DNA from: Nitrospirota bacterium
GTDB taxonomy: Bacteria; Nitrospirota; Thermodesulfovibrionia; SZUA-242
DNA: 35,205 nucleotides
NCBI GenBank assembly: GCA_027021335.1
Contig: JALUUO010000074.1
Span: forward strand, 1-35,205
Reading direction: 5' to 3'
Positions 1 through 35,205 of this stretch are shown one piece after another. The notes beneath the pieces were generated by a model, which did not search any database, was not told where the DNA came from, and was given only the letters and a program-made list of their open reading frames with translations. How positions within the stretch are numbered: position 1 is the stretch's first letter; every line of letters starts with the position of its first letter. A program made the translations under genes and the position numbers.

Positions 1-1366
1 TGCCGGGGAGCCGACACAGGCTATTACTCAAGGTCGGCCACCTGCCACCGTAGCCTTACGTGGTGCCGATTATGTGGGACTTAGGCCCCGAATAGCTGTT
101 AATGTCGGCGACCGAGTGAAGTTGGGGCAGTTACTCTTTACGGACAAAAAAATACCGGAGCTGCGGTATACGTCGCCGGGTACAGGCAGAGTTCTTTCGA
201 TCAATCGCGGGCCGCGGCGGGCGCTTGAGTCCATCGTCATTGCGCTGGAAAGCGATCTTGAAAACGATGACGATATAATCTTTAACTCATACCTAGAGCA
301 TGAACTCCGTGGACTTGATAGAACGTCAGTAACGACCCTGCTACTGGAATCCGGTTTATGGATATCACTTCGATCCCGTCCCTTCAGCTCTGTCCCTGAT
401 CCGGAAACAGTCCCACATTCTCTCTTTGTCACAGCCATGGATACCAATCCTCTGGCGCCGTCCGTGACCAAGATAATATGGGATGATCCAGAGAGTTTTA
501 TTAACGGATTGACAGTAATCTCCAAGTTAACCGAAGGGAACGTGTTTCTTTGCACGGCACCTGGAGACCCTCTGTCCCCTCCTCCGATTAAAAATCTGAG
601 AGTTGCAGAATTTGCCGGTCCGCATCCTGCCGGTAACGTAGGCACCCACATTCATTTTCTTGACCCGGTAAGCAGGGGGAAGACGGTATGGCATATACAT
701 GCCCAAGATGTGATAGCCATCGGCAGGCTCTTTACAACCGGCCGCCTGAGCATGGAGAGGGTTATCTCCCTGGCCGGCCCTGCTGTGAAAAAACCACGTT
801 TGATCCGGACCAGAATCGGCGCATCTGTAAATGATCTAACCGCCGGCGAATTACGGGAAGGCCGACATCGGATTATCTCCGGATCTGTCCTGTCCGGAAC
901 CTTTTCTTCTTCTACGGCTGGAGCGAAGCATGAGTCTGGACGTTCCGCCCATATCGGTCGGTATCATCACCAGATAACGGTAGCGGCCGTTCCGGAAGCC
1001 GGGAAGAGTGAGCTCCTCGGCTGGTTACGGCCCGGTCTGCACCGGTACTCAACAAACAATATCGTGTTTTCACGGTTTTTCCGGCAAGGCCGGCACAGAA
1101 AATTCGACTTTACCTGTACCTTAAACGGCGAAAGGCGGCCCATATATCCGATCGGAAACTACGAAAGGATCATGCCGCTTGATATCTTGCCGACATACCT
1201 TTTACGTGCCTTAGCCATTCATGACATTGATGAAGCAGAGAGGCTTGGCTGCCTTGAACTTGATGAAGAAGATCTTTCACTCTGCTCGTTTGTTTCGCCG
1301 TCAAAACTCGACTACGGACTGATGCTCAGAGAAAACCTGGCCCTGATACAAAAAGAATTATCGTGA
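1..1366 (+). CDS. nqrA: Na+-translocating NADH:quinone reductase subunit A (5' end cut by window edge)
   Basis: NqrA is the peripheral cytoplasmic subunit of the Na+-pumping NADH:ubiquinone oxidoreductase and takes part in quinone binding. The frame is open to the left edge (first whole codon at base 2). Its first visible residues, AGEPTQAIT...VALRGADYVGLRP, match the NqrA N-terminus just after the usual MIxIxKGLDLPI opening, so only about 13 residues are missing. The lipoyl-like segment with GDRVKLGQLLFTDKK follows. A GTG at 74 lies in frame but is internal: homology clearly extends upstream of it. The visible 454 residues are slightly longer than the usual ~446 total. The stop overlaps the GTG start of nqrB (GTGA), so the two are translationally coupled. 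It heads a complete nqrABCDEF order. The identification is very safe because all five partner genes follow. Confidence 0.95.
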   Translation, partial: AGEPTQAITQGRPPATVALRGADYVGLRPRIAVNVGDRVKLGQLLFTDKKIPELRYTSPGTGRVLSINRGPRRALESIVIALESDLENDDDIIFNSYLEHELRGLDRTSVTTLLLESGLWISLRSRPFSSVPDPETVPHSLFVTAMDTNPLAPSVTKIIWDDPESFINGLTVISKLTEGNVFLCTAPGDPLSPPPIKNLRVAEFAGPHPAGNVGTHIHFLDPVSRGKTVWHIHAQDVIAIGRLFTTGRLSMERVISLAGPAVKKPRLIRTRIGASVNDLTAGELREGRHRIISGSVLSGTFSSSTAGAKHESGRSAHIGRYHHQITVAAVPEAGKSELLGWLRPGLHRYSTNNIVFSRFFRQGRHRKFDFTCTLNGERRPIYPIGNYERIMPLDILPTYLLRALAIHDIDEAERLGCLELDEEDLSLCSFVSPSKLDYGLMLRENLALIQKELS

Positions 1367-2547
1367 AAAAAGCCGAAAAAACAATACAGAGACATGAACT
1401 CCGGCAAGTGTATCCTTTCTATGAGACAGTTGACCGGTTTCTGTTTGCACGCACAGAAGCCACGATATCAGCGCCGCATGTTAGGGATGCCATCAATCTT
1501 AAACGAATTGCCGTGATCGTGGTCATAGCTCTTCTGCCCGTGATATTCATGGCCCTTTACAACACCGGGCTGCAGGCAAACCTTGCACTTGCAGAGCTGG
1601 GCATATCATCCGCAGCAGGCTGGCGCGGCATGGTGCTGGCATCTTTCGGCTTTGCAACGGCAGACCCCGACAGCATGGCAGGCAATCTGCTGTACGGCGC
1701 ACTCCAGTTTCTGCCGATCTTTACTGTTAACCTTGTGGTGGCCGGTTTCTGGACAATCCTGTTTGCCGTTATACGAAAACGATCCATAGATGAAATGTTT
1801 GTTATCACGGCGCTTCTTTTTTCCCTGGCCCTGCCGCCAACGATTCCCTTGTGGCAGGCAGCGCTTGGAATATCCTTTGCGCTGGTCTTTGGTAAAGAGG
1901 TATTTGGCGGCTTAGGAATGAATATCATGAATCCAAGCTTGGTCGGCCTGGCCTTTCTCTATTTTGCGTACCCGGCGCATGTTTCGGGCGAGACCGTATG
2001 GGTGGCGGTTGATGGCATCAGCCGGGCAACACCGCTGACGGCATTTACATGTCCGAACTTGAACATCTCTGCGACATGGACCGATTCATTTCTCGGTCTC
2101 ATCCCCGGCACTATGGGAGAAACCTCTGCACTGGCCTGTCTGATCGGCGCAGCCATCCTGATCGTCACCGGAATCGGTTCATGGAGAATAATGCTAAGCA
2201 TTTCGGGAGGAATGGTCGGCCTTTCTCTTTTTTTCAACTTGATCGGCAGCCAGTCCAACCAAATGTTTCAGGTCACACCCATGTGGCACCTGGTGATCGG
2301 CAGTTTTGCTTTTGCCACGGTATTCATGGCCACTGATCCTGTTACCAGCGCGCAGACCCTGCAGGGACAATACTACTACGGGATCTTGATCGGGGTTCTG
2401 GCTGTTCTCATCCGGGTAATCAACCCGGCCTTAACCGAAGGTATGGCACTTGCCATCCTGTTTGGCAATGTGTTTGCACCTGCCATTGACAAGGCGGTCA
2501 TAAATCGTAACATCAAAAGGAGGCTACGGCGAACCCATGCCGGCTGA
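1363..2547 (+). CDS. nqrB: Na+-translocating NADH:quinone reductase subunit B
   Basis: NqrB is the large membrane subunit carrying a covalently bound FMN and, in the Vibrio enzyme, riboflavin. It is 394 residues long with about ten hydrophobic segments beginning near residue 48. The flavinylation motif reads DGISRAT (217-223), with Thr223 as the expected FMN-phosphoester residue. The canonical form is D-x-x-S-G-A-T, so an Arg replaces the usual Gly here while NqrC keeps the Gly. The GTG start at 1363 overlaps the nqrA stop by 4 nt. The 3' end overlaps nqrC by 11 nt. The FMN-transferase gene apbE, needed for flavinylation, is not in the window and may lie elsewhere. Confidence 0.96.
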   Translation: MKKAEKTIQRHELRQVYPFYETVDRFLFARTEATISAPHVRDAINLKRIAVIVVIALLPVIFMALYNTGLQANLALAELGISSAAGWRGMVLASFGFATADPDSMAGNLLYGALQFLPIFTVNLVVAGFWTILFAVIRKRSIDEMFVITALLFSLALPPTIPLWQAALGISFALVFGKEVFGGLGMNIMNPSLVGLAFLYFAYPAHVSGETVWVAVDGISRATPLTAFTCPNLNISATWTDSFLGLIPGTMGETSALACLIGAAILIVTGIGSWRIMLSISGGMVGLSLFFNLIGSQSNQMFQVTPMWHLVIGSFAFATVFMATDPVTSAQTLQGQYYYGILIGVLAVLIRVINPALTEGMALAILFGNVFAPAIDKAVINRNIKRRLRRTHAG

Positions 2548-3346
2548 TAGCCTGACCAGGACATTCGGGGTTGCCCTTGGGGTCAGCCTGGCCTGCTCTT
2601 TTCTGGTTTCGATCAGCGTGGTTTCGTTGAAGCCGATTCAGCTCGAAAACGAGGAGATTGCCAAAACACGAACCGTGTTTACTGATCTTGATGTCATCGG
2701 TGATAAGGCCAGTATCGCCGATATCAGAGAAATAGTAGATTCTGTCCTGGTAGACCTGGCAGCAGGAGAGATCGTGCCGGAAGAAGCCTACACAAATACC
2801 CTGAACGTCATCGGTTTTGATATAGAAACTATGGCCGAGCATCCAGAGTATGGCAGGGAAATTCCGGCTGATCGGGATTTGGCCAAAATTCGCAGAGTGC
2901 CGCGATACATGGTGGTACATCTGGTTAAGAAACAAGGCAGGATCACCAAGTATCTTCTTCCGGTCTACGGCAGCGGTTTATATTCAACTCTGTACGGTTA
3001 CCTGGCCCTGGGCAGAGACCTGAAAACGATTGAGGGAATCACTTTTTATAAGCATGCTGAAACCCCAGGTCTTGGCGGTGAGATAGACAATCCTGCCTGG
3101 AAAACCCTCTGGAAAGGCAAGCAGGCCTTTGACGAGAAGGGAAACGTGAGAATTGAGATTGTTCATGGCCGGGTGGACCGGTCAAAGCCGGATGCCAAGT
3201 ACAAGATCGACGGCATTTCCGGCGCAACCTATACGGCGCGGGGGGTGAATCAACTTGTCAGGTTCTGGTTAAGCGAACAGGGCTTTGGCCCCTTTATAAG
3301 AAAACAGAAGGCGAAGTTGAAGAAATCGGGAGAAAAAACCTCATGA
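2537..3346 (+). CDS. nqrC: Na+-translocating NADH:quinone reductase subunit C
   Basis: NqrC is a single-span subunit with a large periplasmic FMN-binding domain. It has 269 residues. One N-terminal membrane helix (about 8-31) is followed by a soluble domain containing [10 protein letters not shown] (about 174-183) and the flavinylation motif DGISGAT (225-231), Thr231 being the FMN attachment site. The ATG at 2537 is preceded by an AAAGGAGG Shine-Dalgarno inside the end of nqrB. The stop overlaps the nqrD start in an ATGA arrangement. The C-terminal tail is Lys-rich (after about residue 254). The assignment is firm from motif, length and operon place. Confidence 0.96.
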
Positions 3347-3963
3347 CTAGATACCGAAAGATTTTTCTTGATCCTATTGTCAACAATAACCCCATTGGCT
3401 GTCAGATACTGGGCGTCTGCTCGGCCCTGGCCGTAACCATGAAGCTGGAGACCTCGATCGTGATGTCGTTGGCCGTTATATTCGTGCTGGCATTATCCAA
3501 CTTTTCGGTCAGCCTGCTTCGAAACCAGATTCCGCGCAACATACGAATCCTGGTCGAAATGACCATTATCGCCTCGCTTGTCATCATTGCCGACCAGTTT
3601 ATCAAGGCCTTTGCCTACGAAGTGAGTAAGCAGTTGTCCATCTTTGTCGGCCTGATCATCACCAACTGCATCATCATGGGCAGGGCAGAAACCTTTGCTC
3701 TTAAAAACCCACCTTTGGCCAGTTTTATCGACGGCCTTGGCAACGGTGTAGGCTACAGTATCGTTCTGCTGCTTGTTGGCTCGATCCGGGAACTGCTGGG
3801 CTCAGGCAAGTTGCTTGGAATACAGGTACTGCCGCTAACAACAGAAGGCGGCTGGTATGAACCCAACGGCCTGTTCCGGCTTTCACCAAGCGCGTTTATC
3901 CTGATCGGGCTTATGATCTGGCTGCTTCGAACAATAAAGCCGGAGCAGGTGGAGGAAGAGTAA
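3343..3963 (+). CDS. nqrD: Na+-translocating NADH:quinone reductase subunit D
   Basis: NqrD is a six-helix membrane subunit that pairs with its inverted paralogue NqrE. Between them they hold an intramembrane iron-sulfur centre ligated by two Cys from each. In this 206-residue protein the expected Cys pair is visible: Cys26 in GVCSALAV and Cys109 in [11 protein letters not shown]. The latter segment is typical of the NqrD/RnfE family. RnfE is the nearest alternative, but neighbouring nqrA/B/F rule out an RNF operon. The ATG overlaps the nqrC stop by 4 nt. The gap to nqrE is 17 nt. Confidence 0.96.
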
Positions 3964-3980
3964 AAAATAGGAGTAAAAAT

Positions 3981-4592
3981 ATGTTGGAACATTATTTCGG
4001 CTTGTTTGTCAGATCCATCTTTATCGAGAACCTGGCGCTGACCTTCTTTCTTGGCATGTGTACCTTTCTGGCCATCTCCCAACGTGTGGAAACCGCAGTG
4101 GGTCTTGGCATTGCGGTTACCCTGGTCCAGACGATCACTATTCCTATTAACAACCTGATATACACGTATGTTTTGCGCAAAGGCGCCTTGAAATGGGCCG
4201 GCATCACGGATGTGGACCTGACATTCCTTGGCCTGATCACCTATATCGGCGTAATCGCCGCCATGGTTCAGATACTCGAAATGGCGCTCGACCGCTATGT
4301 TTCCAGGCTATACCATGCACTTGGAATCTTTTTGCCCCTTATTACGGTCAACTGCGCCATCCTCGGCGGATCGCTGTTCATGGTGGAACGGGATTATGAT
4401 TTTATTGAAAGTACCATCTTCGGATTCGGTTCCGGAATCGGATGGGCGCTCGCCATTATCGGATTGGCCGGGATCAGGGAGAAGATGAAATACAGCGATG
4501 TACCACAGGGACTAAGAGGCACCGGTATCACGTTTATCACAGTCGGCCTTATGGCCATGGCATTCATGCTGTTTTCAGGAATTCGATTGTAA
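3981..4592 (+). CDS. nqrE: Na+-translocating NADH:quinone reductase subunit E
   Basis: NqrE is the partner of NqrD and homologous to RnfA. It has 203 residues, is strongly hydrophobic with six predicted helices, and carries the second Cys pair of the membrane iron-sulfur site: Cys27 in FLGMCTFLA and Cys125 in TVNCAILGG. An AGGAG Shine-Dalgarno lies 8 nt before the ATG. The conserved [12 protein letters not shown] segment follows helix 1. It is spaced 24 nt before nqrF in the same operon. Confidence 0.96.
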
Positions 4593-4616
4593 CGCGTAGG
4601 TTTTGAGTTAAAACTT

Positions 4617-5852
4617 ATGACCGACATATCACTTGTACTACTCGGCGTGATCATGTTCACGCTGATCGTCCTGGCTCTTGTGGCCTTCATTCTTGTTGCG
4701 CAATCAAAACTGGTTGCCAGCGGACAGGCCCGCATTATTATCAATAACAAGCCGGAGAAAAGCCTAACGGTTTCGATCGGCGGGAAACTGCTGAGCACCC
4801 TTGTCGAAAACCGGATTTTTCTCTCATCCGCCTGCGGTGGGGCCGGCACCTGCGGCCGGTGCAAGGTTCGGGTTCTGGAGGGAGGAGGCAGTATTCTGCC
4901 GACCGAGACCACTAAGATTAACCGGATACAGGCGCGTCAGGGCTATCGACTTGCATGTCAGGTTCCAGTAAAGGAGGACATGAAAATTGAAGTCCCGGCC
5001 GAGGTCTTTACGGTCAGGAAATGGGAGTGCCGCGTACGTTCGAATCGTAACGTGGCAACATTCATCAAGGAACTTATCCTGGAACTGCCGCCGGGTGAGC
5101 AGGTTGATTTCCGTGCCGGCAGTTATATCCAGATGGAGGCGCCGCCTCACACGGTCTACTACAAAGATATGGCGGTTGAGGAGCAGTACAAAAGTGACTG
5201 GGACAAGTATGACCTGTGGCGCTATGTCTCCAAAGTCGACGAACGGGTGGCTCGCGCCTATTCCATGGCCAACTATCCTGAAGAAAAGGGCGTCATTGTC
5301 CTGAATGTGCGCATCGCGCATCCGCCGCCGAGAATGCCGAACGTTCCTCCGGGCAAGATGTCATCCTATATTTTCAGTCTGAAGCCGGGAGACAAGGTAA
5401 CGGTATGCGGCCCATACGGTGAATTCTTTGCACGAGAAACGGACAATGAAATGATTTTCATCGGTGGCGGCGCTGGTATGGCGCCACTGCGCTCGATTAT
5501 TTTCGATCAATTAAAGAGGCTGCGGACAAAGCGGAAGATATCCTACTGGTATGGGGCACGAAGCCGCAGGGAGTTGTTTTACGAGGAGGATTTTAATGCC
5601 CTGGCTGACAACTTTGACAACTTCCAGTGGCACGTCGCACTGTCCGAGCCGCTTCCGGAAGACGATTGGGACGGACTTACCGGATTTATTCATCAGGTTT
5701 TATATGATAACTATTTAAAGGATCATCCGGCGCCAGAGGACTGTGACTACTATCTCTGCGGCCCTCCCCTCATGATTGCGGCCGTTACCAGGATGTTGGA
5801 TGACCTTGGAGTCGAACCGGAAAATATTCTGTACGATGATTTTGGAGGGTAA
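4617..5852 (+). CDS. nqrF: Na+-translocating NADH:quinone reductase subunit F (NADH dehydrogenase, 2Fe-2S/FAD)
   Basis: NqrF is the electron entry subunit: it oxidises NADH with FAD and passes electrons through a [2Fe-2S] centre. It has 411 residues. A membrane anchor (about 6-28) is followed by a plant-type ferredoxin domain with Cys73, Cys79, Cys82 and Cys114. A ferredoxin-reductase domain comes next, with the flavin motif RAYS (213-216), the nucleotide motif GGGAGMAP (283-290) and a C-terminal CGPPLM, ending in the typical YDDFGG tail. Length and domain order are normal. The small Cys-rich maturation gene nqrM, often placed after nqrF, is not seen; a CBS-domain gene follows instead. Confidence 0.97.
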
Positions 5853-5864
5853 AAGGAGAACAGC

Positions 5865-6326
5865 ATGATCACAGCAGAAGACATTCTTAGAGACAAAGCG
5901 CAGACTCCGATAAGTGTTTCTGTTGACACATGTATTTTAGAGGCGCTGAAAGTGATGCTTGAGCATAATATTGGTTCTATCCTGGTAACCGAGACGGATA
6001 TGATCGTCGGCATCTGGACTGAACGCGATCTCATGCGAAACACCGTCTCCGATGGATTTGATCCGAAAACAGCCCGCATCGGCGACTACATGTCCACCCG
6101 GCCCATCACAGCGCCCCATACCGCCTCGCTCTATCTTCTGCTGGATAAGTTCCTTGGCCTAAACGTGCGACATCTGTTAATCGAAAAGGAGGGCAATTAT
6201 ATCGGCCTGCTGGGCTATCGAGACGTGCTCCGGGTCGGTCTCACCGAAAGAAGCCGGGAACTGAAGGAACTGAATTCCATGGTCAGCTGGGAGTATTATG
6301 AAAACTGGAAATGGAAAGGTAAATGA
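5865..6326 (+). CDS. Two-CBS-domain protein linked to the nqr operon
   Basis: This 153-residue soluble protein consists of two CBS motifs (about 1-62 and 70-127), a module that usually binds adenine nucleotides and regulates a partner. Typical CBS signatures are visible: the strand-turn GSILVTETDMIVGIWTERDL and, in the second copy, GLNVRHLLIEKEGNYIGLLGYRDVL. It starts 12 nt after nqrF behind a good AAAGGAGA Shine-Dalgarno, so it is very likely the last gene of the nqr transcript. A role as an energy-state sensor for NQR is inference from position only. The C-terminus is rich in Trp and Tyr (WEYYENWKWKGK), which is unusual for a plain CBS pair. Confidence 0.85.
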   Translation: MITAEDILRDKAQTPISVSVDTCILEALKVMLEHNIGSILVTETDMIVGIWTERDLMRNTVSDGFDPKTARIGDYMSTRPITAPHTASLYLLLDKFLGLNVRHLLIEKEGNYIGLLGYRDVLRVGLTERSRELKELNSMVSWEYYENWKWKGK

Positions 6327-6825
6327 CTCTTCTTTGGTTCCGGCCTCGAAAGCTTTCTGCATGCCACTGCAAAATGCTCGTTAACAACATGTAGCCAGCA
6401 GAATACAATTAGATTGTGTCCTTTCTTGCCATCGTGCCTCCTTACTAAAATTAGGCAGTATAGCACCTCCAAATCAGGACATTATCATTTTGGTATTACA
6501 GGTTTTTATCTTCTTTGAGAGATACCTCCCCACGTGCCGAAATTAATTAAGGTGTTAAAATGGCGCTTCATTTTCTCTTTACCTGACACTGACATAAGAC
6601 CGTACTTCACGGCAAACCCACAAAAAACCGACCTAAATGTAGTAAATCCAACAAAAATGTAGCAACAAGAGGGTGGTTCCCTTTTTCAACCCCTTACTAC
6701 ACTCTTTTTTTAATTGTTTTAAAGCAGGCATAACTATTGCTATCTTTTCATGAGTACTGTCACAATGTCTGAGCTGTTGTGCTGAAATTAAACCCTATTA
6801 CAGGAAAGAGGAGGTTAAAAGTGTT
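6327..6825. other. Gene-free interval between the nqr operon and the hao module
   Basis: About 500 bases without a convincing gene and clearly richer in A+T than the flanks. No clear factor-independent terminator follows the CBS gene. On the minus strand an orphan translation start is visible: a strong Shine-Dalgarno TAAGGAGG and an ATG at about 6435, whose reading frame (MARKDTI) stops after seven codons. It may be the remnant of a lost gene. The words AAATGTAG occur twice near 6637-6663. The hao Shine-Dalgarno AAAGAGGAGG is at 6805-6814. I could not settle on a promoter for hao. Confidence 0.5.
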
Positions 6826-8190
6826 ATGTGGTCTTTAAGTAAAATTCTTAAACTAGGTTCACTTATGGGAGTTATGACGTTTTTTTTATTCAGTACGTCG
6901 GCCTGGGCTAAAGAGGTGGTCTACCCTGATTTATCTCCCAAAAAAATTGAAATAAAGAGGGGATACACCCCTGAAGCTTTAAAGTGTATTGAGTGTCATG
7001 CAAAAGAGACACCCGGTATTGTAGCAAATTGGAAGGAAGGCCGGATGTCTCATGCCGGGGTCTCTTGTTATGATTGTCATGTCGTGCCCAAAGACTCGCC
7101 AATGGCCAGTCAGTGTAAAGGTGTAAAGAAGACCATGCCTAATGTTTATACGTCTCCCATGGTTAGCGCAAAAACTTGCGAGAGATGTCATCCGGTAGAA
7201 ATGGAGCAGTTCTCTAAAAGCGCTCATGCCAGACGTGCCGGCAAGCCCGTTATAGAGAAAGCCAAGTACCAGAAGCTCATGTATGATTTGGAGGGAGGAG
7301 TTTCCGGTGTTCCGGAAGGTCATGACCTTCGCACGGTGCCAAGACAAGCCGGATGTCAGATGTGCCACGGCACAGAGGTGAAACTTGAGGCTGATAACAA
7401 ACCTGATGATAAGACTTGGCCCGGCGGTGTAGGCACCCGTTACCCTGACGGCGGCATAGGCAATTGTTCGGTCTGCCATAATCGCCACTCGTTCAAAGTC
7501 TCTCAGGCCAGGAAACCCGAGGCTTGCGGTAAATGCCATATTGGACCTGATCATCCCAATATCGAAATTTATATGGCCAGCAGCCATGGACAGCTTTATA
7601 CCACTGAAGGTGAACAATGGAATTGGGACAGTCCTCCTGATGCCTGGGAACCTGGAGACTACAGCGCTCCGACATGTGCAACGTGTCACATGAGTGGAAT
7701 TGGAGATCTTTCAACAACCCATAATGTTACAGAACGCCTCTACTGGGATATGGCTCATGTTAAAAGTGTGGTGAGAAGCGGTGAGTATGGTGACGGAGAA
7801 AAGGGCCGTAAGCTTATGCGTAAGGTCTGTAACAACTGTCACAGTGAGCTTCATACAGATACTCACTTTGCAAAGCTGGACCGGGCTAATGAACTTTATA
7901 ATTCTTACATCGAAGGGGCCCAGAAAATGATGGATGAACTCAAGGCCAAAAAACTTCTTAAGAAAGATAAATGGAAAGATCCGTTCCAGGAACTGTTTTA
8001 CTTCCTGTGGCATCATGCAGGCCGAAGAGCACGTCATGGTACTGCCATGGATGCCCCGGACTACGCTCAATGGCATGGTTTTTTCCAGATGATGAACATC
8101 TATAAAGACATGGAAGACCTTTACAAATGGCGTATAGAAAACAATAAGATCGAGGCTTTAAGCCCGGTTATGTCGCCGGGGCCCTATTAA
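6826..8190 (+). CDS. hao: Octaheme c-type cytochrome, hydroxylamine oxidoreductase (Hao) family
   Basis: This periplasmic multiheme enzyme has 454 residues. A signal peptide is followed by cleavage near AWA-KE (residue 28). Eight CxxCH haem sites are present, at 54, 81, 118, 177, 214, 234, 284 and 335. Eight haems with this spacing define the Hao/octaheme reductase superfamily; haem 4 (177-181) would be the catalytic P460-type haem. No membrane anchor is seen at the C-terminus. The family includes ammonia-oxidiser and anammox hydroxylamine/hydrazine oxidases and the epsilonproteobacterial form thought to reduce nitrite. The neighbouring quinol-type cytochrome favours a reductive role, which is inference. 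A Tyr (Tyr413, in PDYAQWHG) lies in the C-terminal region where oxidative Hao carries its haem-crosslinking Tyr; whether it aligns is undecided. A good Shine-Dalgarno sits 11 nt upstream. Confidence 0.9.
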
Positions 8191-8220
8191 AAAATAAAAA
8201 GCTAGAAAACTCAAGACTGG

Positions 8221-8254
8221 TTCCTGGCGGCCCTCTGCAAAGGGCCGCCAGGAA
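8221..8254 (+). terminator. Perfect 14-bp hairpin between hao and amt
   Basis: Arms TTCCTGGCGGCCCT and its exact complement flank the six-base loop CTGCAA. The right arm is followed by GTTATAACC, not a run of T, so it may act as a partial terminator or as an mRNA-stabilising or processing element. Either would lower amt relative to hao expression or protect the hao transcript's 3' end. The structure is directly seen; its function is inferred. Confidence 0.65.
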
Positions 8255-8399
8255 GTTATAACCCTGAAACATTACAAGAATATGAAAGTGTAACTACTTG
8301 GATGAATAGACTGAAAGCTAAAGGCTGTTGATTAAAATGCTTAAGTCTTCAGGCTAAATACCTGAGCAGTTACTATTATTTTAAGAAACGGAGTTGGTC

Positions 8400-9719
8400 A
8401 TGAAAAAAGAAAAACTACTACGGGCTTTGGTTTCAGCCTTTTTTATCTCTATTTTTATTGTTACAAAATCTTTTGCACAGGATGATGTTGTAGCGGAAGA
8501 TGTTCAGAAAAACGCCGATTACATATGGACTTTGCTGGCTGCTTTTCTTGTCTTTTTTATGCAGGCGGGTTTTGCAATGGTTGAATCAGGTTTCACAAGA
8601 GCAAAAAACGCAGCCAATATTATCCTTAAAAATCTCATGGATTTCAGCCTGGGCTCTATTGCTTACTGGGCAATCGGATTCGGTTTGATGTTCGGTGTCT
8701 CCGAGACCGGCTGGGTCGGCACGACAGGTTTTTTTCTAAGTGATTTTAGTGTAGATAAAGATCCGTGGCTTTTTGCATTCTGGATGTTTCAGGTGGTTTT
8801 TGCAGCCACCGCCACAACCATTGTGTCCGGAGCCGTAGCAGAAAGAACAAAATTCATAGGCTATCTCGCATACAGTGTGGTTATATCAGCAATTATATAC
8901 CCTGTATTTGGAGGCTGGGCCTGGGGAAGTCTGTTTAAAGGTTCCGGCTGGCTCGAGAATTTGGGCTTCATAGACTTTGCCGGCTCTACCGTGGTTCATT
9001 CCGTGGGAGGCTGGGCCGCTCTTGCAGGAGCTATTGTACTTGGGCCAAGAATAGGAAGATTCAGAAAAAACGGCTCTCCTCTTCCCATTCCGGGCCACAA
9101 CCTTCCGCTTGCGGCTCTTGGTGTCTTTATTCTCTGGTTCGGCTGGTATGGATTCAACGCCGGCAGCACCACTGCGGCAAGCAGTGATATAGCTTTAATC
9201 GCAGTGACTACAACTTTATCGGCATCAGCAGGGGCGGCCTTTGCAATGATTACCACATGGATCAAGTTCGGCAAGCCGGATACAGCAATTAGCCTTAACG
9301 GAGCGTTGGCAGGACTCGTAGGTATTACGGCAGGATGCAGTAATATTTCTCCTTTCTTCGCAATTATTACCGGCATTGTTTCCGGGGTTCTAGTGGTTCA
9401 CGCCGATTTATTCTTCGAAAGAATAGGAATTGATGACCCTGTAGGAGCTGTTTCCGTTCATGGTGTGGCAGGTGCATGGGGAACATTAGCAGCTGGATTA
9501 TTCAACTCAGCAGATATGTTTAATATGAAAATCGTGGGAGTTCAACTTATTGGAATTAGTGCAGCGTTTCTATGGGTATTTCCTACGGCATTTATCATGT
9601 TCAAGCTTATAGATAAGACGATCGGCCTGAGAGTCTCTCCTCAGGAGGAAGTTCAAGGCCTGGATTACTCGGAGCATGGCTCTACGGCATACCCTAACTT
9701 CACAACTACTAATATTTAA
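8400..9719 (+). CDS. amt: Ammonium transporter, Amt/MEP/Rh family
   Basis: This inner-membrane ammonium channel/transporter has 439 residues from the ATG at 8400, which has an ACGGAG Shine-Dalgarno 6 nt before it. An in-frame TTG at 8394 lies inside the ribosome-site spacing and is less likely. An N-terminal signal-like segment (about 5-26) precedes about eleven helices. The pore's twin histidines are present as His200 (TVVHSVGGWAAL) and His354 (VSVHGVAGAWGT), and the family stretch GFAMVESGFTRAKN is at 57-70. The cytoplasmic tail keeps the conserved GLRVSPQEEVQGLDYSEHG. No glnK is adjacent, although amt and glnK are normally paired. Instead it sits between two multihaem cytochrome genes, which suggests a role tied to respiratory nitrogen chemistry rather than only nitrogen starvation. 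Confidence 0.95.
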   Translation: MKKEKLLRALVSAFFISIFIVTKSFAQDDVVAEDVQKNADYIWTLLAAFLVFFMQAGFAMVESGFTRAKNAANIILKNLMDFSLGSIAYWAIGFGLMFGVSETGWVGTTGFFLSDFSVDKDPWLFAFWMFQVVFAATATTIVSGAVAERTKFIGYLAYSVVISAIIYPVFGGWAWGSLFKGSGWLENLGFIDFAGSTVVHSVGGWAALAGAIVLGPRIGRFRKNGSPLPIPGHNLPLAALGVFILWFGWYGFNAGSTTAASSDIALIAVTTTLSASAGAAFAMITTWIKFGKPDTAISLNGALAGLVGITAGCSNISPFFAIITGIVSGVLVVHADLFFERIGIDDPVGAVSVHGVAGAWGTLAAGLFNSADMFNMKIVGVQLIGISAAFLWVFPTAFIMFKLIDKTIGLRVSPQEEVQGLDYSEHGSTAYPNFTTTNI

Positions 9720-9753
9720 ATTTACTTAAAATCAAAAGAAGAGGTTTACACCG

Positions 9754-10551
9754 ATGAAAGCTGGAATACTAGACAGGCTCAGGTCTTTCATTAGCAGGCT
9801 GGGCTCTAGTCCTGACGAAGATATACTTAAAGGAAAGCAGCTAAAAGAAAATCCGGGCGATAAGACCGCCGAAGCTTCGCCTAAAACACCTGGGCCTGGG
9901 AAAGAAGCCTTTTTGGTTGGAGCTTTGAAGGAATCTATAAGTAAGGTATCCGGCAGCCCGGAAAAAGGAGCGGAAAACGCTGAAAAAGGCTTTAAAGGCC
10001 GAACCCTTGAAACCTTGGGTGCAAAGGCCGTGGATGCAGATGAGAAAGTTCTGCGGTTTTCGAACAAAAGGCTGGTGCTTATAACTTCCATAGTAGTTGT
10101 GACTGTTATAGTTGTTTTTTACAGTTTTACAGTCTGGTCCGTCGGCTACACGTCTTCTGCGGAGTTTTGCACCGGTTGCCACGAAATGATGGAATCTTAC
10201 CAGGCGTGGAAGACATCGTCTCATTATAAAAATGAGTCCGGTGTGGTAGCAACTTGTGCAGACTGTCACCTGCCGACTGATATGATATCTAAAATCAAGG
10301 TGAAAATCATAACAGGTTCCAGGGATTCGTTCGTCCACTACCTAGGGGACCCGGAAAGCCTTGATTTCAAAGAACTGGCAATAAAGGCGAGAGAGAATAT
10401 CAGCGATGCATCATGTGTTCAGTGCCACAAAAACCCATTTCCTGCGCATCTAAGCAAAGGTGGTTTTATAGCGCACAGGGCTTTGCAAAGAGGGGCTGAA
10501 AAAAAGTGTGTCGACTGTCATAAAAACCTTGTACACACCAGAGATTCCTGA
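9754..10551 (+). CDS. Tetraheme membrane cytochrome c, NapC/NirT/NrfH family, with long N-terminal extension
   Basis: This is probably the quinol-oxidising electron donor to the Hao-type enzyme. It has 265 residues, with a single membrane helix (about 106-127) and four CxxCH haem sites at 139, 168, 221 and 252. The first site continues as CHEMM, resembling the CHxM haem-1 ligand pattern of NrfH. NrfH and NapC proteins normally start almost directly with the helix. Here about 105 residues precede it, predicted cytoplasmic, rich in Lys, Glu, Gly and Pro, and without a recognised domain. The start ATG has a GAAGAGG Shine-Dalgarno and no better start lies near the helix. It lies 34 nt after amt and is followed by a strong terminator, closing a three-gene unit. 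Confidence 0.88.
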   Translation: MKAGILDRLRSFISRLGSSPDEDILKGKQLKENPGDKTAEASPKTPGPGKEAFLVGALKESISKVSGSPEKGAENAEKGFKGRTLETLGAKAVDADEKVLRFSNKRLVLITSIVVVTVIVVFYSFTVWSVGYTSSAEFCTGCHEMMESYQAWKTSSHYKNESGVVATCADCHLPTDMISKIKVKIITGSRDSFVHYLGDPESLDFKELAIKARENISDASCVQCHKNPFPAHLSKGGFIAHRALQRGAEKKCVDCHKNLVHTRDS

Positions 10552-10553
10552 TT

Positions 10554-10585
10554 AATAAACGGCAGGCATATGCCTGCCGTTTATT
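10554..10585 (+). terminator. Strong intrinsic terminator after the hao-amt-cytochrome unit
   Basis: The arms AATAAACGGCAGGC and GCCTGCCGTTTATT are exact complements (14 bp) around the loop ATAT, followed by TTGTCTT. The AT-rich outer pairs give a T-rich trail on both strands. It separates the nitrogen module from greA. Confidence 0.85.
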
Positions 10586-10617
10586 TGTCTTACCGGAAGT
10601 TACCTGCATCCCTCCAT

Positions 10618-10646
10618 TTGGCCTGAGTTTTAATTTGTGCTATATT
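10618..10646 (+). promoter_or_regulatory. Candidate sigma-70 promoter for the greA-pyrKD operon
   Basis: TTGGCC (10618-10623, 4/6 match) and TATATT (10641-10646, 5/6 match) are 17 bp apart. This places the start about 20-25 nt upstream of the greA ATG and just downstream of the preceding terminator. Position supports it; no experimental evidence is available. Confidence 0.5.
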
Positions 10647-10675
10647 ATGAAACTATCAACTTCGAGGTAACTAAG

Positions 10676-11149
10676 ATGCAAAAAATACCAATGACCCCGT
10701 CAGGGTACAAAAAGCTTGAGGAAGAGCTGGAAAACCTGCTTAAGGTTGAGCGGCCAAAAAATATAAATGATATAGCCGAGGCCCGTGCTCATGGAGACCT
10801 TTCGGAAAACGCAGAGTATCATGCGGCCAAGGAGCGGCAGTCCTTTATAGCTGGACGTATCTCGGAACTACAGGAAAAGCTCGCAATGGCCGAAGTAATT
10901 GATCCGTCACGTATTACAAGTGATAAAATCGTGTTTGGAGCTACCGTGCGTATTTGTGATCTGGATAGTGATGAGGAAAAGTGTTACATGCTGGTAGGCC
11001 CTGACGAAGGTGATGTGAAAAACGGCAGAATCTCAGTCACATCACCTATCGGACGAGCCTTGATAGGTAAATATGTCGGTGATGAGGTATCGGTTATGAC
11101 TCCGGCCCGAACAATGGAACTAGAAGTTCTTGATATAAAATTTGAGTAG
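10676..11149 (+). CDS. greA: Transcription elongation factor GreA
   Basis: GreA rescues backtracked RNA polymerase by stimulating transcript cleavage. The protein has 157 residues from the ATG at 10676. The frame stays open to an upstream ATG at 10637, but that start overlaps the -10 element and lacks homology, while MQKIPMTPSGYKKLEEEL is the standard GreA opening. The coiled-coil tip carries Asp41 and Glu44 in HGDLSENAEYHAAKERQ, the residues that place the catalytic Mg2+ in the polymerase channel. The C-terminal FKBP-like domain is complete. A GAGGT Shine-Dalgarno is 7 nt upstream. Its last 8 bases overlap the pyrK start. Confidence 0.96.
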   Translation: MQKIPMTPSGYKKLEEELENLLKVERPKNINDIAEARAHGDLSENAEYHAAKERQSFIAGRISELQEKLAMAEVIDPSRITSDKIVFGATVRICDLDSDEEKCYMLVGPDEGDVKNGRISVTSPIGRALIGKYVGDEVSVMTPARTMELEVLDIKFE

Positions 11150-11921
11150 ATTTTTCGAGGCTATCCTCATTGACAACATTGAGGTGGCAAAAGGCCACTT
11201 CGTGGCCACCCTGAAACCTCTCAAGGCTGTACCCGAAGCAAGGGCAGGCCAGTTTTTCATGCTGGGGCTTCGCGCAGCAGGCAACGACCCGCTTCTTAAG
11301 CGCCCTTTCAGTCTTTACCGGACAACTTCTGACGGTTTTGCACAGATACTCTACCGCGTGAAAGGAAGAGGCACCCGTATTATGTGCGGTTTGAAACCTG
11401 GAAGCACACTCGAGGTGCTGGGTCCGCTTGGAAACGGGTTTCCACCACCTGTAACAGACAAACAACCGCTGCTTGTGGGAGGCGGCCTGGGGATTGTTCC
11501 GCTGGTGGCTCTTGCCGAGTCAATAAAGCATAAAAGTCCGATGGTTTTTATAGGAGCTGGAAGCAAAGACGAAGTTTTGGCGCAGGACGTTCTTTCCGGA
11601 ACGGGCGCTCATCTGGAAATCGCCACGGAAGATGGAAGTGAAGGAAGGCCAGGCTTTGTTACCGATATACTTAAACACTTTTTAAATGCCCCCCCCTCCC
11701 CTGTTTCGTCATACGTGCTGTATGGTTGTGGTCCAAAGCAAATGCTTAAATCAGTTTCAAGTATTGCTGTTCAGCTCGGATTAGAAGGCTATGTGTCACT
11801 TGAAGAGCATATGGCCTGCGGAGTCGGAGCATGTATGGGTTGCGTTGTAAAAACACCTGCCGGCTACAGACGCGTCTGCAAAGACGGGCCGGTGTTTGCA
11901 GTAAATGAGATTGTTTTATGA
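11142..11921 (+). CDS. pyrK: Dihydroorotate dehydrogenase B, electron-transfer subunit PyrK
   Basis: This iron-sulfur flavoprotein (259 residues) passes electrons from PyrD to NAD+ in pyrimidine synthesis. The FAD motif RPFSLY is at 54-59, the nucleotide-binding GGGLGIVP at 113-120, and the [2Fe-2S] ligands are Cys226, Cys231, Cys234 and Cys246 in the PyrK pattern C-x4-C-x2-C-x11-C. The start must be the TTG at 11142: an in-frame TAA lies at 11136-11138 and no ATG or GTG follows before the conserved N-terminal domain begins. The TTG overlaps the end of greA by 8 nt, implying translational coupling. The stop overlaps the pyrD ATG in ATGA form. Confidence 0.94.
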   Translation: MSRFFEAILIDNIEVAKGHFVATLKPLKAVPEARAGQFFMLGLRAAGNDPLLKRPFSLYRTTSDGFAQILYRVKGRGTRIMCGLKPGSTLEVLGPLGNGFPPPVTDKQPLLVGGGLGIVPLVALAESIKHKSPMVFIGAGSKDEVLAQDVLSGTGAHLEIATEDGSEGRPGFVTDILKHFLNAPPSPVSSYVLYGCGPKQMLKSVSSIAVQLGLEGYVSLEEHMACGVGACMGCVVKTPAGYRRVCKDGPVFAVNEIVL

Positions 11922-12913
11922 GTTCTTCGGCTGGTAAACTTTCGGTCAAAATAGGGCCGCTTCACCTCAAAAACCCTGTAATGACAGCCTCCGGAACATT
12001 CGGTTACGGTCAGGAGTATGCAGAGTTTATCGACTTAAACAGGTTGGGCGCTCTAGTGGTAAAGGGTATATCTCTTGACCCCATGGAGGGAAATTCCGTG
12101 CCGCGTGTATTCGAGACCCCGTGCGGAATGCTTAACGCCATCGGGCTTCAGAATGTCGGCCTAAATGTTTTTCTTAAAGAAAAACTTCCATTTCTCAGGA
12201 AGTTTGACACTCCTGTTATCGTTAATGTCCTTGGCAACTCTGTTGATGACTACGTCTTATTGGTTCAACAGCTTGAGGATGCAGGGGTTGACGCGGTTGA
12301 GCTTAATGTTTCGTGTCCTAATGTGAAAAAAGGAGGAATTGTCTTTGGGGCAGACTCTGCGGTAATGGGCGGCCTGGTGGAAAAAGTCAGAAAAGCCTCC
12401 AAACTTCCAATAATTACAAAGCTTTCGCCGAATGTTACGGACATTTCCGAATTTGCATGTACAGCGGAAAATGCCGGGTCGGATGCCGTATCCCTTATAA
12501 ACACAATTTTAGGTCTTTGTATCGATATACAGACGCGTAAACCCCGACTGTCGAATATTACCGGCGGACTGTCAGGCCCGGCTATCAGGCCGGTTGCTGT
12601 TCGCATGGTCTGGGAGGTCTATAAAAGCGTAAACATACCGATTATCGGCATGGGAGGAATTATGAACAGCAATGACGCTTTAGAGTTTATTCTGGCAGGA
12701 GCTACCGGAGTAGCTGTGGGAACAGCCAATTTTGTTAACCCAACGGCTACGGTCGAAGTTATAGACGGTCTGGAGCAATATCTTGATGATAATAATATTG
12801 AGTCTGTGTCCCGGATTGTTGGAGGCATGATTGTAAAGGACCTAAAGCCGGAAAATAAGCTCGAAAATAAAAATGTTTGCGAGGTGAAGCCATTTCAACG
12901 CAACCCATTATAA
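11918..12913 (+). CDS. pyrD: Dihydroorotate dehydrogenase B, catalytic subunit PyrD
   Basis: PyrD is the FMN enzyme oxidising dihydroorotate to orotate, class 1B (NAD-linked through PyrK). It has 331 residues. The FMN-barrel opening NPVMTASGTFGYG is at about 19-31, and the catalytic base Cys133 lies in LNVSCPNVKKGG, typical of class 1 enzymes. Phosphate-binding GMGGIM and AGATGVAVGTA follow in the last third. The gene starts inside the pyrK stop codon. A C-terminal tail of about 25 residues (PENKLENKNVCEVKPF...) is longer than the barrel needs and overlaps the next gene by 37 nt. Confidence 0.96.
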   Translation: MSSSAGKLSVKIGPLHLKNPVMTASGTFGYGQEYAEFIDLNRLGALVVKGISLDPMEGNSVPRVFETPCGMLNAIGLQNVGLNVFLKEKLPFLRKFDTPVIVNVLGNSVDDYVLLVQQLEDAGVDAVELNVSCPNVKKGGIVFGADSAVMGGLVEKVRKASKLPIITKLSPNVTDISEFACTAENAGSDAVSLINTILGLCIDIQTRKPRLSNITGGLSGPAIRPVAVRMVWEVYKSVNIPIIGMGGIMNSNDALEFILAGATGVAVGTANFVNPTATVEVIDGLEQYLDDNNIESVSRIVGGMIVKDLKPENKLENKNVCEVKPFQRNPL

Positions 12914-13731
12914 CCCTTACAACAGATTTCGGTCTGAGAGGTTCCTTTGTCAGCGCAATGAAGGGTGTTATTCTCAGAATTAATTTGAATGCTCTAATAG
13001 TCGATATAACCCACGAAATAGAACCACAGAACGTCCTGGAAGCATCAAGAGTTCTTGGAGAATCATACAGGTACTTTCCGGACGGCACTATTCATATCTG
13101 CGTGGTGGACCCCGGAGTTGGTTCGTCCAGACGCCCTGTTGTTCTGCATGATGGAAAACATTACTTTGTCGGCCCGGACAATGGTGTTTTCTCGAAAGTT
13201 ATAACAGAAGCCGATCAAAGACTCCGTGGTTACCATATAACTGAAAGCAGGTACTTTCTGCCGGAAGTTTCATCAACTTTCCATGGCCGTGACGTTTTTG
13301 CTCCTGTTGCAGCATGGCTTTCAAGATGGGTTTCATGCGGCAGTTTTGGAGACCTGATTTCAGATTTTACTGTTATTCCAGAAGAAGAACCCAAGAAAAT
13401 AGATGGGGGAGTTGAGGGGAAGATAACACATACAGACCGGTTCGGAAACCTTATTACAAACATCTCAGCCGACCTTATAGAGGCAGAAAAGCATGAATTA
13501 TCAAAAGATAAGCTGGCAGTACGTGTTGAGGGAAAAGATGAGGCCTTTGACTTATACTCCTTTTACAACGAAGCAGGAGAACAGAACAAAACAGGTGCGC
13601 TGATAAACAGCGAGGGATATCTCGAGATTTTCTTCTATAGAGGAAGCGCTCAAAATAAGTTGGGGATTAATGTCGGCGCAAAGGTAACGCTCTGCTCTAA
13701 TAACTCATTTGCAAGGCAAGGGGAGGCATAA
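12877..13731 (+). CDS. SAM hydroxide adenosyltransferase (SAM hydrolase, DUF62 family)
   Basis: This is a member of the DUF62/fluorinase-chlorinase superfamily; the characterised DUF62 enzymes split S-adenosylmethionine into adenosine and methionine using water. It has 284 residues. Family motifs are ITLTTDFG (12-19), VVDPGVGSSRRP (76-87), FVGPDNGVF (97-105) and, later, ITHTDRFGNLITNI. There is no sign of the halide-specific insertion of fluorinases, as far as can be judged by eye. An in-frame TAA at 12868-12870 limits the start. TTG at 12877 is the first possible codon, while an ATT at 12892 sits behind a better GAGGTGAA Shine-Dalgarno. The gene overlaps pyrD by 37 nt, so it belongs to the greA-pyrKD operon. 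The in-vivo role is unclear. Confidence 0.88.
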   Translation: MRGEAISTQPIITLTTDFGLRGSFVSAMKGVILRINLNALIVDITHEIEPQNVLEASRVLGESYRYFPDGTIHICVVDPGVGSSRRPVVLHDGKHYFVGPDNGVFSKVITEADQRLRGYHITESRYFLPEVSSTFHGRDVFAPVAAWLSRWVSCGSFGDLISDFTVIPEEEPKKIDGGVEGKITHTDRFGNLITNISADLIEAEKHELSKDKLAVRVEGKDEAFDLYSFYNEAGEQNKTGALINSEGYLEIFFYRGSAQNKLGINVGAKVTLCSNNSFARQGEA

Positions 13732-13800
13732 CTACAGGTACAGGCATATAAAATTCCGCAAAACCAACACTATTATTGAGGCAGAGTTACCGTGAAGTTA

Positions 13801-13829
13801 TTGACACGGATAGGGCTATTTATGCTAAT
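13801..13829 (+). promoter_or_regulatory. Candidate sigma-70 promoter for the radical SAM gene
   Basis: A perfect TTGACA (13801-13806) is followed 17 bp later by GCTAAT (13824-13829, 4/6 match). The 5' leader would be about 150 nt and holds a small hairpin (13880-13896, 7-bp arms, loop GAT) of unknown meaning. Confidence 0.45.
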
Positions 13830-13982
13830 CTTCAATAATGTCTGCTTTACTATGTAAACAGGGAAAAGATGTATTACGACGGTTTTGATAAAACCGAAAC
13901 CGTACTTTCTCCTTGCCCAAAAAAACAATTTCTTACTACTTTATCCCCAAAAGCAACTTCTTATTCTTGGAGATAATATCAA

Positions 13983-15452
13983 ATGAACACGCCTGGAAAT
14001 AAAACCATAATCCTTTTTAATCCGCGAAGCATGCGGGGAATAGGAGAAGATTCCACGCCTCCTATGGCCTTGATTATGGCCTCTGTTTACATCTATCAAA
14101 AATACAACATCGTAATTGTGGATCAAAGAGTTGAAAAAAACTGGAAGTCGATGATAACTGACTTACTAAAAAACGATCCCATATGTATTGGAATTACGGC
14201 TTTAACCGGCACACAGATTAATGAAGGGGTTAATGTCTCAAAGATGGCTAATGAAAAAGGGGTGCCTGTTGTCTGGGGAGGTGTCCATGCCAGTCTTATG
14301 CCGGAACAAACCCTTCAGAATCCTTTTATAGATTATATTGTCGAGGGTGAAGGTGAACATACCTTTGCCGAACTTGTTGAAGCGCTTGCATCAAAACGCT
14401 CCACAAAGGGCATACCCGGTGTCTGGACAAAGGAAGACGGCAAGATCAGCTTTGGAGGAACACGTCCTTTTGGCAAACTTGATGATTTTCCCGAGCTTCC
14501 GTATCATCTGGTCGACTTTAAAAAATACATTCTGCCTGGTTCGTTTGGAATGACCGCTATTCTTTTTACTTCCCGAGGCTGTCCTCAGCGTTGTGAATTC
14601 TGTTTTAATCTTAAGTTCAACCTTTCACGCTGGCGTGCTTTTTCTGCTGAGCGAGTTTTTGAAGACGTTAAAAAGCTTCGTTCAAGATTTCCTGAAATTG
14701 AGCATATTCAGTTTATGGATGATAGTTTCTTCGTTGACTTGAAACGGGCTCGTCAGATTGCTGAAAAGATGATGGAGATTGATCCGCCTATAACATGGTC
14801 TGTCCTAGGAGCCCATGTTCGCAATTTATCACGAATGGATGATGAGTACTTGTCTTTTATGCAGAAAAGCAGACTTAAAGAGGTGTTAGTCGGTATTGAA
14901 TCAGGATCTCAGAGGATCATTGACCTTATACGAAAGAATTTTAAAGTTGAAGAACTCATGGAAGTCAACCGCAGGATAGGCCGTTACGGAGTTCGGACGA
15001 CATATAGTTTTGTAAGCGGATTTCCAGGAGAGACGGATGACGACATCAAGGAAACCATCAGGGTTATGTTTAAGCTGAAAAGCGATAATCCTAATATTGT
15101 TCTTGGAAATATAAAGCCATGTGTTTCTTATCCGGGAACGGCATTATATGAAAAAGCTATAAAGCTGGGCTTTAAACCTCCCGACAACCTCGAGGCTTGG
15201 AGCAAGTTTGTTTGGGGAAACTATATGAGTATGGATATCCCCTGGGTATCACGCCGGAGAAGATGGATTTTAAGCTCTTTGTATTACTATACAATCTTGA
15301 TGAACCCTGATTACATGTTTATTAGGTCCAGGCTTTTTACCTTAACATCAACGATTCTGCATCCAATTGCCGAGTGGCGTGTTAAAAACTTCAATTTTAA
15401 ATTTCCGATTGAAGCCAGAGCTATGTCTTTGGTTTATAGATTTTTTTTATAA
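13983..15452 (+). CDS. B12-binding-domain radical SAM protein
   Basis: This class B (cobalamin-dependent) radical SAM enzyme has 489 residues. The N-terminal cobalamin-binding-like Rossmann domain (about 8-145) contains the family segment VVWGGVHASLMPEQTL. The radical SAM core has the [4Fe-4S] motif C-x3-C-x2-C at Cys200, Cys204 and Cys207 (RGCPQRCEFC). The C-terminal quarter is basic and aromatic (WVSRRRRWILSSLYYYT) and might lie on the membrane. The family includes methyltransferases and ring-forming enzymes acting on lipids, tetrapyrroles and natural products; the substrate cannot be named here. The following glycosyltransferase and the flippase-like exporter suggest envelope lipid or glycan modification, by context only. 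The start ATG has TTGGAGAT as its Shine-Dalgarno. Confidence 0.85.
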   Translation: MNTPGNKTIILFNPRSMRGIGEDSTPPMALIMASVYIYQKYNIVIVDQRVEKNWKSMITDLLKNDPICIGITALTGTQINEGVNVSKMANEKGVPVVWGGVHASLMPEQTLQNPFIDYIVEGEGEHTFAELVEALASKRSTKGIPGVWTKEDGKISFGGTRPFGKLDDFPELPYHLVDFKKYILPGSFGMTAILFTSRGCPQRCEFCFNLKFNLSRWRAFSAERVFEDVKKLRSRFPEIEHIQFMDDSFFVDLKRARQIAEKMMEIDPPITWSVLGAHVRNLSRMDDEYLSFMQKSRLKEVLVGIESGSQRIIDLIRKNFKVEELMEVNRRIGRYGVRTTYSFVSGFPGETDDDIKETIRVMFKLKSDNPNIVLGNIKPCVSYPGTALYEKAIKLGFKPPDNLEAWSKFVWGNYMSMDIPWVSRRRRWILSSLYYYTILMNPDYMFIRSRLFTLTSTILHPIAEWRVKNFNFKFPIEARAMSLVYRFFL

Positions 15453-15519
15453 TCTTTTTATAAACCGCAAAATGTATTTATTTGTGTGAAAACAAACACT
15501 GAAAAACCAGGAACGGGCA

Positions 15520-16290
15520 ATGTTAAACGGAAAGAAAATAATCGTTGTTTTACCGGCTTATAATGCTGAAAAAACTCTCGAAAAAACTTATTTAGAGATA
15601 CCTAAAGATATTGTTGATGACGTCATTCTGGTGGACGATAACTCCGCCGATGGAACTATTAAGACGGCCCAGGAGCTGGGCATTACAACAATAGTTCACG
15701 ATAAAAATTTAGGTTATGGGGCAAATCAAAAAACATGCTACAAAGAGGCGTTGCAGCGTGGAGCAGATATTGTCGTAATGCTGCATCCTGATTATCAGTA
15801 TCCACCTAAGCTGGTAACTGCTATGGCTGCACTGATTACATCTGAAATGTTTGATGTCGTCTTGGGATCAAGAATACTGGGAGGCTATGCACTTAAGGGA
15901 GGCATGCCATTATATAAATATATCTCTAATCTTTTTTTAACAACTTTTGAGAACTTTTTTACCAAACAGAAATTATCTGAGTATCATACAGGATACAGGG
16001 CGTTTTCAAGAGATGTTTTGTTGAGTATTCCTCTTCTTGAAAACTCTGATGATTTCATTTTTGACAACCAGGTTTTAACACAAGCGTTTTATTTTAATTA
16101 CCGTGTCGGAGAAATAACAGCAATATGTAATTACAATAAAGACTGTTCATCAATAGGCATAAAACGCAGTATTATTTACGGTTGGGGAGTAATAAAAAAT
16201 ACTATAAAATATGTTCAACAAAAGATGGGGATAAAACAGTATAAGATTTTTGATGGTGAAAAAGGAGAAAAAATACAGATCTCAAATTAG
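15520..16290 (+). CDS. Family 2 glycosyltransferase (polyprenyl-phosphate sugar type)
   Basis: This GT-A fold glycosyltransferase of 256 residues resembles dolichyl/polyprenyl-phosphate mannose or glucose synthases. Visible motifs are the nucleotide-binding opening VVLPAYNAEKTL (9-20), VDDNSADGT (38-46), DKNLGYGANQ (61-70), and HPDYQYPP (89-96) in the place of the metal-binding DxD. No C-terminal membrane helices are seen, unlike GtrB types. It follows the radical SAM gene by 67 nt and runs in the same direction, probably one transcript. The donor and acceptor are unknown. Confidence 0.85.
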   Translation: MLNGKKIIVVLPAYNAEKTLEKTYLEIPKDIVDDVILVDDNSADGTIKTAQELGITTIVHDKNLGYGANQKTCYKEALQRGADIVVMLHPDYQYPPKLVTAMAALITSEMFDVVLGSRILGGYALKGGMPLYKYISNLFLTTFENFFTKQKLSEYHTGYRAFSRDVLLSIPLLENSDDFIFDNQVLTQAFYFNYRVGEITAICNYNKDCSSIGIKRSIIYGWGVIKNTIKYVQQKMGIKQYKIFDGEKGEKIQISN

Positions 16291-16303
16291 TAAAAGTAAA
16301 ACC

Positions 16304-16321
16304 ATTTTTGAGCTTAAAAAA
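16304..16321. terminator. AT-rich hairpin between convergent genes (weak)
   Basis: ATTTTT and AAAAAT form a six-pair AT stem in the 35-nt gap between the glycosyltransferase and the opposing ABC exporter gene. With no GC core it would be a weak bidirectional terminator at best. Confidence 0.25.
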
Positions 16322-16325
16322 TTCC

Positions 16326-18185
16326 CTACATGTCAGGCAATTTAACACGAGCCATCTTGCGGAAACTTACACTTGACTCCATCAATTCGGAATAAGTTCC
16401 ACTGGCGATAACCCTGCCCTTGTCAAGCATATAGATAGCATCGCACTCTTTTACCGTTGTCAGACGGTGTGCTATCATGATTATAGTTTTCCTGTGAGAT
16501 AAATGATGTATCGCATCCATGATAGCATTTTCAGTAATTCCATCAAGCGCACTGGTCGCCTCATCAAAAATCAGTACATTCGGATTATGGTATAATGCAC
16601 GTGCGATACCAATTCTCTGACGCTGCCCTCCGCTTAGCCTGACTCCTCGCTCACCCACAATGGTTTTATAACCATTTGGAAGATCATCTGTAATGAAATC
16701 ATGAATCTTGGCGATCTTGGCTGCTTGTTCTACTGCATCGTGATCAACTTTATCATCCGAGATTCCAAAAGCAATATTACTGGTGATTGTATCGTCTGTC
16801 AGGTAGATGGACTGCGGTACATAGCCAAGATTTTTCTGCCAATTACGCACATTGTCCTGGGTTATTTCAACTCCATCAATAAGAATTTTTCCGCTTTTGG
16901 GTGTTAGCAGGCCCAGAATAATATCCACCGTGGTTGTCTTGCCGGATCCGGTAGTTCCGACAAAGCCGATGGTTGTATTTGACTTGATTGTAAGATTCAA
17001 GTCATCAATAGCAGGCACAGGTGCGTTTGAGTAGTAAAATACTATGTTACGGAGTTCTATTTTTTCTTTAAAGCTCAAAGGCGTGATTGTCTTATCGTAG
17101 TTCAATGCCGGGATTGAACCGGTTCCATCCTCAACAAGATCACCGTATAAAACATCCAGTGCTGCAAGGTTATATCGAACCCTGGTCATTCCTGCAAATA
17201 TCTGTTGTAGTGACGGCATCAGGCGGTATGCTGCAAAAGCATACATCGAAACAAGGGGCAACGCCTGTTCGGCGCTCTGCTTTACACCAATTAAATAGAG
17301 CACCATCAACAGTATTCCTCCAAATGCTATTGTTTCAAGCGCGTAGCGTGGCAGTTGAGAAATAATGCCGTTTGTAGCTTCATAACCGGCAAACAGGTAA
17401 GATTGGTCTGAGTATCTCTTTAGAAATACCGGCTCTCTGCTCATAAGTTTCAGGTCCTTGACCCCGCCCAGGGCTTCACTTGCTATTTTGAAGCGCTCCT
17501 TTCCAGCCTCTGTAGCTTCTTTGCCGATTTTAGCCAATTTTTTGCGCACAAGCTTAAAAATAATTGTATATGCACCGCCCAGTACTATGGCTACCGTCAG
17601 CGCAAGAAAAGGATCAACCAGTACCAGCAAGCCCAGTATACACAAAGCGACAACCACTCTGGTCAATATATGCATACCGGGAATCAGGACGCCTCCAACC
17701 ACCCGGTTAACTTCCAGGAAGAGATTTTTACTCAGTTCCGAAGAATTGCGATTAAGAAAAAAAACATACGGTTGACTAAGATACTTATCAAGAAGCCGCT
17801 TAGAAATCGAATGTCCCTGCATAAAAGTAAAACGCAGCAATAACCAGGTAACAAAAGCTGAAAATGCATTGCCTATAGCAAGCACGGAGAGCACAGCCAT
17901 GCCAAGAAAAAACAAAAACTGATTCTCATTCGAAAAGCCTAATAGAGTGTATGCCTGGTTCATATACTTGTTTGTAGAAATAACTTCCGGATTTGCAACA
18001 ACAGCCATAAACGGTGTTATCGCGGCTATTCCGCTGATCTGCATAAGCCCCATAATCATAATGCCGACAAACAGCCAATAAGTTTTACGCCGCTCTTTTT
18101 CCGAAAAAAGCGCGAATACTTTACTGACGCTCCTGATCATAAGAAGAGATAGAAATATAGCCTTAATACTTGATTTTTTAAACAT
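16326..18185 (-). CDS. ABC exporter, fused membrane and ATPase domains (PglK/MsbA-like)
   Basis: This half-transporter of 619 residues has a type IV (exporter) membrane domain with about six helices (35-350) followed by an ATPase domain. Walker A is GTTGSGKT (410-417), signature LSGGQ (517-521), Walker B VLIFDEATSAL (537-547) with catalytic Glu542, and the H-loop His573 is present, so the ATPase looks intact. The N-terminal half resembles lipid-linked oligosaccharide flippases such as Campylobacter PglK more than peptide exporters, and no peptidase domain is present. It converges on the glycosyltransferase gene, so it is on a different transcript, but a shared role in glycolipid export is plausible. 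An alternative start at Met16 (MIRSVSKVF) cannot be excluded, as neither start has a clear Shine-Dalgarno. Confidence 0.88.
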   Translation of the reverse strand: MFKKSSIKAIFLSLLMIRSVSKVFALFSEKERRKTYWLFVGIMIMGLMQISGIAAITPFMAVVANPEVISTNKYMNQAYTLLGFSNENQFLFFLGMAVLSVLAIGNAFSAFVTWLLLRFTFMQGHSISKRLLDKYLSQPYVFFLNRNSSELSKNLFLEVNRVVGGVLIPGMHILTRVVVALCILGLLVLVDPFLALTVAIVLGGAYTIIFKLVRKKLAKIGKEATEAGKERFKIASEALGGVKDLKLMSREPVFLKRYSDQSYLFAGYEATNGIISQLPRYALETIAFGGILLMVLYLIGVKQSAEQALPLVSMYAFAAYRLMPSLQQIFAGMTRVRYNLAALDVLYGDLVEDGTGSIPALNYDKTITPLSFKEKIELRNIVFYYSNAPVPAIDDLNLTIKSNTTIGFVGTTGSGKTTTVDIILGLLTPKSGKILIDGVEITQDNVRNWQKNLGYVPQSIYLTDDTITSNIAFGISDDKVDHDAVEQAAKIAKIHDFITDDLPNGYKTIVGERGVRLSGGQRQRIGIARALYHNPNVLIFDEATSALDGITENAIMDAIHHLSHRKTIIMIAHRLTTVKECDAIYMLDKGRVIASGTYSELMESSVSFRKMARVKLPDM

Positions 18186-18284
18186 TTATTAGAGATTTTC
18201 AACTCAAGTAGTAAAAAAGTAAAGAGAGGCGGTTTGTGAAGCTTTACCTCTGTGTACCCCCTGCCGAAGTTAGTCCAGAAGTAG

Positions 18285-18322
18285 TTATATTAATGTCAAA
18301 CTTACACTAATATTATATTAAT
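18285..18322. repeat. Ten-base direct repeat TTATATTAAT in the exporter-trpE divergent interval
   Basis: TTATATTAAT occurs at 18285-18294 and 18313-18322, 28 bp apart start to start, within an AT-rich stretch between two divergent genes. It could be AT-rich promoter background or a binding-site pair. No trp leader peptide or attenuator was found. Confidence 0.35.
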
Positions 18323-18405
18323 CATCATAGTTGCTTCAAGTAGCAGGCATGATTTAAGTCTATTTTTTATTGGGTTTTACAGGCAGCGTATGTTAAACTG
18401 ATCCG

Positions 18406-19878
18406 ATGTTTTCTCCTGATTTTATTGAATTCGAAAGGTTGTCCAGGCAAGGAAACATGATTCCGGTTTACCGGGAGATACTTGCCGACCTCGAGACGCC
18501 TGTCTCTGCATATCTTAAGCTGGCCGAAACACCGTCTTTTCTGCTTGAAAGTATGGTAGGCGGAGAAAAATGGGCCCGATACTCCTTTATCGGCACCAAG
18601 GTATCAAGCAGTCCTGTAAAGGTTATTAAGGGCGTTGGGACCGATCCTTTTTCAGCGTTGAGAAAGGAGCTTAAGCGTTACCGGCCTGTTCAGGTAGATG
18701 GCCTTCCTCCTTTTACCGGCGGGCTCGTGGGATATTTCAGTTATGATGTCGTAAGACAGATCGAGCGTATTCCTGACAAAGAGCGGCCAGGATTAGGACT
18801 TCCAGACTATTACTTTATGCTTGCAGAGACTGTCGTGATTTTTGACAACCTGGCACAAAAAATAAAGATTGTCTCAAATGCTCACATTGAAGGCGATATT
18901 TCACCGGAAAAGGCCTACAGTGAGGCTTGCAAAAAAATAGATGAGATCATTGAACGCCTGAAACAGCCTGCAGCAGCTCCAAAACAAGATGCAGAGATAG
19001 CCCGGAAAAAAACACTGGAAACCGGGCAACATGAGCACTTTTTTAGATCAAACTTCGAAACAAAGGAAGAATTCAAAAACATTGTAAGCAGAGCAAAGGA
19101 ATACATTCGGTCTGGAGATATATTCCAGGTAGTTCTTTCCCAACGTTTTGGCAGAGAGATTGGTTGTGACACATTTGATATATACAGGGCGCTTCGTGTA
19201 ATAAATCCCTCACCGTACATGTATTACATGAATACCGGCGAGGTTACTATTGTGGGATCGTCGCCAGAGATCCTGGTCCGGCTGGAGTCCGGAAAGGTGG
19301 TGCTGCGCCCTATAGCCGGAACCCGAAGAAGGGGGCGGAGCGAACAGGAAGACAAGATGTTGGAGGCGGACATGAAAGCCGACCCCAAAGAGTGTGCCGA
19401 ACATATAATGCTGGTAGACCTGGGCAGAAATGATGTGGGCCGTGTGGCAGATGTGGGCTCTGTAAGAATAACTGAAGAGCTTATGGGTATAGAGCGTTAC
19501 TCCCATGTAATGCATATGGTTTCAAATATAGAGGGCTCACTAAAAAAAGATCTGGACGCAATCGATGTCATAAAAGCCTGCTTTCCAGCCGGCACGGTAA
19601 GCGGGGCTCCAAAGATCAGGGCAATGGAAATAATCGAGGAGCTGGAACCTTCCAGGCGGGGACCTTATGCCGGTTCTGTAGGATACTTTGGATTTTCAGG
19701 CAGTATGGATATGTGCATAACTATACGTACTATATTAATAAAAGACGGTATTGCGTATGTGCAGGCCGGTGCCGGTATTGTGGCGGATTCCGACCCTGAA
19801 AATGAGTATGCTGAAACTCTAAATAAGGCCAAGGGAATGATGAAAGCTGTGGATTTGGCAGAAAAAGGTCTGGAATAA
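18406..19878 (+). CDS. trpE: Anthranilate synthase component I
   Basis: TrpE turns chorismate into anthranilate with the TrpG glutaminase partner, the first committed step to tryptophan. It has 490 residues, a normal length. The N-terminal LLES segment (46-49) is the tryptophan feedback site, and the catalytic region has PIAGTRRRG (302-310), the Ala there favouring TrpE over the PIKGT of PabB. Later come DLGRNDVGRV, GTVSGAPKIRAMEII and GGI-like VQAGAGIVADSDPENE. It stands alone: no trpG, trpD or trpC follows, only a regulatory gene 49 nt downstream. No clear Shine-Dalgarno precedes the ATG. Confidence 0.95.
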   Translation: MFSPDFIEFERLSRQGNMIPVYREILADLETPVSAYLKLAETPSFLLESMVGGEKWARYSFIGTKVSSSPVKVIKGVGTDPFSALRKELKRYRPVQVDGLPPFTGGLVGYFSYDVVRQIERIPDKERPGLGLPDYYFMLAETVVIFDNLAQKIKIVSNAHIEGDISPEKAYSEACKKIDEIIERLKQPAAAPKQDAEIARKKTLETGQHEHFFRSNFETKEEFKNIVSRAKEYIRSGDIFQVVLSQRFGREIGCDTFDIYRALRVINPSPYMYYMNTGEVTIVGSSPEILVRLESGKVVLRPIAGTRRRGRSEQEDKMLEADMKADPKECAEHIMLVDLGRNDVGRVADVGSVRITEELMGIERYSHVMHMVSNIEGSLKKDLDAIDVIKACFPAGTVSGAPKIRAMEIIEELEPSRRGPYAGSVGYFGFSGSMDMCITIRTILIKDGIAYVQAGAGIVADSDPENEYAETLNKAKGMMKAVDLAEKGLE

Positions 19879-19927
19879 ATTCTTATTCACGGTAAGCAAG
19901 GGAAAATTTCGAGTTAAAACATTAACC

Positions 19928-21358
19928 GTGAAGTTAAATTTTGAACATAAAACAATCCGGCGACGTCTTGCAATACTATTTGCCGTTATCTTCTGCCTTA
20001 TAGTTCTTCTTGTTGCATCACTGATTTCAAACACCTTTGTGCTAAAGGCTGATTTCTTTGCCATAGAGAGTTTCTATAGTTTCTTCAATAACGTATTGGA
20101 GTTGCGTCGATACGAGAAGAACCTCTTGTTCAAGGGAGAGTCCGAAAACTACAAGCAAGTGATCGAGTACCTGGACCGCCTTGAACAAGATAGCGATGCC
20201 CTGGACAGTGAGATCAGAAAAGTGGCTAACAGCAGCGCTGTTGCCGAGTTTCGCCTTGACCTTTCACATTACCGGAGTTTTGTGGAAAAAGGTCATAAAA
20301 GCGGCAAATATAATGTCGCATTGATTCGGCATATTGGGAAGAAACTAGTGGACTTTTCCCAACATCTTATGTTTGTCAAACGGAATCAGATTCATCGTGC
20401 CATCAAGTGGACAACCATTATTTTTGTTGCGGTGACCTTGGGCGTTTTTATTCTGGCAGTCATGGTCTTTTACTCCCAGACACGAAGTATTTTAAGACGG
20501 CTTTCACTTGTGCAACAGGCCGCAATGGAAGTAGCGCATGGACATTTTGTATCAATTCCGGAGGTTGTCAAAACAAAAGACGAGATCTCCGGTCTAATTC
20601 ATGCCTTCAATAAGATGGTAGAGGAGCTGGACCTGAGACAGGAGCAGTTACTAAAGGCCAGAAAGTTGGCGGCTATCGGCACATTTTCCTCCGGTATCGC
20701 TCATGAACTCAACAATCCTTTAAATAATATTTCTTTGACTGTAGATACCCTTCTGGAAGAGTTTGAGACGATTTCCCGCGAGGAAGCCCGAGAGTTTCTG
20801 GACGATATTGCAAAGCAGACAGAGCGGGCTAGTACAGTTGTGAAGAACTTGCTGGATTTCTCCAGAGAAACTCTTCCCACAGAAAGCCGTATGCAGGTGC
20901 TTGACGTCATCAGGTTGACCGGAAAACTGGTTGAAAACCAGCTGCGTCTTTCCTCTATCAGGCTGGAATACAACCTGCCTGAAGATCTGCCGCCGATCCG
21001 TGGAAACTTTCAGAAGTTGCAGCAGGTTTTTCTTAATCTCTACCTGAATGCCATACATGCAATGCCGAAGGGCGGACGTATCCGAATCTCAGGAGCCCGT
21101 GACCCTGAAGGGTATATCCGGATTGATTTTTTGGATACCGGCTCAGGCATCCCCCCTGAAAAGCTGGACCGTATCTTCGATCCTTTTTTTACAACAAAAC
21201 CGGTTGGCAAAGGAACCGGGCTTGGGCTATCGATCGTTTACGGAATCGTCCAGAAACACGGAGGCTATGTCGAAGTAAAAAGCGAGATCGGCAAGGGAAC
21301 CATATTTTCCATTTACCTGCCGGCTCCAGAAGAGGAACAAAGCCATGACGTCAATTAG
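19928..21358 (+). CDS. Membrane sensor histidine kinase (HAMP/HisKA/HATPase)
   Basis: This 476-residue kinase has two membrane helices (about 14-36 and 161-181) enclosing a mostly helical periplasmic sensor of about 125 residues (four-helix-bundle type by eye). HAMP (about 182-235) and HisKA with His259 in [14 protein letters not shown] follow. The ATPase domain has the N-box Asn373, DTGSGIP (402-408) and GKGTGLGL. The NNPL motif and the NtrC-type partner place it among NtrB/ZraS-like kinases. The GTG at 19928 is the only plausible start, and the small inverted repeat CACGGT/ACCGTG (19888-19893, 19925-19930) overlaps it. It overlaps the regulator gene by 14 nt. The signal is unknown. Confidence 0.92.
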
Positions 21359-22694
21359 AGCAGCGGTCATTGACGATGAAGAACCGGGTGCCCGCTTGAT
21401 TGCGAGGGTGCTGGAGCAGGAAGGATTTTCGGTCGAAATCTTCAACCTTGGGCACCCATTTCTGGAGCGTATGCGTCAGCAACCATTTCAGGTTGTCTTT
21501 ATTGATCTGCATCTTCCTGATATGGACGGAATGGATATTCTCAGGCGCCTGCGTGTTGCGTATGAAGATACAGAGGCCATAATCGTGACCGGAAACGCCT
21601 CCATAGAAACAGCCGTGGAAGCAACAAAAATAGGGGCCTTTCACTACTTGACAAAGCCCTGTAAACGCTATGATATCCGTCTTCTGGCCCGGCGGGCAGG
21701 TGAAAAGCTGGAACTTCGTCGGGAAAACCGGCGTTTAAAACTTGCCATGGGGCGTGATAATCTCATACCCGGCTTTGTGGGAACGAGTGCTGTCATGCAG
21801 GATGTATTTGCGGTTGTCAAAAAGGTTGCTCAGGTTAACTGCAATGTCCTGTTGCAGGCCGAAACCGGCACAGGAAAACAGATGGTGGCACGGGCGATTC
21901 ATTCGCTCAGCCCCCGTAATGAGAAGCCATTTGTCTACTTCAACTGTGGAGGATTTACAGAAGAACTGATCGCAAGCGAACTTTTCGGTCATGAAAAGGG
22001 GGCTTTTACCGGCGCTACATCGGCCAAACCCGGACTTTTCGAGGCAGCCTCGGGTGGAACAGTGCTGCTTGACGAAATAGGTGAAATGCCTTTTTCTATG
22101 CAGGTAAAACTTCTCCATGTTCTCCAGGAACGAGAAGTGCTTCGCGTTGGAGGTATCAAGCCGGTTAACCTTGATGTACGAATAATTGCGGCCACAAATC
22201 AACAGTTACAGAGCCTTGTAAATTCCAACCGTTTCCGGGAAGATCTCTTCTACCGTTTAAATGTAGTAAATATCCGCCTGCCTCGTCTAGCAGACCGCAG
22301 GGATGACATTCCACTTCTGATCACGTATTTTCTCGATAAATTTAACACGGCTTTCAGTAAACAGGTCAGAAGAATAGCTCCTCAGGCAATGGAGTTATTG
22401 AACTTCTACGATTATCCCGGTAACGTGCGTGAGCTTGAAAACATTATACAACGGGCTGTTGCGCTTGCAGAAGGCAGCGAGATTCGTATAAGCGATCTGC
22501 CGGACCGTTTCCAGAAAATGGCACAGGCCGGCATGGGAGATGGTACGTTTCTACCTCTTGCAGAAGTAGAAAAACTACATATTCAGAAGGTTCTGAAAGC
22601 AACAGGATTCAATAAAAACCTGGCCAGCCAAATTCTCGAAATTCCACGAACTACGCTGTGGAGACGAATGAAAAAGTTCGGCCTGGACGGGTGA
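21345..22694 (+). CDS. Sigma-54-dependent response regulator (NtrC family)
   Basis: This enhancer-binding activator has 449 residues. The receiver domain has the acidic pair Asp10/Asp11, phosphoacceptor Asp54 (VVFIDLHLPDMDG) and Lys104. The AAA+ domain has Walker A AETGTGK (172-178), the sigma-54 contact loop GAFTGA (219-224) and Walker B TVLLDEIGE. A Fis-type helix-turn-helix (NKNLASQILEIPRTTLWRRMKKF) closes the protein. An Ala replaces the usual first Gly of Walker A, while the rest of the loop is normal. Its start lies within the kinase gene. The target is probably the sigma-54 promoter about 300 bp downstream, which drives the tauE cluster. Confidence 0.94.
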   Translation: MTSIRAAVIDDEEPGARLIARVLEQEGFSVEIFNLGHPFLERMRQQPFQVVFIDLHLPDMDGMDILRRLRVAYEDTEAIIVTGNASIETAVEATKIGAFHYLTKPCKRYDIRLLARRAGEKLELRRENRRLKLAMGRDNLIPGFVGTSAVMQDVFAVVKKVAQVNCNVLLQAETGTGKQMVARAIHSLSPRNEKPFVYFNCGGFTEELIASELFGHEKGAFTGATSAKPGLFEAASGGTVLLDEIGEMPFSMQVKLLHVLQEREVLRVGGIKPVNLDVRIIAATNQQLQSLVNSNRFREDLFYRLNVVNIRLPRLADRRDDIPLLITYFLDKFNTAFSKQVRRIAPQAMELLNFYDYPGNVRELENIIQRAVALAEGSEIRISDLPDRFQKMAQAGMGDGTFLPLAEVEKLHIQKVLKATGFNKNLASQILEIPRTTLWRRMKKFGLDG

Positions 22695-22756
22695 AATTGA
22701 CCGACCCAATTTTTAAACTCTTAAAAGATCATTTCTGAGTTTTCTTTTTATTATAA

Positions 22757-22783
22757 TGTTTCGAAGCATTTCAGAACGAAACA
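22757..22783. promoter_or_regulatory. Candidate activator binding site (inverted repeat TGTTTCG-N13-CGAAACA)
   Basis: Exact 7-bp arms have centres 20 bp apart, that is two helical turns, a common geometry for Fis-type dimers of NtrC-family activators. The site lies about 220-240 bp upstream of the sigma-54 promoter and directly after the activator gene. The sequence is seen; the binding protein is inferred. Confidence 0.45.
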
Positions 22784-22987
22784 CAAGCGAAAACCTTAAA
22801 TCCCTGCAATACCTTGTAAAATCGTTGTTTTTTACAAAAAACCACTTACTGTTTCAAATTGAAAAGCGGATGTGTTTTCTATGTGCTGCATGCTTTTAAG
22901 CAGCTTTAACTCTTTAGGCTTATAACCCCTTGAATACAATCTTTTTTTCTATTCCGCATCTTACTAATTCCAGCTCTGCTCAGGTGC

Positions 22988-23002
22988 TGGCATAGCACTT
23001 GC
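22988..23002 (+). promoter_or_regulatory. Sigma-54 promoter (-24/-12)
   Basis: TGGCAT-AGCAC-TTGC fits the consensus TGGCAC-N5-TTGC in all but one base, with the GG and GC dinucleotides at the correct distance. It lies just before the tauE gene and after a sigma-54 activator gene carrying GAFTGA, which strongly supports it. Confidence 0.82.
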
Positions 23003-23110
23003 CATGAAATATGGCGGCCAGGAGTAGCGGGGCGGCCCGATTTGTCCAGCAATCATGCTTCGCTTAAGCCGGGCAAAAACAAACATCAGTGATAAGGAGG
23101 AATGGAAAAA

Positions 23111-24040
23111 GTGTGGCACATGTATCTTCCCATTGCGGGAAACAGCGTTAACGTATTGACAATAGTCGGACTCGGTGTTGGAGTCGGCCTGCTGTCCGGC
23201 ATTTTTGGAGTAGGCGGCGGTTTCTTGATGACTCCGCTGCTCATCATGTTTGGCATTCCACCAACCGTGGCAGCGGCATCGGATTCCAACCAGATAGTTG
23301 GAGCATCCACCTCAGGAATGCTCGCCCACTGGCGGCTGGGAAACGTGGACATAAAAATGGGCATTATGCTGCTGATCGGTGGAATAATAGGCGGCACCGC
23401 AGGTGTGCAGGTTATAAAGCTTCTGCGCGCCATGGGAAACGCCGACTTCCTGATCACGATCACCTATGTCATCATGCTGGGTGGAGTTGGCTCTTACATG
23501 TTTATCGAAAGTCTGCAATCTATGCGGAAGAAACCTGACGCAAACCCTGAAAAGATTCCCGACAAAAAAGAGTCTACATATGCCCGGCTGATAAATAAAC
23601 TGCCCATGCAGACCAAGTTCAATAGATCAGGTGTCGAAATGTCACTCATACTGCCGTTGCTGCTTGGTATCCTGGTTGGCGTGCTATCGGCGATCATGGG
23701 TGTAGGCGGCGGCTTTATCATGGTGCCGGTAATGGTATACCTGCTTCGGATGCCTATGCACGTAGTTGTTGGAACCAGCTTGTTCCAAATACTCTTCACT
23801 TGCATGAACGTGACCGTTATGCAGGCTGTCAGTAATCACACCGTGGATTTTGTGCTTGCTTTGCTTCTGCTGATTGGTTCAACTGTTGGCGCACAACTTG
23901 GTACCAGAGTAGGAAAAAAGCTTAAAGGCGATCAGCTGAAGATCCTCCTTGCATCTCTGGTATTACTGGTCTGCGGAAAAATGCTGTTGCAGTTATTGCA
24001 GCAACCGTCCGTACTGGTAGCCATAGCAGGAGGTCATTAA
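23111..24040 (+). CDS. TauE/SafE family membrane transporter (putative sulfite/organosulfonate exporter)
   Basis: This inner-membrane permease of the TauE/SafE family exports or imports small anions, such as sulfite or sulfoacetate, in characterised members. About eight helices form two homologous halves, each opening with the family's glycine-rich motif: GLLSGIFGVGGGFLMTPLL and GVLSAIMGVGGGFIMVPVM. A charged cytoplasmic loop (RKKPDANPEKIPDKKE) links them. The start is chosen at GTG 23111: AAGGAGG (23094-23100) lies 10 nt before it but only 1 nt before the in-frame ATG at 23102. ATG 23120 is a third option. First gene after the sigma-54 promoter, it is followed 2 nt later by the TIGR02186 gene. 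The substrate is not proven. Confidence 0.88.
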   Translation: MWHMYLPIAGNSVNVLTIVGLGVGVGLLSGIFGVGGGFLMTPLLIMFGIPPTVAAASDSNQIVGASTSGMLAHWRLGNVDIKMGIMLLIGGIIGGTAGVQVIKLLRAMGNADFLITITYVIMLGGVGSYMFIESLQSMRKKPDANPEKIPDKKESTYARLINKLPMQTKFNRSGVEMSLILPLLLGILVGVLSAIMGVGGGFIMVPVMVYLLRMPMHVVVGTSLFQILFTCMNVTVMQAVSNHTVDFVLALLLLIGSTVGAQLGTRVGKKLKGDQLKILLASLVLLVCGKMLLQLLQQPSVLVAIAGGH

Positions 24041-24042
24041 TT

Positions 24043-24810
24043 ATGAACATGAAAAGACATGCTTATGCTATTTTAATTAGTCTGGTTTTTTTCTGCCTGA
24101 CCACCCTTCAGGCATCAGCATCAGCCGATGTAGTTCTCAGCCTGGCGCATTCCGATATTGGTGTAGGCACATTTTATAACGGCACAACACTCCATGCGTC
24201 CGGTACAGTGCCTGCTGGTGCTGATGTTGTCGTTGCCGTCAGTGGAGAGCCTGAAGAACTCCACATGAAACGAAAAGGCAAAGCCGCTGGTCTGTTCTGG
24301 ATGAATACCGGCAATCTAACATTATCTAATGTGCCACAGATATACATGGTATACACCAGTGAGATGGATGCTTCTATTTTGGAGTCTGAAGATATGCCCT
24401 TCAGTCTGCCGGCGTTGAGAAATCGCGTTGAAATCACGACCGAAGACAAGCAAGATGAAGATATGCTTTTTGGAGAATTCATAAAGCTGCAAAAAGAGCA
24501 ATCCGTCTACGCTGTCAATCCGGGAACCATCTCTCTGAAAGAGAATGGACATTATAATGTTGAACTGACACTTCCACCACGCATTAAACAGGGTGATTAT
24601 ACTGTTACAACTTATGCTGTAGAAGATGGACGGGTTATTGCGACTGCAACCGCAAACCTCAATGTCGTTCTAACCGGGTTTCCTGCCTGGCTTTCCAAGA
24701 TGGCTTTTCAGAATGCCTTGGTTTACGGCATTCTTTCGGTTTTGATTGCGTTGGCAGCAGGACTACTCATGGGTGTACTCTTTAAGGATGCCGGCGATGG
24801 CGCGCATTGA
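24043..24810 (+). CDS. TIGR02186-family membrane-anchored periplasmic protein
   Basis: The protein has 255 residues: a signal peptide (cleavage near ASA, about residue 28), a beta-rich periplasmic domain, and one C-terminal membrane helix (about 226-246) with a short cytoplasmic tail. The pattern DVVLSLAHSDIGVGTFYNGTTLHASGTVP matches a family of unknown function (TIGR02186) that is typically encoded beside TauE/SafE exporters, as here with a 2-nt gap and an AGGAGG Shine-Dalgarno inside the tauE end. It probably works with the exporter as a periplasmic partner. The biochemical role is unknown. Confidence 0.8.
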   Translation: MNMKRHAYAILISLVFFCLTTLQASASADVVLSLAHSDIGVGTFYNGTTLHASGTVPAGADVVVAVSGEPEELHMKRKGKAAGLFWMNTGNLTLSNVPQIYMVYTSEMDASILESEDMPFSLPALRNRVEITTEDKQDEDMLFGEFIKLQKEQSVYAVNPGTISLKENGHYNVELTLPPRIKQGDYTVTTYAVEDGRVIATATANLNVVLTGFPAWLSKMAFQNALVYGILSVLIALAAGLLMGVLFKDAGDGAH

Positions 24811-24905
24811 TTCCAATCTGCATACGGTGATAAATAAAAGAACCTGTTACCCAGAGGGCTTTATGTATTATAAACTGATGCTGCCAGGCCGGAAATAACA
24901 AAGTA

Positions 24906-27515
24906 ATGATGGAGTCTGCAAATATTCACGTGAATCGACTGCCCGATTGGATACAACGAGCCTTTAAAAGCAGAAAGGCAATACGGGGGGCGCATTCCGC
25001 CCTTGTCGGACGCTTTCAAAGGTTTCAGGAGATTCTGTCTTTAAACAACCAGATTCTCCAACATATCGCTGATGCAAACAACAAGCTTAGTGGCGATTAT
25101 GTATTTGATCAGCGTTACGTACACACAAGTTCCAAAAATATTATCGGTCTTGTGGAAAAACTCGTTTATACGCTCGATGCCCTGGCGCCTGGAAAGTATC
25201 GCACGCTGCGTACAGTTTTTACCCGTATTCAAACAGAGATAGAACAGGAGCTTTCAGGACATCAAACCAAGGTATCAACAACTTTTGTGATTAATTACAA
25301 TAAGATATCCCACAACTCCATGGACGAAGTCGGAGCAAAAAGCGCCAATCTTGCAAAGGTCCACTCAGATCTCGGGCTTAAAATTCCTCGAGGTTTTGCG
25401 CTAACTGCATCCGCCTACCATGCTTTTATGACAGTCAACTCTTTAGAGCCGATGATAACCGGGATATACAAAGACTGGAAGGCAGAAAAAATCTCACTTA
25501 ATAAAGCCTCGGCCACTATACAAAGCCGAATTCAAAGCTGTTCGCTTCCGGCAAAACTGGAGCATGAACTAAACAGCGCTGTTAACTCGCTTATTCAGGG
25601 ACGCAGGCCGCTTATTGCGCTACGAAGCAGTGCCTGGCACGAGGACCGGCAGCACAGTTTTGCAGGACAGTACAAAACTGTTTTGAACATTCCGGCTGCA
25701 GAAGTCAGAGACGCGTATCGCAAGGTTTTGGCAAGCCTGTACAGCGAAAACGCCATGGTTTACCGGCACGAACAGGGATACCGGGAGCATGAGGTGGCTA
25801 TGCCTGTTGCATGCCAGGAGATGATAGATGCATCTGTAAGCGGAGTGCTTTACACCCGGGACCCCAGTATGCCGGAACGGGATACTTTAATAATGAATGC
25901 AACATGGGGCCTTGGTCTGCCCTTGGTTTCAGGAGAGGCCGGTGCGGACCGGTTTACAGTAAGCCGGGGTACATCTTTAAAAATTACCTCCATTCACGTA
26001 GCCAGAAAAAAAACTGCTCTACGGCTGAACATGAAAGGTGGAACCCGGATTGAAAACATAGAGCCAAGGATGCAGAGCCGTGCATGTCTTTCGATAAAAC
26101 AGGTCTTGGAAGTTGCTGAGGCAGGTGTCATGATCGAAAATGCTTTCAGACAGCCCCACGATATTGAATTTGCTTTTGACGAACTTGGACAACTCTTCAT
26201 CCTGCAGGCCCGTCCTCTAGCTCTTCGTCCAAGCAGGGTTGTCAAAGCAAAAGATCTTGCCGAAATTCTTTCAAACAGGGCGATTCTTTTAAAAGAACAG
26301 GGCGAGATCGCTCAACGAGGCATTGCCTCCGGGCCTGTCTTTGTCATTGAGTCAAAAGAAGATCTCGATAGTTTTCCGGACGGTGCTGTTTTGGTGGCTA
26401 AAACAGCTTCTCCGGTCCTTGCAAAAGTTCTGTCCCGGGCGGCAGCTCTGCTTACCGACGTGGGAATGGTTACAGGCCACCTGGCAACCGTAGCTCGTGA
26501 GTTTAGGGTGCCGTCTATTTTAAACTGTGGTAATGTCTCGACACTTCTAAGTAGCGGACAGAGCGTGACGGTTGACGCTGAAGACAACATTGTTTACGAG
26601 GGAATTGTTCCGGAACTACGTGACTACGCCCTCACCGAAGAACCAATTGAAGAGACTTACGAGTATAGACTGCTCCGGCGGGTCTTGAAAAAGATCGAAC
26701 CCTTGAGGTTGGTTGAACCTTTCGGAGAAAATTTCACGCCGGAAGACTGCCACAGCCTTCACGATATCACCAGGTTTGTGCATGAAAAGGCTGTCGAAGA
26801 ACTGATTCGCGGAACTCTGTATCGCGGGCGGGCGGCAAAACGTGCTCCACGGCTTGACTGGCATATTCCCCTGGATCTGTTTCTGATAGATATAGGGGGA
26901 GGTCTGCAGCCTGGTGCAGGAAACCGGATAACTCCAAAAGAGATCATTTCAACTCCGATGAAAGCCATTCTAAGGGGCATTGCCGTCCCTGGCGCCTGGG
27001 ACAGCAAACCAATGTCTGTAGATTTTACGAGTTTCATGTCGAGCTTAACTCGAACAACAACACCGGAGCTTGCAAAAACAGGATTTTCCGGACAAAACCT
27101 GGCTGTTTTATCAAGTCGGTACGTAAATCTCAGCCTGCGTCTTGGCTACCACTTTACAATGATCGACTCTTATGCGTCTGAGAGAGTTGACGACAACTAT
27201 ATTTATTTCCGTTTTTTTGGCGGAGTTACTGATGCAAAACGCCGTTCGCGCAGGGCACAATTTCTTGCCGACTCTCTAGCGCTGAACGACTTTAGAGTCG
27301 AGCTGCAAGGAGACCTTGTCATAGGCCGACTTAAGGGGATGGAAGAGCGGATCTTAATGAACCGGCTCTTTCTTCTCGGGGTAATGATAAGCTTTACCCG
27401 CCAGTTGGATCTGCGTATGATCAATGACAACGATGTTTCCCGTTTTGTTGAAAAGTTCAAAACAATTGTGGAGGAATCAGATGGGCACAAAAACCAGCAT
27501 TTTGATCTTGGATGA
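24906..27515 (+). CDS. PEP/pyruvate-binding multidomain protein (PEP synthase-like, without the usual C-terminal barrel)
   Basis: The protein has 869 residues. An N-terminal helical region (1-125) of unknown function precedes an ATP-grasp PPDK_N domain (about 135-440) with VGAKSANLAKV (142-152), LRSSAWHED (239-247), PHDIEFA (417-423) and LQARPL (433-438). A swivelling phosphohistidine domain follows (about 470-570) with His525 in VTGHLATVARE. PEP synthases then carry a PEP-binding barrel. Here residues 580-869 show no such motifs and instead contain RVDDNYIYFRFFGG. It may therefore move phosphate from ATP to its own His or to a partner rather than make PEP, which is inference. It overlaps the next response-regulator gene by 35 nt. 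ATG 24909 is an equal alternative start. Confidence 0.82.
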   Translation: MMESANIHVNRLPDWIQRAFKSRKAIRGAHSALVGRFQRFQEILSLNNQILQHIADANNKLSGDYVFDQRYVHTSSKNIIGLVEKLVYTLDALAPGKYRTLRTVFTRIQTEIEQELSGHQTKVSTTFVINYNKISHNSMDEVGAKSANLAKVHSDLGLKIPRGFALTASAYHAFMTVNSLEPMITGIYKDWKAEKISLNKASATIQSRIQSCSLPAKLEHELNSAVNSLIQGRRPLIALRSSAWHEDRQHSFAGQYKTVLNIPAAEVRDAYRKVLASLYSENAMVYRHEQGYREHEVAMPVACQEMIDASVSGVLYTRDPSMPERDTLIMNATWGLGLPLVSGEAGADRFTVSRGTSLKITSIHVARKKTALRLNMKGGTRIENIEPRMQSRACLSIKQVLEVAEAGVMIENAFRQPHDIEFAFDELGQLFILQARPLALRPSRVVKAKDLAEILSNRAILLKEQGEIAQRGIASGPVFVIESKEDLDSFPDGAVLVAKTASPVLAKVLSRAAALLTDVGMVTGHLATVAREFRVPSILNCGNVSTLLSSGQSVTVDAEDNIVYEGIVPELRDYALTEEPIEETYEYRLLRRVLKKIEPLRLVEPFGENFTPEDCHSLHDITRFVHEKAVEELIRGTLYRGRAAKRAPRLDWHIPLDLFLIDIGGGLQPGAGNRITPKEIISTPMKAILRGIAVPGAWDSKPMSVDFTSFMSSLTRTTTPELAKTGFSGQNLAVLSSRYVNLSLRLGYHFTMIDSYASERVDDNYIYFRFFGGVTDAKRRSRRAQFLADSLALNDFRVELQGDLVIGRLKGMEERILMNRLFLLGVMISFTRQLDLRMINDNDVSRFVEKFKTIVEESDGHKNQHFDLG

Positions 27516-27867
27516 CGAACCTATCGTCATAAAAAGACTGAAGCCGTCTCTGGAAAAAAAAGGCTACGAGGTTGAGGCTTTCACAGACAGCAGAGAGGCC
27601 CTTGCAAGGGTTCAAGAACAGGCGTTTGATATCGTTGTGACCGACCTGAAAATGGAAGGAATTGATGGCATGCAATTTCTTGAGGCTGTAAAGGAAACCT
27701 CGCCGGAAACAGAGGTTATAGTTATTACCGGATTCGCCACGATGGAGACGGCCAGAGAGTCATTCCGAAAGGGTGTTTCGGATTTTCTTGCAAAGCCGTT
27801 CAAACTGGGTGAGATAGTTGAAGCCATCGCAAAAGCGGAAGCAGAGCAAAAGAAAAAACGGGGGTAA
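27481..27867 (+). CDS. Single-domain response regulator (CheY-like)
   Basis: This 128-residue stand-alone receiver domain has the acidic pair Asp11/Asp12, phosphoacceptor Asp55 (VVTDLKMEGIDG), Thr83 and Lys105 (FLAKPF). The start is the ATG at 27481 behind a GGAGG 6 nt upstream. An in-frame ATG at 27424 has no homology and would overlap the PEP-domain gene further. There is no output domain, so it must act by protein contact or by phosphotransfer. Being translationally coupled to a phosphohistidine-domain protein, it may receive or relay its signal. A short Lys-rich tail ends the protein. Confidence 0.9.
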   Translation: MGTKTSILILDDEPIVIKRLKPSLEKKGYEVEAFTDSREALARVQEQAFDIVVTDLKMEGIDGMQFLEAVKETSPETEVIVITGFATMETARESFRKGVSDFLAKPFKLGEIVEAIAKAEAEQKKKRG

Positions 27868-27872
27868 GAATT

Positions 27873-28718
27873 ATGTGGAGGTCATTGATCTACCTTGATG
27901 AAGACCTGCCTTCAAGCATAGCTTTACGGTTTGCTGCGGAACAGGCGAATAAAACAGGCGGACGCTTGCAGGTCTTACATGTTGAAGACCCGGGAAAGAA
28001 AGCCGCTCCGGGTACGGGCTGGGTTCGAAGGTCCTGGGAACAGGGCCTTATAAAGGCAGGGTTGGATGAAGTGCATCGCCTGTTAAAAACAGAAAAGGTT
28101 AACTGTCCCCACATCAGTTCACCAAAGATTTTGGTCGGAAGCCGTGACGATGAAGTTTTAAATGAGTTGCGGCATGGTATGTACGACCTGTATGTGGAAG
28201 GGTACCTTAATACGTCGAGCACAAAAGATTTTTTAAAACTCCTAAACGGCAAGCGTTTTCAAAACACAACCTGTCCGGTAATGCTGGTGAAAAACATGGT
28301 TCCGGTTCACAACATATTGATTCTAGCCGGCGAAGCGGTACCTTTTGAAGTGCTACTTCCGTACTTTGAAAAGATCTACGGAACTTTCGACGGACAACTC
28401 GATATCACCATGCTTTACTACCGGTTTGGAGAAGAGAAGGAACTCGTCTTCCAGGCAAGAGAAGAGGCCGGTTCGTATCTCTACAAAGCTGAAGAGATGC
28501 TAGCTGCAGCGGGCTGGGAAGACGTAGAATGCCAAGTGGTTCAGGGCACACCGGAGCAGACGGCAGTTTACATGCGTAATTACGGCCTGGTGTTTTCAAG
28601 TTTTCCAAGCCGGCAAACACCCAGGGCAGAACTTTTAGCCTTGCTTTCAAACCCTGTACTGCTTTGCAAGCCTAAAAAAGCCCGCTCGAAAAAAGCCGGG
28701 AAAGGAGGTTTGATATGA
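27873..28718 (+). CDS. Universal stress protein, two degenerate USP domains (copy 1)
   Basis: The protein has 281 residues and reads as two UspA-like alpha/beta domains in tandem (about 1-143 and 144-270). Each ends in a strand of the type CPVMLVKN or PVLLCKP, as USP folds do. The classical ATP-binding G-x2-G-x9-G-(S/T) signature is not evident in either half, so ligand binding is uncertain. It begins 5 nt after the response regulator and its stop overlaps the next USP gene (ATGA). The C-terminus is basic (KKARSKKAGKGG). Confidence 0.75.
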   Translation: MWRSLIYLDEDLPSSIALRFAAEQANKTGGRLQVLHVEDPGKKAAPGTGWVRRSWEQGLIKAGLDEVHRLLKTEKVNCPHISSPKILVGSRDDEVLNELRHGMYDLYVEGYLNTSSTKDFLKLLNGKRFQNTTCPVMLVKNMVPVHNILILAGEAVPFEVLLPYFEKIYGTFDGQLDITMLYYRFGEEKELVFQAREEAGSYLYKAEEMLAAAGWEDVECQVVQGTPEQTAVYMRNYGLVFSSFPSRQTPRAELLALLSNPVLLCKPKKARSKKAGKGGLI

Positions 28719-29554
28719 AGCTTCTGGTTGTGGTAGATGCCGAAGAGTACAGCCGTCAAGCGGCACGTATTGCTGCGCGTTTCGCGATTAATACCTGGGC
28801 GGATGTAACGATTCTTGCTCTGCAGGCCAAAAATGGAGATACCCTCAATGCCAGGCTCTTAGATGCATTACCAGAAATTCAATGCATGTTTTTAGGCAAT
28901 GACTCTCCCTTTGGAGAGTACAAGGATACCGGTTTTCAAGCTGTTTCTGATGGCACTTGGGAGATGGATAGAACCGGCTCCGACGGCCGAAAACAGCTGA
29001 AAGTCTTGGTTCGGCGTGGAGACTGGCTTAGGATAGTCTCGGAACAACTTGAACAAGAGCAGGCCGATTTCCTTTTTCTTGGTGCATCGTCAGATAAGCC
29101 CGAGTGGGAGGGAGAACTGCGTTTTCCGCAAAAAGTGGCTGCCACAGTTCCTTGCTCCTCTTTTGTGGTTAAGGGTTCAAGCATGGGAAAGACCCTGGTT
29201 TGCTGTCTGGACCAGGCGAGTGTGAGCCAGGAATCCCTCGAAATTATCAATCAATTGGTTACCATACAGGAAGCCGAACTGAAAATAGTCGGCCTGACCG
29301 GTCCACACGGATTACGCGAAAAAGTAGAAGAACGGATGATGCAGGTTCTTCGCTACTATACTGAACGCGGAGTTCGCGCCTGGGTCAGACTGGTGAATGA
29401 AGAAGAGCTGCCGGCTTTTGCACACGAGGCATCGAAAACCGGAACGCTTGGACTATGGCTTGGTAAAAAATCGCTGTTGACAAAGTTTTTTTCCAAGGAC
29501 CGGTTGGAACAGTTCATAACGGCTTCCGAATCATCGGTTGTGATTCTGAAATAA
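28715..29554 (+). CDS. Universal stress protein, two USP domains (copy 2)
   Basis: This 279-residue protein is a second tandem USP. The first domain opens MKLLVVVDAEEYSRQAARIAARFA, the classic UspA start, and ends FLGASSDK...VPCSSFVVKG (about 122-152), a reduced form of the nucleotide-binding loop. The second half opens TLVCCLDQASVSQESLEIINQL and ends SSVVILK. It probably pairs with copy 1, since the two are coupled by a 4-nt overlap and are similar in length and layout. Function is inferred as stress or energy-state sensing beside an ion antiporter. Confidence 0.78.
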   Translation: MKLLVVVDAEEYSRQAARIAARFAINTWADVTILALQAKNGDTLNARLLDALPEIQCMFLGNDSPFGEYKDTGFQAVSDGTWEMDRTGSDGRKQLKVLVRRGDWLRIVSEQLEQEQADFLFLGASSDKPEWEGELRFPQKVAATVPCSSFVVKGSSMGKTLVCCLDQASVSQESLEIINQLVTIQEAELKIVGLTGPHGLREKVEERMMQVLRYYTERGVRAWVRLVNEEELPAFAHEASKTGTLGLWLGKKSLLTKFFSKDRLEQFITASESSVVILK

Positions 29555-29639
29555 TTTTAAAATAGTTATGAAATAATCCTTAAATAGTATCGTTGTTAAA
29601 AATACTTTATATTTTCTAAGTGTATTAATGGAGGCAAAA

Positions 29640-31055
29640 TTGAAAAAGTTGTCGGTTTATTTTTTTACAAGTATGTTTTTAGTGTTAGGTTTTTGTTCAC
29701 CGGTCCTGGCTAATGAAGGAGCTACACGCCTGCTGTCATTGGTAAATCACCCGGCAGGTTATATCTCGATTACTGTCTTTATCATTGCGTACCTTCTGGT
29801 GATGTCCGAAGAGTTTTCTATGATGAGAAAATCTAAACCAGTGGTACTTGCGGCCGGAATTATATGGGTAGTCATAGCTATTGTATATGCCAGGCACGGT
29901 TTTACCCATGCGGCAGAAAACGCGGTGCGCCAGAATATTCTGGAATTTGCCGAGCTGATGCTGTTTCTCCTGGTGGCCATGACATATATCAATGCGCTGG
30001 AGGAGCGGCTTGCCTTTGAGGCGCTACGTTTCTGGTTGGTCAGCAAAGGGTTTACATACCGACAGATGTTTTGGTTTACCGGTATTCTCGCCCTGTTTCT
30101 CTCACCTGTTGCCGACAACCTGACCACCGCTTTGGTGATGTGTTCAGTTGTCATGGCTGTAGGTTCCGACAATTCACGTTTTGTTGGAATCAGTTGCATT
30201 AATATCGTGGTAGCAGCTAATGCCGGTGGCGCCTTCAGTCCGTTTGGCGATATTACAACCCTTATGGTATGGCAGAAGGGCATCGTAAATTTCTGGACAT
30301 TCTTCTCGTTATTTATACCATCCATGGTGAACTTTCTGGTTCCAGCCATGCTAATGCACTTTGCCGTTCCTGCCGGCCGACCTGAAGCTCCTGTCGAAGA
30401 TGTAGTGGTGATGAAGCGTGGAGCCAAAAGCATCATGGTGCTTTTTTTGTTGACAATAGTCACGGCGGTAAGCTTCCATAACTTTCTGCATCTGCCGCCA
30501 ATGCTTGGAATGATGACAGGCCTGGCCTACCTGCAGCTCTTTGGTTATTACCTGCGCCGTACCCATAAAAAAGTCATAGCTGCAGATGCCGATAACAACA
30601 AGAATACTGATAACTCTTTTGATATCTTCCGTAAGATCTCCCGCGCTGAATGGGACACCCTACTCTTCTTCTATGGAGTAATCCTCTGTGTCGGAGGACT
30701 GGGTTTTATAGGTTATCTAAGTATGGCTTCCGAGTTAATGTATGGACAGTGGGGAGCAACTTTTGCCAATACCGCCGTGGGCGTGCTTTCATCTATCGTT
30801 GATAATATTCCGGTGATGTTTGCGGTATTAAGCATGGAGCCGGGAATGCCCCAGGGACAATGGCTGCTGGTTACTCTCACTGCCGGCGTAGGTGGCAGCC
30901 TGCTCTCAATCGGCTCTGCGGCCGGAGTGGCCCTGATGGGGCATGCCAAGGGCAAATACACATTCTTTGGTCATCTGAAATGGACCCCGGTAATTGCACT
31001 TGGATATGGTGCCAGCATTATTACCCATATTTGGATCAATGCTTCAATGTTTTAA
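29640..31055 (+). CDS. nhaD: Na+/H+ antiporter, NhaD type
   Basis: This inner-membrane sodium:proton antiporter has 471 residues and about twelve helices. The family region FLSPVADNLTTALVMCSVVMAVG and the later SSIVDNIPVMFAVLSM each keep an acidic residue in an N-rich helix, typical of the ion-transport superfamily. A signal-like N-terminus (MKKLSVYFFTSMFLVLGFCSPVLA) precedes the first helix, a known feature of NhaD. The start is TTG 29640: TGGAGG (29629-29634) is 5 nt before it but overlaps the in-frame ATG at 29628. The gene lies 85 nt after the USP pair, in the same direction, and may be the last of that operon. Together with NQR it implies a sodium cycle. Confidence 0.88.
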   Translation: MKKLSVYFFTSMFLVLGFCSPVLANEGATRLLSLVNHPAGYISITVFIIAYLLVMSEEFSMMRKSKPVVLAAGIIWVVIAIVYARHGFTHAAENAVRQNILEFAELMLFLLVAMTYINALEERLAFEALRFWLVSKGFTYRQMFWFTGILALFLSPVADNLTTALVMCSVVMAVGSDNSRFVGISCINIVVAANAGGAFSPFGDITTLMVWQKGIVNFWTFFSLFIPSMVNFLVPAMLMHFAVPAGRPEAPVEDVVVMKRGAKSIMVLFLLTIVTAVSFHNFLHLPPMLGMMTGLAYLQLFGYYLRRTHKKVIAADADNNKNTDNSFDIFRKISRAEWDTLLFFYGVILCVGGLGFIGYLSMASELMYGQWGATFANTAVGVLSSIVDNIPVMFAVLSMEPGMPQGQWLLVTLTAGVGGSLLSIGSAAGVALMGHAKGKYTFFGHLKWTPVIALGYGASIITHIWINASMF

Positions 31056-31078
31056 CACTTTTTTAACACTTTTTGGGT

Positions 31079-32383
31079 CTAAGCCTTGCAACCTTCGGTC
31101 AGTTCTGCGTCGAACATGCCTTTAAGAATCTTGGACGCGCAGAACTCACCGCACATCGTACAGTGCTCTTCGTCCGCTCCTCCTCTTTTACTGCGGACAT
31201 CCCTGGCCTGATCAGGAGTGATGGCCAATTCAAACTGCTCTTTCCACTTCAGGTCGCGTCTTGCCTTGCTCATGGCAAGATCGCGGCTTTTATCTTTGAA
31301 CTTAACCATATCTCCCACGTGCGCTGCAATGCGAGCGGTAATAACTCCTTCGCGCACATCTTCCGGGTAAGGCAGGCCCACGTGTTCCGCAGGCGTGACA
31401 TAGCATAAAAAGTCGGCTCCGAAAGAACTTGATATCGCCTGTCCTATGGCGGCTGTAACGTGATCGTACCCTGGAGCAATATCAGTGGTGATCGGCCCCA
31501 GCATATAGAACGGAGCCTCGTTCGACATACGCTTTTGAACGATGATGTTTGCTTCTATTTCGTCGATGGGTATATGTCCCGGACCTTCCACCATCATCTG
31601 GCAGCCCATTTTTCTTCCAGTATCTGCAAGCTCACAGTTGATGATCAGCTCTTGAATCTGTACGCGGTCGGTGGAGTCTCCAATTGCTCCAGCCCGAAAA
31701 CCATTTCCAAGCGAAAGCACCACATCATGTTTTTTTAAGATAGCAGCTACACGGTCAAAGTGCTCATAAAGAGGATTTTCTTTATTGTTATGAAGCATCC
31801 AGGCCGTCAAGTAGGACCCTCCCTTTGATACCAGGCCGCCAAAGCGGTAGTTCTGGTTTCGAAGCCTCTCTATGGTCATACGGTTTATGCCACAGTGTAT
31901 AGCCATAAAGGAAACTCCCTCTTCGCACTGCTGCTCTATAATATCAAAGAGAAATTCTTCCGGCATATCTATAGCGGCGCCGTACTTATCTATAGCCAGG
32001 GCAAATGCCTCGTAGAGCGGCACTGTGCCGACAGGAAGACTTATCGAATCCATGACTCTTCGCCTGATATCAGCGATATCACCACCCACTGAAAGATCCA
32101 TAAGTGTGTCAGCGCCTGCCTCTTCAGCTATTTGCGCCTTTTTTATCTCCATCTCCACATCAGCTATGGAAGTGGAAGTGCCTATGGATGCATTTATTTT
32201 TGTTTTAAGACCTTTGCCTATTCCGACAACATTGGTCTTACGGTTTTTGTTGTTGGGAATGACTATATGACCCTCGGCCACTCTTCTAAGTACGCTTTCC
32301 ACTGGCAGAGCCTCATCATCGGCCACCTGCCTGATTTCTTCGGTTATCTCGTTTTTTACGGCTTTTTCAACCTGGCTGCTCAT
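31079..32383 (-). CDS. thiC: Phosphomethylpyrimidine synthase ThiC
   Basis: ThiC is the radical SAM enzyme that rearranges aminoimidazole ribotide into the pyrimidine of thiamine. It has 434 residues, the short form lacking the long N-terminal domain of enterobacterial ThiC. The barrel is complete (KTKINASIGTS, TLMDLSVGGD, MEGPGHIP, GPITTDIAPGYDH). The C-terminal cluster motif reads CTMCGEFC (Cys408, Cys411, Cys415): C-x2-C-x3-C, one residue shorter than the C-x2-C-x4-C of Escherichia coli. It converges on nhaD with a 23-nt gap. A GGGGTGAGG Shine-Dalgarno lies upstream. No TPP riboswitch could be recognised in its leader. Confidence 0.95.
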   Translation of the reverse strand: MSSQVEKAVKNEITEEIRQVADDEALPVESVLRRVAEGHIVIPNNKNRKTNVVGIGKGLKTKINASIGTSTSIADVEMEIKKAQIAEEAGADTLMDLSVGGDIADIRRRVMDSISLPVGTVPLYEAFALAIDKYGAAIDMPEEFLFDIIEQQCEEGVSFMAIHCGINRMTIERLRNQNYRFGGLVSKGGSYLTAWMLHNNKENPLYEHFDRVAAILKKHDVVLSLGNGFRAGAIGDSTDRVQIQELIINCELADTGRKMGCQMMVEGPGHIPIDEIEANIIVQKRMSNEAPFYMLGPITTDIAPGYDHVTAAIGQAISSSFGADFLCYVTPAEHVGLPYPEDVREGVITARIAAHVGDMVKFKDKSRDLAMSKARRDLKWKEQFELAITPDQARDVRSKRGGADEEHCTMCGEFCASKILKGMFDAELTEGCKA

Positions 32384-32809
32384 AATGTTTACCTCACCCC
32401 TAAATTATTACAGATAAGTAAATTGAAAAATCAGGCCAATCGGACTGATAAGACTGATTAAATTAACATAAGTTCTGCCGGTGTCACAATTTTCAGTGTT
32501 TTTTCACCTGCATACCTGATCCAGCTATTCATTATTTTCAGCATGATATGGATTCATGCAAATATCCCTTCGGATAAAGCTGACTTAACAACTATGGATG
32601 AACTTTGAATCTTCTCAAACTCTTCCGGTTCCGGCGTAGGTAAGGACGTAATGACGTAAGGATTACCGCGTACCATGGCGGCTCAATGCCCAATATCTGC
32701 TCATATAAACGTGTATCTTTCATGGATCATATTATAAAGCAAACAATGAATTTTCACCCCATAAATCCTGAAGAGCCTCTGTAAATATGCTCTCAACTGG
32801 AACTTCAGC
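32384..32809 (-). other. thiC leader and decayed mobile-element interval
   Basis: About 425 bases with no intact gene. Next to thiC lies an AT-rich leader with the near-tandem heptads GACTGATAAGACTGAT (about 32444-32459). No TPP aptamer core (CTGAGA or the CCTGATCTGG-type segment) is present in the thiC orientation. Further out is the ISL3-type transposase relic, reported separately. Confidence 0.5.
32592..32723 (-). pseudogene. N-terminal relic of an ISL3-family transposase
   Basis: A 43-codon frame opens with MKDTRLYEQILGIEPPWY, which resembles the N-terminus of ISL3-family transposases as I recall it (LYxQILGxxxPWxV). After PPWYAV it runs into unrelated basic sequence and stops. The remaining ~370 residues of a normal transposase are absent, and no terminal repeats were found. 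It is dead and shows that this junction has taken insertions. Confidence 0.5.
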
Positions 32810-33142
32810 CTAAACACTGGCTCCCTTAAATATCTGAAATACAATAGGTATTGCATTTTCAGGTTTTCCGCTTGGTTGTACTTGCGTTATCTTTTCCATC
32901 TGTTCTGTTGGAGGGATCCTGCACATTACTAAGATTGTTACATCTTTAACTATACGTCCAGGATGGTCAATCTTGAATTCTTCACTTATCACATAAGATA
33001 CATATGTCTTTAGTTTCTCTATCAGCAAATTTAACCTTTTAACTGGGTCTGTCGTAATCCCTGCATCAGTTATGACAAGTTGTACTTTCCCGTCTTCTGT
33101 AGTAGTTGAGATATCGATACGATCAGTTTCTTCTAATGGCAT
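32810..33142 (-). CDS. Small protein of unknown function (possibly DUF6572-like)
   Basis: The protein has 110 residues, acidic in the first half, with no signal peptide or membrane helix. The opening MPLEETDRIDISTTTEDGKVQLVITD, followed by a Lys/Leu helix (KRLNLLIEKLKTYVSYV), resembles small DUF6572-type proteins of unknown role; this is recalled by eye and not certain. It lies 47 nt downstream of the 336-residue gene on the same strand, so the two are probably one transcript. Such small acidic proteins next to a nuclease-like gene are sometimes immunity proteins. That would be a guess here. Confidence 0.6.
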   Translation of the reverse strand: MPLEETDRIDISTTTEDGKVQLVITDAGITTDPVKRLNLLIEKLKTYVSYVISEEFKIDHPGRIVKDVTILVMCRIPPTEQMEKITQVQPSGKPENAIPIVFQIFKGASV

Positions 33143-33189
33143 ATTGTTATTCCTTCTTGTAAGTTAGTTTTTTACAATAAATACCTTTA

Positions 33190-34200
33190 TTAAGCCTCAC
33201 TAAACTTAAGACCTATTTTTTTTTCAACTAATTTAAGGTTATCAGGTGTTCGTAATGTCAGTCTTAACTGATGCCCCTTAGATGTAGTGACTATTTTTAT
33301 TTCTCCATAATTGTCTTCGGGCAGATCGAAACTGCACAGCCGTGTATATACATCATCTTTAGGGCCGCAGAGATTACGGAAAATTTCAATACCCTGAATA
33401 TCGTCAATGGAAAATTCAACAATAAGGAAATATCGTTCTGCTGGGAAATTAGCTGCGAGTGCCATCTCATAAATGCGCTTACTGATTTCAGGATCAGGAT
33501 AACCGCTACAAAGGACACCCCAGTCGTAAACGAATCTTTTCTTCGAGGCAAATTCTATAAGAAACACCTGCATACGATCTACGAGTTCATCAATGGACGC
33601 GCCAGGGATTTCACAAAAAAATGATGAAGGGTCTTTACCGAAAAAACTTTTTAATGTCTTCAATTCTCCTGACTCTGTATGTACTAATCTAAAACTATCA
33701 TTTCCTTCTACTATTTTAAGTGGCAGGTCTGCTATTCTTATTAGCCTAGCCATAAATTCTTTTCTATATTTAGTGTCTTTGTCTACATTGGAACCATTTG
33801 CACCGTAACCAAAATACTTTTTCCCTTTTTCAATCCGTATGCTTACACTATCATACCCACGCTTGGTCTGTTTACTGCTTTTTTCTTCAAAACCACACCT
33901 GACAAGCAAAAGTCCAATATTACCTATTGTCATTTCGCCCATCTGGAGAATATCTCTGAATATATCAAGAGATTTGTCTTTTAAAGGTAAGTATCCGTCA
34001 GTGTTGATGCTTTTCAATCTTATCCCTTTAAAGTTGTACAATTTGGGAAGGCTCCCTTTTGGTTCAAAATATGCGCGATGTAGTTCTTCAGTTGAGAACC
34101 CTATAAAACCTTCAAACGACACCTGTACAATTTTATAAATGCGCAGGATGTCATTAACGCTGAAAAAACCCTCTGCTCTGTAATCGAAGTCTACTCCCAT
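33190..34200 (-). CDS. Hypothetical protein, unrecognised, 336 residues
   Basis: I do not recognise this family. The protein is soluble: no signal peptide or membrane segment, mixed alpha/beta composition, about neutral, with a Lys-rich central loop (EEKSSKQTKRGYDS, KKYFGYGANGSNVDKDTKYRKE). The N-terminus (VNDILRIYKIVQVSFEGFIGFSTEELHRAYF) looks helical. Codon use is more AT-rich than the core genes to the left, in keeping with an acquired segment. It lies between the nuclease-like fragment (57 nt upstream) and the 110-residue gene (47 nt downstream), all on the minus strand. The Shine-Dalgarno is weak (AAGG). Confidence 0.65.
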   Translation of the reverse strand: MGVDFDYRAEGFFSVNDILRIYKIVQVSFEGFIGFSTEELHRAYFEPKGSLPKLYNFKGIRLKSINTDGYLPLKDKSLDIFRDILQMGEMTIGNIGLLLVRCGFEEKSSKQTKRGYDSVSIRIEKGKKYFGYGANGSNVDKDTKYRKEFMARLIRIADLPLKIVEGNDSFRLVHTESGELKTLKSFFGKDPSSFFCEIPGASIDELVDRMQVFLIEFASKKRFVYDWGVLCSGYPDPEISKRIYEMALAANFPAERYFLIVEFSIDDIQGIEIFRNLCGPKDDVYTRLCSFDLPEDNYGEIKIVTTSKGHQLRLTLRTPDNLKLVEKKIGLKFSEA

Positions 34201-34257
34201 TGTTCAAGCCTTGCTATTTATAGATGATTAACCGGTAAGATATCTATTCCTACTTCT

Positions 34258-34533
34258 TCAAACTTCAAACCATGTCTCAATGCGAGGTGGTATTCTCGTG
34301 CCCGGCGGCACAACATACTTAATCCTGCTATAATCTTGTGTAGCAAGATCCTTCATTGCCTTTTGCACCCAAAGCATCGCATTATCTAAACCTTGCTTAC
34401 CATATCTAAGTGCATCTGTACTCCGCTTGCACTGAAGGTAGACTAAGTTGCCATTTTCTCTTATTACAACATCTATATCTGTCCTGCCATTTTTAGAAAC
34501 CCTTTTTGAAACTTTGGGGACGTTGTTGCACAC
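34258..34533 (-). CDS. Nuclease-like fragment (PD-(D/E)xK-type motif), 5' end replaced by an inverted-repeat element
   Basis: A 91-residue frame from a GTG start. The core GRTDIDVVIRENGNLVYLQCKRS contains Asp19/Asp21 followed by a strand and Gln34-x-Lys36, the D-(x)n-(E/Q)xK arrangement of restriction-endonuclease-fold nucleases and of many toxin C-terminal domains. The first eight residues (MCNNVPKV) are encoded by the terminal repeat of the 164-bp element at 34509-34672. The original start is therefore lost and the frame joined by chance. It is probably a 3' remnant of a larger gene, possibly of a polymorphic toxin, and may not be expressed. The fold call is by eye. Confidence 0.5.
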   Translation of the reverse strand: MCNNVPKVSKRVSKNGRTDIDVVIRENGNLVYLQCKRSTDALRYGKQGLDNAMLWVQKAMKDLATQDYSRIKYVVPPGTRIPPRIETWFEV

Positions 34534-34672
34534 TATGCAAAACTCTTGACAGGCAAGAAGATGAGATAAAGTTGTAGTATTCGACCATGCCTGGAGCCTT
34601 GCACCATACTAATGGTTAGACGAGCAACTTAACTATGCGCTGTAATAGTATGCAACAACGGCCCCAAAGTTT
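34509..34672. mobile_element. 164-bp MITE-like element with 28-bp terminal inverted repeats
   Basis: The left end (34509-34536) and the complement of the right end (34645-34672) agree at 26 of 28 positions, both beginning AAACTTTGGGG and continuing CGTTGTTGCA. The 108-bp interior has no gene. No target-site duplication is evident. The left end supplies the first codons of the nuclease-like fragment, so the element or its parent inserted there. A full-length parent insertion sequence is not in the window. Confidence 0.65.
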
Positions 34673-34774
34673 TCTCCCTGTCAACAACAAGCTGGCTCGC
34701 TTTTATCGGAATTGAGTTTATCTGCCTGGGTGATTTGGGATCTGTGACACCTAAAAAGGTACACCCATGACGAA

Positions 34775-35205
34775 CTATCGTTGCCCGCTCTCTGCATTGG
34801 AATACTCTGAATATCCATCACCACCAGCAGCTCGTACTCTGTAGTAATACGTCGTCCCGGCCTCCGCCGAAGTATCGCTATAGCTGAAAACACCATTTGT
34901 CACAGTGCCTATGGCGGAATAACTGCCGCCTGCTACTGTTGACCTGGCTATCTCATACCCTGTCACACACCCAGGGTCCTGAAGCGGTGGCTTCCAGGAA
35001 AGATTAAGTGCAGTTGGCGAGGGTGAAATTGTTAGTATGTCGGCAGGGGGATTCGGGTCATCCTGCCAAGTCCATTTTAGGATTTTATATTCAGTACTTG
35101 TTCTAGCCCAACAGTATGCATCTCCATTGCTCGAAATAATTGGTTCACCATATTCCATTATTGGCACAGACTTCCATGTAGGATAATTCTCAGCCTCAGG
35201 CGGCA
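34775..35205 (-). CDS. Fibronectin type III domain protein, C-terminal part (5' end beyond window)
   Basis: The minus-strand frame is open to the right edge (PPEAENYPTWKSVPIMEYG...) and ends at 34775, so about the last 142 residues of a larger protein are visible. The last 90 or so form one FN3 domain: PNPPADILTISPSPTALNLSWKPP, GYEIARSTVAGGSY, TYYYRVRAAGGDGYSEYSN. Before it is a segment with paired Trp (CWARTSTEYKILKWTWQ) as in beta-propeller or repeat modules of surface proteins. It is probably an exported or surface protein. A GTG at 35167 is internal rather than a start. Confidence 0.75.
   Translation of the reverse strand, partial: PPEAENYPTWKSVPIMEYGEPIISSNGDAYCWARTSTEYKILKWTWQDDPNPPADILTISPSPTALNLSWKPPLQDPGCVTGYEIARSTVAGGSYSAIGTVTNGVFSYSDTSAEAGTTYYYRVRAAGGDGYSEYSNAESGQR

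Follow-up and report, generated by a model that had tools for sequence, protein, structure and literature searches.

Gene Organization of the hao-amt-nrfH Locus

The window, a 35,205-nucleotide stretch of a contig from a Nitrospirota bacterium of the class Thermodesulfovibrionia (GenBank assembly GCA_027021335.1, contig JALUUO010000074.1), carries nqrA-F, a gene for a CBS protein, a gap of 499 bases (6327–6825) that is the probable promoter region, hao, amt, a NapC/NrfH-type gene, a terminator-like palindrome, and greA-pyrK-pyrD, in that order. The three genes of interest are all on the forward strand: hao (6826–8190) encodes a 454-residue periplasmic octahaem cytochrome assigned to the reductive (epsilonHao-type) hydroxylamine oxidoreductase family; amt (8400–9719), which likely starts at the ATG at 8400 rather than at the TTG at 8394, encodes a 439-residue paralogue of the Amt/Mep ammonium transporters; and the third gene (9754–10551) encodes a 265-residue tetrahaem membrane quinol dehydrogenase of the NapC/NrfH type. 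The palindrome (10557–10582), followed by a T-rich stretch on the same strand, resembles an intrinsic terminator and folds as a strong hairpin (−26.3 kcal/mol, z −8.3). CXXCH counts, profile scores, and folding confirm the initial annotation in describing an eight-haem Hao, an Amt with both pore histidines, and a four-haem membrane cytochrome that all share one orientation, with a strong terminator after the last; two details that it missed are a hairpin in the hao-amt gap and an N-terminal extension of the membrane cytochrome.

The three genes are likely one operon; however, the 209-base gap between hao and amt (8191–8399) and the strong hairpin within it leave a single transcript unproven in the window. 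This forward-strand hairpin (8221–8254) has a 13-pair stem and no T-run, the stretch around it (8200–8262) folds with −32 kcal/mol (z −5.3), and it could be an mRNA processing, stabilizing, or attenuating element. In the second genome in which we found these genes together (G123), hao and amt are separated by 55 bases and amt and nrfH by about 20 bases, which suggests a single operon there. Upstream of hao, sigma-70, sigma-54, and CRP/FNR-like patterns scored no better than in shuffled sequences; no RNA families were found in the window, and a PHROGs search returned nothing useful. The third-position GC content (GC3) of the hao-amt-nrfH block is 41–46%, in line with that of the downstream genes. 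The nqrA-F genes (74–5852) form a complete Na+-pumping NADH:quinone reductase operon with a GC3 of 52–65%; based on this higher value and on the absence of NqrF, at E ≤ 1e-60, from the two other genomes of the source family, nqrA-F may have been acquired.

Hao Carries the Signature of Reductive Octahaem Enzymes

The hao frame encodes a signal peptide and eight CXXCH motifs (residues 54–339), all eight of which are present in every relative, and matches the Multi-haem_cyto profile with 109 bits. EpsilonHao enzymes have been defined by a tryptophan at the site of the cross-linking tyrosine of nitrifier HAO and a methionine eight residues earlier (PMC8940962, quoting Haase 2017). M408 and W416 of the window Hao correspond to this pair, with the tyrosine site placed as given in PMC8940962 rather than by an alignment with Nitrosomonas HAO. 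The pair is kept in relatives that span the site, four Nitrospira-type sequences having the tryptophan only, and tryptophan replaces tyrosine at the haem 4 (P460) cross-link site, as reported in that source, in all of the intact members examined. The structure model (pLDDT 70) has the HAO fold and matches 4qo5, 6h5l, and 1fgj with E values of 1e-14 to 6e-10; the top matches are IhOCC (4qo5) and the reducing HAO of Kuenenia (6h5l), with Nitrosomonas HAO behind. A published analysis concludes that HAO-like enzymes of bacteria other than anammox organisms mostly belong to the reductive form (PMC12758564). Based on these sequence and model features, and in particular on the missing cross-link tyrosine, we propose that the window Hao works in the reducing direction, a conclusion that is well supported but not proven.

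An N-Terminally Extended NrfH-Like Cytochrome

The product of the third gene has one transmembrane helix and four CXXCH motifs and matches Cytochrom_NNT with 122 bits. We call it NrfH-like because its score against the NrfH equivalog model TIGR03153 (86 bits) lies below the cut-off of 134. Its nearest solved relative is Desulfovibrio NrfH, with which it shares the haem motifs, a methionine after the first haem motif, and the lysine and aspartate positions assigned to the quinol region.

The protein begins with a cytoplasmic N-terminal extension of roughly 100 residues, encoded at 9754–10068 on the forward strand, which was found in only two of the 396 Nitrospirota genomes sampled, those of the window and G123. 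Within this segment there is a loose internal repeat, RSFISRLGSSPDE / KESISKVSGSPEKG. The two extended proteins are 60% identical overall and 67% identical in the haem part, and in our tree they form a lineage of their own that does not join the NrfH proteins of the nearest nrfH-hao loci (L083–L085). Plain displacement of the usual NrfH is disfavored, and a grouping with the L083–L085 proteins is rejected marginally (AU p = 0.045).

A Separate Branch of Amt Proteins Linked to hao

The window Amt scores 436 bits against TIGR00836 (cut-off 343), and its twin pore histidines are H200 and H354. The source genome encodes three Amts, namely the window copy, a copy on contig C29 that is 72% identical to it and is followed by a P-II gene, and a distant one on C20; G123 encodes one hao-linked and one glnK-linked Amt. 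Our phylogenetic tree unites the two hao-linked Amts with 100/100 support on a stem of 0.38 and separates them from the glnK-linked copies of the two genomes; among the 396 Nitrospirota genomes sampled, this branch was found in these two alone. The changes specific to the pair spare the pore histidines and gates, and loss of Amt function is ruled out by the intact pore residues. No mark of specificity for Hao is seen in the window Amt. The C-terminal regulatory tail is mostly retained, though shorter, and GlnK control in trans is therefore possible. The lack of glnK pointed out in the initial annotation holds for the window contig, on which there is no P-II or glnK gene, but not for the genome, which has seven P-II matches on other contigs and the separate amt-glnK pair on C29. 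Two neighboring NifI-type P-II genes lie near nif-like genes on C2 (L199), suggesting nitrogen fixation.

Distribution and Origin of the Arrangement

A scan of genome contigs yielded 80 named loci whose Hao proteins are 58–78% identical to the window Hao, from Nitrospirota, Thermodesulfobacteriota (e.g., Thermodesulfatator, Desulfoluna, and Halodesulfovibrio), and a few other phyla. In 71 of the 80, nrfH immediately precedes hao in the same orientation; four loci are truncated by the start of their contig, nrfH follows hao in two, and three lack nrfH. At least 1.4 kb follows hao in 68 of the loci, and an amt gene lies beside hao in one alone (L082), which belongs to G123, a Nitrospirota genome of another family. 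The three proteins encoded there are 78% (Hao), 78% (Amt), and 60% (NrfH-like) identical to those of the window, and the genes have the same order and direction. Since the downstream genes differ between the two genomes, the recurrence of this three-gene order in another family points to more than chance. The conserved synteny that the initial annotation suggested searching for is thus real but rare, with one other genome showing it and a total of two among the 396 Nitrospirota genomes sampled.

In the Hao tree, the window sequence groups with L082 and L085 (support 97) in a mostly Nitrospirota clade of eight sequences (99) that is nested in the nrfH-hao group, which argues that nrfH-hao came first and that hao-amt-nrfH arose from it. 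The module looks rebuilt, with the same Hao, a new or strongly changed quinol dehydrogenase, and an added Amt. Some sulfate reducers have a second Hao-like octahaem gene, about 25–29% identical, near nrfH-hao (L097:3710–5107, L144:6614–6928, and L161:3466–4626).

Nitrogen Metabolism Genes Elsewhere in the Source Genome

The source assembly (2.7 Mb, 121 contigs) is 96% complete, and our search of it bears out the absence of nrfA that was suggested for this locus: NrfA was not found, the one weak partial match being a pentahaem cytochrome better named ExtKL-like. Nor was a NirA-size siroheme protein found in this genome, whose siroheme proteins comprise DsrAB plus two small proteins that resemble sulfite reductases; the lineage is probably anaerobic. 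The initial annotation had named hcp as a gene to look for outside the locus, and a true Hcp is encoded on C22 (TIGR01703, 586 bits). A divergent NapA-like enzyme with a NapH-like neighbor is encoded on C1 and scores 331 bits against a family cut-off of 904. On C16 (L192), genes for multihaem cytochromes lie by those for a Qrc-like molybdopterin complex and a 13-haem cytochrome.

Comparison with Known Systems

We regard hao-amt-nrfH as a rare, derived form of a known module, the reverse-HURM pathway of Nautilia profundicola, in which HaoA acts with CycB and Amt is proposed to carry hydroxylamine; amtB of Nautilia is induced 4.5- and 10.3-fold on nitrate along with HaoA/CycB (PMC3701875). Common to both systems are a Hao without the cross-link tyrosine, a NapC/NrfH-type quinol partner, an Amt, an Hcp, and the lack of NrfA. 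The Nautilia module further comprises the periplasmic nitrate reductase Nap and an Fe–S partner protein (NAMH_1302 type). The Nautilia genes have distant locus tags (hao, NAMH_1280; cycB, NAMH_0559; amtB, NAMH_0215/0397), whereas hao, amt, and nrfH of the window form a single block. The nrfH-hao pair of sulfate reducers and Nitrospirota shares with the window a Hao of the same clade and a NapC/NrfH-type partner, but it lacks an Amt, and the window differs from it in gene order and in an NrfH of another, N-terminally extended lineage. NrfHA likewise has a membrane NrfH-type quinol dehydrogenase that feeds a periplasmic multihaem reductase, with pentahaem NrfA in place of octahaem Hao as the catalytic subunit; to our knowledge, canonical nrf operons contain no Amt.

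Within the same phylum, Nitrospira encodes an octahaem nitrite reductase (ONR) with Rieske/cytochrome b proteins by amt and glnK, for which assimilatory nitrite reduction has been proposed (PMC6606698, PMC5767232), and the Amts near ONR are highly expressed (PMC6606698). The ONR is of the same superfamily as the window Hao (about 36–42% identical) and also has amt adjacent. In contrast to the window, where Hao has no Rieske/cytochrome b genes beside it and the neighbors are nqr, CBS, and greA, the ONR region has a Rieske/cytochrome b electron supply, two or three Amts that fall on other branches of the tree than the window Amt, a CBS protein, and glnA/glnK. The layout of the f29 loci in our set agrees with this region, and these loci are presumably from Nitrospira. 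Six Nitrospira-type loci (L053, L060, L061, L064, L067, and L078) have amt genes, Rieske, cytochrome b, octahaem cytochrome, and CBS protein genes in one block; the CBS protein upstream of the window hao is 31% identical over 108 residues to that of the Nitrospira-type loci. Further precedents are Deferribacter autotrophicus, with amt near a nap-hao cluster (PMC6896113), and Dissulfuribacter and Thermosulfurimonas, ammonifiers that lack NrfA and have Hao homologues (PMC5276818). The arrangement, which the initial annotation presented as unfamiliar, is indeed rare, but its novelty was somewhat overstated given the Amt of the Nautilia scheme and the ONR-amt regions of Nitrospira.

Proposed Function and Alternative Explanations

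We posit, as a fairly probable reading, that the locus combines a nitrite/hydroxylamine reductase of the reverse-HURM type with an ammonium importer of its own. Electrons from menaquinol would pass at the membrane through the NrfH-like cytochrome to the periplasmic Hao; Hao would reduce nitrite (or NO/hydroxylamine) to ammonium, perhaps leaking hydroxylamine; and the Amt, a paralogue that would have split off from a glnK-linked Amt, would return periplasmic ammonium to the cell for glutamine synthetase. That a quinol dehydrogenase feeds a reductive Hao, as the initial annotation also predicted, is well supported by the Trp416/Met408 signature, the modeled fold, the nrfH-hao synteny in 71 of 80 loci, and the absence of NrfA. 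The ammonium recovery by Amt is plausible by analogy with Nautilia and Nitrospira. In favor of the reading as a whole we also count the NrfH motifs, the lack of a NirA-size protein, the presence of Hcp, the block in G123, and the 100/100 Amt clade. Against it we count the restriction of the block to two genomes and the lack of Amt in most relatives, the long hao-amt gap with its hairpin, the retained Amt tail, which makes GlnK control in trans possible, together with the lack of a Hao-specific mark, and a nitrate reductase candidate that scores under its family cut-off, which makes the source of nitrite unsure.

The dsrAB genes of the source genome, and the wide occurrence of this Hao clade in sulfate reducers, would also suit a role in detoxification, in which Hao and its NrfH-like partner clear nitrite, NO, or hydroxylamine before these can poison dissimilatory sulfite reductase and ammonium is a by-product; we consider this unlikely, given that it leaves a dedicated Amt paralogue beside hao in two families unexplained. 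Alternatively, the full reverse-HURM scheme may operate, with Hao stopping at hydroxylamine, Amt importing it, and Hcp converting it to ammonium. This has been proposed for Nautilia with Amt as the carrier (PMC3701875), and the source genome encodes a true Hcp, but the hcp gene sits on another contig and the Amt, a putative hydroxylamine carrier in this scheme, has the pore of an ordinary Amt in its residues; we find the full scheme quite unlikely here.

The three genes could also be neighbors with no shared function, the Amt being a second ammonium scavenger placed between hao and a cytochrome that serves other reductases. The gap and hairpin do allow separate units, and the block is confined to two of the sampled genomes; against this, the order and orientation recur in another family at 60–78% identity with different downstream genes, and the short gaps there suggest one operon, which makes such a coincidence very unlikely. 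An oxidative module, in which Amt imports ammonium, Hao oxidizes hydroxylamine, and electrons pass to quinone, finds a basis in the common superfamily of Hao and nitrifier HAO. It is exceedingly improbable in a DsrAB-containing genome of a probably anaerobic lineage, for an enzyme with its best fold matches among reductive enzymes and a family with tryptophan at the cross-link tyrosine site, as that site is reported, in every intact member examined.

Whether Amt takes up the periplasmic product of Hao, and whether that product is ammonium or hydroxylamine, has been a question since reverse-HURM was proposed. The window locus, where a dedicated Amt paralogue separates hao from the gene for its quinol dehydrogenase, is a compact three-gene set that makes the question testable in one place, and on the reductase-importer reading it would represent a reorganized version of nitrite ammonification in a Nitrospirota lineage that has dissimilatory sulfite reductase and lacks NrfA. 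We are cautious about a further idea, which we think very doubtful, that the three proteins associate at the membrane, with the Amt dedicated to the Hao product (ammonium/hydroxylamine) and the extension of NrfH docking to Amt or P-II; if true, this docking would tie quinol oxidation to nitrogen uptake.

Follow-up and report, generated by a model that had tools for sequence, protein, structure and literature searches.

A PEP-synthase-like dikinase lacking the PEP/pyruvate barrel, with a novel C-terminal domain and a conserved receiver partner

The window (the whole 35,205-nucleotide stretch of Nitrospirota DNA analysed here) encodes a PEP-synthase-like protein of 869 residues, which has the ATP-grasp and phosphohistidine domains of a dikinase, carries a novel domain in place of the PEP/pyruvate barrel, and is encoded next to a stand-alone receiver. 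The domain order, the catalytic residues, the novelty of the C-terminal domain and the gene partnership can be read from the sequence or the structural model; from these we infer catalysis, phosphorylation of His525, an acceptor site and control by the receiver. The explanation we prefer, with a probability of about 0.5, is that the protein is a dikinase of the PEP-synthase/PPDK/RPH superfamily with a new acceptor domain, regulated by a receiver that is fed by a histidine kinase. The features of the locus are:

19928–21358, + strand: sensor histidine kinase (HAMP-HisKA-HATPase), upstream (Pfam)
21345–22694, + strand: NtrC-type sigma54 response regulator, upstream (Pfam)
22988–23002, + strand: candidate sigma54 promoter core TGGCATAGCACTTGC 5' of the TauE gene, weak on its own
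23102–24040, + strand: TauE/SafE family permease, conserved operon partner (Pfam, neighbourhood)
24043–24810, + strand: Alph_Pro_TM (PF09608)/TIGR02186-like protein, conserved operon partner
24906–27515, + strand: PEP-synthase-like dikinase P0001, 869 aa (ORF, PPDK_N and PEP-utilizers matches, family alignments)
24906–25280, + strand: N-terminal helical domain, residues 1–125 (model; no Pfam match; conserved F40, L44, N47)
25323–26246, + strand: ATP-grasp domain (PPDK_N), residues 140–447 (Pfam, alignment, fold match)
26373–26582, + strand: swivelling phosphohistidine (PEP-utilizers mobile) domain, residues 490–559 (Pfam, alignment)
26478–26480, + strand: His525 codon (sequence, alignment to PEP synthases)
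26607–27512, + strand: C-terminal domain without known family, residues 568–869, replacing the PEP/pyruvate barrel
26760–26786, + strand: C-terminal motif H619-D620-x2-R623-x2-H626-E627, proposed acceptor site (conservation)
27470–27474, + strand: Shine-Dalgarno-like GGAGG for the receiver, within the dikinase coding sequence (sequence)
27481–27515, + strand: 35-nt overlap of the dikinase 3' end and the receiver 5' end (ORFs, sequence)
27481–27867, + strand: stand-alone CheY-like receiver, 128 aa, ATG at 27481 (ORF, Pfam, alignment)
27873–28718, + strand: UspA-like protein 1 (Pfam)
28715–29554, + strand: UspA-like protein 2 (Pfam match below the cut-off)

The dikinase gene is far from a chance reading frame, because many genomes of its class contain full-length homologues (34–51% identity). 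Pfam places PPDK_N at residues 140–447 (E 9e-77) and the mobile domain PF00391 at residues 490–559 (E 2e-15), with no match in residues 1–125 or 570–869. The Lys/Arg/Glu/Gln/Arg catalytic set of the ATP-grasp domain is present and conserved (K145, R240, E246/D247, E421, Q434 and R436), and His525 aligns with the catalytic histidine of solved PEP synthases, in agreement with the initial annotation, which had taken both domains to be intact. By its sequence, the protein is thus a member of the ATP-grasp/swivel-His dikinase superfamily. Its ATP-grasp and swivel domains resemble those of RPH, PEP synthase and HpeI in a Foldseek search, with a target TM-score of 0.90 to 5hv6, whereas the PEP synthase 2ols (28% identity) is matched over 464 columns only. 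The order of ATP-grasp and swivel His and the catalytic residues are the same as in PpsA (PEP synthase, or pyruvate, water dikinase), from which the present protein differs by the missing barrel, the extra N-terminal helices and the new C-terminal domain. Consistently, the PEP synthase models TIGR01418 (306.9 against a cut-off of 739.75) and NF005057 (319.9 against 598 bits) score well below their thresholds and align only to about residue 570. The rifampin phosphotransferase model NF041857 likewise reaches 212.8 against 999 bits, and the His domain lies centrally in the dikinase.

The whole protein was modelled with AlphaFold2 from an alignment of 77 sequences (pLDDT 85.7), and three N-terminal helices are predicted, at residues 14–61, 69–93 and 99–116. 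The C-terminal domain, modelled alone (pLDDT 84), is predicted to adopt an alpha-beta fold that is not a (beta/alpha)8 barrel. Structure prediction of the two terminal parts had been suggested as a check in the initial annotation, and its outcome, together with the lack of any Pfam family in the first 125 residues and after residue 559, bears out what was claimed there, namely that the N-terminal segment is unfamiliar and that the PEP-binding barrel is absent. No PDB fold matches the C-terminal model at E ≤ 0.001 in Foldseek, Pfam recognises no family (E ≤ 0.01) in any of 85 homologous C-terminal domains, and a sequence-profile search with the domain finds no PDB chain at E ≤ 1. The domain is therefore novel as judged by sequence and predicted fold. 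A hidden PEP barrel is excluded by Pfam, the PDB profile search, the predicted fold and the fold search. Weak structural matches to 2plg and 4h5b (E 0.04–0.06, query TM-score about 0.2) were not used to identify the domain.

In the family alignment H619, D620, H626 and E627 never vary and R623 hardly does; H749, D754 and R783 of the same domain are likewise invariant. In the mechanism that we propose, the ATP-grasp domain would transfer the beta-phosphate of ATP to His525, yielding AMP and Pi, and the swivel domain would bring the phosphoryl group to the C-terminal domain; there, a site lined by H619, D620, R623, H626 and E627 would pass it on to a small-molecule or protein acceptor. There are precedents for such an exchange of acceptor domains on one dikinase chassis, as RPH uses another acceptor domain for another substrate (PMC4844700), and so does HpeHI (PMC12167813). 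Both share with the present protein the chassis joined to a non-PEP acceptor domain, and they provide its closest ATP-grasp folds (5hv6 and 9goj); however, the C-terminal domain described here is without fold or sequence match, and the His domain of RPH is not central but stands at the C-terminus, behind the rifampin-binding domain. A further relative is VadK (M. tuberculosis Rv1127c), a PPDK relative which also lacks the barrel and autophosphorylates on the equivalent histidine (PMC13400623). This precedent would favour a regulatory role, in which the protein acts as a protein histidine kinase on metabolic enzymes and has no small-molecule substrate. We consider this improbable for the present protein, since VadK ends after its His domain, whereas here about 300 conserved residues with an invariant polar cluster follow, in the position of a substrate domain. 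The VadK paper mentions no receiver partner.

All 141 members in which the ATP-grasp residues and His525 are complete retain the H-D-R-H-E motif, which is changed in five of the seven members in which the ATP-grasp domain is defective or His525 is lost, a damage that is not due to contig ends. The changed members are L102 and L090 (R623H, dead ATP-grasp), L143 (no ATP-grasp, His525 to Tyr, R623H and H626N), and L141 and L142 (no ATP-grasp, E627Q); L144 and L080 are the exceptions, with the motif unchanged. Fisher's test gives p = 4e-8, a value that ignores kinship and so overstates the association, and the changes span about three independent changed lineages of five. An acceptor site inside the protein would be expected to decay together with the dikinase, and the motif is indeed changed mainly in defective members, which would point to such a site; we regard the association read from these sequences as suggestive. 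Two observations count against the preferred explanation: L080 has lost His525 and kept the C-terminal motif, and L142 and L144, which naturally lack the ATP-grasp domain, keep His525 and an adjoining receiver, which a pure dikinase would not need. L144 has only an ATP-grasp remnant and may be decaying.

The defective members differ in what they retain. L141 (6024–7667), L142 (4945–6576) and L143 (5063–6688) have lost the whole ATP-grasp domain and kept the N-terminal helices, the His domain (in L143 without the catalytic histidine) and the C-terminal domain. L090 (9327–12029) and L102 (3481–6189) are tandem paralogues directly 3' of a receiver gene, with degenerate ATP-grasp residues and His525 retained. 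In L145 (5002–7430) the dikinase is present as two overlapping ORFs, one with the ATP-grasp part and the other with the His and C-terminal parts; by analogy this split recalls the two-component dikinase HpeHI (PMC12167813), and it may reflect a frameshift instead of a fission.

The receiver of the window is a complete domain (PF00072, E 4.5e-31), in which the acidic pair D11 and D12, the phosphoacceptor D55 (codon 27643–27645), T83 and K105 are present and conserved. Its partnership with the dikinase, already pointed out in the initial annotation, is widely conserved: 95 of 122 members have a stand-alone receiver at a distance of 1 kb or less, against none of eight true PEP synthases and none of six members with a lectin-like C-terminal extension, both used as internal controls, in counts that take no account of kinship. 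Many of the remaining members are second or third tandem copies in operons with a receiver further off. The receiver is found 3' on the same strand in 47 cases, 5' on the same strand in 32 and 3' convergent in 16. In a tree that includes NtrC-type receivers, and is limited by the short alignment, the convergent receivers cluster away from the co-oriented classes, closer to certain receivers of the NtrC type, and L144, L149, L151, L161 and L162 form a third, small and separate group. The adjacent receivers thus probably derive from three lineages, and from at least two, as far as this tree can tell. Given these separate lineages and the three gene orders, the link looks functional and not that of a frozen operon. 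No description of a dikinase–receiver gene pairing was found in the literature covered by our search, outside whose scope most subscription papers lay.

The initial annotation had also described the two genes as translationally coupled through their 35-nt overlap. The overlap is real, but it is not conserved in relatives, where the receiver start ranges from 68 nt within the dikinase gene to 393 nt past it, and in other homologous loci the receiver lies 5' of the dikinase gene or on the opposite strand. Coupling is possible from the sequence, but not needed, since the receiver has its own GGAGG. The dikinase–receiver fusions apparent in L150 and L151 seem to be ORFs extended out of frame or by read-through, with frames inferred from coordinates. 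The 1060–1082 aa subfamily (L048, L050, L051, L052, L146, L147 and L148) has no receiver neighbour and carries an extension of about 220 lectin-like residues, with a weak PF21708 match just below the cut-off.

The initial annotation suggested a relay from ATP through the PPDK-type histidine to the receiver; in such a relay, His525, phosphorylated from ATP, would be the phosphodonor to Asp55. The conserved adjacency, the intact receiver active site and the report of a barrel-less PPDK relative as a histidine kinase (PMC13400623) speak for it; however, ordinary HisKA kinases lie near the receivers in many loci, the C-terminal polar cluster suggests another acceptor, and our literature search found no published transfer from a swivel domain to a receiver. 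Such a relay would moreover predict loss of the His or ATP sites in receiver-free members, yet the six extended members without a receiver keep every catalytic residue, so that the relay is not favoured and we consider it very unlikely. Of the initial annotation, the barrel-less protein, the uncharacterised terminal parts and the receiver partnership are supported, and the transfer from His525 to the receiver is not supported. The opposite flow, from a histidine kinase through Asp55 to His525, with the swivel domain as an HPt-like acceptor, would explain why L142 and L144 retain His525 and an adjoining receiver without an ATP-grasp domain, and why the ATP-grasp-degenerate paralogues L102 and L090 retain His525 beside a receiver. 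These forms are nevertheless rare, divergent or truncated, nearly all members have an intact ATP-grasp domain, L143 has lost His525, and there is no HPt-like helical bundle around this residue; we consider this flow very unlikely as well.

In the explanation that we prefer, a membrane histidine kinase would have the stand-alone receiver as its output, and the receiver, once phosphorylated, would most likely bind the dikinase and switch it. The kinases adjoining the receivers are sensors of the ordinary HisKA/HATPase type and contain HAMP, Cache, PAS or Tll0287-like parts. The arrangement is like that of histidine kinases with single-domain response regulators of the CheY or Spo0F type, with an output-less receiver and a HisKA kinase nearby, the difference being that the apparent output is here the gene of a dikinase-like enzyme. 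Against this counts that the nearest kinase in the window is paired with the NtrC regulator and does not adjoin the receiver. As it is encoded next to a single-domain switch in hundreds of sulfur-cycle bacteria, the protein is probably a new ATP-driven phosphorylating enzyme under sensor control, and the dikinase likely makes a phosphorylated product under two-component control. The broader idea of a widespread system, in which the dikinase is physically wired to a two-component receiver and either trades phosphoryl groups with it or is switched by it, is more tentative and we hold it to be rather unlikely; if true, two-component signalling in sulfur-cycle bacteria would have a metabolic phosphohistidine engine as its output or input arm.

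The gene neighbourhood could also be explained by a shared regulon only, in which the dikinase, the permease, the UspA proteins and the receiver respond to the same stress and the receiver has a target other than the dikinase. TauE and TIGR02186/Alph_Pro_TM genes lie directly upstream in 45 of 74 members, and Usp genes downstream in 19 of 74 (genome collection and window). In D. vulgaris, a cluster of histidine kinase, sigma54 response regulator and Lon-type response regulator controls adjoining genes for membrane and UspA-domain proteins, and DVU3298–3305 is treated as a general stress cluster (PMC3333781); we liken the two loci by description only. DVU3299, a putative anion transporter encoded in that neighbourhood, is important under chlorate (PMC10102598). 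Nevertheless, the receiver adjacency persists without TauE, TIGR02186 or Usp genes, and the receivers occur on either side, on the opposite strand and are of unrelated kinds, which makes a shared regulon alone a rather unlikely explanation. The conserved operon, with NhaD nearby, offers a testable stress or anion-handling context. The sigma54-like site TGGCATAGCACTTGC lies 114 nt 5' of the TauE start and 3' of the kinase/NtrC-type pair. The strict sigma54 pattern is present in 4 of 83 regions upstream of TauE, window included (background 0.003 per region), and is thus enriched but not general, so that a conserved promoter was rejected.

The C-terminal domain was detected in 107 of 297 Desulfobacterota, 85 of 296 Nitrospirota and 10 of 199 Acidobacteriota genomes in whole-genome samples, and at more than 575 places in one genome-collection scan. 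Roughly one third of the Desulfobacterota and Nitrospirota species sampled carry a protein of this class, often more than one copy of it, with up to seven per genome among the matches listed. Such proteins are easily named PEP synthases by homology although the PEP-making half is absent, and a correct label removes a false gluconeogenesis call. A separate PPDK-type gene of canonical appearance lies on another contig of the genome studied here, and therefore the barrel-less dikinase is not needed to explain PEP formation. A search for plasmid transfer found the C-terminal domain absent from plasmids. Phage carriage was rejected, as phage matches cover the ATP-grasp and His domains only, and so was a defence system, with no meaningful PADLOC match.

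In trees, the dikinase and the receiver of the window, with those of a single relative of the same family (G001), fall inside a mainly Desulfobacterota clade, and the other relatives of the class, which appear to be Nitrospirota, group apart. The gene order of the operon at 23102–29554 is also of the Desulfobacterota type, and horizontal transfer of this operon into the present Nitrospirota lineage is likely on these phylogenetic grounds. Beyond the UspA genes lies an NhaD-type Na+/H+ antiporter gene (29628–31055), followed by thiC, for the thiamine biosynthesis radical SAM enzyme (31079–32383, − strand), and several homologues (e.g., L040, L042 and L049) have NhaD-like genes at most about 7 kb away.
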